DNA from: an uncultured Ignavibacteria bacterium
Lineage (GTDB): Bacteria; Bacteroidota; Ignavibacteria; SZUA-365
Length of the DNA: 64,000 nucleotides
Reading direction: 5' to 3'
Assembly: GCA_913061095.1 (NCBI GenBank)
Contig: CAJXVM010000003.1
Location: 62,001 to 126,000, forward strand
Below, in pieces: positions 1 to 64,000 of this stretch. The first letter of the stretch is position 1. Each line of letters opens with the position of its first letter. The position numbers were made by a program, and so were the translations under genes. The notes below the pieces were generated by a model. That model saw nothing but the letters and a program-made list of their open reading frames with translations, had not been told where the DNA came from and made no database searches.

Positions 1-2
1 TC

Positions 3-1874
3 CTCATATTCATCTATGGTGCCGGCACCGTGATCGCGGTGATCGGGGGATATGCGTCTCTGCGGGCGGTGCTTCCGATGGACCTCTCATGGGCGGCCGT
101 GTATTACGACACCCTTCGTCTGGCGAAGCTCGGCATGGTGGCCGGCGCCTCTGCGGGGATCGCCGTGCTGATCGTGCGTTTCGTCCGTCTGAAAGATTCC
201 ATTGCGCGAAGACAGATCGCATGGGTTGTCATCGGGGCCGGCTTCAGTGTGGTCGTCTATGCCGTGTTCTGGCTGATGACGACCTCCCCGTATGTTCGGG
301 CGCTGCTTCCGGAGGGAAGCGAACGTCTGCTCGCGCTCATTCGTATCGATGAAAGTATCCTGATCCTCTCCCTTGTGCTGACCGGTTCATTCATGGCCTT
401 CGGCATCATTCGGTACCGGTTCTTCGACATCGAGTATTTCTTCCGACGGGGCACGATATACGGACTGGTTTTTCTCGTACTGGTGCTGATTTTCAGCGTA
501 ATCATCTGGGGTATTCACCGCATCAGCGGTGACAGCCCGAATATTCTTTTCTACACCGGTTCCATTCTGGCCCTGCTGATCGATTTGCTGCTCTTCCTGC
601 CATTGCGCGATTTCATGCAGCGCATTGTCGACCGGTATTTTTTCCGGATCGAGTACGATTTCCGAACGGGATTGAAATCCCTGACCACGGAAATATCAGA
701 CGCTGTCGATGCGGAAGAAGTGGCGCGCACGATCGTCGACGGCATCGACAGCCTGATGCACCTTTACGGCGTCATGGTGATGACCGTGCACAACAAGAAG
801 GAACTCCGCGTCCTGGCTCGCAGCGGATTCCCGCGCTGGCGGTATCCGTCGATCAACGTGCATGAACAGCGGCTGCAGGCGCTGCCACGCCGTCCGCTGC
901 TGCTCACCGATGTTGTCGAGGCAGGGGCGGATGTGCGCGAAATCGCGATGCCGTTCGCAAAGCGTTACGGCGTGTCACTGATCTATACGCTTCGTGCGGA
1001 AGACGGCATGGTCCTGGGTCTGCTGGTGCTCGGTGCCAAGCGCAGCGGCACGGCTTTCACCCTCGAGGATCTCGACCTCCTGCATTCCGTCAGCGCGCAG
1101 GCCGGTCTGCATCTCGAACGGATCCGCCTGCAGGAGACACTGCTGATCGAGAAGAAAGAAGCCGAAAAGCTGCGCGAACTGAGCCAGATGAAATCGTATT
1201 TCGTATCCGGGGTTTCGCATGACCTGAAAACCCCGCTCACCTCCATCAAACTCTTCGCAGAACTGCTGGAGCAGCAGATCGCGCAGGAGGACGAAACGAA
1301 CCGGAAATACGTCGGCATCATTCAGGGGGAGTGCGACCGCCTTGCCCGCATGATCAATAACATACTCGATTTCACCAAGATCGAGCGCGGGATGATGAAA
1401 TACAGTTTCGCGCCGACCGACGTCAATGAACTTGTGCAGCACGCATACGACATCATGCAGTACCAGTTCTCGCTCGGTGGGTTCTCCTGTGACCTGTCAC
1501 TCGCGGCCGACGGCAGCAGCGTCAATGCGGACAGGGATGCCCTGATCGAAGCCGTCACAAATATTCTCGCCAATGCCATGAAGTACTCCGGCAGCGGACG
1601 GCAGATTTTTCTCCGCACGAAGAGCAACAATACCGAGATCTCAATTGAAGTAGAAGATCACGGACTGGGCATCGAGGCAGATGAGATTCCGCACCTGTTC
1701 GAACCATTCTATCGCTCACAGACCGGCGACGTGCAGAAGCACGGCGGTGTGGGGCTCGGGCTCGCGCTTGTCAAGCATATCGTCGATTCGCACAAAGGCC
1801 AGATCCACGTGCGCAGTGTCCCCGGGGAGGGAAGCACATTCACCATCTCTCTGAAAAAAATGGAGGGCGCATGA
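3..1874 (+). CDS. Membrane sensor histidine kinase with GAF domain (5' end outside window)
   Basis: Autophosphorylating sensor kinase, inner membrane. The reading frame is open from base 3, so the N-terminus lies upstream; residues below are counted from the GTG at 30. About five hydrophobic segments fill residues 1-195, followed by a GAF-like region (about 225-370). The HisKA H-box SHDLKTP has its phospho-acceptor His near residue 397. The HATPase domain shows N-box NILANAMKYS (about 511), G1 DHGLGI and G2 GVGLGLA (about 573). The multi-TM plus VDRYFFR architecture resembles ComP-type kinases. The stop overlaps the start of the next gene by 4 bases (ATGA), so the response regulator downstream is the cognate partner. 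The stimulus cannot be read from sequence. Confidence 0.93.
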   Translation, partial: LIFIYGAGTVIAVIGGYASLRAVLPMDLSWAAVYYDTLRLAKLGMVAGASAGIAVLIVRFVRLKDSIARRQIAWVVIGAGFSVVVYAVFWLMTTSPYVRALLPEGSERLLALIRIDESILILSLVLTGSFMAFGIIRYRFFDIEYFFRRGTIYGLVFLVLVLIFSVIIWGIHRISGDSPNILFYTGSILALLIDLLLFLPLRDFMQRIVDRYFFRIEYDFRTGLKSLTTEISDAVDAEEVARTIVDGIDSLMHLYGVMVMTVHNKKELRVLARSGFPRWRYPSINVHEQRLQALPRRPLLLTDVVEAGADVREIAMPFAKRYGVSLIYTLRAEDGMVLGLLVLGAKRSGTAFTLEDLDLLHSVSAQAGLHLERIRLQETLLIEKKEAEKLRELSQMKSYFVSGVSHDLKTPLTSIKLFAELLEQQIAQEDETNRKYVGIIQGECDRLARMINNILDFTKIERGMMKYSFAPTDVNELVQHAYDIMQYQFSLGGFSCDLSLAADGSSVNADRDALIEAVTNILANAMKYSGSGRQIFLRTKSNNTEISIEVEDHGLGIEADEIPHLFEPFYRSQTGDVQKHGGVGLGLALVKHIVDSHKGQIHVRSVPGEGSTFTISLKKMEGA

Positions 1875-2548
1875 AAACCGTCTTGATTATCGAGGATGAT
1901 CCTGCCATTATCACCGGACTTGAGACCAGCTTCCAGGCCGAGCATTATGAAGTGGTAACCGCCATGGATGGAGAGGAAGGATACAAAGCCGCCTGCAAGC
2001 TCCGGCCCGACCTGATCATTCTGGATCTCATGCTGCCTTCGAAAAACGGGGAGGATATCTGCCGGGATCTCCGCTCCGAGGGGATCGAATCACCCATTCT
2101 CATGCTCACCAGTAAAAGTGCCGAGATGGACAAGGTGCTCGGACTCGAACTCGGAGCCGACGATTACATGACCAAACCGTTTTCGCTTCGTGAGCTGCAT
2201 GCGCGGGCTAAGGCCCTGCTGCGCCGCACCAGGGATCTGCATGAGCCGGAGGAAGTGACGGTCGGGGATCTCTGGGTGAACCTCAAAACGCGTGAAGCAC
2301 AGAAGAACGGTGCGCCCCTGGACCTGACCGTACGGGAATTCGACGTGCTGAAATATTTCCTCATGCACCGCAATGCGGTGGTGACCCGTGACATGCTGCT
2401 CGATGAAGTCTGGGGGTATGAGCAGTATCCGACCACACGCACGGTTGACAATTACATTCTCTCCCTGCGGAAGAAAATCGAGGATACGCCGTCTGAACCA
2501 CGCTACCTGCTTACCGTGCACACGGCCGGATATCGCTTCGTCGGATAA
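1871..2548 (+). CDS. OmpR/PhoB-family response regulator
   Basis: DNA-binding response regulator of 225 residues, the normal length for the family. The receiver domain (about 1-120) has the acidic pair EDD near residues 8-10, phospho-acceptor Asp52 in LIILDLMLPS and the conserved Lys in TKPFS. The C-terminal winged helix (about 130-225) includes LTVREFDVLKYF and the recognition region TRTVDNYILSLRKKIE. The start codon overlaps the stop of the histidine kinase, so the two are translationally coupled and form a two-component pair. No target sites can be assigned. Confidence 0.95.
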   Translation: MKTVLIIEDDPAIITGLETSFQAEHYEVVTAMDGEEGYKAACKLRPDLIILDLMLPSKNGEDICRDLRSEGIESPILMLTSKSAEMDKVLGLELGADDYMTKPFSLRELHARAKALLRRTRDLHEPEEVTVGDLWVNLKTREAQKNGAPLDLTVREFDVLKYFLMHRNAVVTRDMLLDEVWGYEQYPTTRTVDNYILSLRKKIEDTPSEPRYLLTVHTAGYRFVG

Positions 2549-2623
2549 TCCATCTGAAAATTATGATTTCCGCTTACCGGCTTCTATTTTTCGTTTGCGT
2601 AACACACTGCCGGTAATGCGCCC

Positions 2624-3631
2624 GTGACATCCAACCTCAAAGTGCTGCTCGCCCTCGGGCTGATGGTCAGTCTGCTGATCATCGGAACGCTCGGGTACGC
2701 CATCCTCGAAGGGTACGGGTTCATTGATGCGCTCTACATGGCGGTGATTACGCTTGGCACCGTGGGCTATCGCGAGGTGCAGCCGCTGAGTGAGCCCGGC
2801 AAACTTTTTACCATTTTTCTCATCATCGCGGGAATCGGAACGGTGGCCTATGCGGTCACCCAGGTGGTGGAATATCTGATCAGTACGATTGTTTTCCGGA
2901 GGAAACGCATGGAACGCATGATCGCGAAACTCAGCGACCACGTCATTATCTGCGGCTATGGCCGCATCGGTGAGCAGGTCGCTTCCCGTCTGCAGGCACG
3001 CGGCGTGGCCTTCGTCATCATCGAGCGGGAGGAAGCAGTTCTCGAGCGGCTCGATGCCCTTGGGTTCCTGTATGTGGACGGCAATGCCACAAACGACACC
3101 TCGCTGCAGAATGCGCAGATCCAGAGTGCGAGCACGATCGTCGCCACGCTGCCGACGGACGCCGACAACGTATATGTCGCTCTCTCTGCAAGGAACCTGC
3201 GTCCGGATATCCGCATCATTGCGCGGGCAAGCGATGCGATCTCAGCCACCAAGGTCAAGCAGGCCGGCGCCGACAAAGTGATTTCTCCCTACGACATCGG
3301 CGGTCGATACATCGCGAATGCCGTCCTGCGTCCGCATGTCGTCAATTTCATGGATGTCGTGAACTCCTCGAACGAGGCGGCGACCGGAAGCCTTGAAATC
3401 GAGGAACTGCGCGTGACTCCGCACTGTAACTATGCAAACATGGCACTGCGTGACACGAATATTCGGTCGGAACTGAATATCATCGTCCTTGCCGTCCGCA
3501 CGCCCGACGGTGAATTCGAATACAATCCTTCTCCCGACACCATCCTCGTCCCAGACAGCATGTTGATCTGCATCGGTATGGCCAGCAAACTCGACCGTCT
3601 CGCGAAACAGCTCGGTGTGGTTGAGGAATGA
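2624..3631 (+). CDS. Two-TM potassium channel with cytoplasmic RCK/TrkA domain
   Basis: Probable K+ channel of the MthK-like type, 335 residues, GTG start. TM1 lies at about residues 5-25, a pore loop at about 38-52 and TM2 at about 58-82. A TrkA-N Rossmann domain follows (HVIICGYGRIGEQVA, about 106-120, a nucleotide-binding GxGxxG), then a TrkA-C-like domain (about 250-335). The selectivity filter reads TVGYREV rather than the textbook TVGYGD. The GY is kept and related two-TM channels vary here, so the gene is probably functional, but ion selectivity is not certain. It stands alone after the two-component pair. Confidence 0.88.
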   Translation: MTSNLKVLLALGLMVSLLIIGTLGYAILEGYGFIDALYMAVITLGTVGYREVQPLSEPGKLFTIFLIIAGIGTVAYAVTQVVEYLISTIVFRRKRMERMIAKLSDHVIICGYGRIGEQVASRLQARGVAFVIIEREEAVLERLDALGFLYVDGNATNDTSLQNAQIQSASTIVATLPTDADNVYVALSARNLRPDIRIIARASDAISATKVKQAGADKVISPYDIGGRYIANAVLRPHVVNFMDVVNSSNEAATGSLEIEELRVTPHCNYANMALRDTNIRSELNIIVLAVRTPDGEFEYNPSPDTILVPDSMLICIGMASKLDRLAKQLGVVEE

Positions 3632-3686
3632 CTGCGGACGCTGCGGGACGCGTTTCCTCATACCAGTCTCGCGGCCTGCGCTCGTC

Positions 3687-3709
3687 CTGCTCGCGAAGCG
3701 ATCGAGCAG
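3687..3709 (+). other. Hairpin downstream of channel gene
   Basis: CTGCTCG and CGAGCAG form a 7-bp perfect stem around a 9-base loop, 56 bases after the channel stop codon. There is no T-run, so it is not a classical intrinsic terminator. It may stabilise or process the 3' end. Confidence 0.35.
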
Positions 3710-3808
3710 AAGCGTCATGTGCGGCGGAGACGGACGGGAAATTCCCGATAGTGATTGAGCCGAACGTACCAGAGGGATTCGGCGCATTTCACGCCAGTGA
3801 CACGTCGC

Positions 3809-3837
3809 TTGACTTCCATCGACGGACAGTCTATATT
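3809..3837 (+). promoter_or_regulatory. Promoter of tRNA-Gly
   Basis: -35 TTGACT (3809-3814), 17-base spacer and -10 TATATT (3832-3837). The -10 ends 14 bases before the mature tRNA 5' end, as expected for a short tRNA leader. Confidence 0.8.
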
Positions 3838-3851
3838 TTCTGAAAATATTC

Positions 3852-3924
3852 GCGGGTGTAACTCAGTTGGTAGAGTGTCAGCTTCCCAAGCTGAATGTCG
3901 CGGGTTCGAGTCCCGTCTCCCGCT
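3852..3924 (+). tRNA. tRNA-Gly(CCC)
   Basis: A cloverleaf can be drawn: acceptor GCGGGTG / CTCCCGC, D-loop with AGTTGGTAGA, anticodon stem TCAGC / GCTGA enclosing loop TTCCCAA (anticodon CCC), and T-loop TTCGAGT. Discriminator base is T and CCA is not encoded. The sixth acceptor pair is a U-U mismatch; the other six pairs are canonical. A promoter lies immediately upstream and a strong terminator downstream. Confidence 0.93.
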
Positions 3925-3931
3925 CTCCCGG

Positions 3932-3966
3932 AACGCTCCACGCTACACGCTGGAGCGTTTTCTGTT
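3932..3966 (+). terminator. Intrinsic terminator of tRNA-Gly
   Basis: AACGCTCCA (3932-3940) pairs perfectly with TGGAGCGTT (3951-3959) across a 10-base loop, followed by a T-rich tail. Confidence 0.8.
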
Positions 3967-3973
3967 AACCGGG

Positions 3974-4007
3974 TAAAAAAAAACGCCCCGCGTGCCGGCG
4001 GGACGTT
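3974..4007 (-). terminator. Intrinsic terminator of candidate small RNA
   Basis: Read on the minus strand, AACGTCCCGC and GCGGGGCGTT form a GC-rich stem (one bulge or mismatch) followed by nine T. No protein gene ends here on that strand. Confidence 0.8.
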
Positions 4008-4211
4008 TCATCCACGAGGTGATGCCGCTTGTAGTAAGCGCCATCGGGGTCGGGTTACGACGCGTTTCCGCTCCGTAACCACGCTCTGATGCGATGCCTC
4101 CAGTAAACCCTCCACGACCTGGAGGCATGGTGAATCTTCAAAAATTCCGATGGACCAAATTTGGAGCCGCAGGACCTTTCCCACGGATGGGTAAAGACAG
4201 TCACATGGTTT
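3974..4211 (-). ncRNA. Candidate structured small RNA, about 238 nt, unknown class
   Basis: A complete transcription unit is visible on the minus strand in the gap between tRNA-Gly and purM. It has a consensus promoter (4218-4246) and a strong intrinsic terminator (3974-4007). Between them are several clean hairpins: TGCCTCCAG/CTGGAGGCA, GGTTACG/CGTAACC, and CGCTT/AAGCG nested in a GATG/CATC stem. Together they suggest a folded non-coding RNA. I compared it by eye with 6S, SRP, tmRNA and RNase P hallmarks and saw no match. A 61-codon frame runs through the region but reads straight across the terminator and has no evident ribosome site, so I do not call it coding. Class and function are unknown. 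Confidence 0.6.
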
Positions 4212-4217
4212 AGAGTG

Positions 4218-4246
4218 AATATAAGTCACATGTGACATATTTTCAA
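4218..4246 (-). promoter_or_regulatory. Promoter of candidate small RNA with palindrome in the spacer
   Basis: Minus-strand -35 TTGAAA (4241-4246), exactly 17 bases, -10 TATATT (4218-4223). The spacer contains the perfect 12-bp palindrome GTCACATGTGAC (4225-4236). A second GTCACATG half lies at 4200-4207, just inside the transcript. This is the expected layout for repression by a dimeric regulator. The regulator is unknown. Confidence 0.7.
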
Positions 4247-4377
4247 CACCTGGGCAAATTTTCTGGATTATTTTTTCCGCGAGACCATGAACGATAATAC
4301 CGATGCCAAGAGGATCTTTTCTTGCTTCTGATCAGTTGGTCGTCTAATTTGAGAGTTTTACGGAAATGGAGTCTTTT
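4247..4377. other. Intergenic stretch before purM
   Basis: AT-rich upstream region of purM. Apart from the purM ribosome site (GGAG at 4368-4371) I see no convincing promoter or regulatory structure. Confidence 0.5.
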
Positions 4378-5373
4378 GTGAGTCTTACGTATAAAAATGC
4401 AGGTGTCGATATCGATTCCGGGAATGAACTGGTGCGCCGCATCGCGGGACGCGTCAAAAGTACGCATGGACCGCGCGTGCTGACCGGAATCGGTGGCTTC
4501 GGCGCACTCTACGATGCGGGTTTCCCCGACATGCACGAACCGGTCCTTGTCTCGAGTGTAGACGGCGTCGGCACAAAGCTGAAAATCGCCGCGATGGCGG
4601 GCCGTCATCACACTGTCGGACAGGATCTCGTCAATCACTGTATCAATGACATCCTCACCACCGGTGCGCGTCCTCTTTTCTTCATGGATTATTTCGCCAC
4701 CGGCCGACTCGATCCCGACGTCGCCGAGCAGGTGATCGAAGGATTCGTGATCGCGTGCCGCGAAAACGACTGCGCCCTGATCGGCGGCGAGACTGCGGAA
4801 ATGCCGGGGATGTACGCCCCGAACGAGTACGATATCGCCGGCACCATCATCGGCGTGGTGGAAAAAAGCCGCATCCTGCGCAGGGAAATGGTGCAGAAAG
4901 ACGACGTGCTCATCGGACTTCCGTCAACCGGACTCCACACAAACGGCTATTCCCTTGCACGTGCGGCGCTGCTCCCCCACTTTTCACTCGATGCACATTT
5001 TGAAGATCTCGGCGGGACACTCGCTGACGCTCTTCTCGCCGTCCATCGCTCCTACGGTCCGCTCCTGCAGCCCCTCCTCGAAAAAGAACTCTTCCATGGC
5101 CTCTCGCACATCACCGGCGGTGGCATCGTCGGCAATACGGGACGCATCATCCCGGACGACCTCGCTCTTGAGATCGACTGGGACGCCTGGGAATGGCCGC
5201 GCATTTTCTCGATGATTCAGGAACTGGGAGAGGTGCCTGTTGAAGACATGCGGCGGACCTTCAATCTCGGCATTGGAATGATCTGTGTCGTTGATCCAGC
5301 ATCGAAGGACGAAGTTCTCAATGCGCTGTCTGACGAAAATCCCGTCGTCGTCGGACGCGTCAGCGCCGCATAG
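4378..5373 (+). CDS. purM: Phosphoribosylformylglycinamidine cyclo-ligase (AIR synthase)
   Basis: Fifth step of de novo purine synthesis: ATP-dependent closure of FGAM to AIR. At 331 residues it matches the family. Recognisable blocks are SLTYKNAGVDIDSGN at the N-terminus, GIGGFGALYD, the nucleotide/Mg loop SSVDGVGTKLKIA, LIGGETAEMPGMY, GLPSTGLHTNGYSLAR and HITGGGIVGNTGRIIP. I prefer the GTG at 4378 over the upstream ATG at 4366: GGAG sits 6 bases before the GTG, and the family typically begins with a short M-S-x-x-Y-K-x-A-G-V sequence. It stands alone on the plus strand and converges with the next gene. Confidence 0.96.
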   Translation: MSLTYKNAGVDIDSGNELVRRIAGRVKSTHGPRVLTGIGGFGALYDAGFPDMHEPVLVSSVDGVGTKLKIAAMAGRHHTVGQDLVNHCINDILTTGARPLFFMDYFATGRLDPDVAEQVIEGFVIACRENDCALIGGETAEMPGMYAPNEYDIAGTIIGVVEKSRILRREMVQKDDVLIGLPSTGLHTNGYSLARAALLPHFSLDAHFEDLGGTLADALLAVHRSYGPLLQPLLEKELFHGLSHITGGGIVGNTGRIIPDDLALEIDWDAWEWPRIFSMIQELGEVPVEDMRRTFNLGIGMICVVDPASKDEVLNALSDENPVVVGRVSAA

Positions 5374-5420
5374 GGTCAGCACCGGATAGGATCAGCACCG
5401 GATAGGATCAGCACCGGACA
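5373..5420. repeat. Three 16-bp tandem repeats after purM
   Basis: Three head-to-tail units of GGATCAGCACCGGATA (first begins GGGT, last ends GACA) fill the gap between the converging purM and the unknown minus-strand gene. Probably a slippage-prone minisatellite; no function is evident. Confidence 0.85.
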
Positions 5421-5424
5421 GGGG

Positions 5425-6375
5425 TCAGCCTGCCTTGGCGAGCGACAGCCGCTCCAGGGCCCGGTCGATGCAACTGTTGGCGGCTGCGCCGTCACCGCTG
5501 CGTTTCCAGTCATGCAGCAACGCCGCGAAGGCATCGAAGGGAAGTTCATCCCATCGCAGCTTGGGGTTACGAATAAAATCACAGACGAGATCCCGAACGC
5601 CATCCGCATCCGATGTATTCAGGGATGAGAGAAACGTCATCATGGCATGCTGATCGCCGTACATGCCCGCCACACGCAGCACGTAGCGAAGGGCGTCATA
5701 GACATGCGGATCGTCGAGAAAGGCACAGCCCGCGCGCACGAGACGATAGGCGATGTCACTGAGTTCCGGCTCCTCACCGAGGATCCGTGCCGCGACACCG
5801 AGCGGAATCAGCCTGCGCCATCGACGGGAAGAATCCAGCAGCGCGGCAAGCTCTCCGTAACTGTCGAGGAAGTGCTGCTGATAGTGATCAACCAGCGCGT
5901 AGGAAATGAGATTCCTGGCATCCACCCAGTCGACACTCATATCAATCAATTCGATGACCGACGACGTCTTCAGGGGCTGCTGCTGCACGTAACTTCCGGC
6001 CACCATCGCGGCAATTTTCCGCAGGTGAATGACTCCATAGCGATACCCGTGCGATGTCCCTATTGCATTGGCCTGCGGGATCGTTACGACGTGAAGCGGC
6101 GCCGCTTCCCACAGCCAGCATGCAAAATCGAAGCCATTCGGCGGAAGCCCCGCGAAGCCCTCCTTCATTGCCTCGGCGATACGGCGGGCCATGATCCAGG
6201 CCGTCAGATAGCGGTCACCGATGCGCGGCGGACGTTCAAGCTGGTTGATGATGTCCGCCAGCACCTCTTCGAAGGCACCATCGTTGACGGCCAGACTGTT
6301 CGCTATGTTGCGGTCAAACAACGCGCGGGCAGTCTTCTCATCAGGCGATAATGGATGTTGACTGAAAGATATCAT
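5425..6375 (-). CDS. Hypothetical protein, 316 aa
   Basis: I do not recognise a family. The predicted protein is soluble, without signal peptide or membrane segments, and looks largely alpha-helical (alternating short amphipathic stretches that would suit a helical-repeat fold). The N-terminus MISFSQHPLSPDEKTARALF suggests the ATG at 6375. A longer frame begins with TTG at 6420 but lacks a ribosome site. It is a single gene between purM (converging) and the NuoG-like operon (same strand, 168 bases away). Codon use looks like the neighbours, supporting a real gene. Confidence 0.7.
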   Translation of the reverse strand: MISFSQHPLSPDEKTARALFDRNIANSLAVNDGAFEEVLADIINQLERPPRIGDRYLTAWIMARRIAEAMKEGFAGLPPNGFDFACWLWEAAPLHVVTIPQANAIGTSHGYRYGVIHLRKIAAMVAGSYVQQQPLKTSSVIELIDMSVDWVDARNLISYALVDHYQQHFLDSYGELAALLDSSRRWRRLIPLGVAARILGEEPELSDIAYRLVRAGCAFLDDPHVYDALRYVLRVAGMYGDQHAMMTFLSSLNTSDADGVRDLVCDFIRNPKLRWDELPFDAFAALLHDWKRSGDGAAANSCIDRALERLSLAKAG

Positions 6376-6479
6376 GGCGATCTGTACCCGTAAGATAGGA
6401 CATCGGGGATGAAAGCACAAAACCGCGCCGGGAATCGCCGCGCAGGGCCGGCAGCACAGGTGTCAATGCGAATAGCGCA

Positions 6480-6510
6480 AAGCGCAGGACCCATGGCAGG
6501 CCCTGCGCTT
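6480..6510 (-). terminator. Candidate 3' hairpin of the NuoG-like operon
   Basis: AAGCGCAGG and CCTGCGCTT form a 9-bp perfect stem around a 13-base loop, located 33 bases past the stop codon at 6543. There is no long T-run, so it could be a processing or stabilising hairpin rather than an efficient intrinsic terminator. Confidence 0.45.
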
Positions 6511-6542
6511 CGCTCACGATGGGATATTATGCACTTCCGCCA

Positions 6543-9500
6543 TCAGGCCTCGATCATCGTCATGCGCTCGTTCATGCGCGCGTCGATTTCGAGTACGGCC
6601 GGGACCTTCGCGCTGGTCGGCAGAACCTGGTCGGAGTACAGCACGAAGTGCGCCTTGCCGTCCGATGTCGGGAACGTGCGGTCGATACGGCCCTCGAGTC
6701 CCTGCTGGCGGATGAATGACATCATCTCGGCAGAAAGATCCTCGTAGCCCGTAAAGGATGGTTCGAGGCCTTCCATTTCCAGCAGCTTCCGCAGAATCTC
6801 GATATTCGACATGCCGTTCGAGGGTTCGCCGATCGGATTGGTCTGCTGACGGATGCCGGCCCAGTTGGTCAGGTGTCCCTCGCTCTCGAGATAGCCGGAA
6901 AGCGGCAGGAACACGTCTGCCATCTGCGCAGTCTCGGTCATGAACATGTCCGCGACGACGAGGAATTCGAGATTGTTGGCGAAGGAGTTGTAATCCTCCG
7001 AGGCCGCCGGATTCTCACCGAAGATGAAGGCACCGCGGATCTTGTCCTCACGGATCTTCCGCGGCAGGTTCGTACCGCTCGCGACGACCTCGCTGATGTC
7101 ATGCTTCCAGAAGCGGTTGACAGCGTCGAGGATACGCGTGTTCCTGATGCTTGCTCCACCCGGCAGAAGCTGGCGGTCGAAGCCCGCCACCGTCATGCCG
7201 GTGTGGTTGCATTCATTTGTGAACAGCGCGATGCCGGAACCTTCCACGCCGACCCGTCCGAGCAGCATCATCAGCGTTGTGAGCGCCTTGAGATCCTCGC
7301 TCGCACGGTCGAGACGGCTGTCGAGATTGTACCACGCCACGATCTTCTTCCCGGGATCGGAGAGAAGCGCAACCATGGTGCGGATACGGTCCTCCGGCAC
7401 GCCCGAAACCAGCGCCACTTCGTGCAGGTCGATATCCTGCAGCTTGTCGCGCACCTGCTCGTAGTTCACCGTGCGACGCGCAACGAAATCCTCATTGACG
7501 GCGCCCGTGCGGATCAGCTCGGCGATAATGCCGTTGAGCAGCTTCGTGGCCGTGCCGCGACGCGGATCGGCCCAGACGGTGGCGTGCGGGACGAGATCGA
7601 TCTCGGCGGAATTGATAACGATTGCTTCCGCGCCCTGGCGCATGCGCCGCTTGACACGCCACCCCATGACGGGATTCTCGATCGTCGGATTGCCGCCGAG
7701 GAAGAGATACAGATCGGCGCTTTCAAGCTCCTCGACGCCGACACTGGAGAGCGTAGAGCCGAGCATGTCGTCGAGTGCGTGATAGTCCGCGCCACTGACC
7801 ATCTTGTAGAAGGAGGTGAGGTTATTGGTCCCCAGCGCGGTGCGCGCGTAGCGTCCGGCGAGATACAGCTCCTCGTCCGTGAGCTTGGGCGAAGCGGAAA
7901 CCAGCATGGAATCCGCACCGTAATCCTCGAGAATGCGCTGCCGGCCTTTATGGATGGCCTCGAACGCCTCATCCCAGCTGACCTCGACAAGCTCGCCGTC
8001 CTTGCGCACCATCGGCTTCTTGACACGGCTGCCGTCGAGATAATGCTGATAGCCGAAACGGCCGCGTACACAGAGTTCGCCGTAGTTCGGCGCGACATCG
8101 GGCGGCGCACCGACGACGTAGAACAGGTCGGGAGCCTTCACCTTGACGGTGACATTGCAGCCGACCGAGCAATAGTTGCAGACGTTGAAGACGGCATCCA
8201 TCTGCCAGGGACCAGAGCGGCGGAACGGCATGCGTTCGACCAGCGTGCCGGTGGGACACACGTCGATGCAGTTGCCGCAGGAAACGCAGTTCGTTTCATG
8301 GAGGGCCTTCTCCATTGCCGGCTTCACGATCGTGCGGAATCCGCGGTTGACAAAGCCGAGCGCCGCCACGTTCAGGATGTCCTTGCAGGTATTGACGCAG
8401 CGTCCGCAGTTGATGCACTTGTTCGAGTCGATCTTGATGAAGGGATGGCGTGTATCCACTTTGTAGCGGTTGAATTCGCCGACAAAACGCGTCTGATCGA
8501 CGCCGTACTCGGTGCAGTAATCCTGCAGACGGCAGGAAAGACCCGCGTCACAGCCGCACTCAGCACAGCGCAGCGCTTCCTCGAACGCCGTCGAATCGTC
8601 GTAGGCTTTCTCCACCTCGCCGAAACCCTTGAGGCGCTCGGCGACCGGCACTTCCTCGGCGTGATGGCGCGTGCTTTCGGCGACCTGGGGAATGTCGTCC
8701 CGCGTCAGCTTGTGGAAGTTGTCGCGCTTGCTTTCGAAACGATCGACGAGCGGATCGGCGACACCGGTCTGCACATACTTGTCGATGGCACGCGCGGCCA
8801 TCCGTCCCGCTGCAATGGCGTCGATGGCGTCGGCAGGACCGGTGACCACATCACCGCCGGAGAATACACCCGGACGATCCGTCGCGAATGTGCCTTCCTT
8901 CGCTTCGATCGTCTTCCACTTCGTGACCTGAATGCTCTCGTCGCCTTCAACACCCTCGAGCGAGGGCTCCTGGCCAATGGCGGATATCACCCAGTCACAG
9001 TCCAGCGTGTACTCCGATCCGTCGATCTTGACGGGACGGCGCCGTCCGCTGTCATCGGGCTCGCCAAGCTCCATGCGGAGGCACTCCATGGATTTCATCC
9101 TGCCGTCCTCGACGTTCACACGCACGGGAGCAGCGAGGAATTCCATCTTCACACCCTCTTCCTCTGCTGCGACGATTTCCATCTCATTGGCGGGCATCTC
9201 CTTGCGCGTGCGACGGTACAGCAGGATGACTTCATCCGCGCCGAGGCGCAGCGAGGTGCGCGCCGCATCAATGGCAGTGTTGCCGCCGCCGACCACGACA
9301 ACGCGTCCCTTGATGTCCGGATGGGTCTTCATTTCCACGTTCCGCAGAAAATCGACGCCGCTGAGCACGCCTTCCGATTCTTCGTTCTCGACCCGCATCG
9401 GCTTGCCGATCTGCGCGCCGAGTGCGACGAACACCGAACGGAATCCCTGGTCGAAGAGATCGTCCATCGAGAAATCCTTCCCGAGCATGCGCTCGGTGTG

Positions 9501-10274
9501 CACCTCGACGCCCAGATCCGTGATCCAGCTGATTTCCTTGTCGAGCACGTCCTTCGGAAGACGATATTCGGGAATGCCGTAGCGCAGCATGCCGCCGAGA
9601 TGCGGCAGAGCCTCATACACCACCGGACGATAGCCTTCCACCGCAAGGTAGTAGGCTGCGGTGAGTCCTGCCGGACCGCCGCCGATGATGGCCACGCGCA
9701 CGCCGTTGTCTTCTTTCACCTCGGGTTTCCACATGTCGCCGATCATGTCCTGGTCAGCCACATAGCGCTTGAGGAAGTCGATACCCACCGGGGAATCCAC
9801 CAGCGTGCGGCGGCAGTTCACCTCGCACTTGCGCGTGCACACGCGTCCGCAGACGGATGGCAGCGGGTTCTTTTCCTTGATCAGCGCGACGGCTTCCTTG
9901 AATTTCCCGAGGCTGATCAGCGACATGTAACCCTGGATGTCGACGTCTGCCGGACAGTTGAGCCGGCAGGGGCCGAAGCAGTCGGCGTAGTGATTGGAGA
10001 CGATCAGCTCCAGACAGGTCTTGCGCGCGCGCCGCACCTTGTCGGAACGCGTGTTGATGACCATGCCCTCGGAAACCTTCGTGGAGCAGGACGGGAAAAG
10101 CCGACCCTGCCCCTCGACCTCGACCACGCAGAGGAAACAGGCGCCGAAGGGCTCGAGCTTCTCGTCGTAGCAGAGCGTGGGGATGCTGTCGAGGTTCTGC
10201 TCGTGGCAGACCTGGAGAATCGTTTTGTCAGGGGAGGCGGTTACTTGCTGTCCGTTTATCGTAAGATTTACCAT
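6543..10274 (-). CDS. NuoG/FdhA-like iron-sulfur protein fused to a GltD-type NAD(P)H oxidoreductase
   Basis: Cytoplasmic electron-transfer subunit, 1243 residues. Order: N-terminal [2Fe-2S] domain (about 1-80; CYDEKLEPFGACFLC); GltD-type [4Fe-4S] domain (about 95-175; CFGPCRLNCP, CGRVCTRKCEVNC); FAD/NAD(P) Rossmann domains (about 190-540; GGGPAGLTAAYYL, VVGGGNTAIDAA); two ferredoxin [4Fe-4S] sites (CINCGRCVNTCKD, CVSCGNCIDVCPTG); then a molybdopterin-oxidoreductase fold with its own cluster (CNYCSVGC, about 690) reaching the C-terminus. Where formate dehydrogenases carry Sec/Cys after GTNN, this protein has Ser (KMVSGADYH). The usual C-terminal dinucleotide-binding barrel is absent. It therefore looks like a NuoG-style electron wire with an NAD(P)H-flavin module rather than a formate dehydrogenase. 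It is the last gene of a four-gene operon, 8 bases after the NuoF-like gene. Confidence 0.85.
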   Translation of the reverse strand: MVNLTINGQQVTASPDKTILQVCHEQNLDSIPTLCYDEKLEPFGACFLCVVEVEGQGRLFPSCSTKVSEGMVINTRSDKVRRARKTCLELIVSNHYADCFGPCRLNCPADVDIQGYMSLISLGKFKEAVALIKEKNPLPSVCGRVCTRKCEVNCRRTLVDSPVGIDFLKRYVADQDMIGDMWKPEVKEDNGVRVAIIGGGPAGLTAAYYLAVEGYRPVVYEALPHLGGMLRYGIPEYRLPKDVLDKEISWITDLGVEVHTERMLGKDFSMDDLFDQGFRSVFVALGAQIGKPMRVENEESEGVLSGVDFLRNVEMKTHPDIKGRVVVVGGGNTAIDAARTSLRLGADEVILLYRRTRKEMPANEMEIVAAEEEGVKMEFLAAPVRVNVEDGRMKSMECLRMELGEPDDSGRRRPVKIDGSEYTLDCDWVISAIGQEPSLEGVEGDESIQVTKWKTIEAKEGTFATDRPGVFSGGDVVTGPADAIDAIAAGRMAARAIDKYVQTGVADPLVDRFESKRDNFHKLTRDDIPQVAESTRHHAEEVPVAERLKGFGEVEKAYDDSTAFEEALRCAECGCDAGLSCRLQDYCTEYGVDQTRFVGEFNRYKVDTRHPFIKIDSNKCINCGRCVNTCKDILNVAALGFVNRGFRTIVKPAMEKALHETNCVSCGNCIDVCPTGTLVERMPFRRSGPWQMDAVFNVCNYCSVGCNVTVKVKAPDLFYVVGAPPDVAPNYGELCVRGRFGYQHYLDGSRVKKPMVRKDGELVEVSWDEAFEAIHKGRQRILEDYGADSMLVSASPKLTDEELYLAGRYARTALGTNNLTSFYKMVSGADYHALDDMLGSTLSSVGVEELESADLYLFLGGNPTIENPVMGWRVKRRMRQGAEAIVINSAEIDLVPHATVWADPRRGTATKLLNGIIAELIRTGAVNEDFVARRTVNYEQVRDKLQDIDLHEVALVSGVPEDRIRTMVALLSDPGKKIVAWYNLDSRLDRASEDLKALTTLMMLLGRVGVEGSGIALFTNECNHTGMTVAGFDRQLLPGGASIRNTRILDAVNRFWKHDISEVVASGTNLPRKIREDKIRGAFIFGENPAASEDYNSFANNLEFLVVADMFMTETAQMADVFLPLSGYLESEGHLTNWAGIRQQTNPIGEPSNGMSNIEILRKLLEMEGLEPSFTGYEDLSAEMMSFIRQQGLEGRIDRTFPTSDGKAHFVLYSDQVLPTSAKVPAVLEIDARMNERMTMIEA

Positions 10275-10282
10275 GGTGCACC

Positions 10283-12040
10283 TCAGTCCTTCGTTACCGC
10301 GTCAAAGCGACAGACAGTGAAACATTTTCCGCACTTGATGCACAGATCCTGATCGACGTAGTGCATCTCCTTTCGCTCGCCCGTGATCGCGGCCGTGGGA
10401 CAGGCCCGCGCGCAGGCAGTGCAGCCGTTGCAATTGTCGTTGATCGTGTACGTGAGCAGCGCGGCGCACTCGTGTGCGGGACATTTCTTGTCCTGGATGT
10501 GGGCGACGTATTCGTCGCGGAAATATTTCAGCGTGGTTATGACGGGATTCGGCGCGGTCTGTCCGAGTCCGCAGAGCGATGCCGCCTTGATCTGATCGCT
10601 GAGTTCTTCGAGATTGTCGAGATCCTCCATCGTGCCCTGTCCGTCGGTGATACGCTCGAGAATTTCGAGCATGCGCTTCGTTCCGATGCGGCAGAAGGTG
10701 CACTTTCCGCAGGATTCGGCCTGCGTAAAGGTCAGGAAGAATTTCGCGACGTCGACCATGCAGGTCGTTTCGTCCATGACGATCAGTCCGCCCGAGCCCA
10801 TGATGGCGCCGGTCTTGTTGACCTCCTGATAGTCGACGTGAATGTCGCACATCTCCGCAGGGATGCAGCCGCCCGAAGGACCGCCCATCTGTACGGCCTT
10901 GAACTTCTTGTCGTCCATGATGCCGCCGCAGACGTCGAAGATGATGGAGTTGATCGTCAGTCCCATCGGCACTTCGATCAGTCCCGTGCGCCGCACCTTG
11001 CCCGCCATGGCGAACACCTTGGTGCCCTTGCTGTTTTCCGTGCCGTGTGCGGCGAACGCGGCACCGCCGTTGAGCACAATCCACGGGATGTTGGCAAAGG
11101 TCTCGACGTTGTTGATGTTCGTCGGCTTGCCCCAGAGTCCGGAGTTCGCCGGGAAGGGCGGACGGAAGCGCGGCATGCCGCGGCGTCCTTCGATCGACGC
11201 GATCAGCGCGGTTTCCTCGCCGCAGACGAACGCACCGGCACCTTCCTTGATCTTGATCTTGAAGCTGAAGCCGCTGTCGAGGATGTTCTCCCCGAGCAGT
11301 CCGCGCTTCTGCGCCTGTGAAATCGCCTGGCGCAGGCGCGAGATCGCTTTCGGATACTCGGCGCGGCAGTAGATATAAGCTTCATCGGCGCCAATCGCGT
11401 ATCCCGCGATCATCATGCCCTCGAGCACCGCGTGCGGATCGCTCTCGAGCACCGAACGGTCCATGAACGCACCCGGATCGCCCTCGTCGGCGTTGCAGAT
11501 GATGTATTTCTTGTCGCCTTTCGCGGCTCGGGTAAACTGCCACTTCTTCCCGGTCGGGAAACCGCCGCCGCCGCGTCCGCGCAGCCCGGAGGCCAGCACT
11601 TCCTCGATCACATCCTCCGGTGTCATATCCCTGATCGCCTTCGTGGCGGCCTTGTAACCGTCACGCGCGACATATTCCTCGATCGAGCCCGGATCGATGA
11701 TACCGCAGTTGCGCAGGGCAATGCGTACCTGGTTTTCGAAAAAGCCCTTTTCGCGACCCTCGCCGGTGGCGAGCCAGTCGTCGATGATCGTCGTACCGAG
11801 CACGTCTTCCTCGACGATGCGGCCGACGCGCTCGGGCGTCACTTCCGCATAGATATGGCTGCCGCCGTTGCCGTCCTGGATTTCCACCAGCGGCTCGCGG
11901 TAGCACATACCGATGCAGCCTGTTTCCTTGAGCTCGAAGGCGCCGGGATTCTCCTTGAGTTCCTCCTGCAGCGCCTGATACACTTTTTCTCCGCCCGCGG
12001 AAATACCGCAGGTTCCGAGTCCTACCAGTACTGTTTTCAT
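10283..12040 (-). CDS. NuoF-like NADH dehydrogenase subunit with extra ferredoxin domain
   Basis: NAD(H)- and FMN-binding subunit, 585 residues. A thioredoxin-like [2Fe-2S] domain sits at the N-terminus (MKTVLVGLGTCGISAGG, CIGMCYREP). The NuoF core follows, with the glycine-rich FMN/NAD loop LRGRGGGGFPTGKKW, NADEGDPGAFMDR and the [4Fe-4S] site ESCGKCTFCRIGT. The C-terminus carries two [4Fe-4S] motifs (CNGCTACARACP, CIKCGKCFTVC). This domain plan matches HydB/FdhB-type subunits of NADH-dependent and electron-bifurcating hydrogenases or formate dehydrogenases rather than complex I NuoF. It lies between the NuoE-like gene (18 bases upstream) and the NuoG/GltD fusion. Bifurcation is possible but not demonstrated by sequence alone. 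Confidence 0.93.
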   Translation of the reverse strand: MKTVLVGLGTCGISAGGEKVYQALQEELKENPGAFELKETGCIGMCYREPLVEIQDGNGGSHIYAEVTPERVGRIVEEDVLGTTIIDDWLATGEGREKGFFENQVRIALRNCGIIDPGSIEEYVARDGYKAATKAIRDMTPEDVIEEVLASGLRGRGGGGFPTGKKWQFTRAAKGDKKYIICNADEGDPGAFMDRSVLESDPHAVLEGMMIAGYAIGADEAYIYCRAEYPKAISRLRQAISQAQKRGLLGENILDSGFSFKIKIKEGAGAFVCGEETALIASIEGRRGMPRFRPPFPANSGLWGKPTNINNVETFANIPWIVLNGGAAFAAHGTENSKGTKVFAMAGKVRRTGLIEVPMGLTINSIIFDVCGGIMDDKKFKAVQMGGPSGGCIPAEMCDIHVDYQEVNKTGAIMGSGGLIVMDETTCMVDVAKFFLTFTQAESCGKCTFCRIGTKRMLEILERITDGQGTMEDLDNLEELSDQIKAASLCGLGQTAPNPVITTLKYFRDEYVAHIQDKKCPAHECAALLTYTINDNCNGCTACARACPTAAITGERKEMHYVDQDLCIKCGKCFTVCRFDAVTKD

Positions 12041-12058
12041 GTATGCACCTCGCCGCCT

Positions 12059-12553
12059 TTACTGTTCGCTTGCTTTGGCGCGACGCTGGGCATCGCGAAG
12101 AATTTTCCGCAGCTTCGCTGCGTCGAGGCGTCCGAACACCTCGCCGTTGATTGTGATCACCGGGGCGAGCGAGCAACAGCCGATACAGGCGACCGACAGC
12201 AGGCTGAACTGCCCGTCGTCGGTGGTCTCGTCGTAGTTGAGCCCGAGCTCCTCGTTGATCGTGTTGTAGAGCATCTTCACGCCGTTGACATGGCAGGCCG
12301 TGCCGTTACAGACGCGGATGATGTTCTTGCCCAGCGGTTTCGTGCGGAACTGGGCGTAGAACGTCACGACGCCGTAGATCTCCGCCGCCGGGATGCCCGT
12401 GACGTGGCTGATGTAATGAATCGCTTTTTCCGGCACATACCCGTAGGTGTCCTGCGCCGATTGCAGCAGCGGGATGAGGGCGCCCTCATGCCCGTCGAAC
12501 TTCCAGAGATCGACGTTGAACTGCTTGAATTCTTCTGTGGTCTGTTCTGCCAT
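12059..12553 (-). CDS. NuoE-like [2Fe-2S] subunit
   Basis: Thioredoxin-fold [2Fe-2S] protein of 164 residues, the 24-kDa NADH dehydrogenase subunit family. The ligand cysteines are visible in VCNGTACHVNG and SVACIGCCSLAPV. The helical N-terminus (LIPLLQSAQDTYGYVPEKAI) is typical for NuoE/HydC. It should transfer electrons between the NuoF-like FMN and other clusters. It sits second in the operon, 11 bases after the ligand-domain gene and before the NuoF-like gene. Confidence 0.95.
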   Translation of the reverse strand: MAEQTTEEFKQFNVDLWKFDGHEGALIPLLQSAQDTYGYVPEKAIHYISHVTGIPAAEIYGVVTFYAQFRTKPLGKNIIRVCNGTACHVNGVKMLYNTINEELGLNYDETTDDGQFSLLSVACIGCCSLAPVITINGEVFGRLDAAKLRKILRDAQRRAKASEQ

Positions 12554-12564
12554 CGGTCAGCCCT

Positions 12565-13059
12565 CTATAATTGGGTGAGGTCGATAATCCAGTCGCGTTT
12601 GACGCGCAGCATGCCGTCGAGCGGACGGATACTGCTCTCCACGAGGCGGTCGATCGCCTCGAAAGTCGGTCCCTGCACGGCGGCCACCGCTCCGCAGTCG
12701 CCGAAGGCCAGCGCCGGCAGCTGCTCGGCCGGCAGGGCTTCGAGCGCCTGCTCCACCGCCGTCTGTTTTTCCCTGTCGATTTCCATGGTGAGCCAGGCAT
12801 AGCTCGGCTCGCTTTCCACGGTGAACTCCCCGCGCGGTTCGCGCTGAACGGGACAGAACAGCATGTGCTGCAGTCCGGGCAGTTCATTGAGTGCATCGCG
12901 CACGTTCTCGCCGCCTTCGCGCAGCGCGACGGCAAGATGGTAATGCCCGTCCACCGCGTGCCAGGCGCGCAGCTCGGGCATGGCCGTGAGCGCGTCAATC
13001 GCCGGCAGCAGCTGTTCGGTGTCCCCGAAGTACAGGAATGCATAGGCACCAGTGCTCAT
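12565..13059 (-). CDS. Tandem Lrp/AsnC ligand-binding-domain (RAM-like) protein without HTH
   Basis: First gene of the NuoEFG-like operon, 164 residues. Two similar halves (about 5-72 and 85-160) each have the beta-alpha-beta-beta-alpha-beta pattern of Lrp/AsnC ligand domains. The first half includes AYAFLYFGDTEQLLPAIDAL and HYHLAVALREGG. The second includes AWLTMEIDREKQTAVEQALE and CGAVAAVQGP. There is no DNA-binding helix-turn-helix. It could be an allosteric or small-molecule sensor for the enzyme complex, or a partner of an Lrp regulator encoded elsewhere. The fold assignment rests on pattern recognition. The start ATG follows AAGGAAGG, a good ribosome site. Confidence 0.65.
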   Translation of the reverse strand: MSTGAYAFLYFGDTEQLLPAIDALTAMPELRAWHAVDGHYHLAVALREGGENVRDALNELPGLQHMLFCPVQREPRGEFTVESEPSYAWLTMEIDREKQTAVEQALEALPAEQLPALAFGDCGAVAAVQGPTFEAIDRLVESSIRPLDGMLRVKRDWIIDLTQL

Positions 13060-13213
13060 GATACCTTCCTTTGTATTGGTTCTGAGTGAAGAAAAGGCGA
13101 GACGAATATGGGGGAAGGATGTATGCGTTCGCGGGAGATCTGCATGCGCGGATTCGTTGGTCGACGGGTCGTTGCAGTGAACAAAATTCAGTTCAGTCAG
13201 ACGGCAAAATGTG
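13060..13213. other. Upstream region of the NuoEFG-like operon
   Basis: This region must contain the operon promoter (minus strand), but I see no convincing sigma-70 or sigma-54 element. A T-rich tract and the mpg terminator lie on its right edge. Confidence 0.4.
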
Positions 13214-13251
13214 AAAAAAATAAACAGATACCAAGACCCGGTACGTTTATT
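13214..13251 (-). terminator. Intrinsic terminator of the glycosylase gene
   Basis: Minus strand: AATAAAC/GTTTATT outer stem with TACC/GGTA inner stem, followed by a seven-T run. It sits 38 bases past the glycosylase stop. Confidence 0.75.
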
Positions 13252-13288
13252 TTCAGGTCAAATAAAAATAATGATTTGGGATGGATGT

Positions 13289-13885
13289 CTACGGGTGTGC
13301 CGGACGCGCGCGCGAGACCCACGGGCTGTCTTCAACGTACATCCGCCACGGGAGAACACGGCTGCGCGAAATGCCGATACGGGAGGATGTCATCACGTGC
13401 GTTGCCGGAATGGCGGGGGCATTGGCAATGCCGAGGACGGCGCCGTCGAGCGGCAGACCGTTCTCCGCGCGTGCGATGCCGAATGCCTGGCAGATTTTTG
13501 CCGGTCCGTTGGTAAGGTCATGTTCCCGCCGGGGATGCCCGCGCAGTTCACGCATGGTGTCGATGCCCTCGAGCGGTTCGATCCCGCGGATCAGCACCGC
13601 CGCGCCTACACCCTCTTCTTCTGTCACGACATTCATGCAGAAATGCATCCCATATGTGAAATACACATAGAGACGTCCCCCTTCGCGGAACATCACCTCG
13701 TTGCGCGGCCGCCGTCCGTTGTAAGAGTGTGCCGCCTCGTCGCCCTCCTCGTGATACGCCTCCACCTCCACGATGCGTCCCGAGAGCAGCGCCCCCTCGT
13801 ACTTGCGGAAAAAAACCTTCCCCAGCAGCTCGCGTGCGACGGTCAATGTCGAACGAACGTAGAATGTCTGATCCAGCACTTGCAT
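13289..13885 (-). CDS. mpg: 3-methyladenine DNA glycosylase (AAG/MPG family)
   Basis: Monofunctional base-excision glycosylase that removes alkylated purines such as 3-methyladenine and hypoxanthine. The protein is about 198 residues. Family blocks are clear: ARELLGKVFFR, the active-site segment RIVEVEAYHEEGDEAAHS (catalytic Glu), NEVMFREGGRLYVYFTYGMH (nucleotide-flipping region), CMNVVT, VLIRGIEPLEG and LTNGPAKICQAFGI. I chose the ATG at 13885 (MQVLDQTFY) because family members begin near here. An upstream in-frame ATG at 13921 is possible and neither has a strong ribosome site. It has its own terminator and is monocistronic. Confidence 0.93.
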   Translation of the reverse strand: MQVLDQTFYVRSTLTVARELLGKVFFRKYEGALLSGRIVEVEAYHEEGDEAAHSYNGRRPRNEVMFREGGRLYVYFTYGMHFCMNVVTEEEGVGAAVLIRGIEPLEGIDTMRELRGHPRREHDLTNGPAKICQAFGIARAENGLPLDGAVLGIANAPAIPATHVMTSSRIGISRSRVLPWRMYVEDSPWVSRARPAHP

Positions 13886-13910
13886 ATTGGTAAGATGCAA
13901 CGGCATCGGG

Positions 13911-14070
13911 ACAAAGTGCAAAGTGCAAAGATCTCAATCAGCAATCCCCGACGCACATTGTTGGGGAAAGAACAGGCTGCAGCCCGTTCTGCATGACTCC
14001 GAAGCTATGGCGTAAAGCTATCGGGGCATCGACAGCGACTTTTGCACTTTGCACTCTGCACTTTGCACTT
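13911..14070. repeat. Inverted clusters of the heptamer TTTGCAC
   Basis: Two or three copies of AAAGTGC occur at 13914-13931, and four or five copies of (A/C)TTTGCAC at 14041-14070 in the opposite orientation, about 110 bases apart. The two arms could base-pair. This simple-repeat pattern fills most of the gap between mpg and the next gene. Confidence 0.65.
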
Positions 14071-14136
14071 CCTGCTCTCATATCTTGACAATCTTTCCCG
14101 CACCCGATAGTTTACCTCCATACCCCGGAGGTCCCC

Positions 14137-15765
14137 ATGCGCATCATTCTCCTTCTCTGCCTGACAATACTGTGCGTTCAGACCGCGCAGGCGCAATCCC
14201 TGCGGATGCATCGCACGCATTACGAATTCCGCTTCGACGAATTCGGCGGGGGACGCTGGTGGTGGAGCAAGGCGCCCGACATCTCTGACAGCAGCGCGCT
14301 GGTGCGGCAGGACGGCTTTCTCGTCAGCGCCCTCTCGGGAGCGGTGGGCTTCTCCGACACGTTGCATTTCATCGGGAACTGGCCGGGCGCGAAGCTCTGC
14401 GTCAACGGACAGGTGGAGAAGTTCAATCCTGTTGATCCCGTTCCGCCGCGCCATGTCGGACGTTTCACGGAAGATGAATGGCGGGCGCTCGGGGAGGATC
14501 TCCGCACGGAGATCCGCGACGGAGCCGAGCACTGGCCAGCGCAGTACGGCGCTCCCTTCATCGATTTCGACGCAGACGGACACTACACACCGCAGCCCGG
14601 TCTCCTGCCGTATTTCCCCGGAGATGTGCCGCTGGTCATTGGCGATGAGGCGATGTGGACGCTGACGGGTGACGGTGAAACTCCCGACCGCCGACGGATG
14701 ATGCTTCCCACGACCGGCATCCGCCTGCAGCACATGGCATGGACACACGCCGGCGAAGGCTGTCCCGAACGCGTGGTTTTCCAGCGGCTGCGCATCGTGA
14801 ATACGACGGCGCGCTTCTTCCGCTCGATGTTTACCGCCATGTACGCGGATGTCGCCCTCGGGGATCCGACCGACGACCTCGTGGGCATCGACACCGCGCT
14901 TGGACTCGCGTACTTCTGCAACGCATCCGACACAGACGCATCCATGCAGGATCCGCCTGCGGCGGGATATCTGCTGCTGCAGGGTCCCGCGGTGGAAGAC
15001 GCCTCCTCGATCGGACTCTTCGCCCTTTCACTCCGCGAGGGGATCCGAAACCTTCCATACCATGCCTTCACCTATTTTTCGGACACGGGGGAATATCAGT
15101 CCCTGCCCGATACCACCGACAGCGCGTTTCCATACAGGCTGCGCAATGCGATGCTCGGGCTGCGTCCGGACGGCAGCGCGCAGGAGGATCCCGTCACTGC
15201 GCGCGCGACGCGATTCGCCGCAGCGGGGAATCGCCTTCTGAACCTTGGCTGGATTGACGGAGAGCACGCCGCGGCGGGACACCGCACACTGCTTGTCTCG
15301 ATGGGTCCCTTCCATCTCGCTCCGGGTGACACGCAGGAGGTCATTATTGCGCGCATCGGCGCGCAGGGCGGTCCGACCGTGGAGGAGGACCTGGTCGCGC
15401 TGATCAATTACGCCCAGTGTGTCGTCACGCATTACATGGCGCAGTTCGTCACCGGTGCCGAGCAGCCGCCATTGGCGCAGCCGCTGCCGCGGGAGGTCGA
15501 ACTCGGTGCGCCGTGGCCGCAGCCGTACGCGGCATCATCCGCTTCCGCGCTGCGGATTCCGGTCACGCTGGATGCACCACGCTCCCTTGTGCTGCGGATC
15601 GTTGATCTCCTCGGGAGGACGCGATTCGTTCGGGAGTACGGCATGATGCCGGCGGGGACGCACCGTTTGCATCTGAGGCTGCAGGCAGCACTTCCAACGG
15701 GGGTATATGTGCTTTCGGTTGAAGCAGGTGCCGCACGAGTATCCCGTGTGCTTCTGATCGAGTGA
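14137..15765 (+). CDS. Secreted protein with C-terminal T9SS type A sorting domain
   Basis: Function unknown, 542 residues. A Sec signal peptide is evident (MRIILLLCLTILCVQTAQAQ, cleavage after AQA). The body is rich in aromatic beta-strand segments and I recognise no catalytic motif. The last about 80 residues form a T9SS type A tail: ALRIPVTLDAPRSLVLRIVD, LLGRTRFVREYG, PAGTHRLHLRL and the terminal GVYVLSVEAG..RVLLIE. The product is expected to cross the outer membrane by type IX secretion and be anchored or released. Ribosome site GGAGG precedes the ATG. It is monocistronic and followed by 55-bp tandem palindromes. Confidence 0.8.
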   Translation: MRIILLLCLTILCVQTAQAQSLRMHRTHYEFRFDEFGGGRWWWSKAPDISDSSALVRQDGFLVSALSGAVGFSDTLHFIGNWPGAKLCVNGQVEKFNPVDPVPPRHVGRFTEDEWRALGEDLRTEIRDGAEHWPAQYGAPFIDFDADGHYTPQPGLLPYFPGDVPLVIGDEAMWTLTGDGETPDRRRMMLPTTGIRLQHMAWTHAGEGCPERVVFQRLRIVNTTARFFRSMFTAMYADVALGDPTDDLVGIDTALGLAYFCNASDTDASMQDPPAAGYLLLQGPAVEDASSIGLFALSLREGIRNLPYHAFTYFSDTGEYQSLPDTTDSAFPYRLRNAMLGLRPDGSAQEDPVTARATRFAAAGNRLLNLGWIDGEHAAAGHRTLLVSMGPFHLAPGDTQEVIIARIGAQGGPTVEEDLVALINYAQCVVTHYMAQFVTGAEQPPLAQPLPREVELGAPWPQPYAASSASALRIPVTLDAPRSLVLRIVDLLGRTRFVREYGMMPAGTHRLHLRLQAALPTGVYVLSVEAGAARVSRVLLIE

Positions 15766-15790
15766 TTGGATTGGGTGCCTGATCGCTTCA

Positions 15791-16026
15791 ACCACACGCT
15801 TACGCGTGTGGCTACCGCCTGACACTGACGGGGGCAGGTCGCCTGACCACACGCTTACGCGTGTGGATACCGCCTGACACTGACGGGAGCAGGTCGCCTG
15901 ACCACACGCTTACGCGTGTGGCTACCGCCTGACACTGACGGGAGCAGGTCGCCTGACCACACGCTCACGCGTGTGATTACCGCATTCCGCCGGTGGTGTG
16001 TGCTAACCACACCCGTGAGGGTGTGG
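15791..16026. repeat. Four 55-bp tandem repeats with a REP-like palindrome, plus one degenerate copy
   Basis: Units begin at 15791, 15846, 15901 and 15956 (period exactly 55). Each opens with the hairpin CCACACGC-TTAC-GCGTGTGG (CTCAC in the fourth), followed by a conserved 35-base linker containing GCCTGACACTGACGGG. A diverged hairpin CCACACCCGTGAGGGTGTGG closes the array at 16006-16026. Because the linkers are conserved this is not a CRISPR. It is a tandem extragenic palindromic element. Confidence 0.9.
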
Positions 16027-16058
16027 AAAACCCCGTGCGATTGATCATCACACGGGGC
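16027..16058 (-). terminator. Intrinsic terminator of tRNA-Leu
   Basis: Minus strand: CCCCGTG/CACGGGG stem with a loop of about 13 bases, then TTTTCC. It lies 13 bases beyond the tRNA 3' end. Confidence 0.8.
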
Positions 16059-16070
16059 TTCTCGCCTTGC

Positions 16071-16157
16071 TGGTGCCTGGAACAGGAGTCGAACCTGCAC
16101 GCCCTTGCGGACACTACACCCTGAATGTAGCGCGTCTGCCAATTCCGCCATCCAGGC
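16071..16157 (-). tRNA. tRNA-Leu(CAG)
   Basis: Class II tRNA of 87 nt with long variable arm. Acceptor GCCTGGA/TCCAGGC pairs perfectly, anticodon stem CTACA/TGTAG encloses TTCAGGG (anticodon CAG), variable arm TGTCCGCAAGGGCGT, T-loop TTCGACT, and CCA is encoded. A promoter and terminator flank it. Confidence 0.96.
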
Positions 16158-16166
16158 GAGACAACA

Positions 16167-16195
16167 AAGATAAATTGCCACTCATGAAAAATCAA
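16167..16195 (-). promoter_or_regulatory. Promoter of tRNA-Leu
   Basis: Minus strand -35 TTGATT (16190-16195), 17-base spacer, -10 TATCTT (16167-16172), ending 9 bases before the tRNA 5' end. Confidence 0.75.
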
Positions 16196-16359
16196 CATTC
16201 CGCCCGAAAAATTCTTCGAAGCCGTTTTTTCAGGCGCGTACGGAACATTTTCCGCACCGGTGCGGTAGGCAATATGTTGACAATCCTGCAGTGTCTCGGT
16301 ATATTGCTGTACCCGAACTGCGCAAGACGTTTTATTCAGATATTGAACAGGATTACACG

Positions 16360-17013
16360 ATGGCAGTCGAAAAAACCCCCAAGGCCGATCTGAGGGCAAA
16401 AGCCCGGCGGTATTTCGAGGTGTCGCTCATCATCTCGCTGCTGCTGATCACGGCCGCGTTCGCATTCTTCCCCGACATCGATCGGGAACAGGTGGTCATC
16501 GAAGCCAGCCAGGAAACCGTCAAGGTGGAGGACATCGAAAACACGCGCCAGGAGAATCGTCCCCCGCCACCGCCGCGTCCGCCGATCCCCATCGAGGCAC
16601 CGAGCGCGGATGCCATCGAGGACATTGACATCAGTTCGGAAATCGATCTCGGCGTGCAGATGGAAGCGCCATCCGCACCTCCTCCCCAGCAGCAGGATGA
16701 CGAAGAAGAGGAAATCTACTTCGAGGTCGTCGAGGATCCTCCGACCATTATCGGCGGGATGAACTCTGTACGTGAAAATCTCGTCTATCCCGATCTCGCG
16801 ATCCGCGCGGGTGTCGAAGGCACGGTGATCGTGCTGGCCTATGTCAACAAGGATGGCGTCGTGACCGCGACGGAAGTGCTCCGCGGCATCGGCGGCGGCT
16901 GCGACGAAGCGGCGATGGAAGCGGTCAAGAAAGTGCGCTTCAATCCCGGCATGCAGCGCGGCAAGCCCGTCAATGTAAAAGTCTCCGTGCCGGTGCGCTT
17001 CCGCCTGAACTGA
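16360..17013 (+). CDS. TonB-family energy-transducer protein
   Basis: Inner-membrane-anchored periplasmic protein of about 217 residues. One TM helix lies near residues 24-42 (VSLIISLLLITAAFAFF). A Pro-rich and acidic linker follows (PPPPPRPPIP; a second Pro/Gln then Asp/Glu run near 105-125). The C-terminal TonB domain (about 140-217) includes YPDLAIRAGVEGTVIVLAYV, ATEVLRGIGGGCDEAAMEAV and VRFNPGMQRGKPVNVKVSVPVRF. It should couple proton motive force to outer-membrane transporters or secretion. No ExbB/ExbD genes are in the window. I chose the ATG at 16360 (AGGA 8 bases upstream), not the longer frame from 16291. Confidence 0.9.
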   Translation: MAVEKTPKADLRAKARRYFEVSLIISLLLITAAFAFFPDIDREQVVIEASQETVKVEDIENTRQENRPPPPPRPPIPIEAPSADAIEDIDISSEIDLGVQMEAPSAPPPQQQDDEEEEIYFEVVEDPPTIIGGMNSVRENLVYPDLAIRAGVEGTVIVLAYVNKDGVVTATEVLRGIGGGCDEAAMEAVKKVRFNPGMQRGKPVNVKVSVPVRFRLN

Positions 17014-17073
17014 CCCGCCCGTCTCCGGCACTCGTCCGGCATTGAGCGGAGAACCTGATCATCCAGAACTGAT

Positions 17074-17118
17074 GCGGCCGGCCCCGATGGACCGGCCGCA
17101 GTTCGTGACGGCCGGTCC
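17074..17118 (+). promoter_or_regulatory. Mutually exclusive hairpins upstream of the lipoprotein gene
   Basis: Stem 1: GCGGCCGG (17074-17081) with CCGGCCGC (17092-17099). Stem 2: GGACCGGCCG (17089-17098) with CGGCCGGTCC (17109-17118). The 3' arm of stem 1 is the 5' arm of stem 2, so only one can form. No T-run follows either. It may be a 3' structure of the TonB-like gene or an attenuator-like leader. Confidence 0.5.
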
Positions 17119-17172
17119 GTGCACCGGTCCCCGCAAGCAGAATCCATTCAATCATTAACAGTGTGAGTTCCC

Positions 17173-17643
17173 ATGATGAAGCGTCTTGCTCCCATGTTTG
17201 CGATCCTGCCGCTTGCAGTGATCCTTCTTGCCGGCTGTTCTTCGGATGCCACCACCGACTCCCTCGCCGTCCAGTACGGACCGACGAAAATCGCCATCGA
17301 AAAGGCCGGCAGCGAAACCAACGTTTCCGGAACCATCACCGTCCGCCTCATCAACCGCACCGAAAAGCAGATGAACGTTGGCTTCCTCGAAGGCGAGCTG
17401 ATCAGCGCCGCCACGAATGAGGCACTGCTGCGCTTCCGTCCCATCATCCCCGATTCCTACGGCTCGATTTCCACTGTGCGCCTCCTCCCGAAGGAGACGC
17501 GTGAAATCCCCGTGGTGATGCCGCTCGGACTCCAGGCCTTCGATCCCCAGAAACACCCGCAGGTCATTGTGGGACTCTCCTTCCAGACCACCGATGGATA
17601 CCGTACGGATGCGAAGAGTGCGCCGATCACCGTCACGAAGTAA
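17173..17643 (+). CDS. Lipoprotein, small beta-sandwich-like
   Basis: Predicted lipoprotein of 156 residues with signal peptide and lipobox ILLAGC (Cys at about residue 22). The mature part is about 130 residues of beta-rich sequence without recognised motifs. It resembles the next gene weakly in its second half: both have L-P-x-[ED]-T-x-E-I followed by a GL...D...YP/HPxV pattern. The two are therefore probably paralogs made in tandem. Function unknown; surface or periplasmic location is inferred from the lipobox. Confidence 0.75.
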   Translation: MMKRLAPMFAILPLAVILLAGCSSDATTDSLAVQYGPTKIAIEKAGSETNVSGTITVRLINRTEKQMNVGFLEGELISAATNEALLRFRPIIPDSYGSISTVRLLPKETREIPVVMPLGLQAFDPQKHPQVIVGLSFQTTDGYRTDAKSAPITVTK

Positions 17644-18103
17644 CCTTCTGCTCGTTGCGGCGCTCGCGCTGTTCGCGGGCGCCTGCTCCAGCACCTCGAT
17701 CTTCGAGTACCTCACCGTGGCTCCCGCGGAGACGCAGGTATGGAACGACTCCATGCCCGGCTCCAAGCCGCAGTGCAACGCGGTCCTGCGGCTCTCCATC
17801 GCCAACATCAGCGAGCAGCCGGTCACGCTCAGCGATCCCGAGGCCGTCATCGTCGACGCGCCTTCGCTGATGCCCCTGCGCCGCTATCCTGCCATGGTCA
17901 CCGTCGACGACCACCGGGTCCGGCAGGTCACGATCCAGCCCGGCGACACCATCGAGATCGCGTTCCGCTCGCCGTCGTACGGCCTCAAGCCGATCGACAT
18001 CGCGCAGTATCCGAAGGTACGCATCGCGGTGCGCATGCAGTCGTCGCTGGATCTCCCCCTTCTTTTTCGCAGTCCGGTTACCGAGCTTTTCGAAACCCAG
18101 TAG
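17609..18103 (+). CDS. Lipoprotein, probable paralog of preceding gene
   Basis: 164-residue predicted lipoprotein. A basic N-terminus (MRRVRRSPSRS) and hydrophobic stretch LLLVAALALFAGAC give a lipobox AGAC. Its start must lie inside the previous gene: ATG 17609 gives a 35-base overlap, while a longer frame begins at 17567. The mature region shows TIQPGDTIEIAF and YPKVRIAVRMQ, aligned with equivalent strands of the previous protein. Tight overlap indicates co-translation. Function unknown. Confidence 0.72.
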   Translation: MRRVRRSPSRSNLLLVAALALFAGACSSTSIFEYLTVAPAETQVWNDSMPGSKPQCNAVLRLSIANISEQPVTLSDPEAVIVDAPSLMPLRRYPAMVTVDDHRVRQVTIQPGDTIEIAFRSPSYGLKPIDIAQYPKVRIAVRMQSSLDLPLLFRSPVTELFETQ

Positions 18104-18109
18104 GGGAGG

Positions 18110-18979
18110 ATGATGCGTACTGCTTCCTGCCTCCTGCTTATTGCCAGCTGCCTCTTGCCGCTCTTCACGGCTGCGGCACAGGACGTCATGGTGGAGGAAT
18201 ACCGCTTCGGGGATTTCAGCGCGGCGGAGGCCGTGTCGGTCGATCAGTTCGGGCACATCTATGTGGCGGATGCCGGCGCGTCGCTGATCCGGAAGTACGA
18301 CCGCAAGGGCAATATGCTCGCCGAAGTGGGCGGTCCGGGATGGGACAACACGTCCTTCGACCGGCCGATGGGACTCGACGCCAGCCTGGGCATCGCCGTG
18401 TACGTCGCTGACATGGGGAATCATCGCATCTCGCGTTTCGACCGGGGACTGCATTTCATGGCGACGCTCGACGGCGAGTCGGGCAGTGTGGATCCGGGCT
18501 TCCGTTATCCGATCGATGTTGTCAATTCGCCGCTCGAGGAACTGTACGTGCTCGATGGGGAAAACAATCAGGTGGTCTCAATCACGGGCTTCAACCGCGC
18601 CTCCGCTGTCTTCGGGGGCATCGAGTCGGGCGAGGGACGCCTGACCGAGCCGGTGGCCATGGCCATGGGCGGCGAGCGTCTCTACGTGCTCGAATCCCAC
18701 CGGGTCGCGGCATTTGATTTGTTCGGAAATTTTCTGTTTCATTTTGGAAACGGACGGTTTTCCGACGCGCAGGGTATCGCGATGCTACCCAATCACGCGC
18801 TGGTCGTCACCCCCGACGCGCTGCACTGGTTCACGCGCGACGGTGATTTTCTCCGCACCGTGCGCCGGGAGCAGATGGTGCTCGCCGGCGATCCGGGCGA
18901 TTTCCGCGATGCGACATATACCGCTCCTTTTCTCTTGCTATTAACTCATCGTTCCTGTATACTCTTCCCCAACCACTAA
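18110..18979 (+). CDS. Secreted NHL-type beta-propeller protein
   Basis: 289 residues with a signal peptide ([17 protein letters not shown]). Propeller-type repeats recur, each with a strand pattern like [24 protein letters not shown] and [20 protein letters not shown]. It probably folds into a six-bladed propeller used for binding, with no catalytic residues apparent. It begins 6 bases after the lipoprotein gene, so the three genes form one operon. The last codons ([14 protein letters not shown]) overlap the ssb promoter, so the true functional C-terminus may end earlier. Confidence 0.75.
18935..18963 (+). promoter_or_regulatory. Promoter of ssb inside the 3' end of the propeller gene
   Basis: -35 TTGCTA (18935-18940), 17-base spacer, -10 TATACT (18958-18963); start codon at 19014 gives a leader of about 45 nt. 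Confidence 0.7.
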
Positions 18980-19013
18980 ATCACTTTTGGGGAACAACAA
19001 AGGAGAACTCACC

Positions 19014-19451
19014 ATGTCTTACGGCCTGAATAAGGTTATGCTGATCGGCCACCTCGGGAGCGACCCCGAGCTGCGCTACACCGAAAGCAACGTCCCTGTT
19101 GCGAACTTCAACATGGCAACCAACGAATCCTACAAGGATCAGAACGGCAACCTGGTCGAGCGCACCGAATGGCATCGCATCGTCGCCTGGCGCAAGCTCG
19201 CCGAGCTCTTTGGTGAGTACCTGAAAAAGGGATCGAAAGTCTACATCGAAGGAAAGCTGCAGACGCGCAGCTGGGAAGACAAGGACGGGAACAAGCGTTA
19301 TACCACGGAGATCGTGGCGAACGAGTTCATGTTCCTTGACTCCCGCGGCGGCAACGGCGGCGGACAGCAGTCCGGCGGCGGCGCGCCTCCTCCGACCGAG
19401 CCCTCCGGCGGCGGTGGCGGACAGAAGGAAGACGAGGATCTTCCGTTCTGA
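19014..19451 (+). CDS. ssb: Single-stranded DNA-binding protein
   Basis: Binds ssDNA in replication, repair and recombination; expected homotetramer. At 145 residues: OB fold at 1-105 ([71 protein letters not shown]), a Gly/Pro-rich linker, and the acidic tip DEDLPF that recruits partner proteins. ATG 19014 is preceded by AAAGGAGA, a strong ribosome site; an upstream frame from 18987 is not needed. It has its own promoter and terminator. Confidence 0.97.
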
Positions 19452-19504
19452 CCTGCCGATATGAATCTGGCCGGGGATTCCCGGCCGGTCTCTCGAACAC
19501 AACT

Positions 19505-19541
19505 GAGGCCTGTTCCCGTGCGGGGACGGGCCTCGTTGTTT
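19505..19541 (+). terminator. Intrinsic terminator of ssb
   Basis: GAGGCC..CCC and GGG..GGCCTC pair through a GC-rich stem with small internal mismatches, followed by GTTGTTT. Confidence 0.7.
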
Positions 19542-19648
19542 ATCGATACGCCGCGCGAGGGTGATCCTTTATACACCTCATGGATACTGCCTGGACGGAC
19601 CACCCTGCACGGCGGAGTGAATCGCACAATGCGATTGCGGCGTGCGAT

Positions 19649-19703
19649 GCGGGCGTGCCGCGGGCGTGCCGCGGGCGTGCCGCGGGCGTGCCGCGGGTGT
19701 GCT
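19649..19703. repeat. Five 11-bp tandem repeats
   Basis: Units GCGGGCGTGCC at 19649, 19660, 19671 and 19682, and a variant GCGGGTGTGCT at 19693. It is a minisatellite in the gap between ssb and the DUF5320 gene, with no coding sense evident. Confidence 0.9.
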
Positions 19704-19732
19704 GCCGCAGGGCGGAACTGAGTGAACGGCAC

Positions 19733-20053
19733 TCAGCGCCGGCCGCCGCGGCCGTATCCGCGACCCTGACCGCGCCCGGGACCGAATCCGCGTCCGCGGC
19801 CACGGCCGAAGCCACCCAGTCCCCATCGATACGCCATGCCGCGGCCGTATCCGGGACCGGATCCATACCCGGCTTCCGTTCCCGGACCGTACCACGGCTC
19901 GGCAGGACCGTCCAGATGCTCCCCTCTCACTTCATCGATATCCCTCCTGCGTTCATCATCATCGTTTCGAGGCCGTGTCCCGGCGCAGTATCCCCTGCGC
20001 CAACCGGTCATCGGTCCTCTTCCTTCGGGTCCTGTTCTGTCAAATCCTGGCAT
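19733..20053 (-). CDS. DUF5320-type Gly/Arg-rich small protein
   Basis: 106 residues. The N-terminus MPGFDRTGPEGRGPMTG..RGYC is the hallmark of DUF5320-type proteins. The C-terminal half is a Gly-Arg-Tyr-rich low-complexity tail. Such genes habitually sit beside NifX-like proteins and MinD/Mrp-type ATPases, exactly as here, suggesting a role in Fe-S or metal-cofactor handling that is not biochemically defined. AGGAGG precedes the ATG. Last gene of the DUF134 operon. A CTGAGTG/CACTCAG hairpin overlaps its stop. Confidence 0.82.
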   Translation of the reverse strand: MPGFDRTGPEGRGPMTGWRRGYCAGTRPRNDDDERRRDIDEVRGEHLDGPAEPWYGPGTEAGYGSGPGYGRGMAYRWGLGGFGRGRGRGFGPGRGQGRGYGRGGRR

Positions 20054-20077
20054 GATAACCTCCTTCAGTTCGTGTAT

Positions 20078-20404
20078 TCATGCATGCTGATTGTGATACT
20101 GTTCAAACGCCTGCTCGACGGATGTCCCCGCGGGCAGTTCCATGACCTCGATCCCGGCGGCACGCAGAGCGTCTCCGGCCTTGGGACCGATGCGTCCGGT
20201 GATGACGAGCTTCACCCCCTCGTCGATCAGCGTCTGCGCTGCGCCCGTCCCTGCCCCATGCGCGGCATTGACATTGCCATTGTTGTCGATATAGCGACGG
20301 TCTCCGCTCTCCTCATCGACGATGAAGAAGCCGCCGGCGCGTCCAAAGCGCTCATCCATGGGCGCTGTCCAGTTGTGTTCCGTTGCCGTAATTGCGATCG
20401 TCAT
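20078..20404 (-). CDS. NifX/NifB-C-terminal-type Fe-Mo cofactor-like protein
   Basis: 108 residues, dinitrogenase iron-molybdenum cofactor biosynthesis family. Visible family blocks: IAITATEHNWTAPMDERFGRA at the N-terminus (in two parts), GAGTGAAQTLIDEGVKLVITG and GPKAGDALRAAGIEVMELPAG. Stand-alone members bind metal-sulfur cofactors or clusters, and there are no nitrogenase genes here. The start ATG overlaps the stop of the preceding ATPase gene (ATGA), so the two are translationally coupled. Confidence 0.9.
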   Translation of the reverse strand: MTIAITATEHNWTAPMDERFGRAGGFFIVDEESGDRRYIDNNGNVNAAHGAGTGAAQTLIDEGVKLVITGRIGPKAGDALRAAGIEVMELPAGTSVEQAFEQYHNQHA

Positions 20405-21282
20405 GATCCATTCCCGTTTGTTGAAAGGTGCTTCCAAATCTTTTCAATCTGTGCCGTCAGTTCGATATCCTCCATTTCGATCAGTGTCCGCGCCTCGCGG
20501 AGAGACTCCGGAAAGACATCCGACCAGGGCAGTTCCGCGACGACGCTGATGTGGTGATCCTCGCAGAGACGCCGGATTTCGCGGCTTACGCCCCCATCGA
20601 GATCCGCCTTGTTGATAATGCAGGAGCCGGAGAGGCCGAAGTGCTCGAGCAACTCGATCAGGCGCGCAAGATCGTGCTGTCCCGCGCGCGTCGCCTCGGT
20701 CACCAGAAGCACCTCCGACGCACCGGAGACCGAGGCGATCGCGGGACATCCCACTCCTGGGGGACCATCCACGATGACATAGGGGACACGCTCTTTCGCG
20801 GCGATTTCCGTCGCCTGGTTGCGGACCTGCGTGACGAGCTTTCCTGAATTCTCCTGGCCGATCCCGAGCCGCGCATGCACCATGTGCTGATGGAAACGGC
20901 TGCGGGAAACGAACCATCGTCCCGTCACACGCGGCATCATTGTGATGTACCCGTCGGGACAGACGTGACTGCAGACGGCGCAGCCCTCGCAGGCGGCTTC
21001 GTCCACTTCGTACTGTCCGTTGCGCATCACGATGGCGTCATACACGCAGGCCGCGGCGCACATGCCGCACTGCCTGCAGGCACGCGTATCGAACATGGGC
21101 ACACGACCGCCGCTGAATTCCGTTTCCCTGCGGATTTTCGGGCGCAGGAGCAGGTGCAGGTTGGATGCATCCACGTCGCAGTCCGCCATCACCGCGTCTT
21201 TGCCCGCCAGCATGCCGAGCGCTGCCGTGATGGTGGTCTTGCCCGTCCCGCCTTTTCCGCTCAGGAGGATGATCTGTTTCAT
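20401..21282 (-). CDS. MinD/Mrp-type P-loop ATPase with inserted 2x[4Fe-4S] ferredoxin domain (second copy)
   Basis: 293 residues. Deviant Walker A at the N-terminus (LLSGKGGTGKTTITAAL). An inserted ferredoxin domain follows (CRQCGMCAAACVYDA, CEGCAVCSHVCPDG, about 60-110). Further on are PYVIVDGPPGVGCPAIASV, which resembles a Walker B, and ATRAGQHDL. It belongs to the ATPase pair that usually accompanies NifX-like and DUF5320 proteins and probably handles Fe-S or metal cofactors in the cytoplasm. The start at 21282 (MKQIILLSGKGG) overlaps the previous gene by 4 bases; a longer upstream frame is overprinting. Confidence 0.92.
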   Translation of the reverse strand: MKQIILLSGKGGTGKTTITAALGMLAGKDAVMADCDVDASNLHLLLRPKIRRETEFSGGRVPMFDTRACRQCGMCAAACVYDAIVMRNGQYEVDEAACEGCAVCSHVCPDGYITMMPRVTGRWFVSRSRFHQHMVHARLGIGQENSGKLVTQVRNQATEIAAKERVPYVIVDGPPGVGCPAIASVSGASEVLLVTEATRAGQHDLARLIELLEHFGLSGSCIINKADLDGGVSREIRRLCEDHHISVVAELPWSDVFPESLREARTLIEMEDIELTAQIEKIWKHLSTNGNGS

Positions 21283-22133
21283 ACGGCCGTAACCTCCCGC
21301 CGCAGGGCGGCGCGCAGGATGTGTTCGAACACCGTGTATGTGGCGGGCAGTGCCTCCGGGATGCGGCGTCCCTGTGCACACGCCTGTGCGATAGCGCGGC
21401 TGTGAGGGATTATGCCCAGTACTTCGATACTCTCCGACGCACAGAAAGCGTGCACCGAGCGATCCTGCGGCACCGCCTTGTTGATGACGACGCCGTACGG
21501 ACGCTCGAGCTGGCGCACCGTGCGAACCATCAGCTCGAGGTCGTGCAGTCCGAGCGGCGTGGCTTCACCGACAAGGATGACGAAATCCGCATCGCGCACT
21601 GCTTCCACCGCCGAGCAGGATGTCCCCGGCGGTGCGTCGCAAATGACGACGGGCTCTGATGCACCGGCGCGCTCCTTGACCGCGCGGATCAGTGCGGGAG
21701 CGGCGGTTTCGCTGACGCGGAGGCGTCCGCTGTGCAGCGTCATCGCGCCGCCCTGCCGCGTTTCCAGCGTACCGATCATCTTGCGTCCGTCACCCACCGC
21801 ACCTTCGGGACACAGCACCGCACAGCCCCGGCATCCCTTACAGAGTTCCGGGAAGACCAGCACCTGCTCCTCGAGCACGAGCAGTGCATTGAATTCACAG
21901 ATGGAGGAACAGACGCCGCAGTGCGTGCAGCGTTCCTCATCGATGTCCGGGATCATGCTCCACACCGGTCCCTCACGCCGCACCGGGAGATCGAAGAACA
22001 GGTGGAGGTTCGGTTCCTCGACATCGAGATCGAGCAATGTGACGGGCTGTTCCTGTGCGAGCAGTGCCGCGAGGGATGCGGTGACCATTGTCTTTCCGCT
22101 TCCGCCCTTTCCGCTGGCGACGGTGATGGTCAT
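21279..22133 (-). CDS. MinD/Mrp-type P-loop ATPase with inserted ferredoxin domain (first copy)
   Basis: 284 residues, paralog of the following gene. Walker A VASGKGGSGKTMVTASL; ferredoxin cysteines CTHCGVCSSICEFNA and CKGCRGCAVLCPEG; the segment VICDAPPGTSCSAVEAV is equivalent to Walker B. The two adjacent ATPases probably form a heterodimer, as inferred from their regular pairing in other genomes. It overlaps the DUF134 gene upstream and the second ATPase downstream by 4 bases each, giving a tightly coupled operon. Confidence 0.92.
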   Translation of the reverse strand: MTITVASGKGGSGKTMVTASLAALLAQEQPVTLLDLDVEEPNLHLFFDLPVRREGPVWSMIPDIDEERCTHCGVCSSICEFNALLVLEEQVLVFPELCKGCRGCAVLCPEGAVGDGRKMIGTLETRQGGAMTLHSGRLRVSETAAPALIRAVKERAGASEPVVICDAPPGTSCSAVEAVRDADFVILVGEATPLGLHDLELMVRTVRQLERPYGVVINKAVPQDRSVHAFCASESIEVLGIIPHSRAIAQACAQGRRIPEALPATYTVFEHILRAALRREVTAV

Positions 22134-22606
22134 GACGCTCCTCCCCGGCGTCCATGCCGTTGTCTTCCGCCCCCACGCATGACATTGAATGCGAGATCCT
22201 CGAGATTATCCGAACCGCAGACGTGACACCGCTCCCCTGTCTCCGGATCCGTATCCCCTGCCGGAAGCGGATCAAGCGCCTCGTCCCCGCAGTCGCGGCA
22301 ACGCCGCACGGTATGGATGAAGTCCACCGCGCCACCTTCGATACGCAGTTCGCGTCCTTCGACAAGCACGCGTGCGACCTTCCCGCGCGCTGTTTCCACG
22401 AGGCGTGAAAACGTCGGACGCGAGATATTCATCTTTTCCGCGGCGCGCTCCTGGTCGAGTCCTTCGAGGTCCGCAAGCCGAATCGCTTCGAACTCATCCA
22501 CGCTCAGCGTGAGCGTCTCAAGCAGGCGGCGCGGCACGCCGACCGGCTTGAAGTGATCGAAACGCGGGGGACCATGAATGCGTCGCCTTCTTCTGGGTCG
22601 CGGCAT
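22130..22606 (-). CDS. DUF134 (UPF0251) HTH regulator with C-terminal zinc ribbon
   Basis: 158 residues. The N-terminus PRPRRRRRIHGPPRFDHFKP is the family signature. A sigma-70-region-4-like helix-turn-helix follows (LSVDEFEAIRLADLEGLDQE, AAEKMNISRPTFSRLVETAR). The C-terminus has paired cysteines (CRDCGDEA, CHVCGSDN) suggesting a zinc ribbon. First gene of the ATPase/NifX/DUF5320 operon. A palindrome overlaps its own promoter, so autoregulation is likely. The paralog at 33737-34213 has the same operator type. Ribosome site GGAG lies 5 bases before the ATG. Confidence 0.9.
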   Translation of the reverse strand: MPRPRRRRRIHGPPRFDHFKPVGVPRRLLETLTLSVDEFEAIRLADLEGLDQERAAEKMNISRPTFSRLVETARGKVARVLVEGRELRIEGGAVDFIHTVRRCRDCGDEALDPLPAGDTDPETGERCHVCGSDNLEDLAFNVMRGGGRQRHGRRGGAS

Positions 22607-22616
22607 ATATACTCCA

Positions 22617-22636
22617 TTATGGACATACGTTCATTA
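22617..22636. promoter_or_regulatory. Second operator-like palindrome in the DUF134 leader
   Basis: TTATGGACATACGTTCATTA is an imperfect copy of the operator at 22651-22670. The two centres are 34 bases apart and this one lies downstream of the predicted transcription start. Confidence 0.6.
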
Positions 22637-22646
22637 CTCATGAGGC

Positions 22647-22675
22647 AATATAACGAACATATGTTCATAAGTCAA
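22647..22675 (-). promoter_or_regulatory. Promoter and operator of the DUF134-ATPase operon
   Basis: Minus strand -35 TTGACT (22670-22675), 17-base spacer, -10 TATATT (22647-22652). The spacer is almost entirely the palindrome TTATGAACATATGTTCGTTA (22651-22670), so a bound dimer would occlude RNA polymerase. Confidence 0.8.
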
Positions 22676-22828
22676 GTACCCGATCTCATACCGCTGCAAT
22701 TTCATTGCGGCGCATCGACTTCCAGCACGGAGAGGCCATGCACAACATCCCGCGCGGCTGATGACGCGATCTCACGACCTGATATTCCAACGAGGAGATG
22801 AAAAAAGTACGTGAAGACGCATCCGCTG

Positions 22829-22857
22829 TTGAAATTCTCCCCGACCCGCCCTATATT
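22829..22857 (+). promoter_or_regulatory. Promoter of tRNA-Val
   Basis: -35 TTGAAA (22829-22834), 17-base spacer, -10 TATATT (22852-22857), 12 bases before the tRNA. Confidence 0.8.
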
Positions 22858-22869
22858 TGGAGTCTGTTT

Positions 22870-22944
22870 GGACGCATAGCTCAGTTGGTCCAGAGCGCTC
22901 GCCTCACACGCGAGAGGTCGCAGGTTCAAATCCCGCTGCGTCCA
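22870..22944 (+). tRNA. tRNA-Val(CAC)
   Basis: 75 nt. Acceptor GGACGCA/TGCGTCC pairs perfectly, anticodon stem CTCGC/GCGAG encloses CTCACAC (anticodon CAC), T-loop TTCAAAT. One A-C mismatch in the T stem. CCA is not encoded. Confidence 0.95.
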
Positions 22945-22948
22945 CGAA

Positions 22949-22987
22949 ACGAGTAAACCCCCGCATTGCGGGGGTTTACTCGTTTTA
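22949..22987 (+). terminator. Intrinsic terminator of tRNA-Val
   Basis: ACGAGTAAACCCCCGC pairs perfectly with GCGGGGGTTTACTCGT (16 bp, 3-base loop), followed by TTTT. Very strong and potentially bidirectional. Confidence 0.92.
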
Positions 22988-23205
22988 GCTCATGTATCGG
23001 TTTCCATGAAAATCGATGCTGGCCACTTCTCTCAGTTCAGCTCCTATGGATGAAAGTACAGGACCAGATCGTTCCGAATGGATTCGGGAACAAGACAGAC
23101 AAAAGCTATCCGCCTGCCCTGTCCAGTAACCTTTGACGTCAGACACGCAAAACGTACTAGTAGTGGTTCAAATTTTCATCCACGTTCCATGGGTGATACC
23201 AACAG
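22988..23205. other. Intergenic stretch after tRNA-Val
   Basis: About 220 bases of lower-GC sequence without a supported gene or structure. A short frame begins at 23133 but lacks protein-like composition. Confidence 0.4.
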
Positions 23206-23234
23206 TTGACAATGTCCCGGATTATATCTATCCT
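23206..23234 (+). promoter_or_regulatory. Promoter of the first head/S74 gene
   Basis: -35 TTGACA (23206-23211), 17-base spacer, -10 TATCCT (23229-23234), about 105 bases before the start codon. Confidence 0.6.
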
Positions 23235-23343
23235 TTTCAGAGTCAATCATCCTATAACCTGCTACTCAGCTACCCCGGGTACAGTGTAGGATTCTTCATC
23301 GCAAGCAATCCATTCCAATACACATTCCATCGGAGGAATCACG

Positions 23344-24744
23344 ATGAGGGCACTATTATGCTTCGTGGCAGCGGGTTTATTGCTCTGCTATCCGGCTCTG
23401 CACGCACAGGACATCGAATCGAGACTCCCCGGCAGTTCACACGGCAATGGTTTCTCAATACTTGACAATTCCAATACGAGCCTGTTCACTGTCCGCGGGA
23501 CAGGGCGCACCGGTATCGGGACGAACAATCCGGAATTCAGGCTAAGTCTGGCCTCGGACGGCGGCATTCTGGCGCGAGGAGTGTGGGGCTCCGGCGTGTC
23601 ACTTCCTTTCACGACCGATGCCGTGATGTTCTGGTATCCGAAAAAAGCAGCGTTTCGGGCCGGGTACAGTTACAGCGGCTGCTGGAACGATGCGGTCGTC
23701 GGAGATTACTCCTTCGCGGGTGGGTATTCGACGAAAGCAAACGGGGTACAATCCACGGCATTCGGGAATACGACAGTGGCAAGCGGTTCCGTCTCCCTTG
23801 CCTGCGGGTGGTGTACGGAAGCCAGCGGCTCGCATTCCACGGCTTTTGGTACAGCGTCGGAGGCAAGCGGGGCTTCGTCGTTTGCCATCGGTGTCAGGCC
23901 AGTCGCCAGCGGAGTCGGCGCCATCGCAATGGGGGGGGATGTGGTCGCAAGCGGACAGTACTCATTTGCGATGGGGCAAGATGTCTCTGCCGCAGGTACC
24001 TGCGCCATCGGAATGGGCAGTCAAACCACATCGAGCGGCTCTTATTCCGTGGCGATCGGTCGCTACGTCTCGACGAATGGACACACGGGAACCATGTATC
24101 TCGGAGACGCGAGTGCAACGTCACTGGGAACCCGGCGGGCATATGGCTCCAATCACTTCTACGCCGTCTTCCACACCGGATTCAGCCTTTTCACAGACAA
24201 GTCAGCGGGAAATACGTACTGCGTGGTCCTGCAGAATCACAGCACCTCGTGGAGTTCCTGTTCCGATTCGACGAAGAAAGAAAATCACCTGCCTGCGGAC
24301 GGGGAATCCGTGCTGCAGCAATTCAGCCGACTGCGACTCGGCAGCTGGAACTTCATAGGGCACGATCCTCACACAGAACGACATTATGGCCCTATCGCAC
24401 AGGAGTGGTATTCCGCTTTCGGTCATGACGGCGTTGGTACGATCGGCTGTGACACGCTTCTTGCCTCGGCAGATGTGGATGGCGTGCTCTGCATCGCGGT
24501 GCAGGCGTTGGAGAAACGTACATCGTCAAATCAAAAATCGATGACCGCGATGAAACAGCAACTCGATATGAAGGACGCCGAAATCGCACGCCTGCAACAC
24601 GAGATGGTGTTGCTGCGGCAGGAGAATTCACTTCGCGATGCACAGTACCGTGAGTTGACTCAGCTCGTGCGCGAACTGCAGCAGGCAGAGACGAAGCAGG
24701 ATCAGCACCAGGCACATCTACTTAATACGGAGGCAGGACAATGA
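23344..24744 (+). CDS. Secreted YadA-like head protein with C-terminal S74 intramolecular chaperone (copy 1)
   Basis: 466 residues. Signal peptide at 1-22 (LCFVAAGLLLCYPALHAQ). Residues about 110-270 are roughly ten head-type repeats of about 14 residues (x-A-x-G-x-x-[ST]-x-A-x-G), the left-handed beta-roll of trimeric autotransporter heads. The C-terminal part (about 310-400) resembles the peptidase S74 chaperone: a Ser-Asp-x-x-x-K-like start in SSCSDSTKKENH, then LRLGSWNFIG, HYGPIAQEWYSAFGHDG and DVDGVLCIAVQALEKRT. A coiled coil follows (about 400-455). S74 domains trimerise and self-cleave in phage fibres. The stop overlaps the next gene (ATGA). Paralog at 26927. Confidence 0.85.
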   Translation: MRALLCFVAAGLLLCYPALHAQDIESRLPGSSHGNGFSILDNSNTSLFTVRGTGRTGIGTNNPEFRLSLASDGGILARGVWGSGVSLPFTTDAVMFWYPKKAAFRAGYSYSGCWNDAVVGDYSFAGGYSTKANGVQSTAFGNTTVASGSVSLACGWCTEASGSHSTAFGTASEASGASSFAIGVRPVASGVGAIAMGGDVVASGQYSFAMGQDVSAAGTCAIGMGSQTTSSGSYSVAIGRYVSTNGHTGTMYLGDASATSLGTRRAYGSNHFYAVFHTGFSLFTDKSAGNTYCVVLQNHSTSWSSCSDSTKKENHLPADGESVLQQFSRLRLGSWNFIGHDPHTERHYGPIAQEWYSAFGHDGVGTIGCDTLLASADVDGVLCIAVQALEKRTSSNQKSMTAMKQQLDMKDAEIARLQHEMVLLRQENSLRDAQYRELTQLVRELQQAETKQDQHQAHLLNTEAGQ

Positions 24745-25538
24745 CAAAGCGAACGATTCTCACGGGCATCCTCGCCCTTCTGCTGGGCATGCTCCTGCCG
24801 AGTATCCTCTCTGCCCAGCGCGGCACCATCACGATTCCCCAAGGTGCATCCATCTCCGTGCCGCAGAGTGCGGTGATCTGCGCCGACACCATCTTCGCGA
24901 ACGGCACCGGTCATGGCACGCTTACCCTTGCCGATCCATCGTGCCTCTGTTCGGGATCGGTGGTCATCCCTGTGGAGATGCTCACCTTCTCCGCCACGCT
25001 GCAGAAAGGCGTGGTTCACCTTGCATGGACAACCGCCACCGAGACAGGTAACTACGGTTTTGAAGTGCAACGCAACATAGACGGAGCGTGGAATACGCTC
25101 GGCTTCGTCGAAGGCAGAGGAACGACCACAAAGGCACATAGCTATCAATTCACAGACAAGCTCCAAGACGTACAACTTGAGACCACCCAACTCCGCTATC
25201 GGTTAAAGCAGATTGATCTCGATGGTCAGTACGAGTACTCGCCCGAGGTTGAGGTGCGTCTGGACGGGACGCTGCCGCAGTTCGCACTCGGAAGCTTCCC
25301 CGCCCCCTGTAACGATCAGATGACGGTGCGGTTGACGGTAGCTGAAACTGAGGCCACCAGCATCCGCCTGCACGACATCGCAGGACATGTTGTGATGATC
25401 ATTGCGCAGGATGCGGTGCTCGCTGCCGGGAGTCACAGTATGATGGTACGCACCGCCGAGGTACCATCGGGTCCGTATCTGCTGGTGGTGGAGAGCCGGG
25501 AAGACAGGCGAACGGAAAAGATTGTAATCAGACACTGA
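24741..25538 (+). CDS. Secreted protein with T9SS type A sorting domain (partner of the head/S74 gene)
   Basis: 265 residues, signal peptide MTKRTILTGILALLLGMLL.. ending SAQ. The N-terminal GTITIPQGASISVPQSAVIC is followed by a beta-sandwich (about 75-170) found in many T9SS cargos (LTFSATLQKGVVHLAWTTAT, YGFEVQRN, YRLKQIDLDGQYEYSPEVEV). The C-terminal type A sorting domain (about 180-265) ends YLLVVESREDRRTEKIVIRH. Translationally coupled to the preceding head/S74 protein, suggesting they act together at the cell surface. A truncated paralog follows the second head gene. Confidence 0.87.
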   Translation: MTKRTILTGILALLLGMLLPSILSAQRGTITIPQGASISVPQSAVICADTIFANGTGHGTLTLADPSCLCSGSVVIPVEMLTFSATLQKGVVHLAWTTATETGNYGFEVQRNIDGAWNTLGFVEGRGTTTKAHSYQFTDKLQDVQLETTQLRYRLKQIDLDGQYEYSPEVEVRLDGTLPQFALGSFPAPCNDQMTVRLTVAETEATSIRLHDIAGHVVMIIAQDAVLAAGSHSMMVRTAEVPSGPYLLVVESREDRRTEKIVIRH

Positions 25539-25547
25539 TTATGAGGA

Positions 25548-25567
25548 GGGGGCGCAAGCCCCCTTTC
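25548..25567 (+). terminator. Terminator after the first T9SS partner gene
   Basis: GGGGGC-GCAA-GCCCCC stem-loop followed by TTTC, 10 bases after the stop codon. Confidence 0.7.
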
Positions 25568-25649
25568 ATGGTTCTTGACCAAATTATCAAGTGAGGATCG
25601 ACGCACATATTTTGTTCCCTCCTATACTCCGGTTCGTATCTCCCACCGT

Positions 25650-25809
25650 ACGTTCTCAACTGATCACCCCGCTGCCGATATTGGCCCATTTGAGCCGGAT
25701 TTCAGCCGTGCGACGCTTGATTCCTGCATACGGATATATTCCGAAACTTCGTATAGACGCAGGACATCCTCTCTGAATTGGTTCGAACTGCCACCCTTTG
25801 CGTCCACCA
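25650..25809. repeat. Dispersed intergenic element, copy A (about 160 bp)
   Basis: Shared with copies B, C and D. Landmarks in order: GATCACCCCGC, CCTGCATACGGATATATTCC, GACGCAGGACATCCTCTCTG, GGTTCGAACTGCC and TTTGCGTCCAC. Followed directly by an intrinsic terminator. The minus strand is open in all full copies and reads GGSSN-x-FREDVL-x-LYE-x-SEYIR. The 3' end resembles a tRNA T-arm/acceptor half but does not fold as one. Confidence 0.85.
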
Positions 25810-25817
25810 CAACGGTA

Positions 25818-25845
25818 AGCCCCCTAATTATGGGGGCTTTTTCGT
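25818..25845 (+). terminator. Terminator following repeat copy A
   Basis: AAGCCCCC-TAATTA-TGGGGGCTT hairpin then TTTCG; also usable on the minus strand. Confidence 0.75.
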
Positions 25846-26028
25846 TTTCCATGGAGTATTGCTTGCCTGGGGGCTGGCAATCCATCTGCTGCAACCAGGC
25901 TCGTGCTGTTGAGATGAGGGCGCCATTCCTTCACTCATGGATTCGGGAATTGACATTATCATGACATATCTGTCCGAGAACTTCCGTTCCTTGAATCAGA
26001 GAATGACAACGCCCGGAGGTTCATTGAT

Positions 26029-26535
26029 ATGTTTCGAGGAACACTGAGTCTGTGTATCGGGATACTTGCGGTCGTCTTCTCTCTCGAGGGGTGCTCCGTC
26101 ATCGGGTATCACACGGGGAAGTGCTGCGACCGTTGGCTGGCAGATAGTGTCTCAATCCCTCCATCCATTGCTCTGCCCGATCTGGAGAAAGGCGATGCAG
26201 TGCAATGCGTGCTGAAGGACAGCAGCCGCATTGGGGGGACGTATGCTGGTACCGGTCTCTGGAGAAACGGAGACAGTCTCCGCTTCCTTGATGGGACAAC
26301 GATCGTACCGATAGTATGGCACAGGGACGGGACAAGCCCTCCAGAAGGAGAGTTCTTCGGCCTGAGGATCCGAACGAATTCAGGAATTAGTGTTGTTGAT
26401 TCGAGAGATATACTCAGCGTCCTGGGTGAAGAAATGCCGACCACCTTCAGGCTCATTCTCACGATCCTCGGTGGATTAATTGATGTGATTGTATCCGTCG
26501 GTGCAGGAATGGGCGGTGCCGCGGGTGCGTACTAA
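26029..26535 (+). CDS. Lipoprotein of unknown function
   Basis: 168 residues. Lipobox SLEGC (Cys about residue 22) after hydrophobic LCIGILAVVFSL. The middle (about 55-130) looks like a small beta-barrel (GDAVQCVLKDSSRIGGTYAG, SLRFLDGTTIVPIVWHRDG). The C-terminal hydrophobic Gly/Ala-rich segment (about 137-168, LILTILGGLIDVIVSVGAG) may be a membrane helix, unusual for a lipoprotein. Ribosome site GGAGG precedes the ATG. It lies between repeat copies A and B in the accessory region. I recognise no family. Confidence 0.7.
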   Translation: MFRGTLSLCIGILAVVFSLEGCSVIGYHTGKCCDRWLADSVSIPPSIALPDLEKGDAVQCVLKDSSRIGGTYAGTGLWRNGDSLRFLDGTTIVPIVWHRDGTSPPEGEFFGLRIRTNSGISVVDSRDILSVLGEEMPTTFRLILTILGGLIDVIVSVGAGMGGAAGAY

Positions 26536-26635
26536 CCATCAATTCGATACTGGCGCCAGTACTTCCTGGGTGTACATTATTGGATTCGCTGTTCGGTTCC
26601 ACACCATCACCAGGTACTGGTTTGGATCCCCCAAA

Positions 26636-26794
26636 GTACATTCTCGGGGGATCACCCCGCAGCCGAAATCGGCCCATTCGGGCCGTTTTTCAACCTTTGG
26701 AGGCTCGATTCCTGCCTACGGATATACTCCGAAAGCTCGTAAAGACACAGTACATCCTCTCTGAACAGGTTCGAACTGCCGCCCTTTGCGTCCA
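26636..26794. repeat. Dispersed intergenic element, copy B
   Basis: Nearly full-length copy of the element at 25650, including GTACATTCTC, GATCACCCCGCAGCCGA, GGATATACTCCGAAAGCTCG and GGTTCGAACTGCCGCCC. No obvious terminator follows this copy. Confidence 0.85.
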
Positions 26795-26847
26795 CAAGTA
26801 CCCCCCCGAATCGCGGATGTATCACCGCTCGGCAACTGCACAAATAC

Positions 26848-26876
26848 TTGACTCTCCCCTCCGGTTATTTTATACT
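26848..26876 (+). promoter_or_regulatory. Promoter of the second head/S74 gene
   Basis: -35 TTGACT (26848-26853), 17-base spacer, -10 TATACT (26871-26876); start codon at 26927. Confidence 0.75.
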
Positions 26877-26926
26877 TTTCAAGTCGATCATGCGTACATC
26901 ATTCCAATTATGAAACGGAGGCCGTC

Positions 26927-28375
26927 ATGACGGTACGGGTTCATTTTCTCATTGCGGCCGCTGTGGCTGCATGTACTCTTTCTTCCCCCGCTCAGGAGAT
27001 CACCGCAACGCTGCCCGGGAGTACGGCGTCACAGGGATTCACCGTGTATGCGAAGGGCGGTGTGAAAAATCTATTCACCACGCGCGGGAATGGACGAGTA
27101 GGTATCGGCACTGCGACGCCCGCGTTCAAGCTCACACTCTTCGATGAGGGGGGGATACTGGCAGTGGGAGATTACAACAGCGGACCACAGCTGCCCAATA
27201 CGGGAAATGGACCACGATTTATCTGGTATCCGCGGAAATCGGCGTTCCGTGCCGGGTATACCGGAGGAACAGAATGGCAAGACCGCAATATCGGCGAACG
27301 CAGTACCGCGCTGGGCAGCTCGACAGAAGCAAGTGGGGACTTTTCTACTGCCCTGGGCGTTGAGACCACTGCCAGCGGATATGGTGCCACCGCAATGGGA
27401 TTTCAAACTACGGCCAGTTCTCAATGGAGCACTGCCATAGGTGATAGAACAACAGCCAGCGGCGAACGAACCACTGCTATGGGATTCGAATCAACCGCCA
27501 GCGCTTCAGATGCCATCGCCATTGGCCATAATGCGACTGCCAGTGGTGTTCGTTCTGTCGCTATGGGCAGTAGCTGCACGGCTTCAGGAATCGAAGCCAC
27601 CGCCATCGGAGGCAACACAACGGCAAGCGGCAACCACGCATTCTCGGCAGGCTATCATACAGCTGCCAGCGGAGTCTCATCTACCGCCATGGGTTCGAGG
27701 GTTTCGACGAATGGGAAATCGGGCTGCTTCATGATTGGAGATGGAGGTACAACAACGATGATGAACTCCACGTATTCCAATCGATTCTATGCGCGCTTCG
27801 ACAATGGATATATCCTCTACACCAAAGCAGACCGCACGACCGCCATGTACGCCTTTGGCGGTGCGACATCATGGAGCTCCGCATCCGACTCGACCTTGAA
27901 GGAACATTTTCACTCAGTAATTGGGGAACGGTTCCTGCGCAGTTTCCGTACTCTTCGTCTCGGCAGCTGGAATTACATCGGTGACGATCAACGTCATTAC
28001 GGCCCGATGGCGCAGGAATGGTTCTCTGCCTTCGGTCACGACGGTATCGGTACGATCGGCAATGATACCACGCTTGCATCCGCTGATGTCGACGGAGTCC
28101 TCTGCATCGCCGTGCAGGCACTCGAGAAACGCACATCGGAGAACATGGATGAGATTGCTTCGGTGCAGGAAAGCGTTGATGCCCTTCGAAAACAGTTGGA
28201 AATGAAGGATGCTGAAATCGCACGCCTGCAAAATGAGATAGCCTCATTGCACCGCGATAACGCACGCCGGGATGCGAAATACCGCGAACTCCTCGGTCTT
28301 GTCCGCAACCTTCAGCGGCAACAGGAAACCAGTCCACAGCACGCCCAGTTCATCGGTTTGGAGGCAGGACAATGA
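26927..28375 (+). CDS. Secreted YadA-like head protein with C-terminal S74 chaperone (copy 2)
   Basis: 482 residues, paralog of 23344-24744. Signal peptide ending SSPAQ; shared N-terminal block LPGSTASQGFTVYAKGG and GNGRVGIGTATPAFKLTL; about eleven head repeats of 14 residues (about 120-275) of the form TTASG-x-x-x-TAMG; S74-like region (WSSASDSTLKEHF, LRLGSWNYIGD, HYGPMAQEWFSAFGHDGIG, DVDGVLCIAVQALEKRT); terminal coiled coil. The C-terminal halves of the two paralogs are far more alike than the head repeats, as expected when the head diverges under selection. Its stop overlaps a broken T9SS partner gene. Confidence 0.85.
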   Translation: MTVRVHFLIAAAVAACTLSSPAQEITATLPGSTASQGFTVYAKGGVKNLFTTRGNGRVGIGTATPAFKLTLFDEGGILAVGDYNSGPQLPNTGNGPRFIWYPRKSAFRAGYTGGTEWQDRNIGERSTALGSSTEASGDFSTALGVETTASGYGATAMGFQTTASSQWSTAIGDRTTASGERTTAMGFESTASASDAIAIGHNATASGVRSVAMGSSCTASGIEATAIGGNTTASGNHAFSAGYHTAASGVSSTAMGSRVSTNGKSGCFMIGDGGTTTMMNSTYSNRFYARFDNGYILYTKADRTTAMYAFGGATSWSSASDSTLKEHFHSVIGERFLRSFRTLRLGSWNYIGDDQRHYGPMAQEWFSAFGHDGIGTIGNDTTLASADVDGVLCIAVQALEKRTSENMDEIASVQESVDALRKQLEMKDAEIARLQNEIASLHRDNARRDAKYRELLGLVRNLQRQQETSPQHAQFIGLEAGQ

Positions 28376-28693
28376 CGAGACGCACGATCATTGCAGGCTT
28401 CTTTGCACTCCTGCTCGGACTCCTGCACCCGCACACTGTCTCCGCGCAACGTGGCACCATCACCATTCCCTCGGGCGCTTCAATATCCGTTCCACAGGGA
28501 GCAACACTCTGCGGCGATACGATCTTTGCCAACGGAACATGAACCGGGGTACCTTCCCACCTTCTGTCGCAGGCTGAAGTATCGCCTCAAGCAGATCGAT
28601 CTCGACGACGGGTACGCGTATTCCCCTGAAGTGGAGGTCCCACGGGATGAACCATTGCCGCGCTTTGCTCTCGAGGGCTTCCCTTCCCCCTGC
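28372..28693 (+). pseudogene. Broken paralog of the T9SS partner gene
   Basis: The frame opens at 28372 (overlapping the head/S74 stop) and encodes a signal peptide plus RGTITIPSGASISVPQGATLC, closely matching 24741-25538. It then stops at TGA after DTIFANGT. A later segment (28573-28690) matches the paralog again (LKYRLKQIDLDDGYAYSPEVEV, FALEGFPSPC). An internal deletion and a stop therefore separate two homologous blocks. Homology ends exactly where repeat copy C begins, so the T9SS sorting tail is missing. Confidence 0.85.
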
Positions 28694-28790
28694 GACGCTC
28701 GATTCCTGCATGCGGATGTAATCCGAAAGTTCTTACTGGCACAGTAGATCCTCCCTGAACCGGTTCGAACTGCCGCCCATTGCGTCCGCG
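28691..28790. repeat. Dispersed intergenic element, copy C (3' about 100 bp)
   Basis: Truncated copy retaining GATTCCTGCATGCGGATG, ATCCGAAAG, GATCCTCCCTGAAC and GGTTCGAACTGCCGCCC. It is fused to the end of the broken T9SS partner gene. A weaker GC hairpin with a T6 run follows at 28801-28825. Confidence 0.8.
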
Positions 28791-28800
28791 ACCACGATCA

Positions 28801-28826
28801 GCCCGCCTTCTGGCGGACTTTTTTCT
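28801..28826 (+). terminator. Terminator following repeat copy C
   Basis: CCGCC-TTCT-GGCGG stem followed by ACTTTTTTC. Confidence 0.65.
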
Positions 28827-28907
28827 CTACTGACATGTCATTCGCTATCTCCTTCCGATGTGACAGGCTTCTGGGATACACATCACAGCACGCTGTTGAG
28901 AAAGAAC

Positions 28908-28936
28908 TTGCGTTGAGTGGGCGCGTGTGATATATT
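28908..28936 (+). promoter_or_regulatory. Promoter of the beta-propeller T9SS gene
   Basis: -35 TTGCGT (28908-28913), 17-base spacer, -10 TATATT (28931-28936). The inverted repeat ATTAGGAT-N7-ATCCTAAT (28934-28956) overlaps the -10 and start site and could be an operator or 5' hairpin. Confidence 0.65.
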
Positions 28937-28991
28937 AGGATACGTCTCATCCTAATTTGACATCCCAAACGACTATCGAAAGGATAGTACC

Positions 28992-31388
28992 ATGAGATAT
29001 GCGTATGCTATACTCCTCATTGTATTCCTGCTGCCTTTCGCCGTGTTCGCCCAGAAACAGTGTGGCGAAGACATTGACGGCGCTGCTGCAGGAGACCTAT
29101 CCGGCTGGGCCATCGCCCTGTCTGCCGACGGCAGCAGAATGGCCGTTGGGGCGCATGCGAATGACGGAAACGGACCCAGTGCAGGCCATGTGCGCGTCTT
29201 CGTGTGGCAGAGTGGTTCTTGGACGCAGCTCGGTGATGATATCGACGGTGAAGAAGCATGGGATGCGTTCGGCTCCTCCGTCGCACTGTCTGCCGCTGGT
29301 AACAGACTCGCTATCGGAGCAATGCATAATGAGGGCGGCGGCGCCATGGCTGGACACGTACGTGTCTACGAGTGGAGGAATGGTCCCTGGACGCAACTCG
29401 GTGATGACATCGATGGCGAAGCGGCCGGTGCCATGGCCGGTCATTCCGTCTCCCTCTCCTCCAACGGTCGCAGGCTTGCCATCGGCGCACCGGGAATCTC
29501 TGAAAACGGTTCCAGCGCCGGTCAGGTGCGGGTCCTTGAGTGGCGGAACGGATCCTGGACGCAGCTTGGCAATCACATCGATGGTGAAGCGGCATTCGAT
29601 AATTCCGGTTCGTCCGTCACTCTTTCTGCCGACGGTGGCAGAATCGCGATCGGAGCACCGGGTAATATCCAGGGTTCCGCTGCCGGTCACGTACGTATGT
29701 ATGAATGGCGAAATGGCTTCTGGACACAACTCGGGAATGATATCGACGGCGAGGCAACAGGTGAAAAGTCCGGGTGCTCCATTGCCCTGTCTTCTGACGG
29801 CGGAAGGCTCGCCGTCGGCGCACCGGAACACTCTGCAAACGATGCCGGCCAGGTGCGGGTATATGAGTGGCGGAGCTCTTCCTGGATTCAGCTAGGCGAA
29901 GACATCGACGGCATATCAGCTGGCGACAATGCCGGCAGATCCGTCGCACTGTCCGGGGACGGTTGCAGGCTTGTGATCGGGGCACCGGGAAACAGCAGGA
30001 ACGGTGCCGGATCCGGCCATGTACGGATCTATGAATGGAGGGATGGTTCCTGGATGCAGCTCGGTGATGACATCAACGGCGAAGCGGCGTACGACCGCTC
30101 CGGATCGTCCGTCGCCCTGTCCATGGATGGCGGCAGACTCGCCGTCGGAGCACCATATAATGAGGGGAACGGTTCCGCATCTGGCCATGTGAGGGTGTAT
30201 CAGCTGCCGGTCCGTACGCAGGACTTCATCCCAGTCCGGCTCGTGGGTTTCAACCACGACCTCGTTGCCGAGGGGAATGGCGGCGACGCGGAGGCGGTCA
30301 CTTCCACGCACTTCGATATGAACAATCCCGGAGGCAACCATGTACTGTACGCGCACTCCTTTCGGTCCGTGCAGTCTGACGGAATTTCCGGTTTGCCGGA
30401 CGATGGTCTGATACGAAGTGCGTCAAGTAACGGTGTGAACTATCAGCTCGTGGACTACGAGGGGAACAATGCTCTCCTGCTCGTGGGAGGCTTAACGGGA
30501 TCACTCACGCTGGAAGAACCGGGCGTTTTCGACCGAATCGCCATTCTCGCCACAAGCGCCGAGGCTGCCTCCACCTTCACTCTCCGGGTGTCGTACAGTG
30601 ATCAGACGACCGAGGATGTGCGCTTCGAAGTGCCCTACTGGTGCGAAGGCAGCGGCTTCGCCATCAAAGGATTCGGACGAGTCAAACGCACGGCGGCCCC
30701 GCTCGTCTACGACGATGGAATCGAGGAGCCGCGACTCTATGACATCCTCCTCGATGTCGATGAGAGCAGGGTGATGACACATCTCCGGTTCATCAAGGAT
30801 TATTCTCGCGGACGCGCGGGCATTTTTGCGGTCTGTGGACTAACCCGCTCCGGTGTTCCCAATGCCCCCATTGCGTTCGATGCCGACCATGTTACTCCTG
30901 CCGGCTTCAATATCCGATGGAAATCCTGCGACCGGGCCACCGCCTACCATATTGACGTTGCCACCGACCGGGAGTTCACCCACCCGCTCCCCGCATATAA
31001 CAACTTACGGTTGGGGAATGTGACCACGCATACGATCAGCGCCGGGGATAACACACTCTACTGTCGGGTACGGGCTGCGAATACTGTCGGACAGAGTGTC
31101 AGTTCGAACACGGTGACCGTGCATCGCGGCACGACCGGTGTGGATCCCGTATCGGCTGACACGTATGCCCTCTACCCGAATCCAACCCGCGGAGTTGTCT
31201 GGATCGCCGGCGATACGCGACCGATCCGGCGACTGCTTCTCACCGACGCGCTCGGGCGCATCCTTCTCGATCGCAGCGATGCTCCTCCAACGACGCGCAT
31301 CGACCTGTCGGATTTCCATCCCGGGATGTACTTCCTCAGCGTCCATGGTACAAGCGGCACGATGCTCAAAACGATCATCAAGCAGTAG
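28992..31388 (+). CDS. Large secreted FG-GAP-like repeat protein with T9SS type A sorting domain
   Basis: 798 residues. Signal peptide ending AVFAQ. Residues about 22-405 hold eight repeats of about 50 residues, each with [IV]-D-G-E-A, S-V-[AS]-L-S-x-[DN]-G-x-R-[LM]-A-[IV]-G-A-P, G-H-V-R-V-Y-E-W-R and SW-x-Q-L-G-[DN]-D. This is a propeller-like repeat seen in surface proteins. A region of beta-rich domains (about 410-620) and a fibronectin-type segment (about 625-715) follow. The last 75 residues are a T9SS sorting domain (YALYPNPTRGVVWIAG ... PGMYFLSVHG ... LKTIIKQ). Likely a surface adhesin or matrix protein; exact ligand unknown. Confidence 0.87.
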   Translation: MRYAYAILLIVFLLPFAVFAQKQCGEDIDGAAAGDLSGWAIALSADGSRMAVGAHANDGNGPSAGHVRVFVWQSGSWTQLGDDIDGEEAWDAFGSSVALSAAGNRLAIGAMHNEGGGAMAGHVRVYEWRNGPWTQLGDDIDGEAAGAMAGHSVSLSSNGRRLAIGAPGISENGSSAGQVRVLEWRNGSWTQLGNHIDGEAAFDNSGSSVTLSADGGRIAIGAPGNIQGSAAGHVRMYEWRNGFWTQLGNDIDGEATGEKSGCSIALSSDGGRLAVGAPEHSANDAGQVRVYEWRSSSWIQLGEDIDGISAGDNAGRSVALSGDGCRLVIGAPGNSRNGAGSGHVRIYEWRDGSWMQLGDDINGEAAYDRSGSSVALSMDGGRLAVGAPYNEGNGSASGHVRVYQLPVRTQDFIPVRLVGFNHDLVAEGNGGDAEAVTSTHFDMNNPGGNHVLYAHSFRSVQSDGISGLPDDGLIRSASSNGVNYQLVDYEGNNALLLVGGLTGSLTLEEPGVFDRIAILATSAEAASTFTLRVSYSDQTTEDVRFEVPYWCEGSGFAIKGFGRVKRTAAPLVYDDGIEEPRLYDILLDVDESRVMTHLRFIKDYSRGRAGIFAVCGLTRSGVPNAPIAFDADHVTPAGFNIRWKSCDRATAYHIDVATDREFTHPLPAYNNLRLGNVTTHTISAGDNTLYCRVRAANTVGQSVSSNTVTVHRGTTGVDPVSADTYALYPNPTRGVVWIAGDTRPIRRLLLTDALGRILLDRSDAPPTTRIDLSDFHPGMYFLSVHGTSGTMLKTIIKQ

Positions 31389-31400
31389 GAAATACGACTC

Positions 31401-31490
31401 GGAATACGGATGTACTCCGAAAGCTCGTACAGATGCAGGACATACTCCCTGAACTGCTTCGAACTGCCGCCCTTTTCGTCAGCGTACAAA
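31401..31490. repeat. Dispersed intergenic element, copy D (3' about 90 bp)
   Basis: Retains GGAATACGGATGTACTCCG, AAAGCTCGTACAGATGCAGG, ACATACTCCCTGAACTGC and TTCGAACTGCCGCCC. It lies just after the repeat protein gene and just before a bidirectional terminator. Confidence 0.8.
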
Positions 31491-31516
31491 AAGCCACCGG
31501 TGTCGGTGGCTCTTTG
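31487..31516. terminator. Bidirectional intrinsic terminator
   Basis: GCCACCG (31493-31499) pairs with CGGTGGC (31504-31510); TCTTTG on the plus side and TTTTTG on the minus side. It separates the converging repeat protein and serpin genes. Confidence 0.85.
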
Positions 31517-31555
31517 CGTATTCAGGTCTGCACGCTCTCGAAGCGGAATATGCTG

Positions 31556-32755
31556 TCAGATCTTGGGACGCGAGAGCCTGCCCATGAACAGAATACTGCC
31601 GCTGCTGTTGTCTCGAATCAGGAAAAGAAATGGGTGGTCGGCGCGAAACAGCGGGTACCGGCTGGCGGACTTCGTCTGCATGCCGATGCCTGTAGCAGCG
31701 GCCGCCTCGGTTCCTTCTTCGTTGACATCGACATAAGCTTTATGCTTGATCTGCCCGATCCAGAGGTCTCCCGCCGGCAATCCCATCCCGCTGAAATCCG
31801 CGACGTCAGGGAGAAAGGCATCATTCATACCCAGACTCCGGCAGGCGGGTACGAGATCATAACCCGATGCGAGTTTGAATTTCGGGATGGACAGGTCAAT
31901 GATCCGCGGTGACGCGCTGTCCAGCTGCGCCAGCCATCGCGTGAGCGTCTCCGCGGTCAGGTCGTTTTCCAGCGCAGTGAGTCCATGTGTCTCCTTCGGC
32001 AGTACCATCACCATGGACAGGCGATCCCCCCTGTACGGCAGGGATACCGCCTGGAAGCCTGCGTTCTCAAGCAGACGAAAGCGACCGCGCTGCTGCATAA
32101 ATGGATGCAGCACCTGCTTCCCCGGCGAGAGCTGGAATTGCGCGTCCCGCGTGTGGGAGGGCTCGAAACGGAATTTCCAACTGCCCGAGAAAGAGATCGC
32201 GCTCAGCAGCACGCACACCGTGTTCGAAGGAATGTGCTCCATAATGCTCTCTATGCGACCCTCTGTCCGCTCATACACCCATTCGTTGATCTCTCCCACC
32301 CCTCCGCTGAAAATCGCAGCATGATAGCTGTCTTTGAGCAGCGAACGGAATTCCTCATCCACCCGTCCTCCAGTCAGGCACAGGCCGTTGGCAATACGGA
32401 GTGTTTGCCCGTTTTCCACGTCGGTGGATTGCAGCTGTCGGTCCAGCTCCATGTAGGCCGCGTCGGGATCCAGGGTGCTGCTGAAGTGCAGGGCGTCCCT
32501 CATTTCCCTCTCGGTATTCCCTCGTGCTCCGGCGGCCGTCATGCCGAGTGTTGCGGCTATACCGTACGAGGAAAAAAGGACATTCCCTTCTGCGTGTTTG
32601 AGCTGCCGGTAGAGGTCTGACGCGAACAGCGTATTGGCCTGGACGAGGGCTTCGACTGCGGTGCGATCCTCTGCGGAGTCCGGTTGAAAATGCGTGGGCG
32701 CTGCGAGTGTCAGAGACAACAGGACAGCGGTCAATGCCCTGAACGAGAAATACAT
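31556..32755 (-). CDS. Secreted serpin (serine protease inhibitor family)
   Basis: 399 residues, the normal serpin length, with a signal peptide (ALTAVLLSLTLAAP). Serpin landmarks: NVLFSSYGIAATLGMTAAGARGNTEREM near the N-terminus (shown in parts), VCVLLSAISFSGSWKFRF, and IKHKAYVDVNEEGTEAAAAT (breach/hinge). The strand and P-site region ends HPFLFLIRDNSSGSILFMGRL. The hinge G-T-E-A-A-A-A-T fits the inhibitory consensus (small residues at P12-P9). P1 is most likely Lys in MQTKSAS, predicting trypsin-like protease targets. A ribosome site GAGGTGA precedes the ATG. It may protect secreted T9SS products from proteases. Confidence 0.93.
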   Translation of the reverse strand: MYFSFRALTAVLLSLTLAAPTHFQPDSAEDRTAVEALVQANTLFASDLYRQLKHAEGNVLFSSYGIAATLGMTAAGARGNTEREMRDALHFSSTLDPDAAYMELDRQLQSTDVENGQTLRIANGLCLTGGRVDEEFRSLLKDSYHAAIFSGGVGEINEWVYERTEGRIESIMEHIPSNTVCVLLSAISFSGSWKFRFEPSHTRDAQFQLSPGKQVLHPFMQQRGRFRLLENAGFQAVSLPYRGDRLSMVMVLPKETHGLTALENDLTAETLTRWLAQLDSASPRIIDLSIPKFKLASGYDLVPACRSLGMNDAFLPDVADFSGMGLPAGDLWIGQIKHKAYVDVNEEGTEAAAATGIGMQTKSASRYPLFRADHPFLFLIRDNSSGSILFMGRLSRPKI

Positions 32756-32952
32756 GATATCACCTCGAAGAATTGAGATAAATGGACATGTACAGCAAGT
32801 GGGTAATGTGTTCCACTTTCGCTCTCACTCTCGGACACGCAGAATTGTTCCCATCCAGGAAATAAATATGACGAGCACGTACTGGGATGTCCTGTCCCGT
32901 TTCCGGCACGGACGGGTATGCAGGGATGCAGACATTCGATGCGCCCTTGACC
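32756..32952. other. Intergenic stretch upstream of the serpin gene
   Basis: About 200 bases between the serpin start and the terminator of the peroxiredoxin gene. I see no clear promoter boxes and no gene. Confidence 0.4.
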
Positions 32953-32978
32953 AAAAAAAGCCCCCGCGATGCGGGGGC
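32953..32978 (-). terminator. Intrinsic terminator of the DUF134-peroxiredoxin operon
   Basis: Minus strand: GCCCCCGC-ATC-GCGGGGGC followed by seven T. It lies about 80 bases past the peroxiredoxin stop. Confidence 0.9.
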
Positions 32979-33059
32979 CGTGACATGTTGCTCCTCAGAA
33001 TACAATCCGGACATTAGCGATGTATAAATCACTGATGCAAGAGGATGCGATTTTCAGTG

Positions 33060-33710
33060 CTATTTCTCGAGCGGCTTGTGGCAGAACCACCAGTCGTAAC
33101 CTTCATAGTTGGCAGTGCGCTCCTTCGCGTCCTTCTCGTTGGTCGCCGGCGGAACAATGATGCGGTCACCGATGAGTTCGTTCTCGGGCCACCCGGCAGG
33201 AACCGCACCCTGCTTGTCGGAAATCTGCAGCGCGCGGACCACGCGGACGACCTCGTCCATGTTGCGCCCGATCTCCTGCGGGTAATACAGGATCAGGCGG
33301 ATCTTGCCCTCGGGATCGCCGATGAACACGGCGCGCACGGTGTTCGAGCCCTTGCCCGGATGCAGCATGCCGAGCTTCATGGCAATGCTGTCGTTCGCGG
33401 CGACAATCGGATACGTTATCTCGACGTCAAGTGCTTCCTTGATCCATTCGACCCACTTGATGTGTGAAAACACCTGATCGACGGACATTCCGATCAGTTT
33501 GCAGCCGAGTTCGTCGAACTGCTCGACACGTTTCTGAAACGCAACGAATTCCGTCGTGCACACCGGGGTAAAATCCGCCGGGTGACTGAACAGGACGAAC
33601 CAGGATCCCTTGAGGTCGCCCGGGATATTCATCGGACCATGTGTGGTCTGCACCTGAAGTTCGGGGAACGGATCTCCGAGCAGCGGCATGCGAATTCCTT
33701 CTGTTTCCAT
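33060..33710 (-). CDS. Peroxiredoxin (Prx6-like AhpC/TSA family)
   Basis: About 216 residues. It reduces H2O2 and alkyl hydroperoxides. Peroxidatic Cys lies in [16 protein letters not shown]; conserved Arg/Trp context in [29 protein letters not shown]-type helix; C-terminal Cys in [12 protein letters not shown] could be the resolving residue, as in archaeal Prx6-type enzymes. I favour the ATG at 33710 (METEGIRMP) because AAAGGAGA lies 7-8 bases upstream; the frame opens earlier at 33740. It is downstream of the second DUF134 regulator and likely co-transcribed, suggesting redox control. Confidence 0.94.
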
Positions 33711-33736
33711 CTGCATTCTCCTTTGTTCTGAATTGA

Positions 33737-34213
33737 TCATGAGTTCTGTGTATCACCCTTGCGGTGTGTCTCTTTACGTCCCTCCAGCGACTCCACCAGA
33801 TCCTCCACCTCCCCCGACCCGCAGCGACGACAGAAGAGCGCGTCCGTTCTGCCGGAAGTGATCTCCGATTTCAGCTGCATCATCTCTTCATCGCCACAGG
33901 CGCTGCATCGACGCAACGTGTGGACGAAGTCAATCGTCCCGCCCTCGATGTCGAAACCCTGGCCATCGATAATCGCCTGCATGAGGGAAAAGCGGGCTGA
34001 TTTCAACACGCGTGAAAATGTTGCCGGGGAAATCCCCATTTCAGCAGCGGCGTCTCTGTGGTCCAATCCCTCGTAATCGGTCAGCCGCATCGCCTCAAAC
34101 TCATCAACACGCAATGAAACAGGGTTGAGCTTCCGACGTGGTATTCCTGCGGGCTTGAAACTGAGGAAACGCGGTGGTCCATACACGCGTCTGCTGTGCT
34201 GTGGTCTGGACAT
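33737..34213 (-). CDS. DUF134 (UPF0251) HTH regulator with zinc ribbon (second copy)
   Basis: 158 residues, same length and layout as the gene at 22130-22606: [19 protein letters not shown] signature, HTH ([40 protein letters not shown]), and two Cys pairs ([16 protein letters not shown]) for a probable zinc ribbon. A palindrome within its own promoter matches the first copy's operator. It probably represses itself and the peroxiredoxin gene just downstream; the signal may be metal or redox state. Confidence 0.9.
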
Positions 34214-34222
34214 ATTCGGCTC

Positions 34223-34252
34223 ATTATGAAAATATCTTCATAACATCTTCAA
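34223..34252 (-). promoter_or_regulatory. Promoter and operator of the DUF134-peroxiredoxin operon
   Basis: Minus strand -35 TTGAAG (34247-34252), 18-base spacer, -10 CATAAT (34223-34228). The palindrome TTATGAAAATATCTTCATAA (plus strand, 34224-34243; arms TTATGAA/TTCATAA perfect) fills the spacer and covers the -10. Confidence 0.8.
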
Positions 34253-34305
34253 CATAGTCCGCCTCACGAAGGATAGCAAATCCTGACCGCGGCGGAGTGC
34301 GCCGT

Positions 34306-34788
34306 TCAGTTGATTTCCTTCGCGAGCAGCTCGCCGAGCATCTGCTTCTCTTCGGCGGCGACGGCAGACATCACGTTCTCGATTTCCCCGCCGAACATAC
34401 TGCTCATCAGCTCGATGTTCATCGAAGCGATGCGCGTCGATCCCTCATGCTCATACACGGCGATGCGGCAGGGCATCATCGCGGAGACGAACCGCGTGTC
34501 GGATTCGCCCAGCAGCTTGCTGGCATGATGAGGATTGCAGAGCGAGAATATCCGGATACCGGGGATGTCATATCCCGCTTCGGCGAGGCTCTTCTGCAGG
34601 TTGTACACCTTCGGCATCTTCCATCCCGCCGCCTGTACGCGGGATTCGATTTCCTGCACCGTTTTCTCCAGCCCGTAGGGACTCTCGTGAATCGTCAGCA
34701 TCTGCGAGGGCATCTGCTGCCACAAAATGAAAAACACGATGACGCCGCCGAGCACGGCACCGACGAGTCCGCTGATCACATATTTCAT
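34306..34788 (-). CDS. Membrane-anchored DUF302 protein
   Basis: 160 residues. One N-terminal TM helix (YVISGLVGAVLGGVIVFFIL) then a DUF302 domain (about 30-150): SPYGLEKTVQEIESRVQAAGW, KVYNLQKSLAEAGYD, RIFSLCNPHHASKLL, SAMMPCRIAVYEHEGSTRIA. The Cys in SLCNPHHA and in MMPCRI are typical for the family. Function is not established; DUF302 proteins often accompany sulfur or redox genes. ATG at 34788; the longer frame starting at 35322 overprints the neighbouring gene and is not credible. Divergent from the MBL-fold gene. Confidence 0.87.
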   Translation of the reverse strand: MKYVISGLVGAVLGGVIVFFILWQQMPSQMLTIHESPYGLEKTVQEIESRVQAAGWKMPKVYNLQKSLAEAGYDIPGIRIFSLCNPHHASKLLGESDTRFVSAMMPCRIAVYEHEGSTRIASMNIELMSSMFGGEIENVMSAVAAEEKQMLGELLAKEIN

Positions 34789-34879
34789 AGCAATTCCTTT
34801 GCTTCGTTGCTGCGTCTGTCTCCCGGCGTGGAACGGTCCGTACCGTACCGGGGTTTTCGAATAGGATGCTGATTCGTTC

Positions 34880-36007
34880 ATGACGGATTCAGCGCAACGT
34901 TTCACCGGACAACAACAACTCTCCATGATTCTTCTCCCCCAGCTCGGCGCTTCCGCGTCCGCCATCGCTTCCGACGAGCGTGTTGCAGCGTCTCCGCATC
35001 GCCGCAACGGACAGTTCGTCAATCCCCGCGGTGTCGTGATGGAAATGAGCGCCGCGAAAGGGATGTCAGCGCTGAAGGAAATGCTCACCTCCGAGGGACG
35101 CCGTCCCAAGCAGCCCCTCCCGACGGCATTCGGCGATGGCGAAACGGGCCCCCTGCAGATACCGGAGGAGTTTGCGGTGACATGGTTCGGGCACTCCGCG
35201 GTGATGCTGGAGATTGACGGACTGCGCCTTCTGATCGATCCCATGCTGAGCGCCTCGACATCGCCTTTCCCCTTCATCGGCAAGCGCTTCGCCCTGCGCG
35301 AATCGATCGACATCGACCGCATTCCCGATCCCGACGCGGTGCTGATTTCGCACGACCATTACGACCATCTCGATTACGAGAGCATCCGCAGGCTGGCGCC
35401 ACGGACAGGACATTTTTGCGCCCCGCTGGGTGTGGGCGCGCATCTGAGGGAGTGGGACGTGCCGGATGAACAGATCACGGAAGTGGACTGGTGGGATGAA
35501 ACGACCGTCTCAGTCCCGCCGGCGGATGAAGCAACTCCATCCCCTCTGCGCATCATCGCCGCTCCCGCGCGGCACTTCTCGGGACGCGGGCTCCGCGACC
35601 GCAACGCCACGCTGTGGACCTCGTGGATTATCATTGGCCGTACATCCCGCATATTCTTCAGCGGCGACAGCGGGTACGGACCACATTTCCGCGAGATCGG
35701 GGAGCGGTTTGGTCCCTTCGATTTCACCATGATGGAATGCGGCCAGTACAACGAGAGCTGGCACGCCATCCATTCCATGCCCGAGGAGAGCGTGCAGGCG
35801 CATCGCGACCTCCGCGGCGCGGTGATGATGCCGATACACTGGGGCGCGTTCACGCTCGCGCCGCATCACTGGACCGACCCCGTTGAGCGCGCCCTCGCCG
35901 CCGCCTCGCAGCAGGGCGTCCGTATTGCCCTCCCCCGCACCGGCGAGCGTTTCATTCCCTCCCGCAGCATCCCCACGGATGCCTGGTGGGATGTCACCAC
36001 CCGGTGA
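34880..36007 (+). CDS. MBL-fold metal-dependent hydrolase (UlaG/NAPE-PLD-like)
   Basis: 375 residues, cytoplasmic. The metallo-beta-lactamase fold shows the H-x-H-x-D-H signature in LISHDHYDHLDYES, TWFGHSAVMLEIDGLRLLID at the start of the domain (about 95), PARHFSGRGLRDRNATLWTS, FFSGDSGYGPHF (metal-bridging Asp) and MPIHWGAFTLAPH (last His). This arrangement is typical of the NAPE-PLD/UlaG subgroup that cleaves phosphoesters of lipids or sugars; the substrate cannot be told. The first 60 residues look unstructured and the true start may be further in. Confidence 0.9.
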   Translation: MTDSAQRFTGQQQLSMILLPQLGASASAIASDERVAASPHRRNGQFVNPRGVVMEMSAAKGMSALKEMLTSEGRRPKQPLPTAFGDGETGPLQIPEEFAVTWFGHSAVMLEIDGLRLLIDPMLSASTSPFPFIGKRFALRESIDIDRIPDPDAVLISHDHYDHLDYESIRRLAPRTGHFCAPLGVGAHLREWDVPDEQITEVDWWDETTVSVPPADEATPSPLRIIAAPARHFSGRGLRDRNATLWTSWIIIGRTSRIFFSGDSGYGPHFREIGERFGPFDFTMMECGQYNESWHAIHSMPEESVQAHRDLRGAVMMPIHWGAFTLAPHHWTDPVERALAAASQQGVRIALPRTGERFIPSRSIPTDAWWDVTTR

Positions 36008-36178
36008 CATACCGCTTCGGCGCTTCGCCAATTCACCGGCAGCCGACGTAATGCGTGACCGGAACCATAAAATCATGATAAATGACTTGCACTTCTGTCA
36101 TTCGCCTCATACATTATTACAATTGCAATACATTATTGTCTTATTCGCCTGTTTTTTTTGAACGGAAGCTGAACGGCC

Positions 36179-37225
36179 ATGCATGTGACGTCCACGACAT
36201 CGGACGAAGCATACGCACCTCCGGCATGGACGAAGGATCTTCTCGCCCATTCCATCGTCGCCCGCAGTGCAACGATGCGTACGATTTACGAGCGCATCGA
36301 CATGATTGCGCAGACGGCGGCGACTGTGCTGATCACCGGCGAGACCGGTGTCGGCAAAGAGCTGATCGCGGAATACGTGCACCGTACCAGTCCGCGCAGT
36401 CACCGGCCGTTTATCAAGGTCGCTCTCGCGGCCCTGCCTCCCGAACTGCTGGAGAGCGAGCTGTTCGGCCACGAGAAAGGGGCGTTCACGAATGCGTTCA
36501 GCAGTAAGCGCGGGCTGTTCGAACTGGCCGATACCGGCACGATTCTGCTCGATGACATAGACGATTTTCCGCTGCATCTGCAGGTGAAGCTGCTGCGGGT
36601 GCTCGAGGGGAGAGAGATCATGCGCATCGGCGGTACACGCAGCATTCCCATCAACGTGCGCGTGCTGTGTGCGACCAAGGTAGACCTGCGCGACCTGGTG
36701 CATCGCGGGCTGTTCCGCTCCGACCTGTTCTACCGCATCAACGTGATGCCGATCACCATTCCCCCGCTCCGCGAGCGTCCGGAGGATGTTTCGCTGCTCA
36801 TCGACCATTTCCTCGGCCGCTACTCGCTCGACGGCGACCTGTCGCTGAGCGAGGAAGCACTTGAGCGACTGACGACATACTCCTGGCCGGGAAACATTCG
36901 TGAACTGCGCAACGTGGTGCAGCGCATCGCCCTCACCTGCCGCGGAACGGTGCTCGTGGCCGATCTGCCCGCTGAGATCCGCGATCAGAGCCCGGTCCAT
37001 CATGTGCTGAAAAACTGCGCACGCTGCTTCGCCGAGGGAGAAATGTCGCTCGATGAGCTTCTGCGCTGCCTCGAATACAACATGCTGCTCCGCTCCCTCC
37101 GTGAGCACGGCGGCAACCGCACGCATGCAGCGAAGATGCTGCGCATGAGCCTCTCCACCTTCCGCGACCGTCTGAAAAAACATCACCTCGAACACATCGA
37201 CCGCAATCATCCTCCGTCCGGCTAA
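36179..37225 (+). CDS. Stand-alone sigma-54-type AAA+ activator with Fis HTH
   Basis: 348 residues, no N-terminal sensory domain (AAA+ starts at about 25). Walker A LITGETGVGKELIAEYVH, ELFGHEKGAFTNAF (position of the sigma-54-contact GAFTGA loop; here GAFTNA), Walker B TGTILLDDIDDFPL, sensor and Arg-finger region LFRSDLFYRINVMPITIPPL, RERPEDVSLLIDHFL, and YSWPGNIRELRNVVQRI. The C-terminal Fis-like HTH is NRTHAAKMLRMSLSTFRDRL. It sits directly upstream of twin palindromes and a consensus sigma-54 promoter for the etf-hdr-hydrogenase operon, so it is the likely activator. Control may come from its concentration or from a partner protein. Confidence 0.92.
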   Translation: MHVTSTTSDEAYAPPAWTKDLLAHSIVARSATMRTIYERIDMIAQTAATVLITGETGVGKELIAEYVHRTSPRSHRPFIKVALAALPPELLESELFGHEKGAFTNAFSSKRGLFELADTGTILLDDIDDFPLHLQVKLLRVLEGREIMRIGGTRSIPINVRVLCATKVDLRDLVHRGLFRSDLFYRINVMPITIPPLRERPEDVSLLIDHFLGRYSLDGDLSLSEEALERLTTYSWPGNIRELRNVVQRIALTCRGTVLVADLPAEIRDQSPVHHVLKNCARCFAEGEMSLDELLRCLEYNMLLRSLREHGGNRTHAAKMLRMSLSTFRDRLKKHHLEHIDRNHPPSG

Positions 37226-37251
37226 CGGGTCACCCACTGCACTCCGCCACA

Positions 37252-37305
37252 CCCCTTCACCTCTTCACCCCTTCACCTCTTCACCCCTTCACCTATTCAC
37301 CCTTC
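37252..37305. repeat. 16-bp tandem repeats, about 3.3 units
   Basis: CCCCTTCACCTCTTCA at 37252, 37268 and 37284 (last with TATTCA), then a partial unit. It lies between the activator gene and its presumed binding sites. Confidence 0.9.
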
Positions 37306-37312
37306 CACACAA

Positions 37313-37352
37313 CCTGCGGATTCCCGCAGGCAAACCTGCGGATTCCCGCAGG
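37313..37352. promoter_or_regulatory. Twin palindromic activator sites (presumed UAS)
   Basis: Two identical copies of CCTGCGG-ATT-CCCGCAGG at 37313-37330 and 37335-37352. Their centres are 22 bases (two helical turns) apart and about 80 and 60 bases upstream of the -24 element. This is the usual position for enhancer sites of sigma-54 activators with Fis-type DNA-binding domains. Confidence 0.75.
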
Positions 37353-37402
37353 TGCGGCAGCACTCCCCGAACGAATTCGAGCATTTTTTCGCGACTTCCG
37401 AA

Positions 37403-37418
37403 TGGCACAGTTCTTGCT
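37403..37418 (+). promoter_or_regulatory. Sigma-54 (-24/-12) promoter of the etf-hdr-hydrogenase operon
   Basis: TGGCAC-AGTTC-TTGCT is a perfect match to the consensus TGGCAC-N5-TTGCW. Predicted start near 37429, giving a leader of about 117 nt to etfB. Confidence 0.88.
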
Positions 37419-37471
37419 AAAAAAGAAAGGTAACTCCAGTAACCGACTCTGCACCGAAACGAGGAAGAGCC

Positions 37472-37549
37472 ATGATTCCACTTGCCAGTCTTCGTGAGGG
37501 GACACGGCCCCGAATATTCTCCGCTCCTTCCGGGAGGGTGATCCCGTGA
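37472..37549 (+). CDS. Possible 25-residue leader peptide coupled to etfB
   Basis: The frame ATG (37472) to TGA (37549) encodes MIPLASLREGTRPRIFSAPS followed by GRVIP. A ribosome-site-like GAGGAAGAG lies just upstream. Its TGA overlaps the GTG start of etfB (GTGA), so translation could be coupled. It lies inside the leader of the sigma-54 transcript. It is too short to prove by sequence and could be a chance frame. Confidence 0.4.
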   Translation: MIPLASLREGTRPRIFSAPSGRVIP

Positions 37550-38316
37550 ACATTCTCGTCATTCTCAAACAGGTTCCGGATCTCGTCGAGGAACTCGAGA
37601 TCAATGATGACGGAACGGATCTCGACCGCACCTGGATGCGCTACATTCCAAGCGAATACGACGAACACGCGCTCGAGCAGGCAATCCTGCTCAAGGAAGA
37701 GCATGGCGGCACGGTGACCGCACTGTGCCTGCGGATCGGCGAGGTCGACGACACTCTCTTTACCGCCGCGGCCAGGGGCGCCGATCGCCTCGTGCGCATC
37801 GAGGGCGATTTCGAGGGCATCTCCTCGCGGGATGCCGCCGCCGTGTACGCCGATCACATCCGTCGCGGGAACTACGACCTTGTGCTGACCGGCGTGCAGG
37901 CACATGATGATCTGAATGGTCCCGTCGGCGCGCGCCTCGCCGCCCAGCTCGAGATTCCCTATGTCGGCGTCGTCAGCGGCATGCATCTGGATCCGGAGAC
38001 CGGGGTCATTCATCTGCACAAGGAGTATCCCGGCGGACTACTCACCGTCATCCGCACCGAGCTCCCGGCGGTCGTGGGCATACAGAGCGCCGTAAAACCG
38101 CCACGCTACGTGCCCATCGCCAAAATCCGCCAGGCCTCGAAATCTGCGGAGATCGGTGAGGAAACGGCGGAGCCGCAATCTCTGACACCGGGATATACCG
38201 TTCGCCGCGTCTTCAAACCCGAGGGCGGCGGCCGCGCAGAAATCATCGACGGCGCACCGGAGGACATCGCCGCGCGCCTCGTCTCCATTTTTTCCGAACA
38301 TGGACTGGTGAGGTGA
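37546..38316 (+). CDS. etfB: Electron transfer flavoprotein, beta subunit
   Basis: 256 residues. It forms the EtfAB heterodimer that accepts electrons from acyl-CoA dehydrogenases. N-terminus NILVILKQVPDLVEELEI, IPSEYDEHALEQAILLKEE, and LTGVQAHDDLNGPVGARLA at the AMP or second-FAD site. The conserved recognition-loop region is KPPRYVPIAKIRQASK near 190. The nucleotide-site sequence fits neither the classical QxIDDDxxQTG nor the clear bifurcating QxIDGDTAQVGP form by eye, so bifurcation cannot be called. GTG start preceded by GGGAGG. First main gene after the sigma-54 promoter; etfA follows 3 bases later. Confidence 0.95.
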   Translation: MNILVILKQVPDLVEELEINDDGTDLDRTWMRYIPSEYDEHALEQAILLKEEHGGTVTALCLRIGEVDDTLFTAAARGADRLVRIEGDFEGISSRDAAAVYADHIRRGNYDLVLTGVQAHDDLNGPVGARLAAQLEIPYVGVVSGMHLDPETGVIHLHKEYPGGLLTVIRTELPAVVGIQSAVKPPRYVPIAKIRQASKSAEIGEETAEPQSLTPGYTVRRVFKPEGGGRAEIIDGAPEDIAARLVSIFSEHGLVR

Positions 38317-38319
38317 AGC

Positions 38320-39297
38320 ATGAGCATCAGCATTTTTGTCATCGCGGAACACCTTGAGGGAACGCTTGCGGACATGACGTTCGAAATGCTCGGCAAGGCC
38401 CGGCAGCTCGCCGACGAGCATGGTGGCATGGTCACCGCCGTGCTTGCGGGGTACAACGTCGCTCAGCTGGCAGAACAGCTCGGTGCGGCCGACGCGCTTA
38501 TCCTCATCGAAGACGAACTGTTAGCCGAATTTGCGCCGCAGCCGTATCAGGATGTGATATCAGGGCTGATTCGCGAGCGCGCGCCCGGACTGGTGATGGT
38601 GGGATCGACATCCATGGGTCTCGACCTCGCCGCGGCACTGGCCACGACGCTGAATGTCCCCATGCTTTCCTCCTGTATCGACCTGTCCGTCGAGGATGAC
38701 GCGTACGTCGTAACAAGCCAGCTCTACGGCGGGAAAATCATGATGGAAACAGCCGTGACGGCAGGCACCGCCATCGCGCAGATCCTGCCCGGCGCATTCC
38801 GGGCCGAAGACGGACAGCGTGCGGGCACGCCGACGCTCGAGGAGATCCCTCCCGGCCTGCATCCCGAAAACTTCCGCATGCGTTTCGAAAATTTCATCAA
38901 GCCGGAAGCCGGTGATATCGATATCACGCAGGCACCGATCCTCGTCTCCGTCGGACGCGGCATTCAGACGCAGGAGAACATTGCGCTCGCAGAGGAACTG
39001 GCCGAAGCGCTCGGCGGCTCGGTGTCGTCTTCTCGTCCCATCGTGGACCAGGACTGGCTGCCGGTCACGCGGCAGGTCGGAAAATCGGGCATGAGCGTCA
39101 AGCCGCGACTGTATCTCGCGCTCGGTATCAGCGGTGCCCCGGAACATGTCGAGGGCATGAAAAACGCCGATCTGATCGTCGCAGTCAATACGGATCCCGA
39201 CGCACCGATCTTCTCGGTCGCCCATTACGGTGTCGTCGCCGACATCTTCGACGTGATGCCCGCACTTGAAGAGCGACTGGGAGAGAGGGTGTCATGA
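38320..39297 (+). CDS. etfA: Electron transfer flavoprotein, alpha subunit
   Basis: 325 residues. The N-terminal domain includes ISIFVIAEHLEGTLADMTFE, VLAGYNVAQLAEQLGAADAL and LVMVGSTSMGLDLAAALA. The C-terminal FAD domain has VSVGRGIQTQENIALAEELA, ALGGSVSSSRPIVDQDWLP (Arg/Ser contacts to FAD), QVGKSGMSVKPRLYLALGIS, GAPEHVEGMKNADLIVAVN and the terminal DPDAPIFSVAHYGVVADIFD. It should carry the electron-shuttling FAD. Its stop overlaps the membrane oxidoreductase gene by 4 bases (ATGA), coupling ETF synthesis to its presumed redox partner. Confidence 0.96.
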   Translation: MSISIFVIAEHLEGTLADMTFEMLGKARQLADEHGGMVTAVLAGYNVAQLAEQLGAADALILIEDELLAEFAPQPYQDVISGLIRERAPGLVMVGSTSMGLDLAAALATTLNVPMLSSCIDLSVEDDAYVVTSQLYGGKIMMETAVTAGTAIAQILPGAFRAEDGQRAGTPTLEEIPPGLHPENFRMRFENFIKPEAGDIDITQAPILVSVGRGIQTQENIALAEELAEALGGSVSSSRPIVDQDWLPVTRQVGKSGMSVKPRLYLALGISGAPEHVEGMKNADLIVAVNTDPDAPIFSVAHYGVVADIFDVMPALEERLGERVS

Positions 39298-41384
39298 ACG
39301 GCACGGACATCGGCCGCAGCACACTGATCGGCATGCCGCCCTGGGCCATCGTGCTCTTCTACGTCCTCACCGCAGCCGCACTCGCGATATTTACCTGGGG
39401 TATCGTGCGCCTCGTCCGGAAATACCGCATGGGCCGGCGCGCGGCAGGGAGACGTCCCGCTGCATCGGAGCTGCTTCGAACGTTTTTCCGCGCGATCGGA
39501 AACGTCACGGTGCTGCGCGACGACCTGTATGCCGGCATCGCGCATCTCCTGGTCCTTTCCGGTTTCGTGGTGCTGTTCATCGGAACGCTCATCGTGCTCG
39601 TGGACCGCGACATCCTTCGCTTCGTCCTTCCGTCACTGGTGTTCTGGGAGGGCGATTTCTATCTCGGGTTTTCCACGTTCATGGACGTGTTCGGCGTCAT
39701 CCTGCTCGCCGGGCTGCTGATGCTTGCCGTGCGGCGGGCATTCTCCCGCCTCCCGCAGCTGGATTACAGGCACAGTTTTCGTGAAGAGGTTTCCCGGCGC
39801 TCGATGGCGGCGGGTGACTGGGTGTTTCTCGGGCTGATCTTTTTCATCGTCATCGGCGGATTTGCCCTCGAGGCGGTGCGCCTCGTCGCCGTGAGACCGG
39901 AGTTCGAGGTTTGGTCACCGGTGGGATGGTGGGCCTCGGATATCCTGCGCAGCGCCGGCATGGACGCCGGGGAGGCCTCTTCATGGTATCCCGTGTTCTG
40001 GTGGACGCACAGCGCTGCCTCGCTCGCGTTCGTCGCATACGTGCCGTGGTCGAAGGCCGTGCACATGCTGCTCGCGTATGTCAGCCTGGCATGGAAGGAT
40101 GAAACGCAGAATGCCAGCCTGCCCGCCCCTCCTGAGAACGAGGCCGGTGGATACACGGCACCGACCGATCTGACCTGGCTTGAACTGGTGGGGCTCGACG
40201 CCTGCATCCGCTGCGGTCGCTGCCATGTACGCTGTCCTTCCTCTCTGGCCGGCATGCCGCTCTCTCCGCGTGATGTGATTCTGGAGCTGCGGAATCATGC
40301 GAACAACACGCTCCTGCATTTGCGCGGGAACGGCAACGGTCTGCACAGGATGACCGGCGACGTCATCCCCGAGCAGACATTGTGGTCGTGCATCAGCTGC
40401 TCCAACTGCGCGACACACTGTCCTGTCGGGATCAATCACGTTCCCCTCATGGTGCAGATGCGGCGCGCCCTTGTAAGCGACGGATCCGTGGACGAGCAGC
40501 TGCAGCAGACACTCGTGAATCTGCAGCGCTGCGGCAACGCGATGGGACAATCCGATCGTATGCGCGCGAAATGGACAAAGGAGCTTCCGTTCAAGATCCG
40601 TGATGCGCGCCGGGAGGATGTCGAGTATCTCTGGTTCGTCGGTGACAACGCCTCATACGATCCCCGTGTCCAGGGGTACACCCGCATCACGGCGAAGCTG
40701 TTCGAAGCCGCCGGGCTTGATTTCGGCATCCTGTACGAAGCAGAACGCAACGCGGGAAATGACGTACGCCGCGTCGGCGAGGAGGGGCTGTTCGAAATGC
40801 TGGCGGAGAAGAACATCCGCGCCTTTGCAAAGTCCCGCTTCCGCACCATCGTTACGACAGACCCGCACAGCTACAATACCCTCAAAAACGAGTATCCCGC
40901 TTTCGGGGCGGAATATCCCGTCATCCACTACACCGAGCTGCTCGCAGCACTGATCGAAAATGGACATCTCCTGCCGGTCCGTCGCGTCGGCGGGCGCGTC
41001 ACCTACCAGGATCCGTGCTACCTCGCGCGCTACAACGGCCTCGAGAATACGCCGCGCACCCTGCTGGACTATGCGGGCGTGGAGCTTGTCGAAATGAAGC
41101 GCCGGGGACGCGACGCCTGGTGCTGCGGCGCGGGAGGCGGACGCCTGTGGATGGAAGACATTCCGGCAAAGGATGAGCGTCCGGCTGAGCAGCGTATCCG
41201 CGAAGCCGCGGCGCTTGACGGCGTGGACACAATCGTCACCGCCTGTCCGAAAGATCTCGTCATGTTCACCGACGCGATCAAGAATGTCGGGCTGGAAGGG
41301 AAATTCTTCGTGCGCGACATCGCGCACTATGTCTGGGAGGCCATCGAACAACCCATACCGGAACATCTGGAAAAGGAGGCATGA
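39294..41384 (+). CDS. ETF:(mena)quinone-type membrane FeS oxidoreductase (cytochrome b + ferredoxin + HdrD-like CCG domains)
   Basis: 696 residues. Five or six TM helices at about 16-38, 78-103, 120-145, 165-195 and 235-265 form a NarI/DsrM-like b-type cytochrome region. Two [4Fe-4S] sites follow (CIRCGRCHVRCPSS about 304; CISCSNCATHCPVG about 366). HdrD-like cysteine-rich domains come next, with PCYLARYNGLENTP (about 575) and WCCGAGGGRLWME (about 610). This is the architecture of the FeS ETF:menaquinone oxidoreductase described in syntrophic fatty-acid oxidisers and related to EtfD. It follows etfBA with overlap, so it probably links ETF to the quinone pool in the inner membrane. Heme ligands were not resolved individually. 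Confidence 0.9.
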   Translation: MNGTDIGRSTLIGMPPWAIVLFYVLTAAALAIFTWGIVRLVRKYRMGRRAAGRRPAASELLRTFFRAIGNVTVLRDDLYAGIAHLLVLSGFVVLFIGTLIVLVDRDILRFVLPSLVFWEGDFYLGFSTFMDVFGVILLAGLLMLAVRRAFSRLPQLDYRHSFREEVSRRSMAAGDWVFLGLIFFIVIGGFALEAVRLVAVRPEFEVWSPVGWWASDILRSAGMDAGEASSWYPVFWWTHSAASLAFVAYVPWSKAVHMLLAYVSLAWKDETQNASLPAPPENEAGGYTAPTDLTWLELVGLDACIRCGRCHVRCPSSLAGMPLSPRDVILELRNHANNTLLHLRGNGNGLHRMTGDVIPEQTLWSCISCSNCATHCPVGINHVPLMVQMRRALVSDGSVDEQLQQTLVNLQRCGNAMGQSDRMRAKWTKELPFKIRDARREDVEYLWFVGDNASYDPRVQGYTRITAKLFEAAGLDFGILYEAERNAGNDVRRVGEEGLFEMLAEKNIRAFAKSRFRTIVTTDPHSYNTLKNEYPAFGAEYPVIHYTELLAALIENGHLLPVRRVGGRVTYQDPCYLARYNGLENTPRTLLDYAGVELVEMKRRGRDAWCCGAGGGRLWMEDIPAKDERPAEQRIREAAALDGVDTIVTACPKDLVMFTDAIKNVGLEGKFFVRDIAHYVWEAIEQPIPEHLEKEA

Positions 41385-41388
41385 TTCT

Positions 41389-42597
41389 ATGCTTGCCGGC
41401 GAAGAAGTCATTGAACAGATGTGGGGCGTATCCCTTGACCGGCTCTACGAATCGGCGGAAGGACAGCGCATTCTCTCGTGCATTCAGTGCGGCACCTGTG
41501 CCGGTGCCTGTCCCTACGGAGAACATATGCTCTATCCGCCGCGGCGCATCATCACGATGCTCAAGGCCGGACTCATCGAGGAGGTTTTCGACTCCGACAG
41601 TCTGTTCAAATGCGTCAACTGCTACACCTGCATGACGAAATGTCCGCGAGAAATCAAGCTGACGGAAATCCTGCTGCCACTTGTCAAGGAGCAGAGCGCC
41701 GTCCGTCTCGAGGAAATGCCAGCGGAACTGCAGAAGGCCATCGAGAACACCTACCGCTACGGGAATTCCTACGGCGAATCCGCCCGCAAACGCGCGGCGT
41801 GGATCGACACCATTGATGTCCCCATCCGCATCCTCGCGAAGGATCCCACGCCGGTGGACATCCTGTGGTTCGTCGAATGCGATCTGTCTTACCATCCCCG
41901 CGGACAGGATGCAGCCCGCGCGACCGCCCTGCTCTTCCATCTGCTTGACCTGGATTTCGCCATCCTCGGTCCCGAAGAGCGCTGCGCGGGCGACTGCGGA
42001 CGTCTCTCCTGGGAGCCCGGTCTCGCGGAGGCGCTGGTGGATTACAACCTGTCGATATTCGAGAAGTACCGGTTCAACCGCATCGTCACCAACGATCCGC
42101 ATGCGCTCGACGCGTTCAAGTACCGCTATCCGATGTTCGAGTTCAAGTACAAGACCACGGCTACGGTGCCGGAACTGCACCGGCATCTCGACCGGCTCGC
42201 GCCAATGCTCAGCAGGAAACTCGATTACCTGGTGACCTACCACGATTCGTGCTGCCTTGGCAGGCACAACGGATTTTACGACGAGCCGCGTGCCCTGCTC
42301 GAGGCCATCCCGGGGGTGCGCCTGGTGGAGATGGAGCACACCCGCGAAAACTCGATCTGCTGCGGTGGCGGGGGCGGCGGCATGTGGCTCGACACCTGGT
42401 ACAAGCAGCAGGACATCGAGCGGCTCTCGGATCGCCGGCTGCGTGAAGTCATCGCCACCGGTGCGGATGTGCTCGCCGTCGCCTGTCCCTACGAGGTTTC
42501 CCGCTTCGAAGACGCGGTCAAGCTCGCCGGGTACGAGGACCGCATCATCGTGCGCGACATCACCGAACTCCTTGTCGAAGCTCTCGGAGGACACTGA
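41389..42597 (+). CDS. HdrCB-type fusion: ferredoxin plus CCG heterodisulfide-reductase-like subunit
   Basis: 402 residues, cytoplasmic. HdrC-like N-terminus with two [4Fe-4S] motifs (CIQCGTCAGACPYG about 31-44; CVNCYTCMTKCPREI about 75-89). HdrB-like CCG domains follow with VECDLSYHPRG and CAGDCGRLSW, then YHDSCCLGRHNG, ENSICCGGGGGGMWLD and VACPYE. These cysteines suit a non-cubane cluster as in HdrB. Start at 41389 has GGAGG about 10 bases upstream; a longer frame from 41173 overprints the previous gene. Directly upstream of hdrA, so it should form an Hdr complex; the physiological disulfide or acceptor in this bacterium is unknown. Confidence 0.93.
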   Translation: MLAGEEVIEQMWGVSLDRLYESAEGQRILSCIQCGTCAGACPYGEHMLYPPRRIITMLKAGLIEEVFDSDSLFKCVNCYTCMTKCPREIKLTEILLPLVKEQSAVRLEEMPAELQKAIENTYRYGNSYGESARKRAAWIDTIDVPIRILAKDPTPVDILWFVECDLSYHPRGQDAARATALLFHLLDLDFAILGPEERCAGDCGRLSWEPGLAEALVDYNLSIFEKYRFNRIVTNDPHALDAFKYRYPMFEFKYKTTATVPELHRHLDRLAPMLSRKLDYLVTYHDSCCLGRHNGFYDEPRALLEAIPGVRLVEMEHTRENSICCGGGGGGMWLDTWYKQQDIERLSDRRLREVIATGADVLAVACPYEVSRFEDAVKLAGYEDRIIVRDITELLVEALGGH

Positions 42598-42598
42598 C

Positions 42599-44602
42599 AT
42601 GAAAGGCAACGGTGAAATTCGCATCGGATTCTACATCTGTCACTGCGGAAGCAATATCGCCGGCGTCATCGACGTCGAGCGCGTCGCGGAATATGCCGGC
42701 ACGCTGCCCGGCGTCGTCGTCTCGCGCGACTATAAATACATGTGCTCCGATCCGGGGCAGGATCTGCTGCGCCAGGACATCGCCGAGCACAGGCTTAACC
42801 GAATCGTCGTCGCGTCATGTTCTCCCCTCCTGCACGAGCAGACCTTCCGCCGCGCCGCCGAAGCGGGCGGCATCAATCCCTACTTCGTGCAGATGGTCAA
42901 CATTCGCGAGCACGGAACCTGGGTGCACGATGACGCGGAATACATGACGGGCAAGGCGATGGACCTGGCGCGCGCAGCCGCGCTGCGCGTCTACGCCCAT
43001 CAGCCGCTCGAGCGCAAGCAGGTGCCCATCAAACCCGATGTGCTTGTCGTCGGCGGCGGCATCGCGGGCATTCACGCCGCCCTGACGATGGCCGACGCCG
43101 GCAAGCATGTGTATCTCGTCGAACGCGAGCCGACCATCGGCGGGCACATGGCACAGTTCGACAAGACCTTCCCCACGCTCGACTGCGCGGCATGCATCCT
43201 CACCCCGAAAATGACGGCGGTGCGCGCGCATCCCAACATCACACTGTGGACATGGTCGGAAGTGGAGAAAGTCGATGGCTTCATCGGCAACTACACGGTG
43301 ACCGTCAAGCGCAAGGCGCGCTACGTTGACGAGGATCTCTGCGTCGGCTGCATGGAATGCATCGAGGCCTGCGTCTACAAGCGCGGCAAGTTCGACGACG
43401 AATTCAACGTCGGGCTCAGCAAGCGCAAGCCGGTGTACATCCCCTTCCCGCAGGCCGTCCCGCCCGTGCCAGTGATCGATGCGGGCAACTGCCTGCACCT
43501 GTCCAAGGGCAAGTGCAAGGATACCTGCGTGGAAATCTGCGGCGACCGCAAGGCCATCAATTTCGAGATTGAACCGGAGTACCAAGAGATCGAAGTCGGC
43601 GCGGTGGTGCTGGCGACGGGCTTCCAGCCGTTCGATGCCACGCGCATTCCGTATTACGGCTACGGGAAATATCCCAACGTCTACACCGCTCTCGAACTCG
43701 AGCGCCTCGTCAACGCGTCGGGTCCGACCGGCGGCACGGTGCGGCTGCCTGACGGACGCACCCCCGAACGCGTGGCCATCGTGCACTGCGTGGGCTCGCG
43801 CGACGAGCATTACAACCGCTGGTGTTCGCGCGTCTGCTGCATGTATTCACTGAAGCTGGCGCACCTGGTCAAGGAGAAAACCGGCGCCGAGGTGTTCAAT
43901 TTCTACATCGACATGCGCGCGCCCGGCAAGAGCATGGAGGAATTCTACAACCGCGTTTCCACCGAGGGCGTGCATCTCGTGCGCGGCCGCGTGGCGGATG
44001 TGTACGCCGAGCAGACGGATGAGAAGAAAACCAACGGACAGATTGGCCGCGTGGTCATCCAGGCCGAGGACACGCTTATCGGGCGCATCAGGAAGATTCC
44101 CGTGGACATGCTGATACTCAGCACGGGGCTGCAGCCGCAGCACGATTCCGAGGACATCCGCCGCATGTTCAATATATCCTGCTCCGCGGGAGGATTCTTC
44201 CTCGAGCGGCATCCCAAGCTCGCCCCGGTCAATACCTTCACCGACGGCATTTTCCTCGCCGGCACCTGCCAGGGACCGAAAGATATTCCCGACACCGTCG
44301 CGCAGGCGGGCGCCGCCGCATCCGAAGCGCTCGCGCTCATCGACCGCGGCGTGTTTGAGCTGGAACCTAACACGGCATACGTGCTGGAGGAGGAATGCTC
44401 CGGGTGCAAATCCTGCATCCCGCTCTGTCCCTACACCGCCATCGCATTCGAGGAGGAGAAGAAAAAGGCGGAGATCAACGAGGCCCTCTGCAAGGGATGC
44501 GGCACCTGCGTTGCCAGCTGTCCCTCGGGCTCGATCCGCCAGCACCTGTTCGAAGACGAAGAAATCTACCGCGAGATCCACGGACTGCTCGCGTATGCCT
44601 GA
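42599..44602 (+). CDS. hdrA: HdrA-type flavin-containing subunit (electron bifurcation)
   Basis: 667 residues. HdrA holds the FAD at which electrons are split. N-terminal domain RIGFYICHCGSNIAGVIDVE ... VVASCSPLLHEQTFRRAAE (about 1-140); FAD Rossmann domain VLVVGGGIAGIHAALTMAD and GGHMAQFDKTFPTLDCAACI; inserted ferredoxin segment CVGCMECIEACVY ... GNCLHLSKGKCKDTCVEIC; and two C-terminal [4Fe-4S] sites CSGCKSCIPLCPY and CKGCGTCVASCPSG. All cluster cysteines are present. It lies between the HdrCB and MvhD genes, the normal neighbours in the MvhADG-HdrABC complex. Expected to exchange electrons with ferredoxin and HdrB while receiving them from hydrogenase. Confidence 0.96.
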   Translation: MKGNGEIRIGFYICHCGSNIAGVIDVERVAEYAGTLPGVVVSRDYKYMCSDPGQDLLRQDIAEHRLNRIVVASCSPLLHEQTFRRAAEAGGINPYFVQMVNIREHGTWVHDDAEYMTGKAMDLARAAALRVYAHQPLERKQVPIKPDVLVVGGGIAGIHAALTMADAGKHVYLVEREPTIGGHMAQFDKTFPTLDCAACILTPKMTAVRAHPNITLWTWSEVEKVDGFIGNYTVTVKRKARYVDEDLCVGCMECIEACVYKRGKFDDEFNVGLSKRKPVYIPFPQAVPPVPVIDAGNCLHLSKGKCKDTCVEICGDRKAINFEIEPEYQEIEVGAVVLATGFQPFDATRIPYYGYGKYPNVYTALELERLVNASGPTGGTVRLPDGRTPERVAIVHCVGSRDEHYNRWCSRVCCMYSLKLAHLVKEKTGAEVFNFYIDMRAPGKSMEEFYNRVSTEGVHLVRGRVADVYAEQTDEKKTNGQIGRVVIQAEDTLIGRIRKIPVDMLILSTGLQPQHDSEDIRRMFNISCSAGGFFLERHPKLAPVNTFTDGIFLAGTCQGPKDIPDTVAQAGAAASEALALIDRGVFELEPNTAYVLEEECSGCKSCIPLCPYTAIAFEEEKKKAEINEALCKGCGTCVASCPSGSIRQHLFEDEEIYREIHGLLAYA

Positions 44603-44624
44603 TAACCCAGCAAGGAGAACACAG

Positions 44625-45158
44625 ATGCATCGAAAGGAAGAATCAGGAGAAACCGGCGTACCGTGGCGTCCGCGCATCGTGGCATTTTTCTGCAACTGGT
44701 GCACGTACACCGCGGCGGATCTCGCCGGTGTATCCCGCATGAAATACGCGCCCAACACGCGCATCATCCGCGTGATGTGCTCCGGGCGCATCGATCCACA
44801 ATTTGTGCTCGACGCATTCACCGAGGGTGCTGACGGCGTGCTCATCGGCGGCTGTCATCCCGGCGACTGTCATTATTCCGAGGGCAACTACAAGGCCCTG
44901 CGCCGCTATCATCTGCTTCGCCGCGTGCTGACGGGCATGGGCATCGACGAGCGCCGCTTCCGGCTCGAGTGGATTTCCGCTTCGGAGGGCGACAAGGTCA
45001 AGCAAGTCATCAACGAGATGGTGGAGCAGCTGCAGCAGCTCGGTCCGCTCGATCTGCCGACGGAGCGCATGCGTCTGGACAGCGAGCTGGAAGAAATGCG
45101 TCCGCGCCGATCTGTCATCGATATCAGCGAAGAACTCAAGGAGGCAGCCCATGTCTGA
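44625..45158 (+). CDS. mvhD: MvhD-type [2Fe-2S] hydrogenase delta subunit
   Basis: 177 residues. MvhD bridges HdrA and the hydrogenase. Motifs: IVAFFCNWCTYTAADLAG, IIRVMCSGRIDPQFVLDAF, GADGVLIGGCHPGDCHYSEG and NYKALRRYHLLRRVL. The cysteines match the [2Fe-2S] ligands of the family. ATG 44625 is preceded by AAGGAG; the longer frame is overprinting. The last 8 bases overlap the start of the hydrogenase small subunit, indicating one translation unit. Confidence 0.95.
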   Translation: MHRKEESGETGVPWRPRIVAFFCNWCTYTAADLAGVSRMKYAPNTRIIRVMCSGRIDPQFVLDAFTEGADGVLIGGCHPGDCHYSEGNYKALRRYHLLRRVLTGMGIDERRFRLEWISASEGDKVKQVINEMVEQLQQLGPLDLPTERMRLDSELEEMRPRRSVIDISEELKEAAHV

Positions 45159-46125
45159 GAAACCGAAAATCGGATTGTACTGGTGCGCTTCCTGCGGCGG
45201 CTGCGAGGAATCGGTTGTCGATCTCGCCGAAGACATCCTCGGCGTCGTTGAGGCGGTCGACATCGTGTTCTGGCCGGTGGCGATGGATTTCAAGCGCGCC
45301 GACGTCGAAGCAATGGAAGACGGGTCGATCACGGCGACGCTGATCAACGGCGCCGTGCGCACCTCCGAGCAGGAGGAAATGGTGCGCCTGCTGCGGCGCA
45401 AGAGCGCTGTGGTGATCGCATACGGATCCTGCGCGCATCTCGGCGGCATTCCCGGGCTGGCCAACCAGTTCGACCGCGAACAAATCCTCCGCTATGTCTA
45501 CGAGGAGGCTCCGACCGTTTCGAATGAGGCCGGCACGCGTCCCAGCACGGAGCATCGATTCAATGGCGACCGGGCCACGCTGCCTTCCTTTCACCACGCC
45601 GTACGTGCGCTCGACCAGGTGATCGACGTAGATTACTACATTCCCGGCTGCGCCCCGACGCCAAAGCTGCTCAAGCAGGCGGTGGAGGCACTGCTGACCG
45701 GCGCCCTTCCGCCAAAAGGCAGCGTCATCGCCCCCGACATCGCGCTCTGCGAAGAATGTCCGCGCAAGGATTCAAAACCCGAGGATTTGCACATCGAACG
45801 CTTCCATCGGCCGCATGCAGTGATGGCCGATCCCGACACCTGCCTGCTCGCACAGGGCATCGTGTGCATGGGACCGGCGACGCGCGGCGGCTGTGAGGCG
45901 TTGTGCATCAAGGGCAACATGCCGTGCACCGGCTGCTTTGGTCCGACTTCGCGGGTGCGCGACCAGGGTGCGAAGATCCTCTCCTCCGTCGCGGCAAGCA
46001 TCGACGCCGAGGAGGAGGCCGACATCATCGCAACGCTCGAAACCATCCCTGATCCGATCGGCACGTTCTACCGTTATGGGCTGCCCGGATCATTTCTCCG
46101 TAAATCGCTGTCGCAATCATCCTGA
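45151..46125 (+). CDS. mvhG: [NiFe] hydrogenase small subunit, group 3 (MvhG-like)
   Basis: 324 residues, three [4Fe-4S] clusters expected. Proximal cluster ligands in WCASCGGCEESVVDLAE, IAYGSCAHLGGIPGLANQ and YIPGCAPTPKLLKQ; the C-terminal Cys-rich region (ALCEECPRKDSK, CLLAQGIVCMGPATRGGC, CTGCFGPTSRVRDQ) supplies the medial and distal clusters. No signal peptide, so cytoplasmic. The combination with MvhD and HdrA is diagnostic of group 3c hydrogenases, here in a non-methanogen. It precedes the large subunit by 19 bases. Confidence 0.94.
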   Translation: MSEKPKIGLYWCASCGGCEESVVDLAEDILGVVEAVDIVFWPVAMDFKRADVEAMEDGSITATLINGAVRTSEQEEMVRLLRRKSAVVIAYGSCAHLGGIPGLANQFDREQILRYVYEEAPTVSNEAGTRPSTEHRFNGDRATLPSFHHAVRALDQVIDVDYYIPGCAPTPKLLKQAVEALLTGALPPKGSVIAPDIALCEECPRKDSKPEDLHIERFHRPHAVMADPDTCLLAQGIVCMGPATRGGCEALCIKGNMPCTGCFGPTSRVRDQGAKILSSVAASIDAEEEADIIATLETIPDPIGTFYRYGLPGSFLRKSLSQSS

Positions 46126-46144
46126 ACAGGAGGAACGAATCATC

Positions 46145-47665
46145 ATGCAGGAAGAATCCAAGGCGCTGTGGAATGACGCACAGGCCCGCGCCGCCCGTTC
46201 CGCGATGAATGCGCGGCGCATCACCATCGATCCCATCACGCGGCTCGAGGGACACGGCAAAGTCGACATCTTCCTCAATACCGAGGGCAATGTCGATCGC
46301 GCGTTCTTCCAGGTCCCCGAACTGCGCGGCTTCGAGATCTTCAGCCTGGGACGGCCGGCCGAGGACATGCCGCAGATCACCAGCCGCATCTGCGGCGTCT
46401 GCCCGACCGCGCATCACATGGCCGCCACCAAGACGCTGGACGATCTCTACAGGGTTGAACCGCCGCCGACGGCGAAAAAGCTCCGCGAACTGATGTACAA
46501 TATCTTCATGCTCGAGGATCACGCGCTGCACGTGTACATCCTCGGCGGACCCGACTTCATTGTCGGACCCGAGGCCCCGGCCGCGCTACGCAACGTGGTC
46601 GGCGTGATCGAAACCGTTGGTCTTGAAGTTGGCAAGAAAGTCATCAGCATGCGCCGACGGCTGCGCGAGCTGATGACGCTCATGGCCGGCAAGGCCGTGC
46701 ATCCGGTGTTCGGACTGCCGGGCGGGGTCTCGAAGGGCATCGCCAAAGAAGACATCAGCCATTTTCGCGAGGTCGCGCAGGACGCGCTGGAGTTTTCGCG
46801 CTTCACACTGCAGGTCTTCCACGACCTCGTCCTGAAGAATGACGACTACGTTAAACTGATCACCTCCGACACGTACACGCATCGGACTTACTACATGGGA
46901 CTGGTGGACGAAAACAACGCGGTGAATTTCTACGACGGAGATCTGCGCGTTGTCGATCCCACCGGCGGTGTCTTCGCCAGGTTCCCGGCCGCCAATTATC
47001 TCGACTACGTGGCCGAGCACGTTGAACCCTGGAGCTATGTGAAGTTCTGCTATCTCAAACCGGTCGGCTGGAACGGGTTTACCGAGGGAGCCGACAGTGG
47101 CATCTATGCCGTGGCTCCCCTTGCCCGCCTCAACGCCGCGCAGGGCATGGCGACACCCGAAGCGCAGAAAGCGTATGACGAATTCTTCGCCACGCTCGGA
47201 GAACCGGTGCATCACACGCTGGCGAACCACTGGGCGCGGGTCGTCGAAATGCTGCAGGCAGCGGAGCGCATCGTGGAACTGGTCAACGATGCGGAAATCA
47301 CCGGCACGGACATCCGCACGCTGCCGACCGAGACGCCCACATCGGGCATCGGCGTCGTGGAAGCGCCGCGCGGCACACTCTTCCATCACTACGAGACCGA
47401 TGAACGCGGACTGATCACAAAGGCCAACCTGATCGTGGCCACACAGAACAATTCCGCGCGCATGGCCATGAGCGTGGAAAAAGCCGCGAAGGATCTCGTC
47501 CGCAATGGCGAGGTATCGGACGGACTGCTGAACAAAATCGAGATGGCGTTCCGCGCCTATGATCCCTGTCACGCCTGCGCGACGCACACGCTGCCGGGTC
47601 AGATGCCACTCATCGCGCGCATCCGCGGTGCGGACGGCGAAATACTTCGGGAGCTGCGCAGGTGA
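46145..47665 (+). CDS. mvhA: [NiFe] hydrogenase large subunit, group 3 (MvhA-like)
   Basis: 506 residues. Ni-Fe ligand motifs are intact: L1 RICGVCPTAHHMA (CxxCxxxH) near residue 80 and L2 DPCHACATH near the C-terminus. Twenty-five residues follow the His of L2 and should be removed by the protease encoded next, which is typical. Other family blocks: ITIDPITRLEGHGKVDIFLN, PVFGLPGGVSKGI, WNGFTEGADSG. ATG 46145 is chosen; GGAGG is about 11 bases upstream. Catalyses reversible H2 oxidation, feeding electrons via MvhG-MvhD into HdrA. No hyp maturation genes occur in this window. Confidence 0.96.
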   Translation: MQEESKALWNDAQARAARSAMNARRITIDPITRLEGHGKVDIFLNTEGNVDRAFFQVPELRGFEIFSLGRPAEDMPQITSRICGVCPTAHHMAATKTLDDLYRVEPPPTAKKLRELMYNIFMLEDHALHVYILGGPDFIVGPEAPAALRNVVGVIETVGLEVGKKVISMRRRLRELMTLMAGKAVHPVFGLPGGVSKGIAKEDISHFREVAQDALEFSRFTLQVFHDLVLKNDDYVKLITSDTYTHRTYYMGLVDENNAVNFYDGDLRVVDPTGGVFARFPAANYLDYVAEHVEPWSYVKFCYLKPVGWNGFTEGADSGIYAVAPLARLNAAQGMATPEAQKAYDEFFATLGEPVHHTLANHWARVVEMLQAAERIVELVNDAEITGTDIRTLPTETPTSGIGVVEAPRGTLFHHYETDERGLITKANLIVATQNNSARMAMSVEKAAKDLVRNGEVSDGLLNKIEMAFRAYDPCHACATHTLPGQMPLIARIRGADGEILRELRR

Positions 47666-48192
47666 GCGGCCGCAACGGACGCGCAGGGAGAATTCTCGTG
47701 CTTGCGATGGGCAACGATCTGCTCAGCGATGACGGCGCGGCCCTCCATGCCTCGCGCCTCCTGCGCTGGATCGTCCCGGAGAATGTCGATGTCGTTGAAA
47801 CGTCGGAAGCCGGATTCGCCCTGCTGGAATTTCTCGAGGGGTACCCCCGTGCGCTGATCCTCGATGCCATCCGCACGGGGAAGCAGCCGCCGGGAACGCT
47901 GCTGCGATTGACGCAGGATGACTTCGCGCCCGTCGAATCCCCGTCGCCGCACTATGCGGGACTCCCTGATCTCAGGACTCTCGCGGATCAGAACGGAATC
48001 TCCTTCCCCGATGAAGTGCTGATGCTCGCCATGGAGGTACGTGATCCGTACAGCATTGGTGAGGAATTGACGCCGGAGGTGTCGATGGCGCTGCAGGACT
48101 ACGTTCGCGCGGCCGCGGACATTCTCATGCGCTGGGCGCGAAACGGCTCCCTATCGCACAAGCATCAGGCGGCAACCGGCCGCGCCGACTGA
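47662..48192 (+). CDS. Hydrogenase maturation endopeptidase (HycI/HyaD family)
   Basis: 176 residues. Cleaves the C-terminal tail of the large subunit after Ni insertion. Family features: ILVLAMGNDLLSDDGAALHA (with the metal-binding Asp in the D-D-G-A segment), DVVETSEAGFALLEFLEGY and PRALILDAIRTGKQPPG. GTG start overlaps the large-subunit stop by 4 bases. Its 3' end overlaps the tail of the converging DUF362 gene by 42 bases, so no terminator separates them. Confidence 0.93.
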   Translation: MSGRNGRAGRILVLAMGNDLLSDDGAALHASRLLRWIVPENVDVVETSEAGFALLEFLEGYPRALILDAIRTGKQPPGTLLRLTQDDFAPVESPSPHYAGLPDLRTLADQNGISFPDEVLMLAMEVRDPYSIGEELTPEVSMALQDYVRAAADILMRWARNGSLSHKHQAATGRAD

Positions 48193-49815
48193 GGAACGAA
48201 GCGTGACGAAATAGGTCCCTGAGACGAGGCGGCCGGGCATCCAGCGAATGCTGTGCGTTCCGGCGCGCATGTGTCCCTCACGGATGAGATACACCCGCCG
48301 TCCCAGTGCGTCATGCACGCTGATGCGCAGCTGCGCGTCGCGCGGGAGCCGGAGCTCGAGCGTCGCCGTATGGCGGACGGGATTCGTCAGGGTGCGCAGC
48401 GACGGCTGCTCCGGCAGCGCGGGCGCGCGCTCCGCCGCCACGGTGCTGTAATCGAACGGCTCATCGACGAGGTGGTATTTCTCCTCACTCTGCCCGTTGT
48501 AGTCGCGGCGCAGGTAGGGACAGACGAGCGGCGTGCGCTCAACCGTCGACAGATCGATCTGAACCGGCTCCCCGCCGTTCCAGTCGTAGAGCGGGATACT
48601 CGCGGGGTCGAACAGCGGCATCAGGCCGCGCTCGTATGCGACGTGGAACAGTCCGAAATTCCCCGGCTCGTGACCGGCAATCCACGTGCCGATCACATCG
48701 GTCAGGAAGGGATTTTTCCCGAAGATCAGCAGGTTGCTCATGAAATCCTGCGGCGTGCCGCCCGGTCCCGGCCCGGCATTGAATCCGTCGCCGTTGCGCC
48801 CGTATATCCCCTCAATCACATTGAGTCCCGTGCGCGTGATGCTGTGTGAATCGCAGGTACGCTGCGCCCAGGTTTCCATCCCGTATCCTCCGCTCGTCTT
48901 GCGTCCTGGACGATCCCAGCGCGGGATCCCGCGCGCAAGATGCTCCGCATACAACGCATCGACGCGCTGCTCGAAATCCGCGTGGAAATCCTGCAGCACG
49001 GCGGACGGATGCTGCGCCGTGGCATCCACGCCTTCGCAGAAGCGCACGTAGGGACTGACGGCCATGCCCTGCAGGTTCTTCGCGCAGAGCGTCATGCCCA
49101 TACTGTGTGTCTTGAACTTTGCGATGTTGAGGAGGAAGGTATCGTCGTCGTTGTAAGGCGCCACGTATCCGATGCGGCGAAACACCGTGCCATCGGGCAC
49201 GCCGCGCCAGATGACTTCCGTACCCGGCTGCAGCGTCTCGAGCGTCATCTCCCGCAGCGCGCGGCCCGTGGTGAAACCATGCACGTGCATCCCGTACCGT
49301 TCTGCGATGCGCTCGACGAGCACGCCGGTGACGTGGTATTCCCCGGCGCAGTAGCCGTCACCCAGCCAGTTTCCCTCGCGCGCAAACATGCTGCCGCCCG
49401 GGAAGCCGAGCCCCGTGATGCCGCCCGCTACGCCGTCGAGGAAATCAAGATCGGTGATGATGCCCATGCCCGCGGGTGTATTCCCCGTGCCCGACGTGCA
49501 GGTGAGATTCGGCTTGATCGCCATCGCGTGGGTGAAGGGGATGTCTCCGCCTTCGGCGGGATGGAAAATTTCGCGTGCGAACGCATCGCCCGCAATGCGT
49601 TTTGCGGTGCTGTCGAGCTTGTCCCCCACCGACGTGCGGCGGATGAAGACGGCGTCGGGATGTGCCGCGATGAATGGATGCAGTGAGAGAGAATCCGTCT
49701 GCTGAAGACGAGATCGCTGCAGCAATCCGTCACGATGGAGCGCCCGTGCGGGACGCGCCAGTGCCCCGGCGACGCCCGCTGCTGCGGTTGTGGCGAGAAA
49801 ACGACGTCGATCCAT
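48151..49815 (-). CDS. Tat-signal DUF362 protein with C-terminal T9SS sorting domain
   Basis: 554 residues. A twin-arginine signal MDRRRFLATTAAAGVAGALA replaces the usual Sec peptide. The central domain (about 50-440) is DUF362-like: THAMAIKPNLTC, FLLNIAKFKTHSMGMTLCAK, NLQGMAVSPYVRF, LNVIEGIYGRNGDGFN and LLIFGKNPFLTDVIGTWIAG. A type A sorting tail occupies about the last 85 residues (LRTLTNPVRHTATLELRLPR, HDALGRRVYLIREG, GTYFVTLRSS). Tat export plus T9SS suggests a folded or cofactor-loaded protein sent to the surface. The function of DUF362 is not settled. It converges with, and overlaps, the hydrogenase protease gene. Confidence 0.87.
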   Translation of the reverse strand: MDRRRFLATTAAAGVAGALARPARALHRDGLLQRSRLQQTDSLSLHPFIAAHPDAVFIRRTSVGDKLDSTAKRIAGDAFAREIFHPAEGGDIPFTHAMAIKPNLTCTSGTGNTPAGMGIITDLDFLDGVAGGITGLGFPGGSMFAREGNWLGDGYCAGEYHVTGVLVERIAERYGMHVHGFTTGRALREMTLETLQPGTEVIWRGVPDGTVFRRIGYVAPYNDDDTFLLNIAKFKTHSMGMTLCAKNLQGMAVSPYVRFCEGVDATAQHPSAVLQDFHADFEQRVDALYAEHLARGIPRWDRPGRKTSGGYGMETWAQRTCDSHSITRTGLNVIEGIYGRNGDGFNAGPGPGGTPQDFMSNLLIFGKNPFLTDVIGTWIAGHEPGNFGLFHVAYERGLMPLFDPASIPLYDWNGGEPVQIDLSTVERTPLVCPYLRRDYNGQSEEKYHLVDEPFDYSTVAAERAPALPEQPSLRTLTNPVRHTATLELRLPRDAQLRISVHDALGRRVYLIREGHMRAGTHSIRWMPGRLVSGTYFVTLRSSVGAAGCRLMLVR

Positions 49816-49900
49816 GGTCCCTCCGGAGAACAGCTGGTGAATACAGGAATATCGGGTGCGGAGGGGGGAATATCAAGAATGGCAGGATGGCAGAATAAAA

Positions 49901-49934
49901 AAATGGAAAGACCAGATTGGTCTTTCCATTTTTT
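49901..49934. terminator. Bidirectional terminator between the DUF362 and barrel genes
   Basis: AATGGAAAGACC-AGATT-GGTCTTTCCATT, perfect 12-bp stem flanked by A-run and T-run, usable from both sides; serves the barrel gene on the minus strand. Confidence 0.9.
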
Positions 49935-49955
49935 TCGTACTTGAGTCTTTGGTGA

Positions 49956-50672
49956 CTACAGTGTCATGGCGATGCCAATGGTGGCCTGCAGCCCGGTGAA
50001 ATCCTTCTGCTGCGTGTAGAGCAGCTCCTGGAATTCGAGGAACTGGTATTTCGCGCCGATGGAGATTCCGAAGCTGTCGGCGAAGAGAAAATCGAGTCCG
50101 GCACCGAAATAGTAGCCCAGGCGCACGTAGCTCTTTGTGTCATCGCTTCGATTGTCGTTGCTGACGAGCAGGAGATCGCGTCCGGTGATGCCGACATAGG
50201 CTCCGATGCCGACCATGGCATACGGCTGTATCGGTGTCTCCGGAGGGAGCGGCTGTACGGAAAGTCCCAGCGTCACCGGAACGATCACCGCCCAGGCATC
50301 GACGTTTTCGAATTCTTCCTCGATGTTGCTGACCGCTTCCTTGAAGTCAAACGTATAGCTAGTGTACCACGCGCCCGCGGAGACGTCGAAGTACATCGGA
50401 TGCGTCATCATCTTGCGGAAATGGAAGTCGAGGCCCAGTGCCTGGGACTGCTCGATCTGCGCGTCGGTCTGATCGTAGAGATTCTCCCCGATGCGGAACT
50501 CCTTCTCCTGGTCCTCCGGCCACCACGCGCCGAAACGGATTGTGTAGAACCCGGTCCGCTCCTTCTCCTGCTTGATGATCACGCGAGTTTCCTTTTGCTG
50601 CCGTTCCTGCTGCGCGCTGATACTGCCTGCGGCAACCACCAGCAGAAGGGTGATCGCAAGAAGCTTCTTCAT
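49956..50672 (-). CDS. Outer-membrane beta-barrel protein
   Basis: 238 residues. Signal peptide MKKLLAITLLLVVAAGSISA. The mature protein alternates hydrophobic and polar residues in strands with aromatic girdles (FYTIRFGAWWPE, MYFDVSAGAWYTSYTFDF, QPYAMVGIGAYVGITG, SYVRLGYYFGAGLDFLF, ISIGAKYQF) and ends ATIGIAMTL. It resembles small OprB/OmpW-type barrels, but I cannot name a family. ATG 50672 follows GGAGA; the upstream frame to 50843 is overprinting. Monocistronic. Confidence 0.83.
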   Translation of the reverse strand: MKKLLAITLLLVVAAGSISAQQERQQKETRVIIKQEKERTGFYTIRFGAWWPEDQEKEFRIGENLYDQTDAQIEQSQALGLDFHFRKMMTHPMYFDVSAGAWYTSYTFDFKEAVSNIEEEFENVDAWAVIVPVTLGLSVQPLPPETPIQPYAMVGIGAYVGITGRDLLLVSNDNRSDDTKSYVRLGYYFGAGLDFLFADSFGISIGAKYQFLEFQELLYTQQKDFTGLQATIGIAMTL

Positions 50673-50797
50673 GTCTCCTCCAGTGTGTTGATATCTCTCG
50701 TGCGATTGAATGCCGAAAAGTACACATTTCCACACAAAGCGGAAAGATGTTCGGCGATTTCGTACTTTTCCTCCACGTTTCATCACGAAAGGAAGGC

Positions 50798-51655
50798 ATG
50801 TCTGTTCTCCGCATCGGCACCTGCAGCTGGAAATATCCCTCATGGGAGGGGCTTGTGTATTCCGCTCCGAAGGGCATCAACTATCTCGAAGAGTATGCGA
50901 AGCAGTATGATACCGTGGAGATTGACCAGTGGTTCTGGTCACTGCACGGTCCCGGCAAGATCAGCATGCCCCGCGAGGATACGGTACGCGAGTATGCCGC
51001 GAGCGTGCCCGACGATTTCCGTTTCAGCGTCAAGGTGCCCAACAGCATCTCCCTCTCGCATTTCTACCGGAGATCAAAGGCGGATCCGCTGCGGGAGAAT
51101 CCGGACTTTCTCTCCGTCGAGCTGTTCGAGCGTTTCCTCGACACGCTTGCACCGATGCATCATCTTCTCGGACCGCTGATGCTGCAGTTCGAATACCTCA
51201 ACAAGCAAAAGATCCCGGCGCAGGACATCTTCCTCGTCCGCCTCGCGGAATTCCTCGACGCGATACCCCGCGATTTTCCGATCGGCATCGAATCCCGAAA
51301 TCCAAATTACCTCAACCCGAAATACTTTTCACTGCTCGAGAAAAACGGTGTGCACCACGTATTCCTGCAGGGATATTACATGCCCCCGGTACGGGACATA
51401 TTCGCGAAGAGTGGCGCCCCGTCATCCGGCACAACGGTGATCCGCCTGCACGGACCCGACCGCAAGGGAATCGAGGAAAAAACGGGCGGCAGCTGGGACC
51501 GCCGCATCGAGCCGCGGGATGACGTGCTGCAGGATGTGGTGGAAATGACGAACGTCCTGCTTTCACAGGACGTCGATGTGTATCTGAATGTCAACAATCA
51601 TTTCGAGGGATCGGCCCCGCGCACCATCGCGCACTTACGCGAACTGCTCGGCTAA
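50798..51655 (+). CDS. DUF72 TIM-barrel-like protein
   Basis: 285 residues. Family signatures: LRIGTCSWKYPSWEGLVYSA at the N-terminus, YDTVEIDQWFWSLHGPG, FRFSVKVPNSISLSHFYRRS, GPLMLQFEYLNK, FPIGIESRNPNYLNPKYFSL, VIRLHGPDRKGIEEKTGG and DVYLNVNNHFEGSAPRTI. DUF72 proteins are cytoplasmic and their activity is not established. ATG 50798 has AAGGAAGG upstream. Divergent from the barrel gene with a shared 125-base upstream region. Confidence 0.92.
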   Translation: MSVLRIGTCSWKYPSWEGLVYSAPKGINYLEEYAKQYDTVEIDQWFWSLHGPGKISMPREDTVREYAASVPDDFRFSVKVPNSISLSHFYRRSKADPLRENPDFLSVELFERFLDTLAPMHHLLGPLMLQFEYLNKQKIPAQDIFLVRLAEFLDAIPRDFPIGIESRNPNYLNPKYFSLLEKNGVHHVFLQGYYMPPVRDIFAKSGAPSSGTTVIRLHGPDRKGIEEKTGGSWDRRIEPRDDVLQDVVEMTNVLLSQDVDVYLNVNNHFEGSAPRTIAHLRELLG

Positions 51656-51740
51656 GGGACGCAAGGCCACATCGCGCATGTCTGCGCACGGATACAGCGC
51701 CAGGGGGGGCAGGCATAGCCACTGCGGTCAGGTTCGGTCG

Positions 51741-51887
51741 CTACATGGCATGATGTTCTTTCAGGCGGGGATCCGCAATGCGGCGCATCAGCTCGTCGGC
51801 CTGGCGGGAAGCCCGGCAGATGCCAAGGGTCAGCACAATGGCCGCAATGCTCGCGAGCACAATCAGCAGTGAAACCAGCAACGCCAT
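51741..51887 (-). CDS. 48-residue single-TM membrane protein
   Basis: Small gene: MALLVSLLIVLASIAAIVLT, then a Cys, then a basic/amphipathic tail (RASRQADELMRRIADPRLKE, HHAM). One strong TM helix at residues 2-24. A textbook ribosome site GGAGG lies 6 bases before the ATG, which is the main support. The C-terminal half looks helical and cytoplasmic. Function unknown. Confidence 0.6.
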   Translation of the reverse strand: MALLVSLLIVLASIAAIVLTLGICRASRQADELMRRIADPRLKEHHAM

Positions 51888-52055
51888 GACAACCTCCGTT
51901 TCTGTGGCACCCTGCTTCATGATGCTGAACGGAGCGCTGTTTCGCCAGTCAAATTCCCATCAGGGACAAATCCATATGGTCAGTGCCACGTCTCTCCGTC
52001 CGCTGCACAGGGTGCTCGGGAACACACCCCGTGGGCATGGCGGAGAGGCGCGACG
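51888..52055. other. Intergenic stretch between small membrane protein and OmpA-family gene
   Basis: About 170 bases. No clear promoter, hairpin terminator or further gene was seen. Confidence 0.4.
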
Positions 52056-54062
52056 CTATTCGACCGGTGTCTCCACGAGGATGGTGACCGTGCGGCAGTA
52101 GAAACGTCCTTCGGGAAGATCGTTCGTATACATGTCGGTCTCACCGCGGCCGGCGGCCCTGTCAGGGGACACGCCGAGCGCCTGAGCGGCAGACTCCGCG
52201 CGCGCCTCCGAGAGAGGCTGATTGACGCTCGGATCTCCGATCCGGTCGGTGTAACCGGTGATGGTGACGACGGCGTTCTCCTCGATGCGCGGGCGGATCA
52301 TCTCGACAATGCGCAGGTTGCGCGGACCGAGTTCCTCGGAATCGAAATCGAAGAGAATCAGATTATAGCGGTCGATGATTTTATCGCCGAGCTGCTGACG
52401 GCGCTTTTTCTGCACGGTGATCTGTTCGACGGTAAGCCGGCCGGGCTCGGAGACGGCTTCCTGCGCCGCGGCATCGATCACCGACATGCGGTACTGAAGG
52501 TCTTCGTCACTGCGTGGAATATTCGCCCGGTCATTCTGAATATCCCAGTCGATCGCTGCCGGCACGTCGAGTTCACCGGCAAAGGCGGCGAGCTGACGAC
52601 GACCCTGTCGCACATCGAGCGACCAGTCCGTGATGCCGGCGTCGCTGACGATTTCCGGGCGGAAGCGGATCAGCGGCGGATTCACCGAGCGCAGTGTGTC
52701 GTCAATGATGACAGGATCAAGAATTTCAGGCACGTCGGAGTAGATCTCGACGCGGCGATTTTCCCGGATACCGTCCTCCTCCTCGATGTTCGACGGTTTC
52801 GCGGGCAAATTCCGCGCTTCGATCGCGAGACGCGATGCGTCGATCCCCCAGACGGAGACAAAGTAATCGCGCACGGCTTCCGCACGGGCACGGGACAGCG
52901 CGAGGTCATCCTCTTCCGCACCTTCGTTGCTGTTCGTGCCGACAAGACGCAGCTGCGCATCCGGGTATTCCTGCATGCGCGAGCCGATGATGTTCAGCAC
53001 GTGGTGATAGGTGCCGAGAACATCCCGCTGTTTGAGATCGCGCACGCTGAACTCCGCGGTCTCCAAAGAGGAAAGGAGGTCGTACCTGCGGGGGATCTCC
53101 GCGCGATCTTCCGCGAAAAACACGTAGTTGAGCAGAGGACGCATCTCCGAGGAAATAAACTCCTCGACCTGCACGACGGCGAGCGGCAGCTCCTTGCCGG
53201 CGTCGGTGACGCCGAAGGCTTCGACGGAAACCGCGAGTTTCGGCGGCGGCGGCGGTGGCGGAGGTGGTGGCGGCGGAGGAGGAGGCTCAACCGGCTGCCT
53301 GGTGACCGGCGGACGATACATGATGCTCGCTCCGAGACGAAGCGTATTCACCGACCATGTAAGATCCGTATGCACGGGCGTCAGTCCGAGGGCATACAGT
53401 GCTTCCGGCGCGGCGAACAGCGTTCCCTGCTCATTGAGCGGCACTTCGTAACGCAGTCCCCCAACGAGAAAGGCCGCAAATGAGGAGGCATCAGGGATTT
53501 CCCCTTCGGAAAAATTTCGCGTGCGCTGCTGCGTATCGACGAACACACCACGATCCGGTGGATCGATGATGGTTTCCACCTGCTCGTAATTGGCGGTGGT
53601 CACCAGCCCGGCCTGCAGTCCACCGAGCAGCGAAAGCCCGCCCGCGATGCGCCAGGCCATCATCGGTTCAAGCATCACGGCAGCGAGCGACGCATCAACG
53701 GTATGTTCGAACGTCCCCTCGTAGGAACCCGGTTCAACAAACAGCATTTCCTTTTCCTCCGCCCTGAGCATGCCGCTGTAATCGACATATCCGAAACGCA
53801 GGAGAAGCGCGAGCTTCGTAGTCAGGGGAAGCTCATACAGCGCACCGAGCGCGAAGCCGGTGCCGTCTCCCTCCTCGAAGCGGGGACAGCAGTTCGGGAT
53901 GCCGGGGAGCTTCTGGAAATCCGCTGAATGGTAGTTGAGTCCGTAATCAAGGAATACGCCAAAGCGATGCCGCAGCTCCGGGATATCCTCCCCTTGCTGT
54001 GCCGCCGCAGGCAGGGTGCAGGCAAGCAGCAGGACAACGGCAATGAAGAGTCTGGAATTCAC
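52056..54062 (-). CDS. OmpA-family outer-membrane protein, barrel plus two OmpA-like domains
   Basis: 668 residues. Signal peptide ending PAAAQ; N-terminal beta-barrel (about 25-255, e.g. FGVFLDYGLNYHSADF, GALYELPLTTKLALLLRFGY). A Pro-rich hinge of about 15 consecutive Pro residues lies near 265. The periplasmic part has two OmpA_C-type peptidoglycan-binding regions (about 380-450 with LRLVGTNSNEGAEEDDLALS and SRARAEAVRDYFVSVWGID; about 580-665 with ILFDFDSEELGPRNLRIVEM, ITGYTDRIGDPSVNQPLSEA). It would link the outer membrane to the cell wall. It is transcribed from the same strand 97 bases after the giant repeat protein, suggesting the pair works together. Confidence 0.93.
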   Translation of the reverse strand: MNSRLFIAVVLLLACTLPAAAQQGEDIPELRHRFGVFLDYGLNYHSADFQKLPGIPNCCPRFEEGDGTGFALGALYELPLTTKLALLLRFGYVDYSGMLRAEEKEMLFVEPGSYEGTFEHTVDASLAAVMLEPMMAWRIAGGLSLLGGLQAGLVTTANYEQVETIIDPPDRGVFVDTQQRTRNFSEGEIPDASSFAAFLVGGLRYEVPLNEQGTLFAAPEALYALGLTPVHTDLTWSVNTLRLGASIMYRPPVTRQPVEPPPPPPPPPPPPPPPKLAVSVEAFGVTDAGKELPLAVVQVEEFISSEMRPLLNYVFFAEDRAEIPRRYDLLSSLETAEFSVRDLKQRDVLGTYHHVLNIIGSRMQEYPDAQLRLVGTNSNEGAEEDDLALSRARAEAVRDYFVSVWGIDASRLAIEARNLPAKPSNIEEEDGIRENRRVEIYSDVPEILDPVIIDDTLRSVNPPLIRFRPEIVSDAGITDWSLDVRQGRRQLAAFAGELDVPAAIDWDIQNDRANIPRSDEDLQYRMSVIDAAAQEAVSEPGRLTVEQITVQKKRRQQLGDKIIDRYNLILFDFDSEELGPRNLRIVEMIRPRIEENAVVTITGYTDRIGDPSVNQPLSEARAESAAQALGVSPDRAAGRGETDMYTNDLPEGRFYCRTVTILVETPVE

Positions 54063-54159
54063 TTGTACACCTCGTGCCGATAATCAGGTAAGGAATACAT
54101 TCTGTCTGATGCGAATGCTTCCAATATATGGATGTGCCGCTGAGGATCAAGTGGAGCCG

Positions 54160-57100
54160 TCAGTCGCGCACGATGAGTGAACCGTCGCGACGTTCGGTCC
54201 GGACAAGGCCGTCGAGCCAGTGAACAGATTCAAGGACAATTGGATAGTTCCCTCGTTCAGCGAGGATTTCCGCACGCAGGACGCCGATCGATGTTTCTCC
54301 TTTGCGATAGCGTCCGGACATGCGGATTCTCTGCACATCCTGTGTATCAGACAGCACAGTACCCCCGGAAATCACGCGCAACGTTTTTTTTTTCACCGCA
54401 ACATCCGCTTCGAGTTTCCCGCTGCCCGCGGCGTCCATCTCCGCTGCCGACAACAGCCGCAGAGCGATCGCGATCGTGTCACCGCGCTGCGCGGTCACGT
54501 TCGGCAATGCCAGCGCGGCTCGGCCGATGTCAAGGGTGACCGGATCAGACTCGGCGATACACTGCGCGTCGTTCCGAGTCTGCAGCGCATAGGCGCCGCT
54601 CCGCCGGGCGATGAACATGCGATCGGTGGCGCCCGGAATCGGCACGCCATTGTGCAGCCACTGATACTGCTCCGCCGGATAGGCGATCAGTGTATCCCTG
54701 CGCCGGAGCATCGCCGCGACGGGTGTCGGGCGCACCGTGACCGTCACCGGCTTTGTTCTGGAGAGACAGCCCTGTGCACCGGTCACCTCCACGACATAGC
54801 TCCCCTCCTCGCGCACGGTGATACGCCGCGAAGTCGCACCGGTCGACCAGGCGTAGGTCGCGAATCCCTCACCCGCGTCGAGCGTCACGCTGTCGCCCTC
54901 GCAGAAGGATGTTGGTCCCCGGGCGACGATGCGTGCATCGGGCAGCGGCATGACATGCACCTCGACAGGCTCCGAAGTGCTGCTGCAACCGTGTGTGTTC
55001 GTGACCGTGACGGTGTACGACCCTTTCTCATCCGCAGTCACAGTCCGGCCGCGCGCACCATTCGACCAGCGGTAGTCGGTGTATCCCTCCGGAGCGGAAA
55101 GACGAACGTGTTCGCCTTCGCAGAACCGCGTCTCCCCGCCGGCAGTAATATCGGCGACGGGAGCTTGATGAACCGTGCAATGCACAGTATCGGTGATGCT
55201 GCATCCCGCGGCGTCACTGAGCGTCAGCGCATACCGGGTCGATGCGGCCGGCGACGCTTCCGGATCGGGCGATTCACGGTCACTGAGACCCTTCGCGGGA
55301 CTCCAGAAATACGTATACGGTGGAGTGCCCCCTGATGCGCTTCCTCCGATGCGCACGCGTCCACCCTGACAGATTGCCACGGTACGGTCCATGTTCATGC
55401 GCAGCGGATCGGGGACATGTACGGTCACACTGTCAGAGACGGCACAGCCATTCGCATCGGTCACGGTCAGGCGATAGCGCGTCGTGACCGCGGGCCGGGC
55501 TTCGACGCTTCGCGCATCAGTACGATCGAGCCCCGCGGCGGGTGTCCACGCAAAGCGATACGGAGCTGTGCCGCTGCTCACCGTCGCGGTGAGCGTCTCC
55601 GACTCCCCCGGACACAGCGTGACCTCCTCCCCCGCATCCAGCTGCGGCATCGGGTACACGCGCAGAAAGACGGTATCCGTTGTCACGCAGTCATAGCGGT
55701 TGCGCTTGTGCAGGACGTAGCGCGTGTCTTCCCGTGGACGCGCGATGGGCTGCGCCGCCGTGGAAGAACTCAGACCCACGGCCGGTGTCCAGCGATACCG
55801 CGCACCGTACATCGTATCCACCCTCGCAGATCCCAGACGACGCTCGTCGCCGCTGCACATTTCGGCATCCTCCCCTGCATCGGCCTTGTTGCAGGGAAGC
55901 ACAGTCACGGTGATCGTGGTCGTGCTGACGCAGCCATTCGCGTCCGTAACATGCAGTGTGTAGGTGGTCGTCTGCACCGGATTCGCAACCGGCGTCGCGA
56001 TATTCCCCGCGCTGAGCCCCTCGAGGGGCATCCATTGATACGTATAGGGTTTGCGTCCGCCGCGCACGTCGACATCGAGACGGCGTGCCTGGTCCCTGCA
56101 GATCGTAATCTCCGGTGCGGCGATGATCTGCGGAGACGGGTGTACCGTGACGGTAACTTCGTCCGTGACGGTGCAGCCGCGTTCGTCCGTCACCGTGAGT
56201 GTATATGTTGTCGTCCGTTCCGGACGCGCGGTCGGCGTGGCGGTCAGCTTATTGAACAGTCCGGTGGCAGGGCTCCAGCTGTACCGGTACGGCGGTGTGC
56301 CGCCGCTGACCGTGGCCTCGAGCGGCGTCGATGCGCCTGAACACAGGTCGATATCCGCGCCGGCATTGACGACGGGCGGCGGCGCGATGACCACACGCAC
56401 GGAATCCGATACCGAACAGCCGTTGGCGTCGGTGACCGTGACCCGATAGGTACGCGAAGTCGTGGTCCGGACAGTCGGATCGAGCCGGCTCGTGCTGCTG
56501 AGACCAAGCGAGGGTCTCCATGATATGCGATACGGCGGTTTTCCTCCGTTCACGCGCGCATCCAGGGTGGCATCTCCGCCTTCGCAGAGCGTCACATCCG
56601 CACCGGCCTCCACGATGGGGGGTGCGAGTACATCCACCGTCACCTGCTCCTCGACGACACATCCGGCGGCATCGGTGACCTGCAGGGTGTAGGTTGTGCT
56701 GGTGACGGGCGCGGCCACTGGCGCGGCAATGTCCGTTGCGCTGAGCCCGATGGCCGGCGACCAGGCATAGGTGTACGGAGGCGTGCCGCCGCTGACGCTT
56801 GCCTTGAGATCGGTCGTCGCACCGCTGCAGATGCGATGGCTGCCGCGCAGTGTGATGCCGGGTCGCGGACGAACACTGACCCGCACGGTGCCCCCGGTGC
56901 TGCAGCCATTGGCATCGGTGACAGAAAGGGTGTACGTCGTGCTGCGGGACGGCGAGGCCATGGGCATGGATGCCGAGGGATCACTCAGACCTGCCGCGGG
57001 AGACCAGCGATAGCGAAACGGCGGCGTCCCGCCTGTCGCTTGCGCACCGATCTGCACGCGCGCGCCTCGGCAGACATCCACCTCTCCGGCGAGCTGCAGC

Positions 57101-60100
57101 GACGGCTGCGGGTGAACCGCGACCAGCACCGAGTCACGCACCACGCAGCCGTTTGCATCGGTGACGGTCAGCACATACCTCGTTGTCTGATCCGGCTTCG
57201 CATCCGGGGTGAGCGCCGTCACGGAACTGAGTCCCGCCCGCGGCGACCAGGCATGGCGATACGGTTTCTTTCCTCCGCTGACCCGCGCATTGAGTCTGCC
57301 GCCCTGCCCCGCACAGAGCGCGAGGTTTTCACCGGCATCAACCTTCGGCGGCTGATGCACGGTGACGATGAGCGTGTCGCGAGCCGAACAGCCATTCGCA
57401 TCGGTCACCGTGACGACGTACGAGGCGCTGGCAGACGGCATAAGTACCGGCGACTGCAGCGCGGGATCGTTGAGTCCGGACGCGGGCTTCCACTGCCAGC
57501 GGAAGGGCGCTGCGCCGCCACGCACGGCGGCATTCAGCGTCACGGGCGCATCGGCGCAGGCTGTGAGATCTCCTCCCGTTTCAACGATGACTCCGGGATG
57601 CACGGTCACACGCACCGAATCGCGTGCCGTGCAGCCAAGGGCGTCGGTCACGGTGACGGTGTAGACGGTGGATGCCGCCGGATTCGCGTCGGGAGCGGCA
57701 GCTTCGGGATTGCTGAGACCCTCAGCTGGCGTCCAGCGAAATGTGTAGGGACCGCGTCCGCCGCGCACGGAGCAATCAAGCGTTGCTGTCGCACCCGGAC
57801 AGATGGCTCGGTCATCACCGGCGTCCGCGACGGGGAGCCGCGACACGCTGACAGTGACGGTGTCACGCGCCACGGCGCCCTCGGCATCCGTCACAGTGAG
57901 GACGTAGTCTGTTGTTGCGCCCGGCATCGCACGAGGGCGCGCATCGCGCGCATTCGAAAGGGCCTGCGATGGTTCCCAGCTGTACAGGTACGGGGGCTGA
58001 CCTCCGGAAGCGCGGCCGCTCAGCAGGGCCTCGCCGCCGGCGCAGATGATGGTGTCGCTCCCGGCATTGGCGATCGGTTCATTGAAGATGATGCGCAACA
58101 CAAAGGCATCGGTCAGTCCGGCCAGGTCTCCCTGTTGAATATTGCCCGCCGTCCGGAAACCGCGGCTCTCCGTGCCGCCGACGATGATGGCATTGCCCCG
58201 GGCGTCGGTTCCGAGACCGTAGCTGATATCATGTGTTTCCCCGCCGAAGAGCGTCGCCCAGAGATACGTGCCGTCATCAGCGAACTGCGAGAGAAACAGA
58301 TCGTAGCCGCCGGCCTTTTCTTTCTGAAATCCGGTGCCGGTCAGGGGGAAGTTCGCGCTGCCGGTGAAACCGGACACCATGATATTCCCGAAGATGTCGA
58401 CCGACAGTCCCGTGATCTTGTCCACCTCCGTGCCGCCCAGGTAGGATGACCACTGCAGCTGTCCGTTGGCGTCGAGACTCGAAAGAAATCCGTCGATGAG
58501 TCCGCCGAGCCGTGACAGGCGATTGCTGCCCGCGAGGGGGAAGCGTTCGCTTGCGGTGTAGCCGGTGACGATGACCGCTCCGTCGGCACCAATTGCGATG
58601 CGCTCGGCCCCGTCCTCCTTCTCACCACCGAGATAGGTGGCCCAGAGAATACTCCGCTGCTTCGCGCTGATACGGAGAACGAATGCGTCGAAGCTGCCAC
58701 CGCCGTAAGAGGACTGTCTCCCCTGATCCACTCCGGGAAGATTCGTGCTTTCCGTTCTGCCGGCGAGGTAGAGATCCCCGCCGTCATCCACGGCGATGCC
58801 CGAAGCGTAATCCATGCTCCAGCCGCCGATGTAGCTTGCCCACTGCCTGGTGCCATCGCTGCTGAAGCGTGCGGCGAACATGTCATAGTCGCCGGCGTTG
58901 CTGGTCTGCAGGGCATCGGGTGTGACCGGGAAATTGGTGCTGTACGTTCCGCCCGCGATGCAGATGCTGCCACTTTTCGCCACAGTGATATCGCCGCATT
59001 CGTCGGTGTAGCTGCCGCCGAAATAGGTCGCCCAGCGCCGCGCGCCCGTTTTGTCGAGCGCGAGAAGAAACACGTCATAGCGTCCGCCGCTGCGGGGCTG
59101 CATGGCATCCACGCTGACGGGGAGATCCGTGCTCGACGTGGAACCGGCGACGAACAACTCCCCATCGCCGCTGATCGCGATCTGCGGATTTTCTTCCGAT
59201 CCGGAGCCGCCGTAATACGTGGACCACAGCAGTTTGCGTTCCCGGGAAAACGCACTGATGAACACCTCGAAATTCCCGCGGGAAGCGGACTGCATGGCAC
59301 CCGGCGTCACGGGGAAATCGGCACCCGCGGTGTACCCGCAGAGATACATGCTGCCGTCCTCACCGAGGGCCACGTCACGCGCATAATCGGAAAGCGTGCC
59401 TCCGAGGAAGGTGCTCCATTGCAGGAAGGGATCGATGATCAGCGGCCGGTCGCGGTCCCAGGTCGCCACATGAAAACCGAGTATTCCATGTTCCAGCGTC
59501 CACCACGCATCGCGCGCCTGCTGCGCGCCGTCACCGGTTTGCTGATAGACAAACGGTGCATCGTCGCTGATTTCTCCTGCTGCATGGCGCAGCATGATCC
59601 CGCGTCCCTCATCGCGCCGGGGATGGGCTCCGATGTACTGCATGCGGATGACGGAAGGATCAGTGCCGGGCTGCAGTGTGAAGGCGTATTTCAGGCCGCC
59701 GTCCTTGAGCGCGCAGGAAAAATCGACGCCGGGATACAGATTGCGATATTCGATCCGGCGCCAGGCCGGCACAGCGCCTACTCCGTCAGGGATAGCCGGC
59801 TGATAGTACCTGCGCATACCGTCCGCGGCACCGGCCAACACCACGTCCGGCGTGCCCGCGCCCTGAAAGCGGAGGTCCACACGATAGGCGCGCAGCCGCG
59901 GTTTCGCGGTCGGGTGTTCATGTTTCAGGAGAGGAAGGACGCCGGGAGACGCATCGGATGCTCCTTCCCGCAGGTAATGCACGATGCTGATCCCGCGCTC
60001 GAAAAAGAACAGGCGTGCACCGCGATGCCGGGATGTGACCGCGAGCAGCCTTCCGGCGTCACTGTGAACCGGCCACTGACCGCGATTCTCGATCAGACTG

Positions 60101-60294
60101 AACTCCGGCCCCGGCATGGAGCGCACAAGCGCCAGCGTCGCATCACCACCGGTCTCGGCGAAATGCGCACTGCCGTCAATCCCGCCGGATGAAGATTCCG
60201 GAGATACGGCGAGGGACGGTGAATATGGCACCGTCCCTGCAAGTGCTGTACAAGAGACAAATACGAGAATCGACCAGGCGATGCGGGAAATCAT
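54160..60294 (-). CDS. Giant surface protein: SBBP propeller repeats plus about 15 Ig/PKD-like repeats
   Basis: 2044 residues with a signal peptide (ISRIAWSILVFVSCTALAG). N-terminal part (about 60-290) carries FSLIENRGQWPVHSD and RRIEYRNLYPGVDFSCALKD, typical of the domain preceding SBBP repeats. Propeller repeats follow (about 295-735; LDYARDVALGEDGSMYLCGY-like and W-S-[TS]-[FY]-[LY]-G-G). Twelve repeats of about 80 residues come next, each with [AV]-[DE]-A-G-x-D-x-x-[IL]-C, P-P-Y-x-Y-x-W-S-P-A-x-G-L-S and Y-x-L-T-V-T-D-A-N-G-C, then three shorter ones (about 1730-1935). The C-terminal 120 residues (ALPNVTAQRGDTIAIALRLL ... RRDGSLIVRD) look cohesin-like, with no recognisable T9SS tail. Likely an adhesin or matrix protein. 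Confidence 0.87.
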   Translation of the reverse strand: MISRIAWSILVFVSCTALAGTVPYSPSLAVSPESSSGGIDGSAHFAETGGDATLALVRSMPGPEFSLIENRGQWPVHSDAGRLLAVTSRHRGARLFFFERGISIVHYLREGASDASPGVLPLLKHEHPTAKPRLRAYRVDLRFQGAGTPDVVLAGAADGMRRYYQPAIPDGVGAVPAWRRIEYRNLYPGVDFSCALKDGGLKYAFTLQPGTDPSVIRMQYIGAHPRRDEGRGIMLRHAAGEISDDAPFVYQQTGDGAQQARDAWWTLEHGILGFHVATWDRDRPLIIDPFLQWSTFLGGTLSDYARDVALGEDGSMYLCGYTAGADFPVTPGAMQSASRGNFEVFISAFSRERKLLWSTYYGGSGSEENPQIAISGDGELFVAGSTSSTDLPVSVDAMQPRSGGRYDVFLLALDKTGARRWATYFGGSYTDECGDITVAKSGSICIAGGTYSTNFPVTPDALQTSNAGDYDMFAARFSSDGTRQWASYIGGWSMDYASGIAVDDGGDLYLAGRTESTNLPGVDQGRQSSYGGGSFDAFVLRISAKQRSILWATYLGGEKEDGAERIAIGADGAVIVTGYTASERFPLAGSNRLSRLGGLIDGFLSSLDANGQLQWSSYLGGTEVDKITGLSVDIFGNIMVSGFTGSANFPLTGTGFQKEKAGGYDLFLSQFADDGTYLWATLFGGETHDISYGLGTDARGNAIIVGGTESRGFRTAGNIQQGDLAGLTDAFVLRIIFNEPIANAGSDTIICAGGEALLSGRASGGQPPYLYSWEPSQALSNARDARPRAMPGATTDYVLTVTDAEGAVARDTVTVSVSRLPVADAGDDRAICPGATATLDCSVRGGRGPYTFRWTPAEGLSNPEAAAPDANPAASTVYTVTVTDALGCTARDSVRVTVHPGVIVETGGDLTACADAPVTLNAAVRGGAAPFRWQWKPASGLNDPALQSPVLMPSASASYVVTVTDANGCSARDTLIVTVHQPPKVDAGENLALCAGQGGRLNARVSGGKKPYRHAWSPRAGLSSVTALTPDAKPDQTTRYVLTVTDANGCVVRDSVLVAVHPQPSLQLAGEVDVCRGARVQIGAQATGGTPPFRYRWSPAAGLSDPSASMPMASPSRSTTYTLSVTDANGCSTGGTVRVSVRPRPGITLRGSHRICSGATTDLKASVSGGTPPYTYAWSPAIGLSATDIAAPVAAPVTSTTYTLQVTDAAGCVVEEQVTVDVLAPPIVEAGADVTLCEGGDATLDARVNGGKPPYRISWRPSLGLSSTSRLDPTVRTTTSRTYRVTVTDANGCSVSDSVRVVIAPPPVVNAGADIDLCSGASTPLEATVSGGTPPYRYSWSPATGLFNKLTATPTARPERTTTYTLTVTDERGCTVTDEVTVTVHPSPQIIAAPEITICRDQARRLDVDVRGGRKPYTYQWMPLEGLSAGNIATPVANPVQTTTYTLHVTDANGCVSTTTITVTVLPCNKADAGEDAEMCSGDERRLGSARVDTMYGARYRWTPAVGLSSSTAAQPIARPREDTRYVLHKRNRYDCVTTDTVFLRVYPMPQLDAGEEVTLCPGESETLTATVSSGTAPYRFAWTPAAGLDRTDARSVEARPAVTTRYRLTVTDANGCAVSDSVTVHVPDPLRMNMDRTVAICQGGRVRIGGSASGGTPPYTYFWSPAKGLSDRESPDPEASPAASTRYALTLSDAAGCSITDTVHCTVHQAPVADITAGGETRFCEGEHVRLSAPEGYTDYRWSNGARGRTVTADEKGSYTVTVTNTHGCSSTSEPVEVHVMPLPDARIVARGPTSFCEGDSVTLDAGEGFATYAWSTGATSRRITVREEGSYVVEVTGAQGCLSRTKPVTVTVRPTPVAAMLRRRDTLIAYPAEQYQWLHNGVPIPGATDRMFIARRSGAYALQTRNDAQCIAESDPVTLDIGRAALALPNVTAQRGDTIAIALRLLSAAEMDAAGSGKLEADVAVKKKTLRVISGGTVLSDTQDVQRIRMSGRYRKGETSIGVLRAEILAERGNYPIVLESVHWLDGLVRTERRDGSLIVRD

Positions 60295-60414
60295 AGGCGC
60301 GAGACCAGTGATCCGTTATGTGTATCATCGGGAGCGGCAGGCACCGCTCGGCATCAGCATGTCACCGATGGAACGTCCGGCGCATACTTCTCACGCATTC
60401 ACGGTGTTCCAACG

Positions 60415-61461
60415 TCAATGTACGACAGTAAGAGGACGTGTGGCAACCCTTGTTCCCTGCACCAGACGGAGGAAGTAAAGCCCCGCGGGCATCCCGCTCA
60501 GCTGCGTCTGCGCGGTGTGATTCCCGGGCAGCACATTCCCCTGATGCAGAACGCCGTGGACGCGTCCGAGCGCATCAATGATATCCAGTCGCGTATTGCC
60601 CGCCGTCTCCGCATTCCAGTCAACGGACAGCACTCCGCTGCGCGCGGGATTCGGATACACCGCGGAGATCCGCAGATCCGTCGCTGCCGGGGCCGCCTGC
60701 GCCGTGGTCTGTGTTCCTGTCACCGACCATCTGGCATCGATCAGAGACGGCGTCATACTTTCGGCGTCAAGCGTATCGACGGTGATGCTGGCATCGACAC
60801 CGTTTTTCGTGATGAACTGGTATGTGACATCGGTATAGTAGCTCTCGCTGATCACCTGCCCTCCGAAAGAGAGCTTCGTCGAGGAGCGAAGCCACTGTCG
60901 CTCCACCAGGCAGGGGAAATCTCCCAGAGGTGTGCGAAGCGTTCCCTCGGCGATCACCTCGACGTCGGTTTCCTCCACGCGCTCCATTCCCTCGAACGGA
61001 GCCATGATGTCACTCTTCCAGGTCCACGACGTGCCCTTCCGGTATGGGAACATCATCGACGGGCGCTCAGGCTGATACTTGAGAATGTAATCTCCGCCCT
61101 CCATTTCACCGGCAAAACCGAGCAGATACATCCCATCGTCATCGAGACGAAGGTAGGTAAAACCTTCCAACGCACCGTCACTGACGATCTGGGCGTGCGT
61201 CGCCGCGGGGAATTCATGGGGATACGTGGTCAGAGAGGGATCGAGGTATGAGACGGAAAAACTCTCCGCGGTTGTTTCGAAAACGGTCATGTCATAGACG
61301 GGACCGGTAAGATCGAAGGTCATCCCTTCGGCATTGGTCGCTGAATGGCCGGTGCCTTCCGTTTCGGCGATCCTGCTTTCAACATCCGCTCTCGTGATAG
61401 TCAGCTGTGCGGAAGCGGAGACCGCCATCAGCATTACAAGAACAGTAGCTGCAATCCTCAT
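60415..61461 (-). CDS. Secreted protein with T9SS type A sorting domain
   Basis: 348 residues. Signal peptide RIAATVLVMLMAVSASAQ; beta-rich body (about 25-260, e.g. FTYLRLDDDGMYLLGFAG, FPYRKGTSWTWKSD, GTLRTPLGDFPCLVERQW); sorting tail in the last 80 residues (ISAVYPNPARSGVLSVDWN, TRLDIIDALGRVHGVLHQG, AGLYFLRLVQG). The ATG at 61461 follows GAGGAGTG, a good ribosome site; a longer frame up to 61842 overprints the divergent acyl-CoA dehydrogenase gene. Function unknown. Confidence 0.88.
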   Translation of the reverse strand: MRIAATVLVMLMAVSASAQLTITRADVESRIAETEGTGHSATNAEGMTFDLTGPVYDMTVFETTAESFSVSYLDPSLTTYPHEFPAATHAQIVSDGALEGFTYLRLDDDGMYLLGFAGEMEGGDYILKYQPERPSMMFPYRKGTSWTWKSDIMAPFEGMERVEETDVEVIAEGTLRTPLGDFPCLVERQWLRSSTKLSFGGQVISESYYTDVTYQFITKNGVDASITVDTLDAESMTPSLIDARWSVTGTQTTAQAAPAATDLRISAVYPNPARSGVLSVDWNAETAGNTRLDIIDALGRVHGVLHQGNVLPGNHTAQTQLSGMPAGLYFLRLVQGTRVATRPLTVVH

Positions 61462-61654
61462 CTTGCACTCCTCTCTGGACAATTGTGGATGTACCCGTTT
61501 TGTATGGAATGAATATACAGAATATTCCGCCAATTTCACGGCGCCCGGCACGGCTTCCTGCCCCGTTGCAGTTTGCTTTTGCCTGCCCTCCTCCGTAGGT
61601 TTGTAGATATTCTGGATTTGCGCAACCCCTCCTTTTTGACCACCGGAAACCCGC

Positions 61655-62818
61655 ATGAATACCGGATCTGACTTCTTCAATATTGACAGCCTCCTGACCG
61701 AAGACGAGCTGATGGTGCGCGACACCATGCGGAGCTTCGTCGACCGCGAGGTCCTGCCCGTGATCGAGGAGGCCAACCGCGAGAATCGTTTCCCGATGGA
61801 CCTCCCTAAGAAGATGGCGGAACTCGGCGTGTTCGGTCCCACCCTGCCCGGCGAATACGGCGGCGGGGATGCGAACTATGTCATATACGGACTCATGATG
61901 CAGGAACTCGAGCGCGGCGACAGCGGCATCCGCAGCTTCGCGAGCGTGCAGACCTCACTGGTCATGTATCCCATTTTCCGCTATGGCACGGAGGAACAGA
62001 AGCGCCGCTGGCTTCCCGCCCTCGCCTCCGCGGAGAGCATCGGCTGCTTCGGGCTGACCGAACCCGATCACGGATCCGATCCCGGCGGCATGGTCACGCG
62101 CGCCGTGCGCGACGGCGACTCGTTCGTGCTCAACGGCGCGAAGATGTGGATCACCAACGGCACCATCGCCGACGTGGCCGTGGTCTGGGCGAAGCTCGAC
62201 GGCGAGGTGCGCGGTTTTCTGGTGGAAAAGGGCACTCCCGGATTCACCGCCCCCGAGATGAAAGGCAAACACTCGCTACGGGCGTCCGTGACATCGGAGC
62301 TTGTATTCCAGGACTGCCGCATCCCCGCGGAAAACATATTGCCCGGGGCGAAGGGACTCAAGGCGCCGCTTTCCTGCCTGACACAGGCCCGATACGGGAT
62401 TTCGTGGGGTGCCATCGGGGCCGCGACCGCCTGTTACGAAACCGCGCTCGACTATGCGAAAACGCGCACACAGTTCGACCGGCCTATCGCCTCCTTCCAG
62501 CTCGTGCAGCAGAAGCTGACCTTCATGGAAACCGAGATCACAAAGGCGCGACTGCTGTCGCTGCATCTCGGGCGCCTGCAGGACCAGCAGAAGGCGACAT
62601 TCTACCATGTCTCCATGGCCAAGCGCAACAACGTGGACATCGCACTGCAGATCGCGCGCATGGCCCGCGACGTGCTCGGCGCCAACGGCATTCTCGACGA
62701 ATACCCCGTCATGCGCCACATGAACAACCTCGAAAGCGTGCGGACATACGAAGGCACGCATGACATTCATACACTGATCATCGGACAGGCGATCACCGGC
62801 ATCGCCGCGTACACATAG
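61655..62818 (+). CDS. Acyl-CoA dehydrogenase (glutaryl-CoA dehydrogenase-like)
   Basis: 387 residues, FAD enzyme that oxidises acyl-CoA and reduces ETF. Family blocks: YGGGDANYVIYGLMMQELER, GCFGLTEPDHGSDPGGM, NGAKMWITNGTIADVAVVWA, GKHSLRASVTSELVFQDC, QFDRPIASFQLVQQKL and NLESVRTYEGTHDIHTLIIG. The catalytic Glu lies in TYEGTHDIH. The overall sequence resembles glutaryl-CoA dehydrogenase more than medium-chain enzymes, but substrate specificity needs experiment. It is encoded about 14 kb from etfAB and could supply electrons to it. Start ATG 61655. Confidence 0.95.
   Translation: MNTGSDFFNIDSLLTEDELMVRDTMRSFVDREVLPVIEEANRENRFPMDLPKKMAELGVFGPTLPGEYGGGDANYVIYGLMMQELERGDSGIRSFASVQTSLVMYPIFRYGTEEQKRRWLPALASAESIGCFGLTEPDHGSDPGGMVTRAVRDGDSFVLNGAKMWITNGTIADVAVVWAKLDGEVRGFLVEKGTPGFTAPEMKGKHSLRASVTSELVFQDCRIPAENILPGAKGLKAPLSCLTQARYGISWGAIGAATACYETALDYAKTRTQFDRPIASFQLVQQKLTFMETEITKARLLSLHLGRLQDQQKATFYHVSMAKRNNVDIALQIARMARDVLGANGILDEYPVMRHMNNLESVRTYEGTHDIHTLIIGQAITGIAAYT

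Positions 62819-64000
<1,182 letters not shown>

Follow-up and report, generated by a model that had tools for sequence, protein, structure and literature searches.

The window, by which we mean the entire 64,000-nucleotide stretch of DNA under study, carries a gene for a sigma-54 activator and, downstream of it, a predicted operon that runs from etfBA through hdr-like genes to a [NiFe] hydrogenase and its maturation protease (Table 1). The activator reading frame closes at 37225 and the etfB start codon lies at 37546; a tandem pair of palindromes and a -24/-12 promoter sequence stand between them. From etfB to the protease gene the coding sequence is nearly gapless, and the next gene, beyond 48192, is on the opposite strand. 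Elsewhere in the window, a 55-bp tandem repeat (15791-15983, 3.5 copies) contains the inverted repeat CACACGCTTACGCGTGTG, and a serpin gene on the minus strand (31556-32755; PF00079, E=6e-98) adjoins a gene for an FG-GAP repeat protein with a Por secretion tail.

Table 1. Features of the activator gene, the intergenic region and the predicted operon.
Feature	Position	Strand	Basis and remarks
Stand-alone sigma-54 activator, 348 aa	36179-37225	+	PF00158, PF25601, PF02954 (Pfam)
Distal palindrome (UAS1), CCTGCGGATTCCCGCAGG	37313-37330	.	Predicted activator-binding site; family core 37315-37328
Proximal palindrome (UAS2), CCTGCGGATTCCCGCAGG	37335-37352	.	Identical to UAS1; core 37337-37350
-24/-12 promoter TGGCAC-N5-TTGCT, TGGCACAGTTCTTGCT	37403-37418	+	Exact match; predicted start near 37429
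25-codon leader ORF, MIPLASLREGTRPRIFSAPSGRVIP	37472-37549	+	Overlaps etfB start by 4 nt
etfB, first enzyme gene	37546-38316	+	GTG start; PF01012
etfA	38320-39297	+	PF01012, PF00766
Fe-S/CCG protein, weak NarI-like N-terminus (Etf:quinone-oxidoreductase/HdrD-like)	39294-41384	+	PF02754, Fer4; PF02665 just below cut-off
HdrC/B-like Fe-S/CCG protein	41389-42597	+	Start codon inferred from orthologues
HdrA-like flavoprotein	42599-44602	+	NF040770, E=5e-246; start inferred
MvhD/FlpD	44625-45158	+	PF02662; start inferred
[NiFe] hydrogenase small subunit, VhuG/MvhG-like	45151-46125	+	PF01058; NF045875
[NiFe] hydrogenase large subunit, VhuA/MvhA-like	46145-47665	+	NF041785, E=1e-119; PF00374; start inferred
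Hydrogenase maturation protease, last operon gene	47662-48192	+	PF01750; TIGR00072

A compact sigma-54 activator and an rpoN gene

The activator comprises an AAA+ domain (residues 26-192; PF00158, 217 bits), a lid (198-274), a linker containing C280-x2-C283-x13-C297, and a Fis-type HTH (296-335). Pfam finds no receiver or other N-terminal sensor domain before residue 26, and since the reading frame opens only at 36173 (stop to stop, 36173-37225), there is no room for a hidden one. The Walker A motif GETGVGKE, the GAFTNA loop and the arginine fingers FRSDLFYR are intact. The loop reads mostly GA[FY]TSA across the activator's own family, and GAFTHA and GAYTDA occur among Desulfovibrio activators (PMC4641369). 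Walker B, at residues 125-126, is Asp-Asp rather than Asp-Glu, as it is in all 43 orthologues; the equivalent Glu-to-Asp change in PspF, E108D, leaves activation on duplex promoter DNA like that of the wild type (PMC4132715). Scores fall well below the equivalog cut-offs for NifA (TIGR01817, 315 bits against 529, over the AAA+ domain only) and PspF (TIGR02974, 256 against 444), and without a receiver domain the protein is not an NtrC-type response regulator of the HoxA/HupR kind. An AlphaFold model built from only 3 sequences reached a pLDDT of 47, too low for the model to be of use. The original prediction had proposed looking for rpoN, and the gene is indeed present in the same genome (G000:C1:33632-34108, E=9e-59), in a 503-aa frame ending with the RpoN box ARRTVAKYRE. 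Other AAA+ activators are encoded in this genome as well.

Paired palindromes upstream of a -24/-12 element

The original prediction described an exact consensus promoter, two identical palindromes 22 bases apart at about -60 and -80 from the -24 box, and an activator gene ending upstream, and each of these observations holds. The palindromes are 22 bp apart start to start, within a perfect 20-bp direct repeat, and their centres lie 81.5 and about 59.5 bp upstream of the -24 TGG, or at about -107 and -85 relative to the predicted transcription start. The GG and GC of the TGGCAY-N5-TTGC-type element are normally spaced. An 8-bp tandem repeat (CACCCCTT/CACCTCTT, 6.6 copies) occupies 37250-37302, in the gap that separates the palindromes from the activator stop; a similar CCCTTTTA repeat is found in the corresponding place, at a contig end, in a genome of the same genus (L054:1-60).

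The promoter match, while real, is not in itself evidence. TGGCAC-N5-TTGCW occurs 5 times in the genome and 5 times in its reversed control, and TGGCAY-N5-TTGC 18 times in each, so that the consensus is found at chance frequency and proves nothing on its own; judging the promoter in this way was accordingly rejected. The palindromes are another matter. In the genome scan that had been suggested, CCTGCGG-N4-CCGCAGG was found at these two places only in 4.6 Mb, and nowhere in the reversed control. A matrix whose training left out the window gives the pair a score of 34.8, against 12.9 for the runner-up within the 64 kb. The genome has five exact CGG-N4-CCG pairs at 22 bp, and the other four, considered as candidate activator sites, were set aside as having no TGGCAY-type site close downstream.

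The chance frequency of the consensus lends some weight to the idea that a housekeeping promoter drives the operon and that the -24/-12 match is coincidental, as does the fact that a sigma-70 scan may miss promoters of this phylum. Nonetheless, that scan found no sigma-70-like site on the plus strand between 36124 and etfB, and the -24/-12 element recurs at a fixed distance both in the same genus and across the class, which makes this explanation extremely unlikely.

Conservation of the architecture across the class

A sample of 391 genomes of the class contains orthologues of the activator, at 50-64% identity, in 40 genomes, and two more turned up in a sample of the phylum outside it. The 43 class genes, that of the window included, form one clade (SH-aLRT 99), and their loci were retrieved and read. 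A symmetric palindrome matrix was built without the window, and the best pair and best -24/-12 site were taken at each locus; pairs scoring above 12 were accepted, the best of 600 shuffles having reached 11.8, and the per-locus shuffle fractions are uncorrected and serve as a rough guide. By this measure 38 of the 43 loci have a tandem palindrome pair and a -24/-12-like site after, or overlapping, the activator stop. The palindrome consensus across loci is TGCGGAATTCCGCA, with the core TGCGGA-N2-TCCGCA.

Spacing between the palindromes is 22 bp in 24 of these 38 loci, 21 bp in 12 and 20 bp in 2. The -24 TGG, whose distance from the second palindrome was not an input of the matrix, lies 56-61 bp away in 33 loci and, about one turn further, 67-70 bp away in 5; such near-constancy is expected if the proteins must share one face of the helix. 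The values for the window itself are 22 bp and 59 bp. The -12 element is TTGC in 22 of the 38 promoters, and several are degenerate. A strict pattern for the whole architecture had 14 matches among the 391 genomes, against zero in the reversed control; thirteen lie in genomes with an activator match, on the activator's own contig, and the fourteenth precedes etfB at the end of a contig in a genome of the same genus. In G004 ('Bacteroidetes bacterium Zod_Metabat.348', JAFGKR010000014.1), which belongs to the same genus, the promoter and sites lie at a contig end, ahead of an etfB 80% identical to that of the window.

There are exceptions. At L047 and L101 no array lies downstream of the activator, and one is found instead before the hydrogenase operon that precedes it. 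At L046 and L050, which encode sister proteins, another palindrome, TATCAAA-N2-TTTGATA, stands with a hybrid site 22 bp away and 57-58 bp from TGGCAC; here the recognition helix reads STLHYKM, where others have STFRDKL or similar. Judging from the sequences, site and protein appear to have changed together, although this covariation represents one evolutionary event only. L105 has only a weak pair, L088 has no palindrome site downstream of the activator, and neither orthologue outside the class has an adjacent array. No pair above threshold was found upstream of the activators, where autoregulatory sites would be looked for.

These exceptions bear on two further explanations. In the first, the palindromes would work in RNA, as tandem hairpins that end or stabilize the activator transcript, and the promoter-like sequence would be accidental. 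The perfect 7-bp GC-rich stems invite this reading, and the region folds better than its shuffles (z -3.9). However, neither a T-run nor a terminator-like site was found at the palindromes, and a search for Rfam families returned only tRNAs, so that a terminator or RNA element was rejected. Relatives, moreover, lose the outer stem yet retain the core TGCGGA..TCCGCA, a spacing of 20-22 bp and the -24 distance, the L047 and L101 arrays lie far from the activator stop, and at L046 and L050 the geometry persists with a different palindrome. We therefore regard RNA hairpins as highly improbable. In the second, some other regulator, a repressor or second activator, would bind the palindromes, and the neighboring AAA+ protein would have targets elsewhere. 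That the genome encodes other AAA+ activators leaves some scope for this; against it, throughout the class the sites go with this activator family, both members whose recognition helix differs also differ in their sites, and the distance to the -24 box is nearly constant. This, too, is very unlikely.

Among 17 loci of non-orthologous activators taken as a control, one (L025) has a comparable array. There, in the same family, a receiver-type activator lies beside a kinase-like frame; at about 2518-2650 stand CGGCATGATCATTGCA and a CACGGATTTCC pair spaced 20 bp, and the palindromes and the CGGCAT-N5-TTGC site precede a Tat-type oxidoreductase. The same DNA site thus appears, from its gene neighborhood, to be used at L025 under two-component control.

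Predicted target operons in the window and its relatives

In the relatives, the activator loci adjoin hydrogenase genes, some with hypE or a maturation protease in addition. At most loci a gene for a protein of about 75 aa comes first after the promoter, and next come those for the Tat-type small subunit, large subunit, cytochrome b and protease of a group-1-type hydrogenase. L100b and L102 have protease-rubrerythrin-HdrC-HdrB-HdrA-MvhD-MvhG-MvhA, a few loci have cytochrome or molybdopterin-type genes, and the window's own family (G000, G004, G008, G005 and G007) has etfBA, with hdr-hydrogenase genes following where the contig extends. Operon type clusters on the activator tree, requiring 11 changes against a shuffled mean of 31.5, some of the automatic labels (e.g., L085) being rough. 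The original prediction of sigma-54 control over an Etf-Hdr-hydrogenase operon is thus supported, in that palindromes, spacing and distance to -24 are conserved and track the activator, but such control is not special to Etf-Hdr, most relatives having a group-1-type [NiFe] hydrogenase in its place. The module as a whole appears, from these comparisons, to be class-wide and to extend beyond any single operon. Within the window's own genome there are two further [NiFe] large-subunit clusters, neither with a matching palindrome array, and the switch therefore appears to be dedicated to the Etf-Hdr-hydrogenase operon.

The ~75-aa family, with the pattern V.L.GEVVE....-AKI...LGD, is encoded by the first gene in L040, L041, L045 and about 22 other loci. 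It has no Pfam or NCBIfam match, its AlphaFold model (single sequence) has a pLDDT of 57, again too low to be of use, and it is a candidate for a feedback partner or an assembly factor. The window's leader ORF, which begins about 43 nt after the predicted start, occupies the corresponding position, as does a 26-codon ORF without clear sequence similarity in G004 (L054:242-322). A locus in an Acidobacteria MAG (L170) contains hdr-etfBA-hdr-mvh genes, with HdrA, FlpD and hydrogenase subunits at 60-69% identity; no activator match was found within that locus.

Discussion

Overall, and leaving aside how the activator is gated, we believe that positions 37313-37418 very probably form the enhancer and promoter through which the neighboring activator, binding there, drives the etfBA-hdr-[NiFe] hydrogenase genes in a sigma-54 switch dedicated to them. 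The parts of this switch, their conserved geometry, the linkage of activator to site and the presence of rpoN come directly from sequence and comparison, and from them we infer activator binding, the start site and the operon transcript. In such a model, RpoN-RNA polymerase would wait as a closed complex at the -24/-12 element, and activator dimers would bind both palindromes, which share a face of the DNA at a separation of two helical turns. The bound activators would then form an AAA+ ring whose use of ATP opens the closed complex, and etfBA, the membrane Fe-S protein, the hdr genes and the [NiFe] hydrogenase would be transcribed as a single unit. Less certainly, the CxxC-x13-C linker may gate the activator, so that reducing or anoxic conditions would turn on H2 and electron metabolism.

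This last step draws on the linker cysteines (C280, C283 and C297), which are present in 43/43 orthologues against 0/17 other activators, and also in the two orthologues outside the class. Redox cysteines also occur in NifA of alpha- and beta-proteobacteria, where the AAA+ domain ends and the same linker begins, and it has been proposed that they bind a metal cluster (PMC10590331, PMC7294313); at the same time, an extra Cys pair beside the DNA-binding domain of NifA proved not to be redox-regulatory (PMC10590331). Because the activator has no sensor domain, we favor, as a tentative reading, gating by the linker cysteines, through redox state, Fe-S or metal; a partner protein, as for PspF, or the level of activator alone may be responsible instead. 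More broadly, two-domain AAA+/HTH activators with a CxxC-x13-C linker sensor might constitute a new sensory class and a master switch of H2 and respiratory electron metabolism throughout the bacterial class, with a promoter module that has moved among the operons for group-1-type hydrogenase, Hdr-Mvh, Etf-Hdr-Mvh and cytochromes. We put this forward tentatively, as a proposal we find plausible and yet slightly doubt.

If the switch operates as proposed, it names a regulator, a binding site and a promoter for the hydrogenases, and for an Etf-Hdr-hydrogenase operon, of a Bacteroidota group that is large and mostly uncultured; for this group we found no literature on sigma-54 control of H2 metabolism. 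It also provides a testable recognition rule for genome scans (TGCGGA-N2-TCCGCA, 22 bp, and 57 bp to -24), and a compact system in which to study redox sensing by an activator without a sensor domain.

Known systems resemble this one in part. PspF-type activators likewise consist of AAA+ and HTH domains only and act from nearby upstream sites, but the similarity to the window activator is distant and confined to the AAA+ domain; PspF, moreover, lacks the CxxC-x13-C motif and is held by PspA. HoxA and HupR likewise exert NtrC-family control over [NiFe] hydrogenase genes, through receiver domains and H2-sensing partners, of which the window has neither. NifA combines a GAF domain and a TGT-N10-ACA site with four conserved Cys, partly inside the AAA+ domain, whereas the window activator has three Cys, differently spaced as CxxC-x13-C and all in the linker. 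In Desulfovibrio vulgaris, DVU2394, a sigma-54 activator of an operon with heterodisulfide reductase genes, sets a precedent for such control of Hdr genes; unlike the window activator it is a two-component response regulator with GSFTGA, and an association with Etf and [NiFe] hydrogenase was not found in the portions of the two accounts that cover it (PMC3333781, PMC4641369). The closest parallel in layout is the anfH promoter of Rhodobacter capsulatus, with the same order of activator gene, two dyad sites, RpoN site and target operon, where full activation needs both AnfA sites (PMC7294313). AnfA, however, has a GAF domain with Cys motifs, a TAC-N6-GTA site and an Fe-nitrogenase target (PMC7294313), whereas the window activator has no N-terminal domain, a TGCGGA-N2-TCCGCA site and hydrogenase/Hdr targets. 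The switch is therefore of a known kind, a sigma-54 activator with paired upstream sites in an AnfA-like layout; as a variant of that kind it is set apart by the lack of a sensor domain, a new site, the invariant linker cysteines and the hydrogenase/Hdr targets.
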